In this document: positions 1-64,000 of the stretch, in pieces
How the letters are laid out: every line of letters starts with the position of its first letter
Numbering within the stretch: position 1 is the first letter of the stretch
NCBI GenBank assembly: GCA_033030425.1
Contig: JAUFSD010000014.1
Coordinates: 682,001 to 746,000, forward strand
Origin: Verpa conica
Taxonomy: Eukaryota > Ascomycota > Pezizomycetes > Pezizales > Morchellaceae
Length of the DNA stretch: 64,000 nucleotides
Direction of reading: 5' to 3'
The notes under the pieces: model-generated
Told to the model about the DNA's origin: nothing
The model's input: the letters and a program-made list of their open reading frames with translations, nothing else
Database searches by the model: none
Program-made: the position numbers and the translations under genes

Positions 1-1
1 G

Positions 2-151
2 CGTAATGTTATGCCGTTGCAGCCAGAGTGGTTGGTCGAGGTGGCGCCCCATTATCACAAGAAGAAGGATCTAGAGACATTAGGGACGAATAAGAAGATG
101 CCGAAAGGGCAGGGCGCGGCTGCAACTGCCGCGCCGGCGGCAGAGAAGTAG
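2..151 (+). CDS. PRP2: DEAH-box pre-mRNA splicing helicase, C-terminal end (Prp2/DHX16 type), partial
   Basis: Only the last 49 codons lie in the window; the gene starts upstream. The frame beginning at base 2 reads a C-terminal tail containing QPEWLVEVAPHYHKKKDLE, then a lysine-rich run (NKKMPKGQG) and an Ala-rich end before TAG at 149-151. The PEWLxEVAPHY block closes the OB-fold/C-terminal region of DEAH spliceosomal helicases. The following HKKKDLE..KKMPKGQG matches the Prp2/DHX16 (S. pombe Cdc28) branch better than Prp43, Prp16 or Prp22. Family role: ATP-dependent remodelling of the spliceosome just before the first transesterification, in the nucleus. The subfamily rests on a short tail; the DEAH motor is outside the window. 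Confidence 0.75.
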   Translation, partial: RNVMPLQPEWLVEVAPHYHKKKDLETLGTNKKMPKGQGAAATAAPAAEK

Positions 152-877
152 TAGAGATGTATTTGTATTTTAGGAGGTGTAATATTTGTGTACAAGGTTG
201 CAATGTAAGAAATGACCGAGTGATCGTGTGTGATCCTAGGGTATATCATGTTTAGAGGGCTCCCTACTTGGAAAGCTATATCCTTTCATAAATCGTAGCT
301 AACAAAAGGGCTGTAATTAGTAGACTATACTTATATAACCTAAGAAACAGAAAGCGAATAACCCATCTAACCAGCTTGTAAGGATTCACTCTCACATATC
401 TATGTAGCGTCCAGACCCCATATTTGATAGCAGAATACCAGCAACTCTCGCACGCTCGATCTCCTCCCGATACTAACCGAGTCCCAATCCTGGTTCCGAT
501 CACTCTGCTGCCAAGACACAGCCGCAAAAAGTAAAACCTGGTTGGTGTTCCCGACCCTGCAGATAAAACCCACAGCTTTCCGCGATAACGTCTCCCATCT
601 AAGTATACTACGGTTAACGACGGTCTGTACCCTGGGGCTTGTAAACACCGGAATAACACCTGAATCCCAATTGCACTGTAGAGCTCCTTAAATCAGAAAG
701 GTAGGTAAGAAAATCCTACCCGCCCACCCCCGAACTCCGAAGACCGAGGCACCATTAGCTCGTGTCTATCTAGAATACTCGGGTCCTATACAATACACTC
801 TACTCTCCACAATCCCCCCCTCCACTTTCTCCCATCATCTCTCCTAAACTCACAGGATTCTCTAGAACTATTCAAAG
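152..877. other. Intergenic: 3' end of the helicase gene and acetoacetyl-CoA synthetase promoter
   Basis: No supported gene. The half next to the synthetase start becomes pyrimidine-rich (C/T runs around 790-850), as is common just upstream of translation starts in filamentous ascomycetes. The open frames on the minus strand here have no recognisable protein character. Confidence 0.6.
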
Positions 878-3225
878 ATGACTCAAAGCTCCCCAATCCC
901 CAATGGCACAGTCCAAGATGCCATCCCCGGCCGGAAGCTATGGCAGCACTCCTCCCCCGAGACTACACAAATGCATAAATTCAAAACCTACATCTCTTCA
1001 AAACATGCCGTCCAATTCGGCCCAGAGACAGATAAAGAGAAATCACTGTGGAGATGGTCTGTCGACCATTCTGCAAAATTCTGGGGCGAGGTGTGGGATT
1101 ACACTGGGGTTGTGGCTTCGCGGGGGTGGGATAGCGTTGTTGATGAGTCTGCTGGGATATACCCTCGCCCTGCTTGGTTTGTTGGTGCAAGGCTGAATTT
1201 TGCGGAGAATCTACTGTTTCCGGGGGTGATCACGGATGAGAATGCGGTTGCTGTGGTTGAGGCGACGGAGAGGGAAGGGAGGGTGTTTGTTTCTTGGGGG
1301 GAGCTTAGGGAGCGGGTTAGGGCTTGTGAGGCGGCTTTGAGGGGGAAGGTGAAGGTTGGGGATAGGGTTGCCGGTGAGTTCGTGTTACTGTGGAGATATG
1401 TGTGAAGTGATGCGGTGGGTTAATTTGGTGGGGCTTTGTAGGTTATGTTGCGAACCATACGGATGCACTTGTGGCAATGCTTGCAGCGACGTCGTTGGGC
1501 TGTGTGTGGTCTGGAATTAGGTACCTTCTCTATCCTATGCTTAGCCACCGTGTGCTAATGGGTTAAAATAAAGTCCTGATCATGGAGCCACAGCTGTATT
1601 AGATAGGCTTATACAGCTGGAGCCTGTAATTTTATTTGCTGATAGTGCAGTCCTCTACAATGGCAAAGTACATGACGTTATGAAGAAGCTTCAAGAAGTT
1701 GTTGTAGAGTTACCTAATCTAAAAGCTGTGGTGGTGATTGATCACTTTGAGCAAGCAACAGATATCAGCAGCGTGAAGCCGGCGAATGGGAGTGCATATC
1801 TATATAATGATTTTCTTGAAACGGCGGAGGATAAGGATGCGCCATTAGAATTTCTGCAGTTGGATCCCGACCATCCGGTTTATATCCTATTTTCCTCTGG
1901 GACTACCGGAAGTGAGTTATCCCTCAAATATCTAGTAGCATGGTACTGACAGGAACTAGGACCAAAGTGTATCTGCCACGGCGCAATCGGCACCCTAATA
2001 CAGCATAAAAAAGAACATCTCATCCACTGCAATATGAAGCCCGGCGACGTATTCTTCCAATTCACAACCGTCACCTGGATGATGTGGCACTGGCTCGTCT
2101 CAGGTCTTGCCAGCGGCGTCACTATTGTTCTCTACGATGGCTCCCCCTTCAGACCACTCGTAGACGGTGACGGTAACCTCGCAATGCCCCGGTTGATCCA
2201 AGAACTTGGTGTCACACATTTTGGGACATCCGCAAAATACCTATCGATACTAGAGCAGCACAACGTTGCACCTAAGGCTACTCTTCCGCTCACTTCTCTC
2301 CGCGCAATATACTCCACCGCTGCAGTACTGGCCCCATCAACATTCGAATATGTATACAGCGCATTTGGCCCTGATATTAACCTTGGCTCCATTACCGGCG
2401 GCACAGACATTATCTCCCTCTTTGGTGCGCCATCCCCACTTGTCCCCGTCTACAGTGGCGAAATCCAATGCCTCGGTCTCGGGATGAAAGTCGAAGCGTG
2501 GGATGGTGAGGGGAGGAATGTGGAGGATACGGATGAAGCTGGGGATCTAGTTTGCACGAAGCCATTCCCTTGCATGCCTGTTTCCTTCTGGGGGGCGAAC
2601 GGGGAAGCTGCTTATAAAAAGAGTTATTTCGAGGAGTTCCCTGGCGTATGGCATCATGGTGATTTTGTCAAGATTGTACCTGCGTCAAGAGGACTGCTTA
2701 TGTTGGGAAGGAGTGATGGGATATTAAAGCCGTCGGGTGTGAGGTTTGGGTCTGCGGAAATTGTGGGTTTTCTGGTGGTGGTGAGGCTGTAAGTACAAGG
2801 CTAATTTGAATATAGTATAACGTCCTCCTCGCAAACTTCCCGGCCGAATTCGAGGATGCACTGTGTATTGGCCGGCGTCGGCAGACAGATACAGACGAAC
2901 AGGTCGTGCTGTTCGTTAAGATGGCTGAAGGGCATAAGCTATCTGGAGACCTGGTGAAGAGTATCAAGGACTCTATTAGAAAGGAACTCAGCGCCAGACA
3001 TGTTCCTGCTGTCATTGATGAGTGCCCGGAGATCCCCGTTACTACAAATGGGAAGAAGTAAGTCCCACTTCCCTAGTAATCTGAAGGAGAGGAAGCTCAT
3101 TGGAATGGTATAGGGTCGAGGTAGCCGTAAAGCAAATTCTTTGCGGGCTAAATATTAAGATTTCTGCGAGCGTTGCAAATGCAGAGTGTTTGGAATGGTA
3201 TAGAGTATGGGCGGCGGAACACTAA
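878..3225 (+). CDS. Acetoacetyl-CoA synthetase (acetoacetate-CoA ligase)
   Basis: Six exons: 878-1373, 1442-1520, 1574-1911, 1960-2762, 2816-3057 and 3114-3225, giving 689 aa, close to the usual 650-690 for AACS. The enzyme activates acetoacetate to acetoacetyl-CoA at the cost of ATP to AMP and PPi, feeding ketone-body or leucine-derived carbon into sterol and lipid synthesis. It belongs to the ANL adenylate-forming superfamily. Visible motifs: the N-terminal acyl-CoA synthetase lead (FWGEVWDY, ARLNFAENLL); the P-loop-like SSGTTGRPK rebuilt across the 1912-1959 intron; FTTVTWMMWHW; the hinge region RSDGILKPSGVRFGSAEIY rebuilt across 2763-2815; and the C-terminal NGKKVE lysine region across the last intron. 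All junctions are GT-AG and keep frame. The 3' end faces the bestrophin gene, leaving about 260 bp between stops. Confidence 0.93.
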
Positions 3226-3485
3226 TAGGATGCATAGGATATATATTGCAGCTTAATTACTAGAGATACTAGAGATCATACTACATAGACAAGATATGAT
3301 ACAGATGCTTTTTTCCGTTCTTCTTAGCCGTGATGTTCATTACATTCCTTCTGTACTCTATTGTCTTAATATTAATAACTCGTCTCTCGTGATCAATAAT
3401 AAAATTATAATCAAAATTAGATCTTGCTAGTGGGGGGTATTTAAGGTCTCGTGATCGGTCGTTATCTATGTTGGGTGGGATGGTA

Positions 3486-4717
3486 TTACTGATAGTACTC
3501 ATCAGTCCCCTTCTTCCACCCCTCGAGGAGGACCAAGACTTCTTGTTTGGCATCCTCGATGATCGCATCAATTTTAATGTCGTTCTTGTCGTAGCCAAAA
3601 GGGTCTTCAAGCTCCTCGCCGATTCTATGGAATATTAGTTTAGTTGAGGGGAGGGAAGGGGGAGGAGTAGGGACATACCCTTCGATCCCGTATAGAGTAA
3701 AGCAGATAAGCGATATCACCGGAACAGTCCACCAGCCCATTTCATCTACAAGACAGAACGGGAGAATGCAGCAATAGAGTGCAAGAACTTGTTTCTGGTG
3801 TATTTGTTGACACACGGGGATAGGAGTTAATCTACGGAAGCGATTAGTGATGTTGGGGAATAGCAGGGCGATTATATATATCAAGCACTTACTTAATAGT
3901 CTCCATCTGCCCATAAGCATCGATAATGGAGTTCAACTGGCCATTCAACATTGCCGACTGGGGCGCGTTAAAAGCACCTTTATGCGCACCCTAACAGAAA
4001 AAAAGAAAAGAAAAGAACCAAACCCGTCAGTTACACTATTCACCTAACCACCACACCAGCATGACTAACCCTCTTAATATACCTCTCAACCACATAGCTC
4101 AACTCTAACGCCATCCCTACCCCCTCAGACTCATGCCCATGCAGGCCTTGTGGCACTAACATCGCATACTCCGGTTGGAAATTCATCGCTTCCCAATTAC
4201 CCCTCAGGTGGTTCTTGACAGCGTACATGATAGCCACAAGGGTCTTCACGACCTTCTCCGTCTCCATCTTGTCCGTATCGTCTTCCAGAGGGCCGCATAT
4301 TAGGAACGAGCGGCTGAGGTTTCTGACAGAGTTGACAATGGACTGGAGGCCGGTGCGGCCTCCCCAGTAGCGATCGTAGGAGGAGCTGTTGCGGAAGACG
4401 AGCATGAGACCGACGACGATGGATAGGGAGGGTACGATGGAGGCGGGGATGCCGAGGTTTGCGGGGGTGTGGGAGTCTAGAGAGACGATAAGGAGGGTGA
4501 AGAGCGTGTGGATTGTTACGGGGATAATGATGACTATAGGAGTTTGTTAGTACTATTCCTTTTGCTGTGGGAGGGTATAGTGGAGAGTTTTACCGTGGTG
4601 GATTGCGCCTTTGATGAAGCGGAATACTAATGGCCATCTTTTAAAGACATGGTAATGCGGGTTGTTTTGGTTAGATATTGCAGAGAACTCTTGATTATTC
4701 GCGATAAAAGAAAACAT
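3486..4717 (-). CDS. Bestrophin/RFP-TM family anion channel (YneE/UPF0187 type)
   Basis: Five exons on the minus strand (4717-4594, 4533-4070, 3990-3893, 3831-3679, 3624-3486) give 325 aa. Family signatures are clear: FKRWPLVFRFIKGAIHH near the N-terminus, a long hydrophobic segment (TLFTLLIVSLDS), then FRNSSSYDRYWGGR, which is diagnostic of bestrophin-like channels. After a helical region comes IPVCQQIHQKQVLALYC, a membrane segment (VPVISLICFTLYGIEGIG) and the closing ELEDPFGYDKNDI. Such proteins are expected to conduct chloride or other anions across a membrane; which membrane is not evident. I start at the ATG at 4717-4715, the first in frame with the conserved exon. An upstream ATG at 4826 would need an extra intron that I could not place in frame. 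Transcribed towards acetoacetyl-CoA synthetase. Confidence 0.9.
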
Positions 4718-5817
4718 AATAGAATAGAGGAATCACTTTCTGGGCTTTTGTCGCGAGGAGTTGCTTAGGGGAAATGTATTCCTCCTTTCACCAATACCAG
4801 CATGAGTAGGTAGAGACGGACCCATGGTGTTTTGCTTTCTGTCTCGCGTGTATAGCTTCTTTCTGTCGGTTCCAGAAGAATATTGCCTTCTCGATGTCGA
4901 GTCTGTAGTCCGTAGGCAGGCAAGTATGTATATAGGTAGGAAGGCAGGTGGAGCGGGGCAAGCTATCCAGCGAGATAGGGAGGTTTACTCTTGTCTAATG
5001 ATATTCATAGGGGAAAAAGAAAAAAAAGAAGTGCATGTACCTACCCTGCAATGCCTACCCTGATTCCTTAGAGTACTCTACATGGATATGCGCTCGCGTA
5101 TGCACGATGATTCAGGAATGGTGGATTAACCAGCGCTCTCGTGACACCGGCGGGTACTGCGGGATACTGAGTGGTTGGCTCTCCAGCGCATCATTCTAGA
5201 AACATTTATCACTAATCAACTATTGCTTATGACCTGGGTGTTGGGACACGGGGGATGAAATATCCCTATCAACAGTCATCTGGATTCGTTGTAGGGCTTG
5301 CCCGATCCTAGGCCTATTTGTTTCTTTCATATTTCGCCTCAAACTCATATAGAAAATATATCTTCTATGGGACTTATTTTTTATTATCTGGTTTTATTCA
5401 TCAAGTGGAGAATATAGTTACTACTCTTCTGGGGCCTGCAGGTTACGGAGCGGATTCACATACTATCACTCGGGAGTTAGGGATCAAATTACATATATCC
5501 TGACCTAAGGTTGGTTCCTGCGTTGAAATAAAATTTATACAGCCCTGGTCCTAATACTCCAAAATATCAACTATTCATAGAACATTACATTTACATCCCA
5601 CAGTGAAGTATAAAGAAAAAAAAAATAACAGTAACAACTCTACTACATCCCAGACAACTAAATAGACACGGACTGGTATCGCAGGAATAGACCATCCTAT
5701 TCCTCCTATGCAGAAACAAACACAAATCCCCAGTTTTGCCTTTATAACATAACGTACAACAATTCGCGTTTCACCATACCAAAACTACCCTTAACCTATT
5801 AGTCCACCTCTAGGTCT
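4718..5817. other. Intergenic: bestrophin promoter and Nup192 3' flank
   Basis: About 1.1 kb with no supported gene. There is an A-rich tract at 5012-5032 and at 5609-5625. Short open frames on the plus strand lack recognisable content. Both flanking genes run on the minus strand. Confidence 0.55.
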
Positions 5818-8800
5818 TCATGCATGTTCCGGTAGACTCTCCTCAAACTATCCACCTCATTAGTCACAGATATCTCTTGTCGCCATCCATGGGGGTAAAC
5901 AAACCTCAATAAAATCCGTCAACGAAATCATCAACATCAACATCCCTACCAAATCCCCCAAATCCCCAATATTATCCATCCTTGGTCCCCCAATATTCGC
6001 ATGCCTCTTAAACACCGCCAGTGTAACATTCCGATTCTCCATCAAAAACTGTCTTCCTGCTTGCAACGCCTGGCGATTCTGTTGGCCCCGGGAGATGATG
6101 CAGGTGACTACAACACGCATTGCATCCGTGAGGAGCTCATAGTATTTCTCAAGTGCCTTAGGGTCGTTAATACCGACGCCAAGATCAGGATCCACACTGA
6201 AAAGCTGGCTGTCGCGAAGAGCTTTGAAGAGACCAGCGTTGATGATATGACCAGCACCAACTCTAGTCTGGGCGATTCGGACAAGGAAACCGGTAGTTGC
6301 CTTGAAGGAGCGCATTAAGTATGGGATGTCTACGAGTCTGTTAGCGATATCAACGACAGAATTTGGAGTTAGGGATATTTACCGTTAGAGTTGGTATTTA
6401 TCAGGTCCGAGCGGATCTGTTTTGTCGAATCCACAAGCACGACTAAGAAATTCTGCCGCATCAATGCATCAACGACATAATTTGACCCTTCCTCTGCTGC
6501 AAGTGCCACAAGCGCTTCTAAAAGCAACAATGCAATGATCTTGCACTGTCCTTCGCCAGAGTATGCATCGTTACACACAACCTCCAACAGACGGTCACCA
6601 GAAGCTTTGATTGTTTGGATGCTGTGACGACCGACACTGTTCCCTTGCTGTGACAAGTCCGATGTACCCTTCAGATACCGGTATGCAATGTTGTAGAAAT
6701 CTTCGCGTAGCCTCGCTGTTGCCATCGGCGACTGGATGCACCTGAGTGAGATTCGGAAAAGCTGATACATCCGGTCATTCGCTAAGTCACTTGCCCGGCC
6801 TTTACCAAATGTCGTGGTATCAAATTTGAGGTGGGTTATTAGGGAATGTGTCAACGAGCTGAGCACCTGCGCACTCTCAATATCACTGCTACTATATGAT
6901 TCGACCTTTGGCATGATGGCCTGTAATGCCTGCAGTAAAAATGAAGTTTTCGCCGCCGGTTCGAATTCGCAGTCTTCTAACATGACTACTACTAAAGTTG
7001 ACCAAGACTTTAAACAATCTAGCCTTGCACCCCTGAAGAATCTTAGCTGGTTTTCAGCAAAGAGGTAATTCAGGATATCGTTAATCTCGGCTGTGACCGC
7101 ATCTTCGTCTTGAGGGCTTATAGTTCCCGAGATCAACAATTCTTGTTTCCGGAGTAGCAGTACTTGCTCGATATTTGGTAGGTGGAACGTTAGGTTGCCG
7201 AACTGATCTTCCTGTTGGAACGCTGCAAGGTTTAAGTCGTGGAAACATGTGATCGTTGGAGTTGACAGGGCATCTGGTGATTCCAACTCTAGGAAATCGA
7301 GGAGGTCAAGGATGTGAATATTCGCCATTGGAACCCCTTCAAGATTCGTTACGCCAAGGAGTGTTGAGAGGTACTTTGAGACCATTGTCGACGCACCCTG
7401 GAAGGCTAATTGCCGAACTTCCAAGGCAATATAATTGAACAGCGACGTCCGCCGTCCGATGTAGTTGCAAAGGCCTGTAGCCTTTCCTTCCGAAAAGAAC
7501 TCAAGACAACCGAACGGAATCCCATCCCATTTGCTCGTCGTTCTTAGAATCTGCTCACCCATAAACTGGGTGAATAGGAGTTTATTGGCCCGGAGGACAT
7601 ATAGCATCTCGCTCGATGTCGATGGCATTTTCCACAGTCGCTTGAACACCGAAAAGCAATCGTTCTTCAGCTGACATAAGGCACCATCAAATGACATCCC
7701 TTGGTCATCCGACACAACTGCATCATCTACGACCGCTAAAATACTGTGAAGTAGCGCAATCCCAGACCCAATCCCACCATCTTCAACACTAAGACTAATA
7801 CCTTCCTGTTCATCGTATCCAAATCCAAGAAGAAAATGTGCGAGAGTAAATTCATTTGGTTGTGCGGAAAGACTGCTGCCGAGCAATTTCAAGATTGCAA
7901 ATTTCAAGGGGTATCGCATGTCTGGACTCTCATCATCCACATCTGCATCCCATTGTTGAATAAAGTTGAATACAATTCTGCGAGACTCCGGACTTGACTC
8001 AACAACCCCTAAAAGGCGGTTTCTGCCTATTTTCCGCCCAAAATTATGTGATGAACCTGCCGTCGATACAAGTTTTGGTGCTACAGAAAGCTTCTCTAAC
8101 AGGCTCAAAGCGGCCAAGGTGATATCTTGGTGAGCGCTCCCAACAAAAAGTCCTAAAAATACTGCAATATCTAGATGGTGTAGGATCGCATCTTCAACAG
8201 ATGCATACCCGTTGGAAGGCACGTTCACCTTCCGCATACCATCATCGCGCTTGACTAGCGGGCGAACGACATCGAAAAATGTTGTCTGCATTCGTAGCGC
8301 AAGGTCCAAAATATTGATTACTGTTAAGATTGATTGTATAACAGGCAATGGCACATCTGCAACCGAGAGATCCTCAACGCCTAGTTTTAGGATTTCGTAG
8401 AACACGTTAAAGCACTTCTCTGTTAAAAGGTGTTCCATGACCCTTGAAAATGGGTGTAGTTTGGAGTAGGTCTCGAGAGAGGAAGATTTCATTGCTGCAT
8501 CAACGGCAATGTTAGAACCCGCAATATTGAGAAGATCTTCGTTAAAGGTCGCGAGACAAGTGTGGATAAAGGCCAAACAACTAGACTGGAGGGCAGGGCG
8601 GAAGCTCCGGTACTGAGCACGAGTTAATTTCTCGCTTGGGTCGTCCTGTTTCTCTACGGGCAGTATCAGGTCGGGCGGAAGGTTTTGGACCGTGGTATTC
8701 GAGAATATTGTCCCTAATATAAAGTCGACATATGGATCGATCCCAGACAACCGATTCATGCTGCCAAGATTCTCAGGAAATGGTAGAGCATCCTTAAGCT

Positions 8801-10984
8801 GATCCTCCAGCGTCGGGGAAACTAAAGAGGCAAGTAGACGCACAAAGGCTTCTGCAGGATGAACCGAAGTTACCACTGCGTCAAACTTTTCAGATCCTGC
8901 CTGGGCGAAAGCTTTCCCGGGTATAGCACCAAGTTGTAGAGCATTAGACGGGGCAGCTCCTAGAGCCCAATCGTCAATTGCCTTCCAGATTTCGTTATTG
9001 ATAACTTCGGTCTTCTCAGTTAAGAAAGCCGTGATAGTTGAGAAAATAGAATCCCACAGTTGAATGGACGCCTGTAACCCGAGAAGCTCAAAAAGAGCAG
9101 GGATGACTCTGAAAGGGCTCTCGTGGAGGTGCCAGAGTTTGGCATCTTGGGACTCTTGTACCACCTGAGAAATCAATCGCATGAATCCATCCAACATCAT
9201 GCTTAACTCTGGTGCAGGCTCCGCGGCTTCGACTGGTGGCGGAGGGGGTCGGAATGCATTTGCCGGGACTAGTTGCTGTGATCTCTTTTCAAGTTGACCA
9301 ATGTACTGCTGGAATTGTTTGAAGATATGGTCCCAAGACAGATAAACTGTCCGTCTTTTCGCGCTACCAGGTGAGGCCTCGTCAAGGAGAAATCTGTGCG
9401 TGTGCTCGGCAGCGGATTTACCAAGTGACAATGAAGCTAGCATATAACTGAAGGTGGCCGCCATAAACGGTGTTTGTCTCATAGAGGCCCAAGAGATAAA
9501 TCCATGCAAATTACTTTCTGGATCGCTCCAGAACGCCATCCCAGCATCTCGTCGCCCCAGATATGCATAATGGATGATAAGGAAAAATCTTTCTAGCTCA
9601 TGCCCCAATGTCTTCCGTCCCAGCAGTACGTCCTCTTCTTCTCGTGTCTTGATATCCTTTAATACGTCTGCCATATTCGAGATAAAACTGTCGATAAAAA
9701 TTTCCAGCTGGCTGATCATTAATGACCTGAAAGGCACTGATATATGGCCACGGTGATCGACTGGTGGTACCCGTGTTTGTAAAAATCGGTGTAAATCCTC
9801 CTTTGCTGAATTGAGCGGCCATTCTGCACTAACATCTGCGCACACCGCAAGCATAAATTCAAATGCACCCTGGTCTAGCGCATCTTTTGCTGGATCGAAT
9901 ATATCGGTCATGTAGTCTAGTTTCGAAAGACTTGGTGCATTGGTGGTTGGTGGGTCATTGCAAAGACCATTAAATTCACTTAGCCACCAGATATGAACGG
10001 AGGCCTGAACATATCTCAATGGCCAAGGTGACGACTTATAGTTGTCTAACATCTCCTTATGTAGTTGAATGGTCTCCTCAAAACTCAGTGGTGAATCTGT
10101 CTCACAGAGCATGGTAATAAAAGCGTATAATGGGAGCATGTGATGAAAAGTGAATGTGTCGTGTTTCTCGAGGGTCTTAACAGTATTTAATAGAGCCTTA
10201 AAATCCGAAACTGTAGCCCGCTTCAACTTGACTAGGTAGTAAACAGCAGATGCAAGTGCTTCATGCTGGTTCATTAAGAACTGAATATGCAGCTCTAAAT
10301 CTTCCTTCTGACTCTGGGTGCCCTCTAGCCCAAGCGTGTGGTTATGTTTCTCTTTTGCTCTCAGCTGTTCCACCGATTGCCGGACTGATCCCATCGCCAA
10401 GATGCATTTCTCAGCAAAAGTCTGCCCTGTAGCCTTCGGCGGGGACAGAACATCCACCTTCTCCTTTGCTAGGTCTCGTATATCGGTATCCGTATATTCG
10501 TTAAACGCGTAGGAGAGTATTAGTCGCAAGCATTCGAGGAGATTTTGTCGACGGGTGTGATAGAGAAAAACGGCACTTTGGAAAGCTGATCGGTCTAGCT
10601 TTTGCATTTCCTCAGATCCCCTAAATAATAGCCGTGCTGCCTCCACCTCATCTATATTGAAGTCATCTGAAAGCTGTGTTGCTTCCTGTATAAATTGCTC
10701 ATTGATCTTGTATTCTCCTCCGTTGACTTCCAGTTTCCCTACACAAGTTGACAAAGTCAGTATCTATCACTGCCTATGAAACGCGTGGTCCCAGAAACTA
10801 GCTTACCAGACTTGACCTTCGTTCGGCTGGTGTCATTTTTGGGAGGGATTTCGAGTAGCTTCTTTAGTTCCCCAGTGCGTGATTCTAGCTCTTCTGCCAG
10901 CACCGTCAGGTTTGGGCCACGGGGATCCACCAATGTGTCGTGCAGCTTTTGGAAATCATCGAACGGAGATGATGATGATGCCAT
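5818..10984 (-). CDS. NUP192: Nucleoporin Nup192 (Nup205 family, inner ring of nuclear pore)
   Basis: Four exons (10984-10807, 10738-6383, 6329-5905, 5847-5818) give 1662 aa, the normal size for fungal Nup192. This is a large all-helical scaffold protein of the nuclear pore inner ring that binds Nic96 and Nup53-type linkers. The N-terminus (FDDFQKLHDTL then ELKKLLEIPPKND) and the long alpha-solenoid with few charged repeats fit. Recognisable stretches include VLSPPKATGQTFAEKCILAMG and, near the end, FLVRIAQTRVGAGHIINAGLF. The last intron (5848-5904) is chosen because a branch-like CTAAT lies 15 nt before its AG; it leaves a 9-residue final exon. The exon-1 junction sits at codon 60 (phase 1). 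It is the largest gene here and shows no sign of disruption. Confidence 0.93.
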
Positions 10985-11514
10985 TTCGAAAGACTGCGCG
11001 TAGGTGGAGCAGGGAGGAGGAGGATTTCAGCTAGACCGTCGCGCTCTTTGAGGTCTGGGGGTGTCTTTGCGAGAAACGAGAACCTGGGGATGGCGTTGTT
11101 TGCGTGGCTGGTTTCTTGGAGGTTGAAAGAGAGTGTGTGGCTGGAATTATTGATGAGGCTCACGCGGCTTTCTCCGTTAGGGGTTCTTGGCCATATTGCT
11201 ATTTGCATATACTGTACACTATTCTAAGAAAATAAACATAGAGGGATTAATACTTCTATGTCTTCGTTTGTCTACTTTAAACCTTTTTTTAGTGGAATTT
11301 TCATTCGGTAGAACGTCTGAAGTAATATTCTAAGGCTCCAAATATAGTTTATGTAACTACATGTATGTAGTAAGCATCTACTTAACCCTCAAACACCCCT
11401 CTCTACTCTAGCCCTTAAATCTATCACGAAAGCTGGAGAGATTGATAGATTACCCACCCATCGTCTAAGCTACCACAGTCGGCATATCTGAATTCTTAGT
11501 AAGGAACACTTAAT
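10985..11514. other. Divergent intergenic region between Nup192 and array copy A
   Basis: About 530 bp serving both Nup192 (minus) and copy A (plus). It contains C-rich blocks at 11392-11415 and 11450-11462 resembling the stretch upstream of the other array copies (CCCCTCACTC-like), and a T-rich run near 11284. No other gene is seen. Confidence 0.5.
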
Positions 11515-12517
11515 ATGGCCGACGTTTCCTTTGCACGCGAGCAAGCTTTGGGTGAGTGATCGGCGTTTCACAGACTGTTGTCTCACTAACATTTAAATAG
11601 AGAACTGTCGTGTGCTCTTCAGCCAAGAAGTACAAATCACTATTATATCACGAATTAATAGGCGCAATTCGGCATATAATTCCACAGTCAGAGATTATAC
11701 TGATTACGCGGCCGTTGTTCTGCCAAAAGTATGTTCTCTCGGGTCAATGGTAAAATCCGGTGCCGGGAAAGTACTTTTCGAGACCCAACTTCACCCTTCA
11801 TATGATGAGGCTATCTGGGAATTGGTGCGTATAAGCGCAGATAAAATAGGAAGGATATTGCAGCCACCCAGTTCTGAGGTGTTACATTACTGGATCGATA
11901 AATCGGCAATCCCCTCTATGTGCAAGATCATTGTCCCGGATGATGCCCAGACAGAGTCCAAGACCACACAAACAACTACAGGGGAGGACAAGGCAGCAGA
12001 AGTGAATGTATTGCGAGAGGATATAAGCAATAAGCGAGTCGGGGACCTGACGGCAGGAAAGGGAAGGATCTGGCGGGTAGTGGGATACACACCATCTGGC
12101 GAACCTTGTATCGAAGAACATGAGCCGGAAGCCTCGAACATCAAGACCCTGTCCTCGTCACACGTCTCTACCTTTAACTCAACAACCGACTTCACCCCAG
12201 GCACTTCTGTTGTAAGCGACAGTGGCACTATTACGCTATCGGCGTATGACAACCACTTGCCGGAAGAGTGCACGAAGAAACTCGAGGAGGCAAATAAAGA
12301 AATTGCTGAACTGCAGAGGAACATTGAAGAGGCGAATAAGGAGATTGGAAGACTAGAACAGGTGGTACTCGACGCGGATGCCCTATGCAAAGTCCAACAG
12401 AAAAAAATCGAGGACCACGAAGTCGAAAAAGAGCAATCAAAAGTCGCCACGGAATTACTGAGTAACGAATTATCCTCACTCAAAGCATCGATCCGCGCAA
12501 TCTCGGGAGTCTTGTAG
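11515..12517 (+). CDS. Array family copy A: uncharacterised protein with invariant WRVVGYT-SGEP motif and coiled coil
   Basis: Exon 1 is only 37 nt (11515-11551, ending ...REQALG before splicing); intron 11552-11600 (GTGAGT..AAATAG); exon 2 11601-12517; 317 aa. I do not recognise the family. Order of parts: N-terminal domain beginning ENCRVLFSQEV (residue 13), with AAVVLPKVCSLGSM and IDKSAIPSMCKI; a Thr/Gln-rich linker (TTQTTTGED); the invariant motif WRVVGYTPSGEPCIEEHEPE coded from 12071; the patch FTPGTSVVSDSGTIT; and a C-terminal coiled coil (KKLEEANKEIAELQRN...). No signal peptide or membrane segment, so it is probably intracellular. Unlike C-E it stops right after SLKASIRA and lacks their charged tail. 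First member of a same-strand array. Confidence 0.85.
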
Positions 12518-13240
12518 GTTGATAATAGATTATGTCTTTATTAGGAACCTGGCTCCCTGTATACTAGTATAGCTAGCACAATAAGTTATGCATACCAGGA
12601 ATTATTCCTAGGATAGCACTGAAGTCATGAAAGAACGATTATGTGAAGAACTGGAGTTGAGGAGGTTAGTTTACTTTCTAATAAAGGTTTGGGAGGTAAA
12701 TTCTGGGCTATTCGTTTTGTACCCTTGAGAGTTCCTATAACCGTTCTATAGGTTTTCCCCTCCATATCATAATAAATTAAGCCAGGCTAGGGCTATGGCT
12801 ATAATTGTAGTTTTGGTATATATCTTAATATTCTTAGTGTTACCAGCAGACTTGGCAGGCTTTATTAAGGCTGTCTATAAGTCTACCCACATTTTGTTTG
12901 TTAGTACATATACATGCAGTCACAAAGAGAAATTAAACTATTAATTGGAACGAAATTAATGAGCACAATGGAGAGTGATTTATTTTGTGAGCCATGGAGG
13001 TTTGTAGGGATTATTCTGTTTATTTTAGTATATATTACGGGGATTGTTTTCAGGCCTTCAGCAGCTGTGGTTCTGGCAACCAGCAAAGCCTTGCAGAATG
13101 GTTAGAACTTGGCACATCGGATACTAAAACTCACCTCATCACCTCGCTTTAACCTTCAACCAAGCAACAAGGATCAACAGACTACCGAGCCTATCACATA
13201 TCTACTACTGGGCCATAGTAATAGAGCATCCTTGACTACT
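12518..13240. other. Intergenic between array copies A and B
   Basis: AT-rich, with no supported gene. TTAAGGCTGT at about 12863 resembles the upstream element of copies C-E, but lies much further (about 380 bp) from copy B's start. A short open frame at 12914-13105 with a hydrophobic middle has no recognisable identity. Confidence 0.45.
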
Positions 13241-14157
13241 ATGAGTACACGCGAGCAAGCTCTAGGTACACGATCCCCGCCTCTGTATTCCTCCCACACT
13301 AACAGTTCAACAAGCGATCGGCCGAGTACTGTTTAGTCAAGAAGTGGAAATCATTGTTTTATCACGTTTCTATGAACGCACACTAGTAGCGCCTAGCGGA
13401 TATAAATATGTCGCCGTTTTCGTGCCAAAGAGATGCTCTCTCAACTTATTATTACAATCTGACAGCAGCGAGATCTTTTCGAAACCCAAAACCTTCCGAC
13501 TCCCGTGATTCCGCCATCAACGACTTGTTGGAGATAATGGAAAAGGCGATGGGTGGAATCTTACCAGTACCCAATTCCGATGGGTCCAACTGAATCGATA
13601 AGACGTTAATCCCCGACATGTATAAGCCTACTACACCGAGTGATACCCAACCGGCGGAAACTTCTGTTAGGCCAAGCTGTACACAGAAAATTGCAAGGGA
13701 TAATAAGGTAGGAAGGCAGCTTACGGCATACACACCATCTGGTGAGCCTTATACCGAAGAGCACGAATTAGAAACTCCGAATACCGAGGGTTCGTCTGCA
13801 CTAGCATATGATCCCGCAATTGGCTCTGGGACTGACTCCACGCCAAGAACTTCAGTTGTGAGCGACAGTGGTACAGTTACTCTATCATTCTGTAACGAAC
13901 CCCGCATGGTAGGAGGTGGGAGGTTCGAAAGAGGGTGTACGGAAACCGTCCGTCTAGAAAAGAAGCTCGCGGATGCAAACATGGCCATGGGCAGACTAGA
14001 ACGGAGGCTGCTTGATGCAGAAAGCCGATACAAGGACCAGCAGAAGCAGGTCGAGGGGTACAAAGCCGAAATAAAACAATCAAAGACCACTATAGAATCC
14101 CAAAATAACGAAATAATCTCACTCAAAGCATCAATCCACGCATTCCAAGCCACTTAG
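13241..14157 (+). pseudogene. Array family copy B, decayed (frameshift plus stop)
   Basis: The tiny first exon survives (13241-13265, ending REQALG), but the intron acceptor region has changed: the TAG|AGAACTG seen in copy A is not present. The homologous frame restarts near 13310 (RVLFSQEVEIIVLSR, then VFVPKRCSLN). At about 13470 the stretch coding ILFET in other copies is one base short, shifting the frame to a TGA at 13508. The other frame continues the homology (AINDLLEIMEKAMGGIL) until an in-frame TGA at 13591-13593. A third open stretch (13618-14157) holds a damaged conserved motif that keeps YTPSGEP but has lost IWRVVG, plus RTSVVSDSGTVT and the coiled coil, ending SLKASIHAFQAT. It most resembles copy A. 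Several independent lesions make a sequencing error unlikely. Confidence 0.8.
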
Positions 14158-14667
14158 TCGATTGAGAGGCGGTATTGTGAAGAAGTGCTAGAATAGTTAG
14201 TAGTAGAGATTACAAGCCCTCTTGAAATAGGGTCAATTCACTATGACATATTCTTTTTGTTTATCAAACATATTAAGGGCTTTATGAGTAGCGTGGTAGC
14301 TGAAGCTGAGGGTTCGCGGGGTGAGGCCCATGCACTATTCTCCATGTAAACGTACTAGGAGGGACGAGACCACATATATATATTGCATGGAATAAAATAT
14401 GTTCCTTTACGCACAATGTTTTTAAGGAGAGTAAATTTAAAAGGATTCGCATTACTACCTTCTGTTATGATTACCTTTCTTAATGAGTTATTAAGAGTTA
14501 TGGTAAATTTTTAAGGCCGCCAGCTGTGGTCTTAACAGCTGAGGTAAGCAGCTTAACATATCCCCCCACTCTGAACCCGTCACAAGAACTGGGAGATCAA
14601 TTTCCAAATCTATCAACCGTCCATCGATCAAACTATAACAGTAATTATATCTTCTCAAAACTACATA
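14158..14667. other. Intergenic between array copies B and C
   Basis: AT-rich spacer. It contains the shared upstream element TTAAGGCCGC (14511-14520) and paired CAGCTG hexamers (14521-14526 and 14538-14543) before copy C. No gene is seen. Confidence 0.5.
14511..14520 (+). promoter_or_regulatory. Shared upstream element of the array (copy C)
   Basis: TTAAGGCCGC lies 157 bp before the ATG of copy C. The same or nearly the same word occurs 139-158 bp before copies D and E, and a C-rich CCCCNCACTC-type stretch follows it in all three. This may be a binding site or simply part of the duplicated unit. Confidence 0.4.
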
Positions 14668-15793
14668 ATGAATACTATACGCGATCGAGCTCTAGGTAAG
14701 CGATCCCTACCTTTATAGTCTATCATCCTAGGCTAACTACCAGCTAGAGAGCTGTCGAGTGTTCTTTAGTCAAGAAGTACAAATTATTACCCTATATCGT
14801 ACCCACAGTAGGATAGCCTATAAAGGTACCTACGGAAATGGTATCCCCTTTGATCCCTACAACCAACAATATAATGCGTACACCGCCGTTGTCCTGCCAA
14901 AGTCATGTTCTCTCAAGTCATTGGTACACTATGACGCGAGCGAAATTCTTTTCGAGACCAAATTTAATGAGAATTTTAATTCTCGTGATGATCCCATCGC
15001 TAGCATACTGGACATGATTGAAAATAGTATGGGAAAGATCTTGCTAGCACCTAATTCCGAGGAGCCGTCCCCCCGGATCGATAAATCGGCAATACCCTCC
15101 ATATGTAAGATCACTACATCGGACTCAGGTGATACTCAGAAGGAGCCGGCAGAGTCCCCTGATACGACAGACCATACACAAATAACTATAGAAGGGGATA
15201 GTGTGGGGGATGATACGGTGGCAGGGTCGACTGTACTGGACGCAGGTGATAGATCGGCCGGGTCTCAGGACTTGATAGCACAAAAGAGAAGGATCTGGCG
15301 GGTTGTGGGATACACATCATCCGGCGAGCCCTGTATCGAAGAACATGAACCAGAAGCCTCGGACGCCCGAAAATCATTTCCGTTATCGCAAAACTCTACA
15401 TTCGACTCCAGAACTGTCTTCACGCCAGGAAATTCCGTGTTAAGTGATAGTGGTACAGTTACTCCATTAGTATTTGAAGGCAATTCGGTGGCAGGGTGTG
15501 CAAAGGAACTCGAGGAGGCGAATAAGGAAAACACTAGACTACAAATAGACCTCGAGAAGGCAAATGGGGCCCTCGAAGAGGCAAAAGATGAGACTGAGAG
15601 ATTAACACAAGAACTCCTTAACGCAAATGGTCTGTGTGCGAGGTTAGAGGGGAAAATGGAGGAGTATCAAATTACCATCGGATCCCTGAATAACGAAATT
15701 GCATCCCTTAAAGAATCAATCCGCATAGACCAAGAAACTCGGGCTATTGAGAAGCAGATGGTAGCAGAGTTTACGAAGAGCTTTTTGAAATGA
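14668..15793 (+). CDS. Array family copy C: uncharacterised WRVVGYT-SGEP motif protein
   Basis: Exon 1 14668-14695 (28 nt, MNTIRDRAL then phase 1); intron 14696-14747 (GTAAGC..GCTAG); exon 2 14748-15793; 357 aa. Layout as in copy A: ESCRVFFSQEVQIITLYR, YTAVVLPKSCSLKSL, EILFETK, MGKILLAP, RIDKSAIPSICKI; a long acidic and Thr-rich linker; WRVVGYTSSGEPCIEEHEPE from 15296; FTPGNSVLSDSGTVTP; then a coiled coil (KELEEANKENTRLQIDLEKA...). The C-terminus adds IDQETRAIEKQMVAEF, shared with copy D and absent from A and B, so C and D look like the closest pair. No known domain; probably soluble. Confidence 0.85.
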
Positions 15794-16230
15794 AGTCTAA
15801 AAATGGTTTTATGGTGGGTAGAAGAATTAGGGACAAATCAGAGATGCTCTGGTTAGTGTTGTTTACTTAGAGTGTGACTGGATTCACGAGATTTTCTTTT
15901 CTTTTTTTCTTTAGCTTGAATTCATGAGATAAATATATAGTATATATATTACTATAATATATATGCTACTGTCAAGAGAAAAAAAACTAGTAAAATTTGG
16001 AAATAGTGCATAGTAGGCTTAATGTTACATATATTCTCGTATGTATGCTCATCTTATTCACTTGGCAGCCCCCCCAAAATGGAAATAATGTTTAAGGCTG
16101 CTCCAGTAGCTGTAGCCTTAACCATCCCATCGCGCCTCATTCCCCTCACTCTAGCCTCACATCTGTCGCAAGAAGAGCTGCCATCTCGTCGACCAAGCTA
16201 TCTTTAATCCCCCAAAATAAAGACCTAGCT
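15794..16230. other. Intergenic between array copies C and D
   Basis: Contains T-rich and AT-repeat stretches (15895-15965) and the shared upstream element at 16092. No gene is seen. Confidence 0.5.
16092..16101 (+). promoter_or_regulatory. Shared upstream element of the array (copy D)
   Basis: TTAAGGCTGC, one base different from the copy C and E words, lies 139 bp before the ATG of copy D. It is followed by CCCCTCACTCTAGCC, which copy E also partly shares (CCCCTCACTCACTTA). Confidence 0.4.
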
Positions 16231-17352
16231 ATGCCTGATATTAACTATGCACGCGAGCGCATTTTAGGTAATAAACCATGGTTTTCACAGCTAGCTTTTC
16301 GTCTCACTAATAGTTAGCTAGAGAGCTGTCGCCTATTGTTTGACCAAGAAGTCCGAATCATTACTTTGGTCCGTTACTACAACGGTGTATCTCCGTTTGA
16401 TAACCTATATGGCGATTATTACACTGCTATTGTCCTACCAAAAGATTCTTCTCTCAAGTCGGTAGCTACCAACGGGATTCTTTTCGAATCCGAAAGACCT
16501 AATAGTAACCGTGATCTTGCCATCTGGGGACTATTGGATACGATCGAAAGGAAAATGGGAACGGTATTTGGACACCCACCCAAATGGATGGGTTCGTCCC
16601 ACTGGATATCGGAGATTAGCCCCATAAGCAGTATGTGTATCTCTGGCTACCACATAAAGACAGCAGAGCCTTCTTTTGTGACGGTCTCTACACAAACCAC
16701 AGAGGAGAATGAAATGGAGAGTGATGAAGTGGTGGGAGCAACTATAATAGGCAGCGGGCGTAAAAGTGTTGAGGAAACCATATCACGAGGAGGAAAGATC
16801 TGGCGGGTTGTGGGATACACATCATCCGGCGAACCTTGTATCGAGGAGCATGAGCCAGAAACTCCGAGTAACAATGACCCGATCACATTACCACAAAGAC
16901 GCACAATCGCTAGCAATTTCGAGGGCCACTCGTCTGAGTATCCCGTTTTTGACTCGGGAAATATCTTTACACCAGGCACATCCGTTGTGAGCGATAGTGG
17001 TACAATTACTCCATCGGTATATGACGACCACTTACCGGCAGGATACGCAAAAAAACTTGGGGACGCAAATATGGAAATCATTATGCTACGAAGAGACCTT
17101 GGGGAGGTAAATGGGGCTCTCGGTGACGCAAAAAAGGAGATTGGAAAGCTAGAACTAGAGCTGCTTGGTGCAAATTACCGGTCCAAGATGCAAATCGATG
17201 ACTACGAGGCCGAAAAAAGGCAATCACAAATCGCTACTGAATCTTTGAGTAAGGAGTTAGCCTCTCTCAAAGAATCAATCCACCTAGACCAAGAGGCCCG
17301 GGCTACAGAGAAGCAGGCGGTAGCAGAGTTTATGAGAAGTTTTATGAAATAA
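16231..17352 (+). CDS. Array family copy D: uncharacterised WRVVGYT-SGEP motif protein
   Basis: Exon 1 16231-16267 (37 nt, MPDINYARERIL then phase 1); intron 16268-16321; exon 2 16322-17352; 355 aa. N-terminal domain: ESCRLLFDQEVRIITLVR, YTAIVLPKDSSLKS, ILFES, IERKMGTVF. The usual KSAIPSMCK is altered here to SEISPISSMC. The linker holds VSTQTTEENE. WRVVGYTSSGEPCIEEHEPE starts at 16801, identical in protein to copy C and nearly so in DNA. FTPGTSVVSDSGTITP follows, then a coiled coil and the tail DQEARATEKQAVAEF as in copy C. Function unknown. Confidence 0.85.
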
Positions 17353-17808
17353 CAGATAGCAGTGGGTAGATGGGATTAGGTTATATTATGTTTCATAGTT
17401 TTATTTGGCATCAATAGTGTTGGAGAGTGTGGCTATAAGAGCTATCGTTCTCCACTCAAGTGCTGCCTAATTAACCACCCTACACGGGCATGTACCTTTA
17501 CGTATACTATTTTTAAAATCGATCAGGGGAAAGGATTAAGAACATATGAAGAAAGATATGTAGTAAAATTGTTATATATTACCTATATTCCTATTTAATA
17601 TCTCTACTTTCTTCTTTTTGCTTTTTTTGGCGGGCTATTCTATAACATAGTTAAGGCCGCCTCAACATCGCATCACTGTAGTATCTACATCAACCCCGTA
17701 CTATTCCCCTCACTCACTTAACCCCTCAAGCCCTTTACAAGAAGGATCACCATCCACCGACAAAGCTGTTATAGTGAGCATACTTTGATTCTCAAGGAGA
17801 GTTTAACT
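17353..17808. other. Intergenic between array copies D and E
   Basis: AT-rich spacer with a T-rich tract at 17610-17635 and the shared upstream element at 17651. No gene is seen. Confidence 0.5.
17651..17660 (+). promoter_or_regulatory. Shared upstream element of the array (copy E)
   Basis: TTAAGGCCGC, identical to the copy C word, lies 158 bp before the ATG of copy E, again followed by a C-rich CCCCTCACTCAC stretch. Confidence 0.4.
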
Positions 17809-18981
17809 ATGTCTGAGGTTCATTATATAGAAAAGCAAATACTAGGCAAGTGATCCCATTTTTGTGGTCTGTCTCAAGCTAACCATTGATTAGAGCAGTG
17901 TCAATTGTTCTTTAGTCAGGAAGTAAAGATCATCACCTTACAGCACTCCCTCGACAGCATTCAAAGCCAATTCTTTCACGGCAACAGTAACGCTTACACA
18001 GCCATTGTCCTGCCAAAGACTTGCTCCCTGAAATCGATAACACAATCCGATACTAGCAAAATCCTTATCGAATCCGTCAATTCATATGACAGGGCAAATG
18101 CCATCTACAACTTACAGTTCAAAATCAATACGAAGATGGCGCAGATATTTCCAGTAAAACTCGACGTCCAGGGATCTTATATCAACAAATCGGCGGTCCA
18201 CGAAGCGTATAGTCTCATCGCCCCAGATAACACCCAGTCAGAACAAGTGGAACCTCCTGTTGTGACAAGCTCCACACAAACAACAGCGGAAATCAAGGAT
18301 GATATAGCGGAAGATACTACACTAAGCACGGGTGGTAAGAGAGCTGAGGAGCCGATAAAACGGAAAGGAAGGGTCTGGCGGGTTGTGGGATATACACCAT
18401 CCGGCGAACCTTGTATCGAGGAGCACGAACCAGAAACCCCGGATTCGCCCACACCGCCGCCACAGAGACACATAACCGCTAGTTCCGCCGGGAGCTGCTC
18501 ATTGGAATACCTTTCTTTTGACAACAGAACAAAATTTACACCAGGCACCTCAGTTGTGAGCGACAGTGATACAATCACCCCATTGCTAAATGACGAACAC
18601 TCGCCGGTGGAGTGCGCTGAGAAGCTTGAGGAGGCAAATAAAGAGATCACTCGCCTAAAAAAGGAGCTTTTAAAGGCAGAGAAAGAGATTGAAACCTTAG
18701 AAAATAACATCGAGGAGAAAGACAAGGACATGGGGAAAATACAGAGTAGTTTATTCGACGTAGAAGCCAAATGTTTTAACCAAGAGAAAGTGATCGAGGA
18801 CTACGAAACCGAGAAGGCACAATCGGCGGCTACTATAGAATCTCTCAGTAACGAAATAGCTGCCCTCAAAGAAACTATCCATGCTGCTCAAGATGCTCAG
18901 GCCACTACGAAAAGACTTCATGAGGAAGAGCTAGAGCAGATCTTGGCAAATCTTATGCGTACACTAGGCAGGAGTACGTAG
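17809..18981 (+). CDS. Array family copy E: uncharacterised WRVVGYT-SGEP motif protein, GC-AG intron
   Basis: Exon 1 17809-17845 (37 nt, MSEVHYIEKQIL then phase 1); intron 17846-17893; exon 2 17894-18981; 374 aa. The intron donor is GCAAGT, not GT, at exactly the position where copies A, C, D and G have GT, so it is a real GC-AG intron or a disabled one. Protein: EQCQLFFSQEVKIITL, YTAIVLPKTCSLKSI, INKSAVHEA, linker SSTQTTAEIKDD, WRVVGYTPSGEPCIEEHEPE from 18376, FTPGTSVVSDSDTITP, then the longest coiled coil of the array (KKELLKAEKEIETLENNIEEKDKD...). The tail AAQDAQATTKRLHEEELEQ diverges from C and D. Function unknown. Confidence 0.83.
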
Positions 18982-20016
18982 CCGTAAAGATAGGTTCCAG
19001 ATGGCCCTTAGAGTAAGGAATAAGGCTAGTAGATAAAGAGGTATGAACTGGTAGGGCTGCAATACCTCGTATTTTCTGTTGTTTAATGAGCATCAAATTT
19101 TTTAGTTTCCTGGGTTTATTTAATATATCCAGAGGAGGGCTGTTTGTGACCCAAAATCTCTTTACCTCTCACATTTTTGTATAATATGAGACCTTATGAG
19201 TATTTATTTCCCCGTTTTTCTTTGAAGGTTAACTAGTGGTTTGATATGATTTGGGTTCTTTATCATTCGACTTTCTGAGGGGAGAGGATTGTTTGTTTCG
19301 TTAATTATATTATATTACTCAGCTCGGAATTGATCAATTTTTTTCTGTACGTAGAATAACTACGTAATGTGCTCACTAGTGGCTCCATAGATTTATGAGG
19401 ATTCAATATTTATTTTACTTTACCGCTATTACGGACTACCAGGTAACTACTTTGGATTCGTATTGTTTTTCATATAGAGCCCGCTCCCCTATTTGCGAGA
19501 CCTGATGCACTTCCTGAGTGAAAGGCTATGCCAAACACTAACCAGAAATAGCATACGACTTATACGACTTTTGACTTGACTCCCAACTTAGCTTTTGACT
19601 CTTCTGTCCGCTATTCTCTAGGAAGCTAATAAGTGGTGACTCCCTACAAATATTTTAGAATATACAGGTCTAGTCCCGTTCCCAGCCAATACACATAGCA
19701 TTCTACATTTTCTCTTTAGAACTCTAGTGGATATTGGTCGATCATCATCTAATATTCTTAAATAGGCTTGAATATTTACGACCCCATTCTACTCTAGAGA
19801 CTATACACCAATGCTGCCGTAGAGAACCCACGAGAGATATGTGGTTATTGAACAAAGAGTAGAGTCCTTCGATGTTCTAGAACAGGCATTCATGAATCGT
19901 CTCCGGAACACCTATATTTAAAGCAAAGATTTTACCAAAGTCGATCACAAAACACATCCTTACGGCTTCAACCTAACTACAAAGCCAAGCCACCGAATCC
20001 CAAGCGTTATTCAACT
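18982..20016. other. Intergenic between array copies E and F
   Basis: About 1 kb, AT-rich, with no long open frame on either strand and no recognisable element. Confidence 0.55.
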
Positions 20017-20350
20017 ATGGATACACCCGATGACCTAAGCAACACCCGCAAACAGATCCTAGGTAAGCACTAACCCTCATCCTTAGTTACGTTTATTATC
20101 TTAAAAAAAACTTTTACTAGAAAACTACCAATGAATGTTCGGCGAAGAATTACAACTAATTACATTCCTAGAGCGAGATTACTACTACACCACCATTGTC
20201 GTACCGAAAGCATTCTCTCTCATGACCATTACTAGTGATTATTCTTACAAGGACCCAGGCCAAAATAAGAGATAGAGATACAGCAATATACGAGTTGCTC
20301 GATCAAATTAACCGAATCTAAAATTGGCAAAATTTTACAGTTTGATTCTC
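20017..20350 (+). pseudogene. Array family copy F, truncated remnant
   Basis: First exon intact (20017-20062, 46 nt, ending TRKQILG) with a good GTAAGC donor, intron 20063-20120 and a normal TAG acceptor. Exon 2 reads ENYQ, then TGA at 20132-20134, then MFGEELQLITFLERDYYYTTIVVPKAFSL until a TAG at about 20273. Weak homology continues with frame changes to KIGKILQFD near 20345. Nothing resembles the conserved central motif or coiled coil, so the 3' half is gone. The stop replaces the Trp seen in copy G (CRWLFG). The F/G-type features (longer exon 1, LITF) make it nearer to distant copy G than to its array neighbours. Confidence 0.8.
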
Positions 20351-20568
20351 TTAGGCTTACATTAAAATAAATTAGGAAATATTGCTTAGTGGTTAAATTC
20401 CATGTCTAATTAAATAGTAACTCTTTGGAGTTTTACCGATGTGTAGGGCGTTTAGGGAGAGAGTTAACGTTAACGAAACCCGTGTAGGTGTGTAGAGTCT
20501 ATTCTTTTGCCTAGAGGTTTAGTCTTTGAGTGATATCGCACGATCGTAAAATAATTGGCCCTAAATAT

Positions 20569-20932
20569 ACATGTTCTGGCCCGTTGGGGGGACGCCCTCA
20601 ACGGGCAATCTGTTAGGTGCCCTACCCGTTGGAGGAACACCCATGGGCGAGCCAACAAAGTATAGCCTAATTAATACAGGGACACTCAAAAGAATAAGAA
20701 TAATAGCTAGAAAATATAAATCTATCTTGAACTATATTTGTGATTTTTTTGGATTTTATTCTATGCTTTATTAAACTTGTAGGAGGCTGGAAGCTTTGTT
20801 CTGAGTGTTTTTTTGTAGCCAGGATTTTTTTTATGTTGTTACCCATACAGGGGACGTAGGTTGGCCCATATAGAGGACGTCCCTCCAACAGGTTGGCCCG
20901 TTGAGGGGACGTCCCCCCAACGGGCCAGAACA
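20569..20932. mobile_element. Palindrome-ended MITE-like element 1
   Basis: About 365 bp. The left end ATGTTCTGGCCCGTTGGGGG recurs as its reverse complement at the right end (up to 20932), with imperfect matching for roughly 45 bp. Each end is itself partly self-complementary (GGCCCGTTG ... CAACGGGCC). The AT-rich interior has no protein-coding capacity. A diverged relative lies at 37.9-38.6 kb, sharing interior words such as AATAATNGCTAGAAAATAT. No clear target-site duplication is seen. Best described as a non-autonomous terminal-inverted-repeat element. Confidence 0.65.
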
Positions 20933-21390
20933 TACATACCTTCTTTAAGAGCCTTTTAATTTATACTTTGCTGCCATTGACTCCATTGTTCCGCCCAAAC
21001 CTCCAGGTGTTTTTCAATACCTTATAATATATAAGATTTTAGAGCCATAAATATACCCACTACATAAAGATGTACTCCCTATCATACATCTAAGATTTCT
21101 AATTGATTTATCTTATCGCTTCATCGGAGATCACACGCTCATAAAAACTGAAGAATCCTTACCACTTTATGCTTAAGAAACTAGCACATCTATGCTCTAG
21201 ATATTGTTTCCTATATTTTTCTATATATAGAATCACTTCTATGCTTCTCCATCTGACCCGATAACATCCCAAGTAACAAACTAATTCTATAGCATATTAC
21301 AAACCTACACCCAAGTACGACTCAAGGAGGGCCAACTTCACCAAACATATAGCCCCAATCCCCATCGTTCGACCCTCCTTATGCTATTAC
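20933..21390. other. Intergenic between MITE 1 and the polymerase gamma 3' end
   Basis: AT-rich with no supported gene or repeat. It forms the 3' flank of the minus-strand polymerase gene. Confidence 0.5.
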
Positions 21391-24300
21391 TCAGCTAGGT
21401 CTATCTTTAACATTCACCGCGGCCTTGGCTTTGATTACAGCCCTTTTTTCAGCTCTTAATCTTCGCTTCTCCTGCATCAACAGTTGTTTCTCCTTCTTCC
21501 TCTGAATTCGGATCTCTTTAAGCCTTTCCTGTTCCTCCTTTATTTCAGTCATTTCCTTCAGCTCTTCCTGACTCATACCAGCCTCTCCAACTTGGCGCAT
21601 CTTCACCTTCAATGATTTCATCCTCTGTCTCTTGTGATTAATCTCCTGGGTCGATTGCTTCACCACTTTCTCCTTAACCACCTTCTTATTGATGGTTTCC
21701 TTCGGCTTATTTTCTTCACCCGTAACCTGCGCCCTCAAATCACCCAGCACCTCCTCAGTTTGTTTTATCTTTTCTTCAACCTGCGAAATTTTCTCCTTCA
21801 TCAGTTTTTTCTTCGCCCTAATCTCTCTCTTCTCCGCTATCCCCTGCCTCAACTCCTGTTTCGACTTCTTCACTACCTTTCCCAGCTTCTTAGCCATCAT
21901 AGCCTCCTTCCTCGCCTCCTTCCTCATCTCCCTCGTACTCTTCACCACCTTCTCACCAAAGAGCTCCTTCTGTCTCTCTTCCATGATCTCGTCTAGTTCA
22001 TCACCCTTACGCACTATCTGCGCTTCCAAATAAGCCATTGTATCCTCAGCCCTATACACATCTATGACCGGTTCCCTAGGCGTATATTTCCACTTCTCTA
22101 GATTGATCTCTCCACCTTTAGGCGTAACTCCTGGGTCTAGATTCGCCTTAGCGCCTTTCGCCAGCAACGCTACAATATCGAGTGATTCTCCATGAGGAAT
22201 CGAGTCCGAGTGAGAAGGTGTGACACATGGCATATTCACTTCTTTACGGAGGACATGGTCAATATCCACAGCCGAGAAGTATGCTACTGACTGTGGAAGG
22301 TCATTAATCCCCATCTGCTGACTGAACATGGCCCTCGTCCATATATTTGCGACTTGTAGCGCCATCGCACACCTATATTTATCCTCTTCCTTACACAAGT
22401 ACCTCACCTCATCATGGACAGTAATTGCTACTCTCGCAGCGATATTATACCGTCGTGTAAGGTAATCCATCGCCACAATCAGGAGATGGAGGTAATCCAC
22501 GCCGCTACTCTGCATCACCCAGTTGATACGACTCGGCATGAATTCACCAGGCGATAAATACCTCTTCATCAAGGCCATTGTTATCCCCGCGCCCAGTACT
22601 GGGGTCCTCGGCTTCTCCTGTTCCGCGAATGACTCTAGTTTATTGAAAATAAAGCTTTCTGTTCCACCATGCCAGAAGCTCCGTTCGTGGATAACTTTCT
22701 GTGATGTGCGCCGCCCTTTTGTCTCCCTGTACATTTCATCTACGATGAAGCTTGCCTGAGCGGGATTTATGCGTGGGTTAAGTTGCCTCAGCATCACCGC
22801 TGCGAGACTTGCCCCAGCGCCGTATATACGACTATAATTAACGATCTTTGCCCCGTCCCTCGTAATACCGAGCATATCTGCTGTCTTAGAGTGCACATCT
22901 GTTCGCTCCGCTTTTGTGCCTTCAAGGTTCATGAACCCAAGTGCATTGCCACCATGGAAACCGAAAGCTGCATCCCCAACTAACGACGCGATCCAGAGCT
23001 CCTCACTGTCGACATCTGCTCCAACAAATACATACCCAGGCGGTGGTGTCACCATTGCCTTAATCTCGCTACCGACTCGGTGCGGATTTGCAGGTGGGGC
23101 AGCAAGCCAAGTTGACTCCACTGCGCGGCGGGTCACAGTACCCATAGGTACTATGATTGGGAGGATTATCCCCACCTCTGGATTCCCCTCTGTAGGAGCA
23201 AGGCCAAAGTCGGTGTCGCCTTGCCAGACAACATTCTGCCCCATAATTCGTTCCCTTGACAAGAGCCAGTATGCACATTTCGCATTCATCTCAAGCGCCT
23301 CCTTTGCAAGCGCATATTCGGACTTCAAGACACCTGCATCGAAATAGCGCTGGTAGGCCTTTGCGAGTGGGCTGACGCAGCGGGTCTCGGGGCCGTCCTT
23401 GTGTGGGAGTTTAAAATAGAAACCCTCAGTGTCGTTTTGGATTTCTGGGTTGCTCTCGGCAGTCATACTGCATTTAATAGAAGTGCCTTGGTATCTCTTC
23501 ACGATGGCATCCAAATCCGAGTCCTCCTCTCCTGGCCTCTTTGAGACACGGAATGTCCATCCGTACACATCACTCCATACGAGTGGATACCCATCCCAGC
23601 TCATCCTAAGTAGCAACGGTGTGATTTTTGTACGCACTGTAAGTGACATTGGTGAGTCCGACTTTGGGAATAGGCTCTTATACCATTTTGGGCTTCCTGG
23701 TTTTTTCTGCCCTACCAAGAGTGTAGGAGAGTCGCTATCATCCCCTTTTTTGAACTTGACTTCCTGCCCTGACCAGTTGAGTTGCCGTAGCCATGGATCA
23801 TTCGTGTAGACTTCCGGCTTGTCCTTTAGGGTGAGAGCTTCCTCTGCGAGGTTGATGAGTCGTGCTTGGACTCCGTCAGAGAGATGGTGGTATGTTGCCT
23901 CTGCGTTCGCAATGTAGGCTTTCCACTCACTATTAACGGGCAAGATGGCGGATGAAACGTGGCGGAGCGCAGCGAAAGAGACAGGGTGTGGACACACTTT
24001 GAGGAACACCGGGAGGACCGCCTGGTAGACTTTATGGGTAATAGCCACGTCTTCAGCGCAGTAGCTTATGAGCATGTTCAACTGCTCACGTACGCCAGCT
24101 GGGTCGAGGATACCAAATTGATCTCTGATAGTTTTATCAACTTCAATACCGCAATGGAATAGTGCAACGTCCTTAAGACTATTGAAGGAGCTCTGTCCAA
24201 CCCAACTCCCGTCGTCCTTCTCTTGCTCACCATAAGTGGTCAGCCTATTCCGTTTTTTTGCTGCCCATGCCGTTCTCTGCTTTGCTGCCATCCCATTTGT

Positions 24301-25121
24301 TGCGGCGTGGAGACTCATCGTATCTAGATACATACTCGCGGTTTGCACAATGTTGTATTCCTCCTTCACGCGGCTTCTATCGTACCCTACATTATGCCCC
24401 ACCACGATCCTCGCATTTCCTGGATCCCCGAGTGGGATAAGTTGCCTATCGTCCTCAGTCTCCCCTAGCACCCATGGAGATAGCCACGCATACCATGCGT
24501 TAGGGCTCGCGGCACAGGCCATCACTGCGAATGGCGAGATTTTGTATAAGACTTCCACATCAAACACTAGGCACTCCTCCTCTGGCGCTGCAACCGCTTC
24601 TGTTCTCCCGTCGGCGTAGTACTTTGTCCACCCAGACTGCCGTACCCATTTCTCAGTCACTGGGGGTGGTTGGAGATCTACGGTAGTGAATTCGTTGGCG
24701 TAGCGAAGGTATGGCGAGGATGCCTCCATCCCGAGTTTATAGAAGTGCTCATCGAGAGTTTTTCCAGCGAGTGCAGGGAGATCGAGTAATATTGGAGGTA
24801 CAGAGGAGGGTTGTTTTGTGAGGAGGTTGTGGCGGGACAGATGGGATTTCGAGAGGGATACCAAGTCTGGTGGTGGAGGTTTTGAGGGTGGAAAAAGTTG
24901 AGAGTGGACGGTTAGGGGGAGGAGCTGAATTCCAAGGGGGTTGGAATGAGGGGCTTGAGGGTGTCAGATTTTTTTTTTTCCTTTCGATTTTTCCTTTCTT
25001 TTGGAGGATTAGAGTTCATACGGTCTTCTATGTTGGAGGTGTAGGCCCGAGACCAGCGGATGAGAGAGGCATTGCGGAGAAGGGGCAGCCGTGCGTGGGT
25101 GCGAATACAGGAGGAGAGCAT
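21391..25121 (-). CDS. MIP1: Mitochondrial DNA polymerase gamma catalytic subunit
   Basis: Two exons, 25121-25022 and 24953-21391 (intron 24954-25021, GTATGA..CTGAC..AAG), giving 1220 aa. Exon 1 supplies a classic mitochondrial presequence (MLSSCIRTHARLPLLRNASL, Arg-rich with no acidic residue in that stretch). Exon 2 opens with NPLGIQLLPLTVHSQLFP, the conserved pol gamma start; beginning at the internal VSLSKSHLSRH would lose both. The 3'-5' exonuclease is visible as FDVEVLYK (Exo I), VGHNVGYDRSRV (Exo II) and YCAEDVAITHKVY (Exo III). The polymerase is visible as GADVDSEELWIASLVGDA (motif A), RDGAKIVNYSRIYGAG (B) and VAITVHDEVRYL (C). A Lys/Glu-rich, probably coiled-coil C-terminal extension of about 200 residues follows, as in fungal Mip1. 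It replicates and proofreads mitochondrial DNA. Confidence 0.95.
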
Positions 25122-25772
25122 TTCTAATGTATCAATGGATGCGGGGCATTGTGGTAATCTTATTGATATTTGTGGGGGAGGGGTTGATATGCCATGAAGG
25201 GTTTTCCCCTGGTGATGATGTCAGGGATTTATTGTGTGATGTCCTGGTGGGGGAATAGTGCCAAGACGGGGAAGGGGATTACTTATCGATGGGAGTACAT
25301 CATCTGTACTTACAATATACTTACAGATGGGAGGATGTGCTTATAGATAGGGATGCTTCTTAGAGATGTTTCATGCAGAGGGATCGATGATGATAATAGT
25401 GATGATGATGATGGACGAACCTCAAGCAGAGAGAAGGTAGTCAGAGGGAGAGATGAAGAGGGGGATAGAGAGATGTTCATACCCACGGCGTAGATAAAGT
25501 CCTCCAGAGAAAGTATGTAGACTATCTCCTATAGTATGAAGTAAGTATCCCCCCACGGTAATCTACTCCACCATCACGGGAGCATTCCAGACCCCCATAG
25601 GCCCCATAGACCCCCATAAACCCCCAATTAAGATCCCCCCCCCTGTGGCTACTCGTTGACAGCTGCCCACCGTCTTGGCACCTTCCTACCCGCAGGTCAA
25701 AACTCAGGAACAACCAGGGGGAGGAGGCCAAAATCCAACTTCTTTCTAGTACCCTACCCTCTACAACACACC
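25122..25772. other. Divergent intergenic region between polymerase gamma and the RING gene
   Basis: About 650 bp shared by two divergent genes. It holds a GATGATGATAATAGTGATG short repeat (about 25386-25414) and C-rich blocks near 25550-25640. No other gene is supported. Confidence 0.55.
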
Positions 25773-26381
25773 ATGTCCGTCCACCACGGATCCCAATACC
25801 CCCCTCCTCCTCCTCGCCCTTCACCCTCCATGCAGACCCGCTCTCACCGTTCCCCGGACACGCGCCGGTCACGCAGTACCGTTATCGCAATAGACCTCAC
25901 AGAGTCGTCACCAGTACGCGCAAACTCCGAAGAGCGCGAGACGAAGCGGAGGAGGGTTATCGAGAGCGTAGATTTGACGGAGCCGGATGAGGACAGACTA
26001 AGGAGGAGGCAACGCGAGGATCTACTCAAGACCCAGGAGGCCGCGAGAGAGAGCGAAAGGAGGAAGGTGGCGGGATTCACTTGCGTTATCTGCATGGAGG
26101 ATGAACCGACGGATTTAGCGGTTACACCTTGTGGTATGTCGACCCTACTAAGCCTAGGACACAAACGAATAATTACTGATTTTTTTGGGGGGGGGTTCTT
26201 ATGAATAGGTCATATGTTTTGTCACAAGTGTCTTCATGGCGCTATCAAGGCCTCTGCTATGCCGCCAAATAAAGCGAGTGGGAGATGTCCGGTTTGTCGG
26301 GGGAAGGTGAGCCTGAAAGATGTGATTCCGATGGAGTTTAAGATGTTGTCAAAGAGCCAAGGGAAGCAGAAGGCTGTATAG
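25773..26381 (+). CDS. RING-finger protein with SUMO-interaction motifs, Slx8-like STUbL candidate
   Basis: Two exons (25773-26133, 26209-26381) give 177 aa. The C-terminal RING (residues 104 to about 160) has CVIC, then PCGHMFCHKC rebuilt across the intron, then CPVC: a C3HC4 finger with all zinc ligands present. The N-terminal half is basic and disordered and carries two SUMO-interaction-like motifs, VIAIDLT (37-43) and VIESVDLTEPDED (62-74), the second followed by acidic residues. That layout is typical of SUMO-targeted ubiquitin ligases such as Slx8/RNF4, nuclear E3 enzymes that ubiquitinate SUMO-conjugated proteins during DNA repair. The assignment is by architecture; other small RING E3s are possible. 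Confidence 0.82.
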
Positions 26382-29300
26382 GAGGTGGAGATTCTCTGAG
26401 TCTACTTTTAGGACATTTCTTGTTTTTTTCTCGTCTTTGTTTTTTTCCTTTTCTTCCTCGCCCTTCGGCTCGTTCCATTGTTACTCCTTTATTTTCTCAT
26501 TTTCTTTTTTTGTTTTGTTTTCTTTTCTTTTTTTATATCGGATTGGCCATACAGGGTTTCTGGTTTATTCTCGCACGGACAGGGTTTGGCTGGGAGGGAT
26601 TGGGGGAGTTCTTTATTTTACTTATCGCATTTGGTTTCTTGCTACTATTACTATTGAAGATGTAGGTGTTTTTGTGGTGAAAAAAAAAGCTTGCGTGTGG
26701 AGTCTCTTATCAATACCTTTTTTCCAAGAAGGAGTTAATTGGGAGGATAGAATAGCTGATGGTTTCGAATATCAAGTTTACCGCTGGTAGCCCTCCTTTA
26801 TTTCAACGTTGCCTCTCTTCCATACAGTCTTGATTGTTCACGGGTCAGGGCATCACTATGAGAGATTGCAAATACCACAAATGGGTAAAGTGATAGATAG
26901 CTTTTAATTATTCATTCACAAAGCAATCAAAGCACTATTGAAGGAGAAAGGCCTAGGACTAACGGAGGTTTAATTATCCAGCTTTGAATTTACTCTTTAC
27001 CGCTATTCAATATTGCGTTATGAAACTTTGTCCCAGCCCCCCTTCAATACCCTCTATGACCTATCCCTCTATCTCTCTCGGTCGGTATAAATTATTACAT
27101 TACTCATGATTAGACTCAAGCCCCCTCCAGAGGCTATATCGTTAGCCCGGCCGGTGAATCGTGAATCAGTCGAATATCTAGCTAGCTAGCCTCACAGAAT
27201 ATCTTTACTCTTCATATAACCCAGGAATGTATAATCACCCCTCTATCCCTATATATTATTTTAGTATCAATCTCCAGTAGATAAAACATGGCTGCTTGAA
27301 ACATACCGACAATCTTAATACTATCCTTCAATTAATTAATAAACCCCCTTGATAATTCGCATAAACATACTACTTGATTGTCCCTCCGATCTTTTCGACG
27401 TACGTATACGTGTTGTTGACTCCTTGATAAAAATAGCATAGGAATAAGAATTTGTGAAAAAAGTATGCCACTTATCCCTTTGTAATTTTGGACTACCTGT
27501 AAAGAAATCGAGAATGTCTGATGGACTGATGTTTGAAATCTAAAAAACCGGGGATATTAACTCTGCACAATAAACTCCCTTCTTCTAGAATTCAAAAGTA
27601 TCTCGACAGATATATTCTATACCGAACCAAATCTAGCCAAAACGACCCACCGAGCGCATTTGTAGTAGTCAGGATAAACCCTCGACTTAGAATATCAATA
27701 TATACTCTAATCCACTATAATATTAGCACTGCGTAAAATACCATGGATAGCGAACGCCGCTATTATAAGGTAGGTCATGGATTCGCCGGCAATCCTTACC
27801 GCAGATAAAGTCTAGTTGTTGTTTCTAGAATGCCCCTGTATAAGTGGTCATTTGACTGACCTGGTCGAATGATAGTTGTTGATAGATATAATAGCCTAAT
27901 ATAATATTACGTATCCTTATATTAGTCCGCTAATTACTAGGATATATATATATCAGCCCCCACAGAAGCAACCGGAATGCATTCTGTTGTATGTGTTTAT
28001 TGAAACCCATTCCAAACAAATGTTTGACTGTTATCGTGTGTATAAGCCTAAATGCACGGGATCGAGGGACATGAATAAATGATCTGGAGATACTAGTTCT
28101 AATACGGGATAGTTAGGAGATGCTTTGCGTCATGAAGTATGATTCGATTACAACAAACCAGAATATTCTATAAAAGCAAGCACTCGAAGCTCCGTGTAAT
28201 TCAAAGTTTGCCTCAACTAACCAGGCTGGTGCCCAAAAATAATCCAGTCACAGATATCTTCACTGTCCGAATACTCTAGACTAGTACACGGCCGGGAGGC
28301 ATCTAGAAAAACGGGTTGAAAGCGCTCAAATGAGGCAAAAAAAAAACCTAAATACCAAAGATATCAATTAAATTAGCTGTGCAAAAAGAAAGTCCACAAC
28401 GGGAGAGGTTATGGTAGCAAACAATCTCTCTAATTTACTTATGTCATCTGACGTGACGGAATCTACTTCCATGGCCAAGTTACGAGAATAATTAACAATA
28501 ATTCTAAAAATTATGGACTTAAATGTATAAGTTCTCCTATAAATCATACTTTATCCCTTCTAATGAAATGGTATCTTACTATTATGCATGCATCACTGAC
28601 AAAAGTCACACGGACAGCCACAATTCCTTGCTCCAATGCTGCCGGCTGTTTTCTGTCGAACCTATAAGCGTATAAGCGAATACCTGCATGCAACAAAACG
28701 AAGTTGATAATTAGCATTATGATAGTATCTGTAAATATATATGATGACTAGAATCAAGTGATAACAAATTACTAATGCGAGCCGGATAGTTGCCTTTTTC
28801 GCCATAAAGATAATCTTCAAGACAGTCCACCCACCTTACCCGGGAAAATAAAATTACCCAAGGCATCTGCTCTAAGAGAGTCCACAGAAAGGCTGTAACC
28901 TTCATCTTTGCAGCTTCCTCAGCTATATCGTTGCAAACCCGAATATCCTGATGCATTAAAGTTTTTTTCTCCAGCGGATTTTGAAGTCTATATACCCGCA
29001 GCCCAAACAGCGGTGACTCCGTCTAAGTTCTTATCTGTCTGTCAGCTGTTTTAATAGTACTAATATCATCAAGAATCTTGTAACTTCCTGGCTGTGAGAT
29101 CGGCACATACTTCTTGTCCTAACTGTCCTAAGGCAGTTCGCGAAATTCAAATGCTGAAAGTTTGTAGTTGGGAAAGAAAGAAAATAAACGGGATGGAAAA
29201 AAAAGTACAGACAAGCAAATAGAAAGAGAAAAATTCTACACCGTCACACGGAGAACAATCCCCGCAAGATAGGACATCCTCGTAGTTCCTAACTTCCGTA

Positions 29301-29877
29301 GATCGCGGAACATCATAACACCACAACCTACACGTAAGGATCCGCCTCCACAACCAAGGTACAGCAAGGTACCCAAAGAACTTGAATTATGAGTTCGGGT
29401 TCTGGCATAGCAGCTCCGTCATAGTTTCTCACACGACCTATCTACTATCCTGGTCAGATTGATAACTACGCGAGGACTCACATTCACAAACAGGCATTAG
29501 ATAAGAATATACAGCAGCAATCATTAATTCCAATCCCATCATAAAAATATTATTGCCGAATACCACCCAGACCCCTCCGGGTGGTATAAAAAGAAAAACA
29601 TATAGAAAACAAAAGAAACTCGTGTTCTCATGCATGCGTAACGTATCTACAGCTTTTATACATGATAGCACAAGTATATCCCTGAACCCCTCATCTTGTC
29701 CGGCCCCTCCCGAGAAGCAGAAAAAGAGAAAAAAAAGAAAAACTTTTTATACAAAACACCTAGATGAAAACAAAAAGCCTCTAAAGATAACCCCTAAAAT
29801 ATAAAATGAATAAAGACTCCAAAGGAAAACGTATGTGCAAAAAAAAAACATGAGAGTAGAGTAAAGGTGATAGCAGC
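26382..29877. other. Intergenic: 3.5 kb without a supported gene
   Basis: A long T-rich tract (about 26405-26535) forms the 3' flank of the RING gene. The rest is AT-rich with many stops in all frames. Short open frames (for example 28717-28956 minus) have no recognisable homology. An A-rich tract at 29715-29790 lies beyond the arrestin 3' end. Confidence 0.5.
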
Positions 29878-31275
29878 TCAGCAGTAGTCTGGCGGGAGGA
29901 ACTCCGAGATGGAACCGTGATCAATGGTGAGATAGGTGGGAGGAGCAGCAGGAACGTTCTCGTACATCGGGGGTGCTTCCTCATCCCAGGAGATACCAAG
30001 TCCGCTGCGATCAGAGACAATGAGACGGAATTGCATTCGAAGGACGCGTGCAGCGCCAGTAGGAGTTACCAGGCGGCTTTGAGGTGTTGGGCACTAGAGG
30101 CTGAAGTCAGTATAAGACGTTTGGGAATAGAATTAAATATGACTCACATGTTCTTCCGCAACGATAAGCTCAATGATCAAGTTATGGGAGACGACAATTC
30201 CGCAGGGTGAATCGATATCACAAGCAGCTTCAACATGTGCGGGAATGCCGGCCATGAACTCCATCTCGATTTTACCACCCGCAATCTCAAAATCAGATTT
30301 CCACCCTGACTTTATCTCGCCGGAACCAATCGTCCGGACATCATCGTGAAGCAGACCTTTCCCGTCACCCCCGATTTTGTTGCTGTGACTTTTACATGCT
30401 GGGGAAACGACACGGGCCGACTCGTCGATTCTCCATGAGATCTTCCGGAGGCGCCACCTATTCTGCTTCTTCTTCGGTACAACCCCATCCAATCTGATCT
30501 CCAACGGGAAGTCCCCCCCAGGGTGTACGACAGGGGGAAGTTTTACAGATGCACAAAGGTTCGTGGGGGGAAAGACGCGGATAGAGTGACGGTCCAGCCC
30601 CGGTAAGATGGCTCTTTGAAGGGTAATAGGCTGTTTAAACTTAATCTCATCTCCTTTGGTACTCATGGCAAGAGCAGATAGGCTATATGTAATCTTGCTG
30701 AGAGAGTTGTTATTACTCGCCGGGAGGTGTCCTGGAACGAGATAGCTGAAAGGATAGGTGTGAATACCCTTTTTGAGAACGATAGGTTCCACAATGAGGG
30801 TCCACTTGTGGAGCTCACTTATGTTGGTCGCGCACTCCTTGCAATGCGTGCTCACAGGTCTTCTCGTGAGGACCTCTCCCTTAAGTGCCATTGTGAAACT
30901 ATCGAACTTCTGCTCTGTCTCTTTTACCTCCAAGTGGATGAGGCCCGAGAGAAGTGCACCGGTGGATTCTTTAGGTGTGCCGTAGCAGACAAGAGGGGGA
31001 GATTCGATTGTCATTTTGACTTCCGCAGAGTTCTCGCCGCTGGCTTTGATTACTGTCTTGGAGGAACGGAAAGACTCAAGCATTGGGCGGACGCCATCGC
31101 TACTAGAACGGGAGCCCGAGAAACGGCGTTTGGAAGTCCCTTGCTTTGAGGAAAGCGACTCAATATTTGGTAGGTAAATCATCGAGGTGGAAGGTGAGGT
31201 AGATTGAGGTTGTTGAAGCCGAGGAAAATTATTTCCTTGTATGTGTTGAGAGGTGAGATTCCGATATACGGGCAT
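29878..31275 (-). CDS. LDB19: Alpha-arrestin, Art1/Ldb19 type
   Basis: Two exons (31275-30148, 30093-29878; intron 30094-30147) give 447 aa. Arrestin-N-like strands are visible (VKMTIESPPLVCYGTPKESTG, LSGLIHLEV, SFTMALKGEV), with HTYPFSYLVPGHLPAS at the N/C-domain transition and the Ldb19-like LPPVVHPGGDFPLEIRLDGV in the C-domain. Exon 2 adds two PPxY motifs, PPMY (417-420) and PPTY (427-430), separated by an acidic and Ala linker. PPxY motifs recruit Rsp5/HulA-type Nedd4 ubiquitin ligases, so the protein probably adapts that ligase to plasma-membrane transporters and drives their endocytosis. The Ser-rich N-terminus (residues 20-60) is a likely phospho-regulated region. Without the last exon both PPxY motifs would be missed. 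Confidence 0.88.
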
Positions 31276-34200
31276 AAAATGATGCTTGTAGAAGCTTTAG
31301 AAATTTTAGTAGGTTAAGGTGGCTGGTTGTGAAGAATCTGTTTGGTACTGGTACTAATAGCTTTGGTTGTGGCGGTTGTAGCTTAGTACTGCGGTGGCGG
31401 TTGTAGTGGCGGTAGTAGCTTTTGTAGCGGCGGTAGTAACGAAGTAATTAATTGCTTGGAGATATTCCTGAATTTGAGCGATGCGGGAAGCTAGTCTTAT
31501 GAGATTTTCTGTCGTAGCTCCCTTACTCCCCAATCCATCCTCCTCCGATCCTAGCCCCCCAGAACGCAGATACAGCTGAACCACCAAGGAGCTTTGGTGT
31601 GCACAGCCGTTGACGGGTAATGGGTGATGAGTGGTGATGTGGTAAGAGCTGCAGTCCAAATGCTAGCTGTCGAGGCACAGCGTATGTATGAATGTATATG
31701 TCCGTGTGGAAAAGATGTTTCAACAAATATAACGTGCAACACAAGAATAAAGGCAATCCAGAGTCATGAACCAAGCAGCTGTATTCTCCAACGAGGCTAC
31801 CTGGGAGCTATATACCACCAAGCCGAATAGTGTGGGCAGACAGATGGTCACGATGTCCAGGCACTCACATGGATTGGTTCCCCCCTCTGGATATACCATA
31901 CCACCAGAAGATGTTGCAATGCGAAGCCTTGTGTTTTTCTTGTCACCGCTAGACCTCCCAGGGTTTTTCATTACGTATAGAATTGCTCCCGCAGCGCTAG
32001 CACACACTCGCGGATGGTGGGGTCTTTCTTTCGGAGCGTTCCAGACGAGAGTCCCTCTTCAGGGATCTGGGGCGCTCAAATCCGATGTCGGGCTCTTGGT
32101 CCTCGAAGCTGCGTTACGCATTCATAAACTCCCGTTCTCACCATTCCGGGGCTGGCTTTGCATATCTCGGGTCAAAAGAAAAGAAGTTGAGATGAATTCC
32201 AATGCGAATTAGCGGGCAGAACGTTTCGGGTTAACATGGCGTTCAATGCTATTCCGCATTCTTGTCAAAAATATCCTTTACCGAAGCCTACCAAGCAGCC
32301 CTACGGTGCGTGTAGATGCGTACCCTGTTTCAGCACGGTCCGTCTTACATCACCTTCCGGGTCTTCCTTAAACGTAGTGTAGAGGTCTCGCGGCTGAATC
32401 TCAATAAATTGAGTAGAAGCTCTCACCTAAGCCCCCATAGAGACGTAATATTGTAGTTGGGTAGGTTCTTGTTGCCCTGAGTATTCTACTCTTCAGGTGT
32501 AGTCTTCCTGAAGCAGTCGAGTAACTCTACTGTACGTGGCCCACGTGTTTACGACTTCTAACCACTGAAGGTTGGTGTTGCCACCATCTCCTAGCCGCTA
32601 GATTGGCATAATATAATAGCAGACCTATTGCCATGCACGATCTCGCACGTATGTACTCGGCTTGGAGTATTGCATGTACGAGCCCCACTGCCTACTATCC
32701 AGTAAGTACATGTAGGTGGCTGTTATAGCGTACGGACGCGCGCAGCAACTGAACTCCTGCCCTGCCTCACTGCAGGTCTATTGCCGGCGGGCCAACCCTA
32801 CATTGCACCCTCGACTCGACTCAATTAGGCTCGTGCAAAAAACAACAAGCGTCCGTTATTTGTTTTGCATGAAACAAGCGACAGCATTCACTTTTTTTTT
32901 CTTTCAGGTCCCGGGATGGAATACCGAACCCACGTCACGCGCTCCTGGAATGAGAACCCTAGAAAGGGTCGAGGGAGGAAAAATCCCTATCCAACCAAAT
33001 GAATGCCTTACGCCATCCGATCTGTGTAGTCACTGGAAAGTGTAAACAACAACAAACCGCCTAGACTGTCTGTTAACGGACGTGGCGGTGATGTCATCTT
33101 TAACTCTGGCTGTAGTAAACCGGTACCTGATAATTTACTCCCTGCCTTGATGGTGATGGTGATGATGCTCCCAGAGCAAGCTGTTACAACATAAAAAAGG
33201 AAGGAAAAGAGACGTCTAGATCGACGTGAATCGGGGGAGCAAATAGATGGCATTCTGACTCCCTGACGATCAGGGCCCCTGCCACCCCGCTACAAGAAAC
33301 GTTCCTCGACCCATAATAGGCAAATTGCGGGGAAATTTCACCCTCATTCTTTCCAAGGACATGCAGAAATATTACAAGAGGGTGATCCCAAGACAAAACG
33401 ACGACAGTGGCGCGAGGCGATCCCCAGTGAGTTGCCTTGGCGTGTCAAAGAGTTTATTTATTTTCCCATCGCATTTCTCCGCGGATAGCATCTAGCATCT
33501 CAAAGGGAGTATGCATATATAGCAACCACCAAAAAATATGTAGAGCCTTCAATCCCTTTAACGAGGCTGTAGACCTCCCCCGATCCGGGGGTACGTATGC
33601 GTCGCCGGCCTGTGATGCTTTACGTAACACTACAAACTCTCAGTCCAGTTTGCAAACTTTCCATCTAAGAGGCACCTCGCACAATGAAGGTATCGTGGCC
33701 AACTGAACCGAGCAAATAACCTGTCTGCCCTGGCTGGGCAATAGTGGTAAGGGGGCTAACATACTAAACCTCTAACCACTACTGCAGCCGATGGTTCCCC
33801 GCAAAAATATTAAGCCAGAGATATCATGGAGCTACTGTATCCATAACCATCACGAGATGTACAGGTGATTCGTTCGGGGATTATAATAGGGGACTTAAAT
33901 CGGCATTCCGAAGCCGAAATCTCCTGCCTTGCTTGGGGAAGGAAAAAATTCTCTCTCTTTCCATTATCCGTTAAAGGGAAGATGGCGGTGGTGACTCTCT
34001 GTCAGCGCCTCTAGAAACCACTATGTATTATGAGATTTTAATCGAGTAATGGTACATGAAAATGGGAGGGAAAAAAGTCACCACTCCGCTTCGAAGATAC
34101 TTTAGGGGAAGCTTGACCCATCGAGTGCAAGTTCGCCTCGGGAACAGGCAAGTGACAACCAGTCGGTACCGGCCGTCAATAAAATTTGTAACCCAGGCGT

Positions 34201-37200
34201 CTGGAACTCCGGGCGAACAAATTTTTTCTCCTTCTCCATAAGTTTACGGGCGAGTGCCTAGCTGTGCATGAGTAATAAAAGACACACCACAATTAACAGC
34301 TGACCGCCGCATTGACCATGATCTCGAAATCTGTCTCCCGAGAGCCTGAATTCAACATCAAACACTCCGGATGTTACTGCCTTAAAACTTTTATGTAAAA
34401 TATAGCTCTGGGCGTCTAAACATCCCTATTATTGGGCATGCCAAAAAGCGCGTGCGAATGATGGAATTTTAGCTCATTGTCTCGCTCCAGTCATGCTTAT
34501 CCGAGGAGCGAGTGCTTGGCGAGCTATGACCAACCTAAGCCTTTTCTTTTTTTTTTTTTTCTCGGAGATTCGGTCCTAGGGTCGCTTGGGGTCTTCGAGG
34601 CGATACTTGAACAGATGGAATGGCTGGACTACTCTACTCATATGTATTCTGTATGACCTGTAACAACTGTTACAGATACTGCCGCGGGGGCTTCAAGGAT
34701 TCCGATCTCTGCAGAAACCAACAGGAGGATAGGAAAGAGGCAAAAGCAATTCCTTCCCGTGAGTGCATTAGGTTATATTTTCGATACATACTCTATGTAT
34801 TTGGGATCTACCAGCGAGAAATAGGAACCGAAGGTTTTTTTTTAGCTTTTTATAATCATCACTCGGTGCCAAGCTAGGGTTTTGACTTTGACGACAGATA
34901 TATCTACGTGACAGCATAGTATTAGCACACTTTGTAGGGCATTCTAGGAATGAGTTTAGTATCCCCCATCAGTTTAGTCTTGCCTATATGACAATAGCGA
35001 TCTATATTGAACAGCATTAGAGTGCCAGTTTACCCGAAGTGAGTTACTGATAGTCCCTTGTACTATACGTGCTAGGTCCTGAAATACTAAGGAAGGTTAT
35101 ATTAGGATTACAAGTGCCGTATAATGTTGACTACATACCATATTTATTAAAGCAGAAGTATATTAAATTTTTATACTTCCCTGTTTTAATGCTACGGCTT
35201 GGCTGTTTATGCAGTGTCTGATGATTTGCAAGCAGGAATACTACGCCGCTGTATATGTAGCTTGCTGCATGGTATTACTACAACAATCAGTCCGACTCCA
35301 TTGTTGAGGGTAAATGCAATTTTTATTCCTATGGGACTAAAGATCCTTGAATTCATCTATTGCTCCGACCTTCTGGCAGAACTCAAGGGTGATTTGAATT
35401 TCATCTTTATAAATCTACGGCTTCTGTAATCGGTAGAGGTATGACTTCAATCTAACGCCTGAGAACGGTGAACACAAGGAAACTAATAAACAACTTCGAA
35501 TTTCGATCGCTTAGGGATATCGCATTGTAATCAGAATATCAACAGATACGCGACTCATACTTAATTACTAATAATATAGCGACTAGTCCTTAGTGACTAA
35601 ATAGCTACCAACCAGTATTCACTCTCATTGATGAACCGCCCCTACAACAGAAAACGCTCTACTTCTCGAATCTACCGCACTCCCATGGGGTTAAAATAGA
35701 GTTTGTGCAAGCCTCTTGCTGACTGTAATCGGAGCAAGGGTACGCGTTGCCAAACAGCAGAAAGCTAGGAAATTTGTTTTTCTAATCAGCCTATCGCACA
35801 CGTTGTGTTCCATCTCTTCAGTGGTAATGATTAGTATTAACGAGGGCCGGGTTAGCTCGGATCTATATACTAGGGTGGGGGCCTTATTTTATGTTCTCTA
35901 CTGCTGCCACCGGGAAAATCAATGTAGCTGTTACTACACGCATCTTTCAGCTACACTTAGAACATTTGGGGACGTTTTATGCAGAGTGTGGTGCCACGCG
36001 CAAGCACAGCCTACTTCGATAGAGTGTTCTTACTTGGTAGAATATCTGTGGTTACATTCTGACTTTCTAGTTGTGCGGGAAATGATACTCGGGTGGGGCG
36101 CTTAACGAATTAAGCTATACTTTCTAATCCTATGGTATTTTTGTGGGCTGGGAGTATATAGGAGGTACATAGTCTCAAGTCATACAGACCGGTGAAGCAC
36201 ACTCTCAATTCACCCCACAATAATTAGCTGTACCTCGAAGAACAATTTCCAATTAGAACTCTAAAGAGGGGTTATGATATATAAATCTACCGGGGCGTCT
36301 CAATTCCTGCCACGTATACGATTGCATATGTACTCGGAATAAAGATAAAGTTCTTGAAAACATTGTGTCGGATCAGCTCAGGATGTCGTTTATTTTGCCT
36401 TGCATGTGATATTCTCTACGTTTGGTTGATTGTTTCATGGTGGCTTTTCGGCGATCAGTAATAATATTAGGTTTCTTCAAGCAAACTCAGATAACAATCG
36501 AGTTGACCATTACCCCACCCCCCACAAGCTACAAAAGTAGATCCCTAGAGAATGCATTTTTAGGTTAGTTTACTGTGTTTGTTTTCACTAAATGTTTGCC
36601 AATAGTCCATGATTGTATTCTTAGCCTTCAACCTTAAAGCTCTACGAACTAATGATAGGGCCGTAAGACTTCAAGGCTAGAGCCAGGCATAAAAGATGAT
36701 ATGTATAAGCTAATGTTCATGTTTGGTTGGTTTTTATTAGTTTGGTAGTGGGTAAATATAAGTGCAGGCTCCGGCTGGATATTTCGATCGAATTATTTTA
36801 GGAGGGCAGAATTAATCCTAGCTACAGGGTGACAAATTAAGCATTGAAATGAATACTACTCTATGGCTGTAATAGATGCTAATAACAAAGATGAACTAAG
36901 ATAAAAAGATATGTTCATACTTTATAGAATGTCAATATTGAGGGAAGGTATCATTGCGCAATTGTTCCTAATTACGTCCATGTACTGAGTGAGATGTTTT
37001 TGTCCGACAATTAAGCCGGGGGCCCGGGCTTCGTCTACTGCTGGAGCTACAATATCTAAGCCATATGGTGACCGGGGTATTATAGTTCTACATGGAAGAT
37101 TTATGAGTAGTTTGTTTTGCTTTGGCTTTTATCGTGTCATAGTACCAGTTTACTATTTACGTTACGTTACCGGCACCCTGCCGAGGAATCTCCTGTCAAG

Positions 37201-37909
37201 ACTCTCAACGAGTGACTTTCGGTGACGGAGTTATTGAATAAATAATACATATATAGCTAGACGGATTTATCGAATCATTAATTATTCATAATACATTAAG
37301 CCCGAAAACTATGGTACACGTGGCGGCAGGAATATCATCATTTTGAGAATTGGATGGCTCAACCTCCAAACTTGTAGGCGACTAACACTAGCAGACTATA
37401 TCATGAAATTTATCTTTATCGCTATCATTTTCTGGTTTATTACGCCGGGTTCAGCTTCGGTCACCAAACCGATTACAGGATAAGAAATTTAATCACAAAA
37501 GATCACTCGATACTAGAACAAAGATTCGTGTAGTAAAATGGAGAGGACTGTAGGCTTAGGCCTCTATATATATGTGCTCCTAGAGGTGAAGCTTCCTAAA
37601 TCATAGGCCTGAAACATACTTTTACCGGTACTATACCTATTTATTTCGATACCCATAATATAATAATTCGGATCTAGCTATATAGCTCACTAATGAGACT
37701 ATGTAGCTACATATCACACCAAAGGTAATTTCTTACAAATCTCCCCGTACGTACAAATTAGACTACCGCGCAAGGAGATACAAGTACTAGGCGAAAGGTT
37801 ATGCATCTTTATATATTATAATGATAATAGCTAGCTGCTTTTATAGTATTAGCTCCCTTTATTCCCTAGTTTTTAAATTTTATAAACCCTCCAACTACAA
37901 CTATACACT
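31276..37909. other. Gene-poor region, 6.6 kb
   Basis: No supported gene. 31345-31445 is a GTA/GCG-type trinucleotide-rich tract upstream of the arrestin. 31.7-32.2 kb is relatively GC-rich with open frames on both strands, neither recognisable. Around 33581 there is a perfect palindrome CCCCCGATCCGGGGG. 34540-34561 is a poly-T run. From about 34.6 to 37.9 kb the sequence is AT-rich with stops in all frames, the look of old, decayed sequence. Confidence 0.5.
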
Positions 37910-38590
37910 GTGGCCTGCCTGGGGGCGCTGTCTATGAGCTGGCATGTTGGAGGGATACATGTATATACTATATTATATATATCCCCCTAATGGGTAGCAA
38001 TAAACTGGCTTTATAGGGAGTTCCCGCGATGGGATGCCCATTGGAGGGGCATGCTGCATATCCTGAATGGTTACACTACCGTTTTTCACAAGTACATCGC
38101 TTATATATCGTCCAGGTTTTCCAGGTAAAATATAACTATTGTTTGCTACCAAAGAAGCGGGGGCGGGGAGGCCTGTGGGAAAATGTAGAGGAAAGTGAAA
38201 TATGAGGAAGGATTAGCGTTGGTTGAATTGAGCTTGTGGTTACGTTTGTTTTTCTTTTTCTTTTGTTTTTGCTATTTTTCTTTTGTTTTGAATCAGAATA
38301 CCATAGCCTAAGGGCTTCATGTATTTAATGATTAATTAATTCATGCATACATGCTACCAAAGACGCACCCACCATATAAATACCCCATACTCCAAAAATA
38401 GGAATAATGGCTAGAAAATATGAACCTTTATTGTTACTTTTACACTTTTATACCATAGGTTATTGTATCTGGGGGGGTTGCGTTCTAGGTGTTTTCAGGT
38501 AGCCAGAAATATGTATTTATATGTTATTACCTATAGAGGGGACGTCTCCCCGATAGGCAGCGCCCCCCCTGGCGCCGGGGCATATACAAG
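37910..38590. mobile_element. Diverged relative of MITE-like element 1
   Basis: The right part (38390-38590) aligns by eye with the interior and right end of the element at 20.57-20.93 kb: AATAATGGCTAGAAAATATGA, then GTTCTAGGTGTTTTCAGGTAGCCAGAAAT, then TATGTTATTACCTATAGAGGGGACGT. The outermost right sequence (GGCAGCGCCCCCCCTGGCGCC) reappears inverted and diverged near 37912-37945 (CCTGGGGGCGCTGTCTATGAG), suggesting terminal inverted repeats about 620 bp apart. Part of the interval may be later insertion. The right end runs to within about 45 bp of the amidohydrolase stop. Confidence 0.5.
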
Positions 38591-38632
38591 AAGTGGAATG
38601 ATATGCTATAGTCACAAATCTATATTCTACAA

Positions 38633-39858
38633 CTATGAATCGGAATCAGATCTTGCGTCTAGCCTCAAAATCCTAACCGCATTCTCCCCCAACACCCCTT
38701 CAGCCTTCTTCTTGTCGCCTCCAAACGAATCGTTTATTGCCGCGTAGTTTGTCGTCACGCTCAACCACTTTTCTTGCTCCTTCTCATCCTCCGCTGATAA
38801 GGGGGGAAAGAAGGGATGATCCGTGCCAAAAAGCACTCTATCTGCCCCTGCAACCTCTACAGCCGCTTTCAACCCAACAGGTGAGTATATAACCGCATCA
38901 AGGAGGATATTCTTCTTTAGCAAATCCCATACACTTCTTTTGGGGGCGCTTGATAATTTTTTAAGATGTGCGTCATGGGCAATACAGGACTCAAGGCGAC
39001 CGGCAAGGAAGGGGAGGGCACCGCCAGAGTGAGCAAGGAGAATAGAGAAATCTGGATAACGGTCGAAAACACCGGAGAGTATAAGGCGAGAGACAGCAAT
39101 TGTTGTTTCCAAAGGAAAACTACAAAATATGGAGGTTAATAAGAGTTTGGATTGGCGAGTAAGGAGGGACCATACCCTAGTGCTAGGGGTAAGACATGAC
39201 CATATTCAGCTGCCCGCGGTCCGTAAACGTCTGCGGGCAGACCGTAATGGGGGTGTAAGAATACTATCTGTCCTGTCTCCTGCAATGCCTCGTACACTGG
39301 ATCTAATCTCTCATCATCCAGTCCTCCCCCGAGCCCGGATGTCCCCATAATTACACCCCTCATCCACTTCAGTCCCCTCAATCTCTTTACCTCTGCAACA
39401 ATCTCCTCAACACTCCCGCTCAATGGCAGAGTTCCAAATCCAAACAGTCGCCCAGGGTACCGTCCACATGTGGTATCTACCTCATCATTTATCCCCCTTG
39501 TTTTTTCTGCAGCTTCTTCGGGGGACAGAAAGTCGAGCCATGGATTTGCAAGCGAGATGACGGAAATGTCGATACCGTGCTGGTCCATGAAGGATATTTT
39601 ATAGGAGATGTCATAGTATTCAGGGCCAATGGGGCGGCCACGGGAGGTGGACGCGGATGTTTCAGAGTCTTCGCCGGGGAGAATTATGAGGCGAGATTCA
39701 GGAGACGGAGGGAATATGCGGACATAGGGGACTGTTGTGCGGGAGCGGAGGACTGGGGATGCGTGTTAGTATTGGTGCGAGAGAGAGGTGAGGGCAGACA
39801 ACATACGCTCCATGTAGGATGGTGGATAGACATGGGTATGAATATCAACAATTGTCAT
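38633..39858 (-). CDS. ACMSD-type amidohydrolase/decarboxylase
   Basis: Three exons (39858-39807, 39752-39176, 39119-38633) give 371 aa. The fold is the metal-dependent amidohydrolase_2 group that includes 2-amino-3-carboxymuconate-6-semialdehyde decarboxylase and fungal decarboxylases of aromatic acids. All expected metal and catalytic residues are visible: HxH in DIHTHVYPPSY at the N-terminus (supplied by exon 1), His in FLHPHYGLP, His in LLAHSGGALPF, and Asp in FGTDHPFFPP. The ISLANPWLDFL and FGFGTLPL blocks are also typical. The exact substrate cannot be told from sequence. It diverges from the 2-oxoglutarate oxygenase gene across a 0.9 kb gap, which may be a shared promoter. Its 3' end lies beside a MITE. 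Confidence 0.9.
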
Positions 39859-40781
39859 AACTGTGATAGGGTAATGTTTTTATGGAGTTCCTGTTTTATC
39901 TTATTATTTACGTTTGGGCAGTGAAGGTCAGCCTTGGAACGATAGGTGTTTGGTGTTGTAGTACTTAAGAAAGGTGAGCTGTTAGGCCCACAAGGGCATT
40001 TATTTATTATATTCCAACGAACTTGTAGATCAGTCCGCCGGGCGGGGAAGTGCGACAAGCGGACAGCTCCGGGCCTTACCAATTCCATTCTAGGTTCCGG
40101 ATAAATATTATGTTATAGCGTATGATAAACATGAGACACGATTAATTCAGAGTTTATGGCGAAGATTCTAGTAGTAGAATTGGCCACAAGATCGAACTTG
40201 TTCCTCGATCTCCCTTACCATATGGTGTAAGGTGATCTGTCATGGGCCTCGCTCCTGTTTTGTTGTATTTGTAGATCAATATGCCCCTTATCGGGGAAGC
40301 TTTGAGCTGAGGTAGAGTCAAATGGAATCTTGGAAAACATTCGATAGAGTAATACTAGATACAAAGCTCTAAAGCTTTGTTATTATTTAATTTGAATACA
40401 ATTATTAAAGTAATCCAGATCTCCAGTTATCAAGCTCCGTGATAGCTAGATGTGTTGTGCTGCTTTGCCCGGTTGCTAACCTAAACCGGCAAAGCAGCTT
40501 CCCTATCGCGATAAGGAGCCATTACGGAAGGTGGTAGATGTTGGATAACCTATAGATAACTGTAGGATAAGATAGTAAGATATGTGGGGAAAGTGTAGAG
40601 ATGTTTCCGGATCTGCCGATATGTAGCCTGTCTCCGAGGTAGAGATACCTTTCTCTTAAGAGTCCGTTCTCTCAGAGTATTCTAACCACATCTCTTTCAG
40701 CTTCATCTTTAGTCCCAGGTGTTTAGCTTGTTTCTCACTATACTGTAGCCGGCCCAACATTCAGTAGACACCAGCTTCAAC
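39859..40781. other. Divergent intergenic region between amidohydrolase and oxygenase
   Basis: 923 bp, no gene. It could carry a shared promoter for the divergent pair. It includes a G/C-rich imperfect repeat around 40465-40500, where AAAGCAGC and GCTTTGCCCGG words recur in opposite sense. Confidence 0.45.
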
Positions 40782-42116
40782 ATGGTCAACGCTCCTCAAG
40801 CTGTCACGACTGCTGTCTCTGAGGATCAGCTGTTCATTCCGGTGAGAGGCCTAAATACAACATTTCCAGCTGCCATGTTGACACAAACATCTAGCTCGTC
40901 GACTTTTCCCTCTTTTTAAATGGCACCGAAGAGGACAAGAAAACCGTAGCAAAAGGCATGGTCGACGGCTTTCAAGATGCTGGCTTTGTGTAAGCATAAC
41001 ACTCTCCAGCTAATCCCACGGTCCTGGCTCGAGAAAAGACGCCAAACGGAACCAGATAGCTTATTTTACATATTTCCTATAGCTATATCAAGAACCACGG
41101 CATCTCCCAATCCATTGTTGAAAACGTCTTCTCCGAATCCGCCAACTTTTTCCGCCGGCCCAAGGACCAGAAAAACACGCTTGCATGGGTGAGCTCACAG
41201 GTCAACCCTACCTATCACCACTAACAACCAGGCTAGACAACCCCCGAAGCAAACCGCGGCTATGTCGCCCACGGCCGCGAAAAGGTAACCCAGCTAGCCG
41301 ACCCCGCCCTCGTTAACGCTCTGCGTGCCGCCAACCCAGACCTCAAAGAGTCCTTTGAAATTGGCAGAGACGGCGTTCCAGGTCTGCCAAACCACTGGCC
41401 ATCTCATCTGGATGCGGAAGGACAGGTATTTACAGATGTGATGAAGGCCTTCTTTGATACCTGTAAGCAATTACATGTCGAAGTGATGCGGGCTATTGGG
41501 CTCGGTATGGGGCTTGAGCCTGGGTTTTTTGACAAGTTTACTTCTGGCGGTGATAATACGCTGCGTTTACTCCACTATCCTGCGACGCCGAAGGACGTAT
41601 TCTTGAAGAACAAAGGGCAGGTGAGGGCGGGCAAACATACAGATTATGGGAGTATTACGTTACTGTTCCAGGATGACCGTGGGGGGCTGCAAGTTAGGAG
41701 CCCACAGGGGACATTTGTGAATGCGACACCAATTCCAGGGACTAGTAAGTCACTATAATGGCTTAGGTGGCCTTTCTTTACTAATTTCTCGGTGCGGGTA
41801 GTTGTGGTAAATGCGGGTGACCTGCTGGCGAGATGGTCGAACTGTACGATTAAGTCTACAGAGCATCAGGTTGTTGAGCCACCCATAGCGCCAGAGAGTG
41901 ATGAGTATCCGGCGAGGTATTCTTGCGCGTATGTCCCCCCCAATCTCCTCTTGAATTCTGAGAGCCTTAATTCTTGGCAGTTACTTCTGCAACCCGAACT
42001 TTGATCAATTTATCGAAGCCCTTCCTGGGACTTACGAAACCGAAGCGGATAAAAAATTTCCAGGGATTAATAGCGGCGACTATCTTGTACAAAGGCTTAC
42101 AAGTACCTATGTTTGA
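40782..42116 (+). CDS. 2-oxoglutarate/Fe(II)-dependent dioxygenase, isopenicillin N synthase-like
   Basis: Six exons (40782-40841, 40895-40989, 41083-41188, 41237-41744, 41802-41928, 41981-42116) give 343 aa, the usual length. The DIOX_N part shows LVDFSLFLNG, GFQDAGFVYIKNHGIS and FFRRPKDQK. The Fe/2OG core shows the HxD pair in AGKHTDYGSITLLFQDD, the distal His in STEHQVV and the 2OG-binding Arg in ARYSCAYF, all intact. Many fungal relatives oxidise secondary metabolites, gibberellin-like compounds or flavonoids, but no substrate can be assigned here. The last intron hides in what looks like an open frame; splicing restores YFCNPNFDQ and ends at STYV. Divergent partner: the ACMSD-type enzyme. 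Confidence 0.92.
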
Positions 42117-43247
42117 GCGGTTGGCAGATTAGGGTGTTTTTTTAGCTTATGCTTCAATGGATAGTCTGCGGGTGGTGGTGTATAGGGAAAGTTTAGTAGT
42201 TACCACGCTGGGTGTAAAATAAATAAGGAACCTGGGATTTCGAGGTTAAAATAAAAGACCCTGAATCCCAATAAATTTCAATGTTATCTATCGACTGTAC
42301 TCCCCGGGTCAGAGAGTTGCTCCGTTTGGCTAAAAGCGATTATCTGGGTCGTTCGAAGGAAATTAATAGACTTACTTTTAATTAGTATGAGACCTCTAGC
42401 TCTATAATGGCCTAAAATTCTTGAATATATAACCTAGTAAATACAATCGACATGGATATAGGGGTTTTTGCGTTTAGAATACCCGTAGGTTCTGGCTAAT
42501 GGTATTATCTTTACGGGGAATAGTTTTTTGGGGGTCATTTCTAGTACAGTGGCTATATAGAACTCTCTGTAAGAATATATATTCTAAGCAGAAACCCCCG
42601 AGAAGAGCCGTACTGGATTATATTTGACCTAAGATAGCCCTCATTGGGTTAGAATACTTCCTCTGTAAGAATATTCCCCTCAATGTTTGGTCTCGACCGT
42701 ATTTCTATATATATAGAGCTAGAGAGCTTCTACTGTATGCCATCATACAATATCACTCGTTATAACTATAAGATGGGTATTTGACGATGAGGTATATATA
42801 CCTAGAACCTCTTAATAGGTTCACTGGGTCCTATCTATACAAAGCAAAAGAGATGAACAGCAAAATACATAAGCCCTGCCCTATTCTCAGTCATGCGTCC
42901 TATTAGATACAAAGGCCTTAATAGAATCCGTAGGTATCCTGGCTCGAAAACAACTAATAATAGTAGTATTGCCGAATATGAACCCTAACAAGTTTCATGT
43001 TCTGAAAATGCTCAGTCATGACCGGCTACATTCGGATGCCTACATAACATCAAGCCAACCTACCTGTTTCGGAGACGCCACAGCCGTGCAGCCAACCAAA
43101 GACATTTATATTAAGGAGTGTTGTACAATGTTAAACACATCACCCAACCTCCGGATATATCGCACCGAGAGGGGACCATTCCTCCAGCCAAACGATTATA
43201 CAGCATAATACTACAAAGTTACATCATACGAATCACGCGCGCCAAAA
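42117..43247. other. Intergenic between oxygenase and array-family copy G
   Basis: AT-rich; it contains the pogo-like MITE at 42547-42735 and related-looking words (GGGGTTTTTGCG, ACGGGGAATAG) just upstream at 42460-42545. No gene is supported. Confidence 0.5.
42547..42735. mobile_element. Pogo/Fot1-like MITE candidate
   Basis: The left end CAGTGGCTATATAGAACTCT is preceded by TA; the right end, read on the minus strand, is CAGTAGAAGCTCTCTAGCTC and is followed by TA. CAGT..ACTG termini flanked by TA duplications are the hallmark of pogo/Fot1 (Tc1-mariner superfamily) elements. At 189 bp it has no coding capacity, so it would be non-autonomous. The ends match imperfectly. Confidence 0.5.
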
Positions 43248-44563
43248 ATGGATGGAGATGAAAAACCCATGAGCTCCCAGCGCCGGGAACAGGTTCTAGG
43301 TAAGTAATTCCCCTCTCTCTCCAATTCACTCTTCAGCCCTCTCCTAACAATTTCTTAGAGAATTGTAGATGGCTCTTTGGCCAAGAGGTTCAGCTCATTA
43401 CGTTCTACCACACATTCAACAACGGGGTCTCAAACGCCTGTACAGCGCTTATCTTGCCAAAGTCGTACTCGCTGCACTCTCAATCTCAAGAGGACTTCAA
43501 CGCCAAAATCCTACTGAAGGCCGAATGCAAAGCCAAGGGGAAGAAATGGGTGACCCGCGAGGATGCGATCAATAATCTGCTATGGGCAGTTGAGAGTAAG
43601 GTGGGGGAAATACTACAGCCAGATACAAAGGGAGAGTTCCAGGTCAATAAATCAGCAATTCCAAAGACATGCAAGAAGAAAAATGAGACCGAAATCCCGA
43701 TGGGTCCTGAAGATGTTAGAAAGACACCGATAACACCTATAGATAAGGTCGGAGAGCCCATATACGAGTTAGACAGCAGGAGTGTACAGGGCGAAAAAAT
43801 ACACAGGCTAGGAGGAAATAAGAAGATCTGGAGGATTGTGGGATACACGTCGTCAGGCGAGCCTTGTATCGAAGAGTATGAACCTGAGGGGGCTACGGAC
43901 ACCAGCCCATTATCACAACCAAGATATTCAATTTCCGGCGCACAAAAGTCTCGTTTAGCTACAGCTACACCGCCGTCAAGATATGTAGTTCTTGGCACAC
44001 CAAGAACCCGTTTAAGTACAGCTGAATATGCTCCATCAAATACCGAGACAGATGCAACCTTCTCCACGCCTGGAACCCCGGTTATGAGCGACGTCGAAAC
44101 AGCCATCGGATCCGATGGCCTCGGAGACGATGCAGCAAACTCCCGCGAGGATAATAGACGGCTCAACAATGTTCTTATTCTTGCAGCCCGCGCAGGTGCG
44201 AAGTTCGCTGAGCTGCAAGGCAAGCGTGCTTCAGTCTCTGGCGGAGACCCACAAGCGCCTGCGACTCCTACCAGAAATTATCAACAAATACTAGATGAAC
44301 AAGAATTAGCTGTTAAGGACTTCTTGCACTGGATAAAGCAAAAGAACCAGCGTATAATGTCCCTCGAGATGGAGCTTAAAGAAGCTCAAATTGCTAGGGA
44401 CGCTGGTATCCGAATGTGTGCTGAGGTCAAGGCGCAGCTGAAGAAGGAAACCTTGCGGGCGGATGAAAGTGAAGCGAGAGAGATGGACACAAATGCGCTT
44501 CTTGAGAGACTTTTTAGGAATAGGAGTGATTCAAGATCTGTGAGATCAGGATTAGAAACATGA
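43248..44563 (+). CDS. Dispersed array-family copy G: uncharacterised WR-VGYT-SGEP motif protein
   Basis: Exon 1 43248-43299 (52 nt, ending REQVL then phase 1); intron 43300-43358 (GTAAGT..TTAG); exon 2 43359-44563; 418 aa, the longest member. It lies 24 kb from the main array with five unrelated genes between. N-terminal domain: ENCRWLFGQEVQLITFYHTF, CTALILPKSYSLHSQ, AINNLLWAVESKVGEILQP, VNKSAIPKTCKK. The motif is WRIVGYTSSGEPCIEEYEPE from 43829, with two conservative changes against A-E. The second patch is STPGTPVMSDVETA. A repeated segment (SRLATATPPSRYVVLG / TRLSTAEYAPS) is unique to this copy. The C-terminus is helical, with a predicted coiled coil ending in a Ser/Arg-rich tail. Function unknown. 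Confidence 0.85.
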
Positions 44564-45638
44564 CGGTATATTTAGAGTTTGGGAGTGCAGTTGGGCGGTA
44601 TATTTTTGGGATGGATAACCATCATCACCATCAGGAAATATATCTATAATGGGAGTTCTTGTCTACATGAAATTTATTTTCTTATAATTTTGCTCCTAAA
44701 CACCGAGTGATTTTATATGATTTTTACTATATTGATAGCTACATAGCTAGGAGCTAGAGTTGGATGAGGTTAATAAGACCCAAGTTCCATTTTTCAAAGC
44801 CTAGTATATTCAAATCCTCGTGCATATGATTAATGTAATGCTTATTCTATTTACACTTAGTAATCAAGCCGATGCTTCGTAGTCAGTAGTAGTTAAGTTG
44901 AAAGCTCAGGATAAATATTATTTGGTAACTGCTGCATGGTGGAAACAGCGGTTGTGAATGAATGGCGATTCCATTTAGTTCGTGACAGAAGTTAAAGGTC
45001 TGATCTTAGCTTTAGCTGAGGATACCTGGCAGGGTAACATTATTGTAGGCTCACACCCTCCCACCTATACTTGGGGGAAAGATGATAGTGTGTATAAACT
45101 AATCACATAATATCACTCGATTAGAATAGCACCCGTTGAAAAGGTATACTTAAAGATAAATTAAGCGCTATTACAAAGTCAACACTGGTTCTCAATAAAC
45201 CCCCTGGATCGATTGAATTCGGACATATTGACAAAAATTTTAGGTAAAAAGCTGACATGATTGTGATCCCTAATAAGATAGAGACAAAGTCAGAACCGAA
45301 GTAGAGGTGTTAAAGGTTAGAAAATGATATAAGAATCGGTTACTAGGGACATAAATACCAAATTATATATTTTCGGGTGTCAAAATTAAGCGAAAAACCA
45401 CTTCCATCCACAACTACCAAACCACACCTATAAATCAGACAATATATTCAGAAGAAATTTAAATACTTTTCTCTACTACCCATTTGCCTTAATGACTGCT
45501 TCTGCTCTCTCTACTTTGTATGGGGGAGGGGTGATGTGTGTTGCGGTTACGGTCTCGATGTTCGCTTAATTTTGACATCCAACAATATAATCCTCTTACC
45601 ACGCCTAGGGTGTAAAATAAACAGATACTAACCGGCCG

Positions 45639-45881
45639 TTAATTTTCTAGAGCAGTGATTTGTCTATTTACGAGAGCCACCAATTCCATAGGATTTAGTA
45701 CAACATTCAACGTCTGTAGGATCTTTGAGACAGAATCCAGGTTGGATATGCCACTTCCACTGCTACAAGTAAAAGTTGTAATACAGACACCAGAGTTCCT
45801 ATATAAGGTACATCTATCGTTAATGGTAGCTTCTGCGGCGGTGGTAAAGAGGAGAGTGGTGGTTTTGATAAAGAAATTCAC
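45639..45881 (-). pseudogene. Small secreted cysteine-rich protein, frameshifted
   Basis: The minus-strand frame starts at an ATG at 45881 and encodes a likely signal peptide (MNFFIKTTTLLFTTAAEA, cut after about residue 18). It is followed by DRCTLYRNSGVCITTFTCSSGSG, with Cys at 24, 33 and 39. Past that point the frame drifts into non-cysteine sequence, but a neighbouring frame reads GFCLKDPTDVECC (about 45745 down to 45700) before a stop at 45665-45663. The pairing GxCxxTxxCSS...GxCxxDPxDVxCC is a familiar cysteine-rich module at the N-terminus of secreted fungal proteins, including some cell-wall and peptidoglycan hydrolases. A one-base loss around 45749 would explain the break. As it stands an 80-residue secreted peptide could still be made, but a decayed gene is more likely. 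Confidence 0.5.
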
Positions 45882-46540
45882 TGTTAAAAGACCTAGGTGC
45901 CCACTATTTCCACTTTCCAGCTGGAGACTCCCAGATGAGGGGCTTCTTTATAGAAGTGGGTTGCCAATTGAAACTTTAATCCTACTTAAAAGGTTGATAT
46001 CTTAGGATTCTCTGTACTGGTTCGTAAAGAGATGATTTATAAATGAGATACAAAACTAACAATTTGCCTCCTAGTATCGCATGGCATGGGAAAGGCTTCA
46101 TATTCTTAGTTTTCTTGGAGTTGGGCCTCGTTATTATTAGAAGCACAAAATATATTCAATAGGGGTTTAGTTCTTAGGACCTACCAAAGCCAGCGTTACC
46201 CACCAATCTTTATATTCGTAAACCAAAATCACAAGATATTTTGTTGACTCGTACCTTTCAATACGCTGCCAATTAAGTTACCCTGTAGCTAGAATTCAAG
46301 GCTGGATACCTCTTGACTTTGTGGCACGTTCCACAGTTTTATTGCGACGATATAAAATAAAAGGTAAAAATAAGGGACTCACCGCATCCCAGCAGCAGTC
46401 TTAATACCAGCCCTAGCCAGTCGATTTTCTACACAGCACTGACTGCGGCCCTTTGTCGGATATACCCGATAATCAGTAACATAAAGGCTAGTGGTCGGTC
46501 TATAGTGCGGAGTTGAAATGCAGTGTAGAACAAACAATTT

Positions 46541-47054
46541 ATTTGGCCGGGGAACCTTTCGTATGCCAGCGACCGAGGTGCATACCTTTTCGATGCCATC
46601 CACTGCAAAGTGTGCCAGCCAAAATGCGAAACCTTTACCCAGCACACAACATAACCGCCCCCCTTTAGTATATTATATAGGAATCTAGTAAAAATATCTG
46701 GTCTTTGGTGTACTTAGGCAGGATACAAAATTCGCATGCCCAAACAACTTAGTCTACAGCATACAATAGCACACCATACCTGCTAGAAGAGTAACTCTGA
46801 TATCCCCTAGCTAGTCTAATTGTTTTTATTCCCTTTTTCCCCTTGCCTGCAAAAAAACACCTAGTGATATAAAGCCCAAGGAAAATTCACTACAAAGTTA
46901 CCCTATCTGCAAGCACCAAAGGGCCTAATAAGAGTGTTGGTGGATCGTGTTGCAAAGGTTTCACATTTTTGGCTGGCACACTTTGCAGTGGATGGTATCC
47001 GGAAGGTATGCACCCCGGTCACTGGCATAGGAAAGGTTCCCCCTTTATTTGGCC
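46541..47054. repeat. Pair of 108-bp inverted arms (fold-back element candidate)
   Basis: Arm 1 (46541-46648) and arm 2 (46947-47054) are reverse complements with about 85% identity by eye. Shared runs include GGCTGGCACACTTTGCAGTG and AAGGTATGCACC and GAAAGGTTCCCC. They are separated by about 300 bp of AT-rich sequence. No open frame spans the unit. It could be a MITE/fold-back element or two opposed fragments of one repeat family. Confidence 0.65.
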
Positions 47055-48994
47055 CTGTACTAGACAGATCTTAGTGTCTTACTAAAACGTGTCGTTATCA
47101 GGAATTTCGTAATAATTGTCAGGGCACAGAATCTCTTATATTACCGTCCAAGTACGTTGCCATGCTAAAGTAACCCACCCACCTTATGAAACATACCTCT
47201 AACTATACTCGTACTCGTCAAGCGTTGCAGAATAGGGAGCACTATATCTTACTTACCATCACGTTCTACCTACAAGATACAATGTGCCCCATATGGTATT
47301 TTACCTTAAATACATATGCTCTAAAGTTATTGATTTATTGTATTTTTTTACCGAGGAATAAATTAACATAATTACTAATATTAGCGAATGACACAAACTT
47401 ACTAAGTAGAATAAAATGGCGCTCCCATTTACCGCATTACAGGAACGCTTGATGGCTACGAAAGCACTGCAAGCCTGAGCACGCCCTGCAGGCGAAGCTC
47501 CCTATAAGAATACAGTTAGGACTAAAACTTATTATAAGCATCTTCTAGCCAAGTTCGGGAGAGTCCTTGCCAAATAGTATAGTGAGACGCTAGGCCCTTT
47601 GAAGATTTCCCTAAAAGTATTCCCTAAAGCATTGTTTAGCCCTTGCTCTTTCCCTGTTAACTAGTTAAAAACCTACCCGACTAATCAGTATACGGGGGAT
47701 AACGAATAAAAGTGCATCCTCGGGGACCCCGAGGTTCTGCAACGGCATGAAAAGGCTGGATACGCTGATCGCTAGGATTTCATATCCTCAAAAAAATTGT
47801 CAGTTTACATACGTCACTAATGTCATTAATAATTCTTTCTAAAAAATAAAAGCATAAAAAAACACGTCACTTAAGTATACGTAAGTAGTGCGTCGAGAAA
47901 CTATTGATACTAGAGCAGCCCAAGAAATTGGAGCCGAATTAGCCAAAAGAAAAGTACCGGGGCACGTCAGAGTAGCCCATGTCGTACAAATGAAGCCAAA
48001 TGCTAAAATTCGTTTTCCCCTCGCATGCGACTCCAGTTAATTATCTCTTGTGCCTAATAGCATTAGAGGATCTACTGATATCGATCGAGATCTTCACTGC
48101 CACTAGGTTAATCGGGAGGGAAGAGCTCTTTTTCGTTTCTTTTTTTGGTGGATCAAGCTCAAACAGGCATGGTTTAGTTGGATGTTGGTACCTAGAACCT
48201 GGACCCGTTCCCGTCTCCACTTACCTGCGTACTGGAGAGGCTTTGTTGGTTTCCCATCCTGGGCTACTATCACTTCGATAGCTCTGTGACTATAGTGTCT
48301 CAGAGATTCCAATGCCACCGGACAGAATTATGTTATGATCCGATCGAGAGGTTCTTCCGCAGCTAGTATTGAGTGGGCGGGTGATAGGATACGCATTTTG
48401 GTAATGTAGGCAACTACCACGACTGAAAATTCTGAAATCGCTGCTGCAGGCTGCGGCTGATTAGGTGGCCCTTCGGTATTGCGTCCTTTAATGCCGATAG
48501 AGGTCGTCCGCGTAGCTATTTTGGGCGCCCTACTATTAGGTATATGTTATCTAGGTGTTAATCAAGCCGCCAGGATCTCACAACATTGACGACTCGCAAA
48601 ATCCATGTCTAATGAGTTAATGACAAAAATAATTGCGACTAAGTCAGCAGGAGTAACTATGATGATCTAACCAACACCTAATTGGAGGGTATGACAATCA
48701 ATCTAAATTAATCAGAGCTCCTAAGCCCAGTATTAAGGTAAAGATCGAGCATAGTTTCTGCAGGGAAGAACTTTAGCTGCAGCCCTCAATTTTAGTACTC
48801 AATTAATAGAAAGGTAATAATATAAGATGTGACGAGTGATAGCTGATGAATTTGAGCCCTAATCGTTTGATTAATTCAGGAAATGAGACAACCCCTAAGA
48901 AATTAAATACACCACCTGTATTATTTGATATAACCAGCCAGAGTAGTATCCCTGTGTCAGTCCCACATCTAGTTCCCATTATCATGCCTTTCAA

Positions 48995-50634
48995 TCAATC
49001 AACGAGCATATCTAACCCCAGCAATTCCCATAAAGTGCGTGAGAATGGGGATTCGATGATTAAGATATCTGTGCTCAGTCTTTTCGCCTCCAGAGTCCCC
49101 CAGAATCCCTCTTCGCTATCTCTTTTCCGTTTCCCATCCCCTTTTCCCCCCTGTTCATCTCCCGTCCTATTGCCAAAAATGCCGTCGATCAAGAGATGTT
49201 TCAACCTCTGCATAGATATCTTTTCCAATTTCTTCCCCCCGGTATCTGATGTATCCGTAATCTGTAGGACCGATTCAAATATTCTGAGGAAATACCACGA
49301 TGTCTCGTCAACCGCCAGCCTTTCCAGCAACACGGTATCTTCGCTATCTTCACTCGAGGTTCTGATGAAAAACAGTGATAAAATTCCATTGATTATCTCC
49401 AGAAAGCAATAAAAAGTACCTTCTAGTATATCTCTCTGGTACTTTATATCTAAGTTTAGGGTCTTTAATTGTCGGATCAGGATCATCGTGAGTTCTAAGC
49501 GGATATCCCTGATCACTAATTTTGCTGAAGAGTGCTGAGGATAGAGGCTTTCAGAAAGCAGAGCCCTAGTGTTCTTATGTATTAGTAAGAGGACTCCAGT
49601 TAGCATCTTAATGACTCCACAGATGCCGTCGGCCAAGAACCCCTTGTTTCTCATCCCTATCGCTTCATCCCCCTCTTGAGAATTGTCTGCCAAGAATTTC
49701 AAAGTAGATATTGCCTTAGTACAAGTCTTTTCAATAATTTCAGAAAAGCCTGTAATCTCCTTCGATCCTTGAGTTTGAGCAGCTGCTACCCCACGTGTAG
49801 TATAGACTCGAGGAGCCACTTTTGTGAGTTTTCCATTAATGAAGTCTTGTACCACGGTACAGAGAGCTTGAGATACTCGAGTGATAGATTTTGGAACTAG
49901 GTGCGGTTCCCTAGTAAATTGGAGGAGACGTAGGGATGATATGAGGTCGGAAACTGCCGCTTTGAGAGATGTTGGTTAGGCATTCTTTAGAGGGCTACAA
50001 ACAGTTATAGGGAGAACACACCTCCCGGGAACGGTGCAAATATCTCATCGGGAATGCCTATTTGATCAGACTCCGATACCACTTGCTTTTGCTGTTTCTT
50101 ATTTGTTCCAGCCTGATTCTCCGTACGTTTCACGGAACTTCCTAGGTCGCCTTTTTTATTGGCAACCCTAACTTTTTTCTTCACCGGTACCCCGCTTTGT
50201 GATTGACCCACTATACCAGAGGACTTGGAACTCGCTTGAGGCTGGCAGTCACCTTTGCTTGACTCTACCAAGGTAGCAATTTTCCCTGTTAGTTCATTAA
50301 CCTTTGCCTGCAGCTCTAGAACCTTCTCAGCATCCACTTCGGATCGTTTCCGCCAGAACTCGCACGCCTGGATATGCCGTCGTTCAGAAGCATTATTCAG
50401 AGCCCGATCACCAGGGACCGTGTGGGAGCGGAGGAGGGTGAAGAATTCACTGATTGAGAGGGATTGTGGCTTTGTCTGGAGTAGTTTGATTGCCTGTTTA
50501 AAAATGTGAGCTGGTACTGGTAACAGGGGGAGTGGATAAAACAAACTTACCAGTGCAATTTTAGCAGATGGATCTAGATGATAAGGCTTGGGATGTGTGG
50601 TTGAGGGAGCTGCAGGAGGTGTTGTTGATGCCAT
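48995..50634 (-). CDS. Helical protein, possible Mei4/Rec24-type meiotic recombination factor
   Basis: Three exons (50634-50551, 50493-50022, 49959-48995; introns 50494-50550 and 49960-50021, the latter with CTAAC) give 506 aa. After splicing the N-terminus reads SAKIALAIKLLQTKP, then SISEFFTLLRS and FWRKRSEVDAEKVLELQAKV. This order (a basic helix ending in KP, a short SxxEF helix, then a charged coiled helix) resembles the N-terminal motifs of Mei4. Mei4 works with Rec114 to promote Spo11 double-strand breaks on meiotic chromosome axes. A disordered Lys/Ser/Gln-rich linker follows (residues 110-180), then an all-helical C-terminal half starting DLISSLRLLQFTREPHLVP. That half could match the C-terminal Mei4 helices, but I cannot show it. 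The first intron is 57 nt with no stop, so retention would insert 19 residues. The coding model is firm; the function is tentative. Confidence 0.7.
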
Positions 50635-53600
50635 TGTTGGATAATGTCTTCATTGTGAACGTTTGCTGCAGTGCTCGGAGCTCGTGACATGGTTATGCAC
50701 GGCATTTTCCTAGCGGCAAACAACCACCTGTCACAAATATGATCAGAAAATTTCTCACACAAGACAGATAATATAGACACCGCTATTGCTTGGGTGGGGA
50801 ATATTGGCTATTGTAGGGGAAAGATCAAATTCGACTTATGATGTAGTACATATGACACCCCTTAGATACCGGGTACTATAATGAGACATAGGAATGCATG
50901 CACCCATCCAACACGATTACTCCGAGGTCCAAGACTGTCTCATCCAGAAAAAAAACTAGTAAAATCAAAGAATCCATCTAGCTCCTTGCTAATAATGATG
51001 GGTGTTTGAAGACCAAATCAGTCGAATTGTAGTTGGGCTGGTTATTATAAGCTCTAGTATAATATGAAACCTTTAAAATATGTGTTACTAGGTACTCGCC
51101 AATCCTGACGCCGGCGCCGGACCCCGCACATGGCGCAAAATATTGGAGTAGAGGGTAGATATCGAGCAGATGGTCTTAATTTGATTGTACCTCTAGCATG
51201 TGTCCTGCCGGACTCTACCCATACCTGGATACTACCCCGAGAATTCCTTATCTAGATCCTCCATCTACCCTCATATCCGCCTATAGTCATATCTACGCAA
51301 TAGCATGTCACCAACACAAGAAAACGTTGAAGAAAAAGCCCGAGTGACTCCTCATGAGCCACGTTTCGGATAAATGAAGCGTGGAGTAAAGTTGCCGATA
51401 CAACGACTAACCGTTTCATCTGCACCACTCAAACATCAACTCAATTACGAACTATAAAAGCTTAATTCCAAAGCTGCGCCAAACGCCTTACCACAAATGT
51501 AGTACATTGTACCTCTTCTGCGGTTAGCCGTGATACTCGGAATAAACTATGCTACTGTGTGACCGGCCATTCGACTGTTTGCGTTTGATAAAACCTGCTA
51601 GTAAATACCGCATTCCCCTAGGGTACGTACCGCTAAAACAACCATAAATAAGCTTGCCCTGGGCTTATTATGGTCCTCCAGCGGCCTCTTGAAAATCGCA
51701 ATTCCGAACCCGGCCGATCTATCGGACTTCGTGCGGTATTTAGTACCCTTGACAAAATTGCCCAGCCCGCGATTCATGGAATACAGTTGGGCCAAAATGC
51801 TCACGGGGGCAATTATGTTTAGGCCCAGGCTTGCGCAAGAGAAATTCAACCGGTATATTATCAGCCTTGTTCTGAGTTGCACATCTCAACTTGAGCAAGA
51901 AAAACTCCGAGCTCGGTACACACATCCGAATATAGCTTCTTCAATTGCCGTTTGATATACAGAGCTATCGTAGCCGAGCCGGAACGTGCATGTCCAACCA
52001 CTCTACATATCGCGGAGTGCAGAGTGCAGCTGCAGTCAAGGTTTGTATAGTGTTTTCTCCAAAAAGGTGGACACCAGCCACCACGTGCGGACAAAAAAAC
52101 TCCGGGGGAATCAAAAACACAGTTATGAGAGTGTTTCCCGGGGTAGAGCCGGGGTCGTGGTAAGCCTTTATCTGATGCTAAGCGAGTTGTCAAGTGTAAC
52201 AGCACCCAACCGAGAAGCTCTGTGTGATACGGGGAACTTGTTGATTGTAATCACTCGACTAGATATCGCGAGCTTCCTGCAAAAGACTTAGACGAGATTA
52301 CACTACGACACCCAGACCAGGGAGGAGAGGCATTCCGGTCAAATAAGGCACGATCGTACGAGTCTTTCTAATCCACCACGACCGGTAGCCCCAATTCCTC
52401 TTTCGTCAATAATGAAGCTCGGGGCTTAGCCGGGGATACCTACTCTAAATAAATTGTAGTGTCTGAATGCAGGGGGTGACACATGCATGGTGTGTACGTA
52501 CTCGAAATGAAACGAAACAAAATGCGTGTTAGTATTATATATCTGCGGTTACCCACCATCAAGTTATGCTGGGGTGGAGTTGTGGTAATCGGCGTAGAAA
52601 TCTGGTAACATTCCTTTTTCTTTTGGAATTATGAGTTTTCGGCGACGGTTACCGATAGCCGCGTGTGGGGTAATTGCCGCCGGCTCGGATTTAATATCGT
52701 GACTTATGTTGTACATGCTTGCTTCTTTGGCTGAAGCTTGTAATTCCTGTTCTTAGAGACAGAAACCGGAGTAAAAACCGATACCTATCAAGGAATACTC
52801 GATGTCCATAGCAAGTAAAGGAAATGATGCTCCTACACATATTTCTCAACCCTTTCGAGCTATCCGTGCACAAATCGGACAGGGAGCAGAAACCAGAATG
52901 GAAGGTTACAGCTTATGATTTCTCCGCATCGTCATAGTTACGTCCCAGTTTTCCAATAAGCAAAAATTTATATAGCTTCAATCAAGCAGATAACCCGTTC
53001 TGTGTTGCTTAAGACGCCATATCAAGCACCTAGTACTTAGGTAACACCCCCACATACCTTTCAGGAACGTCTCCTGTATAATTCTATTATTTAGTCAAGC
53101 TTCCTAGAGCTATAATGATTCGGCAGTGCCCGGTTGGTGCGATTGGCACAGGTCTTGTAATGTTGTCACGTCACCACTTGGCTAGCATGATGTGTATCTG
53201 CGTACCTAGTGCAGCTAGTAAGGAGGTACATCAGATTATAATCCGATTCTAAATCGGTAGTGAAACAGTGTTTGGATATTGTTTTTTTTCTAGAAGCTGC
53301 AGACTCTTATGGTGCCGTCTTAACTTTTGAGGGCAATGATCATTAACGCTAAGCTGCAGCCATTGGTGAGTTGTACAGAGTACCGAATCCCATTGGTCCA
53401 CGGCTGGGTGGTGGTGGTGCACATGTACATACATACAGGGTGCGATCCATTGGTAGGAAAGTTCACTTTTCTCCCCGGATGAAGTCGAAGCAGATGGGGC
53501 GGAAGCGAGGACTGTGCGGTGAGCGCCAAGGGACAAGGGCGCCACGAGGTGGTGTTATTACCCAGAGGCTCAAGAGGTCAATGGGGGTGGAGAGTCGAGG

Positions 53601-54509
53601 CCCCATCGAGGGTCCCCTCTTAATTAAATGATGAGAGCTCTACTGATAAGATGCTACAAACTACATGTAATGGCAATCTTATGATCGCCACTGGCTGAGA
53701 GAGAGCATGCACATAATATTGTAATATTATTGATGTTGGGCAAGTGGCTATTGGAGAGTCGCTAATGTGCATGTATGTACGCACTTTCGGGTGCAGCAGC
53801 CAGCGGTTGGGTTTTGTGCGATACCCATCGGTGCCTTGCCGCCCTGCGTCTGCATCCTCGCCAAAAAGACTCCCCCTCCCTCAGCCAATCATCTCCGGGT
53901 ATCTTTGTCGGCTTTCGCATTTTGTTCCTGTTTTGCATCCCTGGCTGTTCCCAGCCGTTCGGAATATCCAAACAGTAAGTAGAAAGTGAAGCTGTAAAAG
54001 TGTCGCCGGGCGGTCATCATCCCTCATCCCTTTTTTCTTTTTCTCCCTCTTTTGTCTACTTGCAACTCCTGGAGTTAACAGGAAAAAAGAGTCTGGAGCT
54101 CTCACAAGCTTTGTGTGTTCCCGTGTCTCTGCACTATACCGAAGTCCCCCCCCTTTGGTACTGGCCCTCTTGTCCACCCAATTGAAAGTGCCTGCCTGCC
54201 AGGGTTGGCCAGCTAGGTGGGCTGTGTTGTGAAAATTCTTCGGCAACCCTTCACTCGCTCTTACATACTCTCCTTCGTGCCCTTGGTGGCTTCCCTGTTG
54301 ACATATCATCGAAACAAAATCCCCCCCCCCCTCGTGGTTGTAGTGGCTACTTGGGCACGCCAGACCAACCAAATTCTACCCCTGAGGTGATCTCAGGGCA
54401 GCAGAGCATAGACTTATTACGACAACTCCGGCAGCGGTTATATATATACACCCATTCGCTCGTTTCATCGCTCAAGTAGCTTTACCAGTACCAGAGGGAG
54501 GGCGGTATC
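50635..54509. other. Intergenic, 3.9 kb, upstream of the ADF-H gene
   Basis: Mostly AT-rich. 51.6-52.3 kb is more GC-balanced, with overlapping open frames on both strands that I cannot identify. 53.3-54.5 kb is pyrimidine-rich on the plus strand with C-runs (54323-54335) and short repeats, consistent with a long promoter and 5' leader for the gene at 54510. Confidence 0.5.
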
Positions 54510-57500
54510 ATGTCGCTCAACGGATTAGATGCACCCATAATCGCAGAGGCCTTTGGAAAGGCATGCGCAGAACCTGGCAGCTGGTATGTGACTCTGTGAT
54601 AGATACCTCTCTTTGCCCTGGCCTGTACTTGAAAAGCTCTTCGGTTGACTCCGTAAAGAGTTCTCGCTGACCGGTAGTGTGATTAATGTTGTAGGTTTTG
54701 GATCAAGTATACTTCGCGAGATGATATTGAGCTTCTATGCCAGGGAACCAATGGGACGGAGGAGATGAGAGATGCGGCTGCGAAAGAGCCAGATGACTCG
54801 CCGTTGTACGGATTCATACGGTTCAGGCGGCGGAATATTTTGATCAAGTATGTGCCGGAGGGTACCTCTCGAGTTTTGAAAGGTGAGCAACGATTGAACC
54901 TCTGTCTGCCACTTGCGGAATAATAACCCCCTTAATTATTATTATTATACAGCTCGGTCACAGGTTCATTTCCAATCCGTTACCGAAAGGTTCATTCCAA
55001 ACGACACTACATTCCCAATATCATCTCCCAAAGAACTACGCGACAATGCATTGACGTCAGCATGTTCGACGCATACTGCAACTGCCTCCATATCTTCTTC
55101 AAATAGTTCTCTTCGAGCGCGTCGATTAACGGATATTGCCGAATCTGCAGATGAGGAGGAGCCACCTACGGCTGCAATAAGTGCAGGTTCGCCGGTGGCA
55201 TTCGGCCAGATGGATGGAAAAGGGAAGAATAGTCAGGGCTTGGCAGTGGTGATTACGGCTCATGATTCGTCAATAGCAGATGGTGGACCTGGCTCACCCG
55301 TCTTTCTCGATGGGGACAGGGATCTTTTGGGCTCGCCCCTAGGCGCCTCCTTTTCGAGGGACTCGTTGGAACATAGGAGAAAGTCAACAGGTACATCACC
55401 CAGGCCATCTACAACCGACTTATACGGACCATACATATACACCCCTAAAGAAAAAGTTCGGCTTGGACCACGTCCTCACGTCGAGCCCGTAAAACGGCCT
55501 CATACATCTGGTGAGCGTTCGAAAGTTTTCCCTAGCCCTGAACAGGAAATTCGGCCGGTCGTGTCGGTTCCTAAATCTGTTCAAATTCCCCCAAGAAAGT
55601 CCAAAGATTCTAGAGCTAGGTCTTTATCCAACGAATCTCTACGATCAAACTCGGATAATCAAACACCACAGTTTCTGTCCGTTGAGGACTCACCACCACC
55701 TTCACCACAATCGCTCTCGCCAGCTCCTCCGCAAGAGCCCGTACTTACTCCTGAAAAGCAGAGGTTGATGAAAGCTTTGCAGCTTAGGCGAAGAACAATG
55801 ATGCCTGAGTCGAAAGAACAAACAAAACGGGACGAGGAGTCCGTCCTAGACATCCAAGGTATGAAGGAGTCAGACGAAGCAAAGTCTATTGTAGAAACTG
55901 ATCAGGATGAGGATGAAGATGAAGAGGAGGATAGAGGCGTTATATCTCAAAAGGTAGCCGAACCCGAGTCAGAAGAGATAGAGGAAAGCTCTCGTGGAAG
56001 TGTAGTGAAGGAAGGGGTAAACGAAAAGATGGAAACGGAGGATGTGGGTCAGGGTTTTGGGGAGCAAGATAAACTACCCGAGTCACCAGATGAGCTCCAG
56101 CCAGCAGAGAGCACCAAAGTTCGAGGCGAGCCTGATTCTGATGTCGATACCGAATCTGACAATACTGAAGTTTCTATTATGATGGACTCTAGACCTATAA
56201 CTATGACAGCAATACAACAGCCTATCCCCAGCATGATCAAGAACAGCTCTCGCATATCTCATCCGGTCAAACCTCCATCGCCAGATCCTTCAAAGCCAAA
56301 GGTACTCAAAAGAACCGACCGCCCAGCACCTGAAAGCGCGCCCACAAACGAGGTTCCACCTACCGATTCTGCCCGGTCTGTTTCTGCGCCCTTCTTAAAA
56401 ACAGCTAGGGATTCAATGAAACCCCCAGCAGCCGCACGGAAAGTCAATGTAGGTGGTGGAGGGGGTGGTGTAGCGCAGCGAATCCGGCAGCTTGAGATGT
56501 TGTCAGTTCAGAAAGCTGCTGCTGCTGCTGCTGGAAAATCTCCTCCGGGAAGTCGATCTAGCTCTCCGGCACCGCCAATTCCTCAATATCACCCAAACCG
56601 TCCATCTAGTGTACACGTCCCCGTCGCATTGCGTAGGATGTCGAATCCTCCTGCTCCTATGCGGCCAGCAGCCTCACCTCCATCTACCCCCAATCCTCCT
56701 GCCCCAGTTACTAGTACTTCGCCTGGGAGTCTCTCATCCTCGTTAAGATCAGTAATATCAACACCATCACTTCCAAAATCAAGTCCACCGAAATCAAGCC
56801 CTCCCCCTAAGATGGAGATAATCGAACGCAATAACAGACCCGAATTGCAGGTCACAACTCAAATCTGTAGAGATGAACAAGGGAGCCCTCAGCCAGCATC
56901 TCCGGTTCCAGCTCCAGCTCCGGTCCCTGAGTCTGCTAGAAGCTTAAAGAACCCAAATAGCTTTAGTCGGAGATCCAGTGTAGATACATCACTTCAAGAT
57001 TCACTTTTGCGCGGCAAGAGTGTTGAAACAGGCCCCCCTTCGACAGCCTCTTCCAGGCGCCAAAGTGTAGACAGAGCGATTTTATCTAGGTCATCAAGCT
57101 CAAGAGACCTGGAGAATCATCCTGAGAACACCCCCAGTCCCGTTTCACCTAGACCATCTACAACTAGTTCAAAAAAGAGTAAGGACAAGGGAAAGGAAAG
57201 ACGTGGTTCGTCTTCAAGTTCCGGGGGATCTTCCAAGGAAAGGTCATCTAGATCCAAGTCCAAGTCTCCGACTACTCCGAAATCCCCAAAAAGCCCTGGG
57301 TTTCTCCAGAGGATGAGTGCGACTTTGTCAGGAAAGAAATCTAAAGAGGTAGTACAGGCTCCAGCGGCTCCCGTAGCCCCTGCTGAGCCTGCAAAGAAGA
57401 CCTATTTATTGGCTGGCTGGATTAATGCTCAGCTTCCAGACACTATGTTGTGGAGGCGGCGATGCATGAAGATAGATTCGAGCGGATGGCTGTTTTTGTC

Positions 57501-57761
57501 TTTGTCAGAGGATGAGGTATGGTTCCATTTCTTCTCGTAGTTAGGAAAATTGACTGACAAATGATGTAGAACTCTCCACAAACAAGAAGATATCACATCC
57601 CAACAGAAATTCGGTCGGTTGATCTGCCAGATATGGATGAGCAAGAACTTCCCCATAGCGTCAGACTCCATCTCCAGGAAGGCGGAACTCTGCAATGTGC
57701 TTGCCAAAATGTCAACGAGCAGAAGGAAGTATTAGGGGTAATTCGTGGCTGTATTGCATAG
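54510..57761 (+). CDS. ADF-H domain-containing protein, probable actin regulator
   Basis: Four exons (54510-54583, 54695-54882, 54953-57516, 57570-57761) give 1005 aa. The N-terminal 120 residues form an actin-depolymerising-factor-homology domain: SLNGLDAPIIAEAFGKACAE, WFWIKYTSRDDIELL, YGFIRFRRRNILIKYVPEGT, SQVHFQSV. A long disordered centre follows (about residues 130-890), rich in Pro, Ser and charged residues, with proline-rich SH3-ligand-like stretches, an acidic run (DEDEDEEEDRG), a glycine run (VGGGGGG) and an Ala run from a GCT repeat (56515-56532). The C-terminus (LAGWINAQLPDTMLWRRRCM...) looks like a PH-type fold and continues into a fourth exon, ending RGCIA. Filamentous ascomycetes carry this architecture. 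A role at cortical actin is inferred from the ADF-H domain. Confidence 0.88.
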
Positions 57762-60700
57762 ATGGCTTTCCCACACTCTTCATTTCATCTCATTCTTTAG
57801 CACCCTATAATATTCATTTACATACATTATTTAGTTCTTGCGGTTTTTTTTTATATACTTCAACTCTATATTGCCAATGTTTTTCCTGGTGGTAAAAGGA
57901 ACAGGATATTCCAGACGATATTTGATGCTTCTCTTTAGTCAAATCACCTAGTATGCTTTTCTTTATTACTCTCAGCTATTATATCATACTTATCGTCATA
58001 GTCGTGCCGGCTTTTTCTTTAAAGTCTAAATCTATATTGGGGCAGGAGCTGCTAGGCTGCTAGGCTTTGTGGTTAGAGGAGTTGGGTCTGCTACCTGATT
58101 TCTCCCTCTTTCCTTTATTTTGTTTTGCATTACACCCATATCTTACGGGACTACCTTTTATTGTTTGCCGTGGATCCGGATTTATTCTTTATTACTATTT
58201 TTTTTGCTAACTCTAGATCTACCTACTAGTTAGTGTGCTTTCCTTCTGGCTTCACTTCCTGTTTACTATGTTAAAATCCCCGGCCCACTCACTCACCCTC
58301 TCCGTTACTGGAGATGTCTTGCTGTACTGCATTTTCTGTTTTCTTTTGCTTGTTTGGTTTTGTTGTGTGCTTCAAACCCCCGGTACAAAAAGATACCAAG
58401 TCCCTCTATATAAACCTTTACTAGATAGAAGGTTACAAGGGACTAAAGAATGCGAGCAGGGAATCGCATTTCTTTTGTTTTCGAGCGAATATATACTATT
58501 TGTCCGATCAAATCCTTGCCTGTCCTTGTGCTAAATAGCTGTGGTTGAGCGCGCCTATGAACGCTGAGTCCCTGTTTCTAGCTCTATTGTAAATAGGACT
58601 CCTCAGGGTCCACATGTTACACGAACCTTAAAATTCCACGTGCCCGGAGCCCCGGAACCCAACCATTCGCTCTCCCAACGTCACCAATCACTCATTGCTG
58701 AGGTAGCGAATTTAGATCTTCCTTCAATTGCCGCTCTGGGTCAACCATCAATATGATATAAGGGAAATGGGGTATTTTCGTTGTTGGGACATTTTCATGC
58801 ATAATAGTAATAAGACCAATTACATTAAGGCCATCTAGCTTAGGAACCATTATTGTTAATGGTATTTTGGTTTATAGAAATAAGCTCAAAGTAATTGTTT
58901 GGTTTATTATTTGCTGCTAATTTTTGATGTTTTTGTGGTACATAGGTAGCAAGAGGTAAGAGCTTTGTAGAAGGATAAAGCTAAGGATAACCCCAGCTTT
59001 AAGCATATGTAGTGATGTTCAGGCTTGAGTTTGGGTAATAGGTGTCTTATTTCTCATCCAGTTCTCTGTGGTCAGCCAAGGCATTGGCTATCAATAGTAG
59101 GTGATAGTCTCGGTGTTATCATTGCTCACTCTGATACGCAGTCTAGTCTCAGGTGTATCTTTTGCTATCACCCCTGTCTCCAAACACGGGACAAGTGTTC
59201 TCTTTATTATTTGATTATAGGTTATAACTTTAATAGATTTAGGGACCCACCCTATACACTTAATTTATATGAGCTGGCTTCGACACAAACAGGAGTTTTA
59301 AAAGAACACAAGGCTACAAACTAGCCGGGTTAAAACTATAATTTCGATTTCCACATTAACATTCGCTATTATTTGCATGCTCCTAGATCTTCATTAAATA
59401 TGAATATTCTTCCGCCTTACCCTCCGAATTATATATCTAGTAATGTTTCTACAAGTCTCATAACTAATGGGGGAAAATCAGGGGGACTCTGCCACATAGT
59501 TTATATAAGGTAGTTATGAAGCCTTGTCTCTGAGACAGGCGTCTTCATAGAGTTTAATACACTAGTAACACGGATTCCGAAATTTGTCTTTGCGATAGCT
59601 GTTATAGAGAAGACAATTAAAAATTCCTAAAAACACTATTAGGATTTTGGGGAGGGTTGAAGAAGCATGTAACCTGCTCAGTCAACATCTGCTGGCTTGG
59701 CGGAACTAGCTGACTGCACTAAGATTTTATTGCACGACTGGCTACACTCAGGCTCGAGTGGTAATCATATACTACATGTAGTAAAATAATGAAATTTTGA
59801 GTGTCTTTACGAGAGCAGCCTTTATCCATCGCTTTTAGGTCCGGCGTAGCGATTTGAGCCGCACTTAAGACGGAGTGTTGTCCGTTCACCTCGTCGAATA
59901 GACCGTTTATGAGGGTGGATAATCCCTTAATACACCGCCTCAATACTGCCTCGATCGCAGAAGGGAAATCCTTAGACACAATACAGTCCTGCCACTGATA
60001 GTATTAAATCATGTGCAACTACTACCATCATGTTCTCAAAAATACTTTTACAGGGTAAGGTACATTTAGTCATACATTTATACTCTGAACACAAAGGCTT
60101 CGTTTTTTATGGGATTTTTCAATGAAAGAATATTACAAGAGAGGCCATGAGCATCCTCTAAGATACATATTTTCTGTCTAGGCACTATTAAGAGAAGACT
60201 CAATGGGTGTTGAGTAACTGAATTCAGCCCCAGTGTTTCGCATTAGTAGTGCGCGCTGCGCATAATATAAGGGAAGTACAGACTTGGTACCTGGTACATA
60301 CTCATAAACAAAATTTAATAATTCAGAGATAAACATACAAGCCGTATCTTCTCAAAAGTTCTGTAATATAATTGATTCGCTCCAGGTTACTTAGAATGCC
60401 GCTCCAATACCTTACTGATTATACTCCATTTTTTGTGCTGTATGCTTTTAATTTTATTCTTCAATCAGCTGTATTAAGTGCGAAAATCGGGTCTAAATGA
60501 AGATAGGAGTTGTGTACAAGGCAGCAACCCGAAGGTAATGATATTGAGGCTCTAAAACTACTCATACAATGATACCCACTGAAGCGAATCTTCCAACGGC
60601 AGCATAAGGTTTATATAACTACCTTGGATTAGAAGTTAATCTTAGTTTCCTTAAAATATAGGCTTTTCTTCACCCTATCTCATATATTTAGTCTATCAAG

Positions 60701-60816
60701 CCCATAGTATTCTAGCTATTGCACTATACCCTTCTCGACCCAAGCATAGAACAAAAACAAAGAAACCGAACGAAAATATCCTTGCACGACCGAAATAGTT
60801 TACCCCTTAAACAAAA
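57762..60816. other. Intergenic, 3 kb
   Basis: AT-rich, T-rich near the ADF-H gene's 3' end. A minus-strand open frame at 59719-59979 (86 residues, well-formed helical-looking sequence) has no recognisable homology and no clear exon partners, so I leave it unassigned. Confidence 0.45.
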
Positions 60817-62891
60817 ATGTCAAGAATGACTTCCTACGTACGTACTTTCCACATTCCATACATACTCCCCTGGTGCATACCCTTTTTGGTCGTCTCCCCT
60901 TAGGTTTTTATCTCTAGCTTTCTGTCTGCATTTCCCCCCCAAGGCACTAATAAAATATTCAGAAACACTCTAGGATACCTACCAAGCTCAGCCAATTCGA
61001 TCAATACAAACTTGATACTAATTTCTACGACAACTGCTACAAACATACTATTCCCTGTGGGCCCAGTGCCGATCTCACCCATCCACACTCCCCGGGAGGG
61101 TCAAGGATAGAAAAATGGACCAGTTCCAAAACTCTTGGTGAAGGCGCATTCGGAGTAGTACGGCTACAGAAAGAGGAGAAAGGAGCAGTCAGAGCAGTGA
61201 AGCAAATTTCCAAAAAAGAAATGCTATGGAATACAAGAGAACTACAGGCCTTGACAAAACTGAAAGAAGTAAGAATCTCTCAGCTGTTTATCTCAGTTAA
61301 GGGGATATAGTATTGATAGATTATACCTAGTACCCCCAGCACTTTGTAGAGCTTTCTGGATGGTTCGAGGATGACAAAAACATCTATCTCGCTATGGAGT
61401 ACATTCAGTTTGGCGATTTGATGAGCCTTATCGATAAAGGTGATATTCTTGAGAATGGTGCAAGATCAATCACAAAGCAAATACTCCAAGGCCTAGAGAT
61501 CATGCATGAGAATAAATTCTGCCATCGTGATTTGAAGCCACAGGTTAGACATACTAAGGAAAAGATTGAAGATAAGGAGTTAACACCAGCACAGAACATC
61601 CTAGTGACCTCACTGTCGCCAATCACTGTGAAAATCAGTGACTTCGGTGTTACAAAACAGACATCAGATGGCGCTGAATTACGAACAATAGTAGGAACAT
61701 CTGGCTATATTGCACCAGAGATCTTGGGTTTTCTCGATACTGAAAACTCAACGTATACCAACTCCGCTGACATTTGGTCACTTGGATGCCTACTTTATGT
61801 CATGATGACCAACCAAGTCCCATTCCAGCATAATCAGGAGCTCCTCAGATACATTCGAGGGAAGGTTCTATTTCCCACACGAAAACTCCTAGAGAGAAAT
61901 GTGAGCCTAGGTGCAATAGCTTTTATTCAAAGCCTGATAAAGCCATATCCAAAAGACAGGTTGACTGCAGAGGAGGCGCTAGAGGAGCCGTGGTTAAATC
62001 TCGATGGAAGAGATCAGGAACAGATGCGAAGCAATACCAGCACGAGTACTTTGGGAAAGGTGGTCCCAAAAGACCCCCAGATAGGGAATGATAAGAATGT
62101 ATCAGGTGGTTAGTCGCATGCCTAATAGTTAATTTTTATCCTAGTTTGATAGTGAAGAATCCAAAGAAGCTAATAAACGATTATGTTTAGACACATGGTC
62201 ATATAGCTCTGCAACTACCATTTTTCATAATACTACACATGAAGATGTGAAGGCTGTAGGACAGCCGTGCCGGAAAAACACAGCAGACACGTATGGGGAG
62301 CATCAAATACTACCAAGCGTAACCATAAAAGAATTTCTTGCAGGAGCAGCAAGCGCCATGGCCAGCGGCAGATCCGAAACAATTCTAAGCCTAGGGACGC
62401 AGAGAGGACATAGAGAAGGCGATAAAAACCCTACCCTACTAGCCCAAAAAGAGATTACAACACTAGTGGAAAAATTCATATCAAGTGGTTGGGAGAAATA
62501 CACTACACTACAGCAATTACCCCAACACGAGCACGGGGGGACTATTAAATTATTGGAAAACAGGGTGGTCACCGTGGTGAAGGGTAGGAAGGGAGTGGTG
62601 ACCTATTTCGTACTGAAAGGCTCAGTTGAAACATTAGTAGAAGCTACGAACGCTATCGCAAGAAGCAAAGATGTGGTAGGAATCACTGTGGAGGATAATC
62701 TGGGACAGAAAAATTTCTGTATAACGGCTACAAGCAAGAGGGAACGAGCTACTGTATTGAAAACGGTAGAGCGCTTTGCAGATGCAGCTCGGGTGAAAGC
62801 CAGAAGCAAACTAAGACAGATGGGATGTCTAGCTATCTGTATGAATCGTGGCAAGCTTGCGAGTCTTTTTGGAAAAGAGAAAAGGCAGTGA
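60817..62891 (+). CDS. Serine/threonine protein kinase with long C-terminal extension
   Basis: Five exons (60817-60837, 60963-61268, 61340-61543, 61595-62098, 62145-62891) give 593 aa. The kinase motifs are complete: Gly loop LGEGAFGVVRLQ, VAIK-type lysine in VRAVKQISKK, HRDLKPQN rebuilt across the 61544-61594 intron, DFG in SDFGVTKQ, GTSGYIAPE and DIWSLGCLLYVMMT. The GWFEDDKNIYLAMEYIQFGDLMSL stretch fits the CAMK-like, Chk2-related kinase group common in Pezizomycotina. The N-terminus (YDNCYKHTIPCGPSADLTH) precedes the catalytic domain. After it, about 250 residues with no recognised domain include a conserved-looking ITTLVEKFISSGWEKYTTL and KSRKGVVTYF-like segments. Exon 1 (7 residues) is the least certain part. 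The 51-nt intron inside the catalytic loop is in frame and stop-free. Confidence 0.85.
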
Positions 62892-64000
62892 AAGAGGAAC
62901 ACTCATATTTGGTGGGAGAACTTCTAGAGTTTTTTTTTCTATTTTTGTTTAGTTCATTCGTATAAAGCCTTCTAGATATGGATCTCTAGAGTTGATCTCG
63001 TTTTTCCTATTTGTTATATCGTTTTCTACCGCTTCCTATTATAGTATTACGACTAGATACATTTCAAAGATAGAGTTTCTTTTGTATGTTTTTTAAGTTT
63101 CTATTTCTACTGTGGCATTTAATTTAGACTACTGACCCCTTCCCCCGGAGAGAAAAAGGACTACCATTAGATTTAGATTTTAAGACTGTTGAAGGCGCTG
63201 ATCACCAGATGAAAGGCTGACTAGAGAGAGCAATAGAGCGTCCCCCTGCGGCTTGAGGAAATATACGACTAATAATCAAACAATAGTCATAGCAGAGGCG
63301 AAAAAAGCAACGTATAGAGAACCAAGACTTCAAGACGCCAAAGTTACCGAAATATGTGCGTAGAGCTAGTAACCATTTTTTATTCGCCTAACACAAAAGT
63401 TTGTTACATGGTAGAGGCGCAGGGGAGACATAAGGCTGGCTTTTTTACTCCAGGAGAAGAGCGCTGAAGATCAGATTGAGGGTCGCCTCTACGCTATTAG
63501 ATTTTAGGCACCCTATGCACAATCATACTGCTGTTTAGCAAAGGAGTTAAGGAAGCAAGGGGGTTTCCACGACTCGCCATTCCCATATGAGGCTCATTCC
63601 CAACACTTGGACGACAGAATACAATAAAACAGTTAGGGTCAAATCTGGGTCCTTATAATTTACAAAATATATTTATATAATGTATAAATTAGCTATAGAA
63701 ACTCATATTCTCGTATTTTAAGAAAAGTCATTATTACTGACAGGGAACGCGTAAAATACTAATAACGATCAAGTAAAGTTTTAACATTCCAGCCTGCGAC
63801 CCTAGTATAACCTCTAGACTAGGATTGATCTCACGCTCAGGCAGCCAAATGACCACGCTTTTTACCAACCACTCGCAGTTTTAGGCAACTAGCCGTAGTC
63901 ATATATTGTTGGCGATCACAGCGATCCTGAACCCCAGAGGTACCTACTATACTGAGGTTATAGATAACGCTGTTGAAGTGTCGATTTAAGTCAACGGACT
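62892..64000. other. Intergenic at the window's right edge
   Basis: AT-rich with T-rich runs at 62930-62950. No gene, RNA or repeat that I can support. Confidence 0.5.

What the first reader, a model, noticed from the sequence alone, without database searches (positions are those of the whole stretch)
11515..20350. Tandem array of an unrecognised gene family (six copies, four intact), plus a dispersed seventh copy
Copies A-F lie head-to-tail on the plus strand over 8.8 kb, with copy G at 43248-44563. All share a tiny exon 1, a phase-1 intron, the pattern ExC[RQ]xxFxQEVxxI, [TA]A[IVL][VI]LPKxxSLxS, a KSA[IV]-type patch, the WR[VI]VGYT[SP]SGEP motif, the TPGT..SD patch and, mostly, a coiled coil. 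I know of no named family with this layout. Local amplification with a variable N-terminal domain and fixed central motif is what one sees in recognition, allorecognition or effector-target families, but that role is speculation.
Basis: partly seen in the sequence, partly recalled or inferred. Interest (0 to 1): 0.85.

Follow-up and report, generated by a model that had tools for sequence, protein, structure and literature searches.

The report
Old morel-only tandem gene family
A morel-like fungus carries a row of old duplicated genes, plus scattered relatives, for an undescribed kind of protein, probably intracellular, built from a small folded head, a nearly unchanging 22-residue tag and, in most, a coiled-coil-like tail; their job is unknown, and the evidence so far does not favour fast-changing self-recognition genes.

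Summary
Four intact genes (A, C, D, E), one pseudogene (B) and one truncated remnant (F) lie head to tail at 11515 to about 20320, with an intact paralogue G at 43248-44563. They share a tiny exon 1 (8-17 codons), a phase-1 intron at one codon and an N-terminal domain of about 110 residues; A-E and G also have a 22-residue motif (RIWRVVGYTxSGEPCIEEHEPE), decayed in B. I add four dispersed loci (contigs 9, 11, 14, 16) with the same N-domain and intron but no motif: at least 11 loci in this 45.8-Mb genome. No significant Pfam, PDB-sequence, prokaryotic or viral relative was found. A capped search of 5.8 billion proteins returned one named relative, a Morchella sextelata orthologue of G, and five unnamed proteins. 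The array is old (dS about 1.0-1.6), with pairwise dN/dS 0.33-0.41 and 0.02-0.26 in the motif. Against the M. sextelata orthologue, G's N-domain (84%) and motif (87%) are conserved and the rest is not (33-37%), which speaks against a fast-evolving recognition head. A moderate-confidence model gives the head a dsRBD-like order, unproven. I read it as a morel-lineage family of oligomeric adaptors; partner and process unknown.

The parts
11515..12517 (+). Copy A, intact: exon 1 11515-11551, intron 11552-11600, exon 2 11601-12517; 317 aa
   Evidence: gene model; E 1.0e-57 to copy C
12065..12130 (+). 22-residue motif of copy A (RIWRVVGYTPSGEPCIEEHEPE)
   Evidence: Alignment; positions worked out from the model and the sequence
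13241..14157 (+). Copy B, pseudogene: two reading frames, in-frame stop at 13591-13593, decayed motif, altered splice acceptor
   Evidence: Three-frame translation; matches (E 4.9e-14 and 2.4e-4; 1.2e-8); alignment
14668..15793 (+). Copy C, intact: exon 1 14668-14695, intron 14696-14747, exon 2 14748-15793; 357 aa
   Evidence: unnamed orthologue P0001 88% identical
15290..15355 (+). Motif of copy C
   Evidence: positions
16231..17352 (+). Copy D, intact: exon 1 16231-16267, intron 16268-16321, exon 2 16322-17352; 355 aa
   Evidence: E 2.5e-61 to C
16795..16860 (+). Motif of copy D
   Evidence: positions
17809..18981 (+). Copy E, intact: exon 1 17809-17845, GC-AG intron 17846-17893, exon 2 17894-18981; 374 aa
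   Evidence: E 9.1e-52 to C
18370..18435 (+). Motif of copy E
   Evidence: positions
20017..20320 (+). Copy F, truncated remnant: exon 1, intron and the start of the N-domain, with stops; the end is approximate
   Evidence: translations; repeat family D8 copy at 20186-20226; exon-intron alignment
43248..44563 (+). Copy G, intact dispersed paralogue: exon 1 43248-43299, intron 43300-43358, exon 2 43359-44563; 418 aa
   Evidence: orthologue of M. sextelata H6S33_008352 (P0004)
43823..43888 (+). Motif of copy G
   Evidence: positions

Best explanation
This is an old gene family, so far seen only in morel-like fungi, of probably intracellular modular proteins. Shown by sequence: an N-terminal domain of about 110 residues, a variable linker, a nearly invariant 22-residue motif that usually follows basic residues and ends in acidic ones, a TPG..SD patch and a heptad-patterned C-terminal helix (weak in G). 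The array and G share this layout. Four further loci (contigs 9, 11, 14, 16) carry the N-domain with the same kind of exon 1 and intron but no motif. Inferred history: the array descends from a G-like gene by ancient tandem duplication and is kept by purifying selection, while B and F decay. Inferred mechanism: the proteins work as coiled-coil oligomeric adaptors. The invariant motif, modelled as a short beta hairpin, docks on one conserved partner shared by the motif-bearing copies, and the N-domain, which differs between paralogues but is well conserved in the two orthologue pairs examined, binds a copy-specific ligand or partner. The partner and the cellular process are not known.
For: Intact reading frames and conserved splice sites. 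dN/dS 0.33-0.41 over the whole protein in the 6 array pairs; in the motif 0.02-0.26 over all 10 pairs, against 0.20-0.70 synonymous differences per site there. Motif found in this genome only in A, B, C, D, E and G (the 25-residue query found all of these but B). Best heptad windows in A, C, D and E lie in the tail and are reached by 0-6 of 500 shuffles of that window; the model of the M. sextelata protein has long tail helices at pLDDT up to 94. No strongly hydrophobic N-terminus or transmembrane segment: highest 19-residue mean hydropathy 1.35 over the 8 proteins examined, of which P0001 and P0003 lack their start. Array clade with P0001 and P0002 supported 96/97 apart from G. P0001 keeps copy C at 88%.
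Against: No expression, interaction or knockout data; the adaptor role rests on architecture alone. The model is of moderate quality (mean pLDDT 57.5, pTM 0.29, 11 sequences) and the motif hairpin has pLDDT of only about 60. Heptad evidence is weak in G (25 of 500 shuffles reach it) and in P0003 (19 of 500); in P0004 the best window is not in the tail; and the shuffle test flatters, because the best window was chosen first. The low synonymous difference between the D and E motifs (pS 0.20) could reflect gene conversion.
Confidence: 0.4

Rival explanations
1. Nonself-recognition (allorecognition or heterokaryon incompatibility) genes: tandem copies with a variable N-terminal domain sense partners and the coiled coil triggers a response.
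For: Tandem array with birth and death and N-domain divergence between paralogues. Published M. importuna incompatibility mapping says further, unidentified loci must exist (section 16 of PMC8940278).
Against: No region with pairwise dN/dS above 1 where it could be computed, and N-domain 0.44-0.52 in the 5 computable pairs. N-domain 84% and 88% identical in two orthologue pairs. Duplicates old, not recent. The two mapped M. importuna genes (765-773 aa with 8 introns; 1311-1324 aa with 2 introns) do not match these genes in size or introns (317-418 aa, 1 intron); sequences were not compared.
Confidence: 0.12
2. dsRNA- or Dicer-linked proteins: the N-domain is a diverged dsRNA-binding-type fold and the coiled coil oligomerises the protein on RNA or on a silencing enzyme.
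For: Alpha-beta-beta-beta-alpha order in the model. By my reading of the titles, 25 of the 50 VIA-align rows are dsRBD, Dicer, DRB or RNase III chains, and 6 of the top 20 Foldseek rows are dsRBDs. G and P0004 have a basic KAKGKK stretch before helix 2.
Confidence: 0.12
3. Decayed mobile-element genes or a selfish local repeat: copies persist because they spread, not because they serve the cell.
For: Dispersed copies exist; reverse-transcriptase-like ORFs lie near the contig 11 copy (by eye); two of six array copies are broken.
Against: Copies keep their intron, so are not retrocopies; dN/dS is well below 1; the direct repeats listed in the array (15 families) fall on the genes and their splice regions, and the one tandem repeat lies beyond it; few copies were found. 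Terminal inverted repeats were not searched.
Confidence: 0.05
4. Secreted effectors acting on a plant or microbial neighbour.
For: Lineage restriction and tandem amplification resemble effector families in general.
Against: No hydrophobic N-terminus in the 8 proteins examined, 2 of which lack their start; coiled-coil-like tails and basic residues before the motif suggest an intracellular place. No signal-peptide predictor was run.
Confidence: 0.03

Closest known systems
Morchella sextelata uncharacterized protein H6S33_008352 (P0004)
   Same: Orthologue of copy G: N-domain 102 of 121 positions identical, motif stretch 20 of 23
   Different: Linker 16 of 49 and the rest 67 of 182 identical; no function recorded; no array-type protein of a named organism was returned
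dsRNA-binding domain fold (HYL1, DRB4, TRBP, Staufen, Loquacious, RNase III)
   Same: Order of helices and strands and weak structural alignment of about 51-68 residues
   Different: No sequence match, low Z, recalled RNA-contact motifs not seen as such; membership not shown
Morchella importuna vegetative incompatibility genes mimpvic32 and mimpvic33 (PMC8940278)
   Same: Genus; mimpvic33 likewise has no known domain
   Different: 765-773 aa with a CorA domain and 8 introns, and 1311-1324 aa with 2 introns, against 317-418 aa with 1 intron; sequences not compared

Membership tests
dsRNA-binding domain (dsRBD) | Sequence match to the dsRBD family models | tested here: inconclusive
   None of 9 N-domains matches a dsRBD model at E up to 10, but HMMER's filters drop most matches above about 0.1
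dsRNA-binding domain (dsRBD) | Alpha-beta-beta-beta-alpha fold | tested here: inconclusive
dsRNA-binding domain (dsRBD) | RNA-contact residues (GPxH loop, KKxAK at helix 2; recalled) | tested here: inconclusive
   Not seen as such in the 9-row alignment: loop of variable length and helix starts such as SRDDAI, TREDAI, SSDGAI; G alone of the 9 (and P0004) has a basic KAKGKK before helix 2. The residue mapping rests on an unproven fold
TFIIH subunit Tfb5 | Significant profile similarity to Tfb5 | tested here: inconclusive
   HMMER E 0.26 at best. hhalign probability 0.9%, score 14.5, in another register over 17 columns; 2 of 100 column shuffles reach that score. Only three Tfb5 rows were used, two of them recalled
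Fungal heterokaryon incompatibility genes | Within-species allelic diversity under balancing or diversifying selection | not testable with these tools
   No population data; pairwise dN/dS below 1 between paralogues where computable
Fungal heterokaryon incompatibility genes | Known domains (HET, NACHT, WD repeats, HeLo; recalled) | tested here: not met
   No such Pfam match for A, C or G in full (E up to 1) or for the N-domains of 9 loci; D and E were scanned for the N-domain only
Secreted effectors | N-terminal signal peptide | tested here: not met
   Highest 10-residue mean hydropathy in the N-terminal stretch is 1.17 over the 8 proteins examined, 2 of them without their start; a hydropathy check, no dedicated predictor
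LC8 (dynein light chain) clients | TQT-type linear motif in a disordered linker | tested here: inconclusive
   TQ[TIA] in the linker of A, C, D, E, P0001, P0002 and P0003, not in G, P0004, P0005 or P0006 (the last two are partial); shuffled linkers hold it in 4-18% (the stretches taken for E and P0002 ran into the N-domain); the recalled stricter pattern fits A alone

The most novel reading that the evidence does not exclude
Morels have evolved their own family of Dicer-partner-like proteins: a dsRBD-type head that no longer reads RNA in the usual way, a fixed docking hairpin and a coiled-coil tail, tandemly multiplied so that each copy brings a different client to one shared silencing or RNA-handling machine.
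Probability: 0.06. Interest if true: 0.75.

Novelty: new variant of a known kind. Interest (0 to 1): 0.42.

Why it matters
It defines a protein family with no listed domain, a 22-residue motif under strong constraint inside otherwise drifting sequence, and a set of paralogues and orthologues to compare. That makes a partner search by motif pull-down directly feasible. If an RNA-silencing or recognition role were found, it would give morels, whose mapped incompatibility genes do not fully explain their incompatibility, a new molecular system. As it stands it is a good lead on an orphan family, not a demonstrated system.

Tried and rejected
Tfb5 relationship: five Tfb5 sequences (E 0.26-0.35) and one adhesin fragment (E 5.3) were the only PDB-sequence hits of the N-domain profile. 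Set aside: hhalign gives probability 0.9% in another register, though its score is reached by only 2 of 100 column shuffles. The genome's own Tfb5 is elsewhere (contig 1).

P22 tailspike hits of a single N-domain (E 0.8-1.1) and an RNA-binding protein 41 hit of the longer profile (whole sequence 0.089, best stretch 3.3): taken as chance. A possible twelfth locus on contig 20 (E 0.09, two stops): I viewed the sequence and did not recognise the exon 1 and intron layout; taken as chance without a further test.

Viral or bacterial origin: 40 viral and 31 prokaryotic stretches matched the one peptide pattern each scan used, and none encodes a relative.

Literature: searches listed 15, 15, 12, 1, 10 and 8 papers; no listed title or start of abstract concerns this family. 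The motif strings WRVVGYT and SGEPCIEE and the tag H6S33_008352 occur in no held paper. PMC8940278: abstract and sections 9, 11, 15, 16 and 17 read; all others seen only as search listings.

Limits: the second protein search was swamped (7996 candidates; it missed P0004) and is not used as negative evidence; the first also scored only the 7997 candidates sharing most words. Structure prediction of the N-domain alone was interrupted and the tool later switched off. Copy number in other Morchella genomes could not be examined.

Full report
Where it is. The window is part of contig 14 of an unnamed 45.8-Mb, 25-contig genome. The only named organism with a relative of these proteins is Morchella sextelata, so I call the genome morel-like; its species is not determined. 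The array lies mid-contig between a Nup192-family gene and a mitochondrial DNA polymerase gene (Pfam).

The observation. Gene models A, C, D, E and G are intact. Each begins with a tiny exon 1 and a 48-59 nt phase-1 intron in the codon before the conserved N/S/Q-C. Copy E's model has a GC donor. Copy B is broken by a frame change and a stop and its motif has decayed. Copy F is a remnant. The relation is far beyond chance (E 2.5e-61 to 9.1e-52 within the array, 1.2e-20 to G).

The family is larger than the finding. Searching the own genome with G found four further N-domain loci: contig 9 (E 1.1e-10), contig 11 (5.5e-9), contig 16 (2.1e-8) and contig 14 at 866641 (8.4e-8). Searches with the N-domains of these four returned only members of this set and one weak hit that I take as chance. 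By hand-made models all four have the same kind of exon 1 and a phase-1 intron at the same codon; in the contig 14 copy that codon reads as alanine. Three of them (contigs 9, 11, 16) lack the motif and end in or near a helix-like stretch of the type RxxIR[DE]E[VL]xLA; the contig 14 copy is truncated. Because the tool scores only the best candidates, 11 loci is a lower bound.

Sequence anatomy. The N-domain of about 110 residues is followed by a variable linker, a 22-residue motif, a second linker with a TPG..SD patch, and a heptad-rich tail that is weak in G. The motif is found in this genome only in A, B, C, D, E and G. TQ[TIA] occurs in the linker of 7 of 11 proteins checked; it resembles an LC8 site but shuffled linkers hold it in 4-18% of cases, so I do not lean on it.

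Selection. All 10 pairs of A, C, D, E and G were compared. Whole-protein dN/dS is 0.33-0.41 for the 6 array pairs; against G it is 0.33 for E and cannot be computed for A, C and D because synonymous sites are saturated. N-domain dN/dS is 0.44-0.52 in the 5 array pairs where it can be computed, and not computable against G. Motif dN/dS is 0.02-0.26. The first linker is on the whole the loosest part (0.32-0.96). Array dS is about 1.0-1.6. These are pairwise averages and cannot exclude selection at single sites.

Orthologues. An unnamed protein, P0001, is an orthologue of C (88% identical; end branches 0.02 and 0.07), so the array copies split before those two lineages did and C has not been homogenised with its neighbours since. 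G and M. sextelata P0004 share 84% of the N-domain and 87% of the motif but 33% of the linker and 37% of the rest. The N-domain is thus the conserved part in that pair, the opposite of what a hypervariable recognition head should show. In the closer pair C and P0001 all parts are alike (N-domain 88%, linker 83%, motif 96%, rest 89%), so that pair says little. Alleles within a species remain untested. Array members form a supported clade (96/97, with P0001 and P0002); 5 of 10 inner branches are open and long branches meet.

Distribution. Six proteins were returned at E of 0.01 or less from 5.8 billion: P0004 (M. sextelata; its cluster stands for 6 sequences on 2 contigs) and five without a name (only the 7997 candidates sharing most words were scored). 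The N-domain of G alone returned only P0004 among 35 candidates. No array-type protein of a named organism was returned, which may mean absence or missed gene calls.

Function. The evidence best fits intracellular oligomeric adaptors with one conserved docking motif; that step is inference. Allorecognition is possible but disfavoured by the orthologue pattern of G and by the lack of any computable dN/dS above 1. The paper on M. importuna incompatibility (PMC8940278; abstract and sections 9, 11, 15-17) maps two genes that differ from these in length and intron number and states that others remain unknown.

Verdict.

Noticed in passing
L046 (own genome C14:861800-871700): The truncated N-domain copy at C14:866641 sits inside a local cluster of four long, similar-looking ORFs; 2 of the 3 scanned match Pfam BTB/POZ above its cut-off, and they have hydrophobic C-terminal stretches by eye: a second local amplification about 140 kb from copy G.
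   Followed up: partly
L044 663-2525 and 3606-4427: Reverse-transcriptase-like ORFs lie just upstream of the contig 11 copy; recognised by eye, not by a family search.
   Followed up: no
window 20858-20921: A two-copy 32-nt repeat in a stretch (20571-20930) with GGCCCGTTG-type units on both strands (by eye), looking like a small mobile element or its trace, next to remnant F.
   Followed up: no
window 61394-62891: A protein kinase ORF (Pfam Pkinase 7.6e-42) is followed by an ORF of 214 aa without a Pfam match at E up to 0.001.
   Followed up: no
window 17846-17893: The modelled intron of copy E has a GC-AG boundary while those of A, C, D and G are GT-AG; no transcript data.
   Followed up: partly
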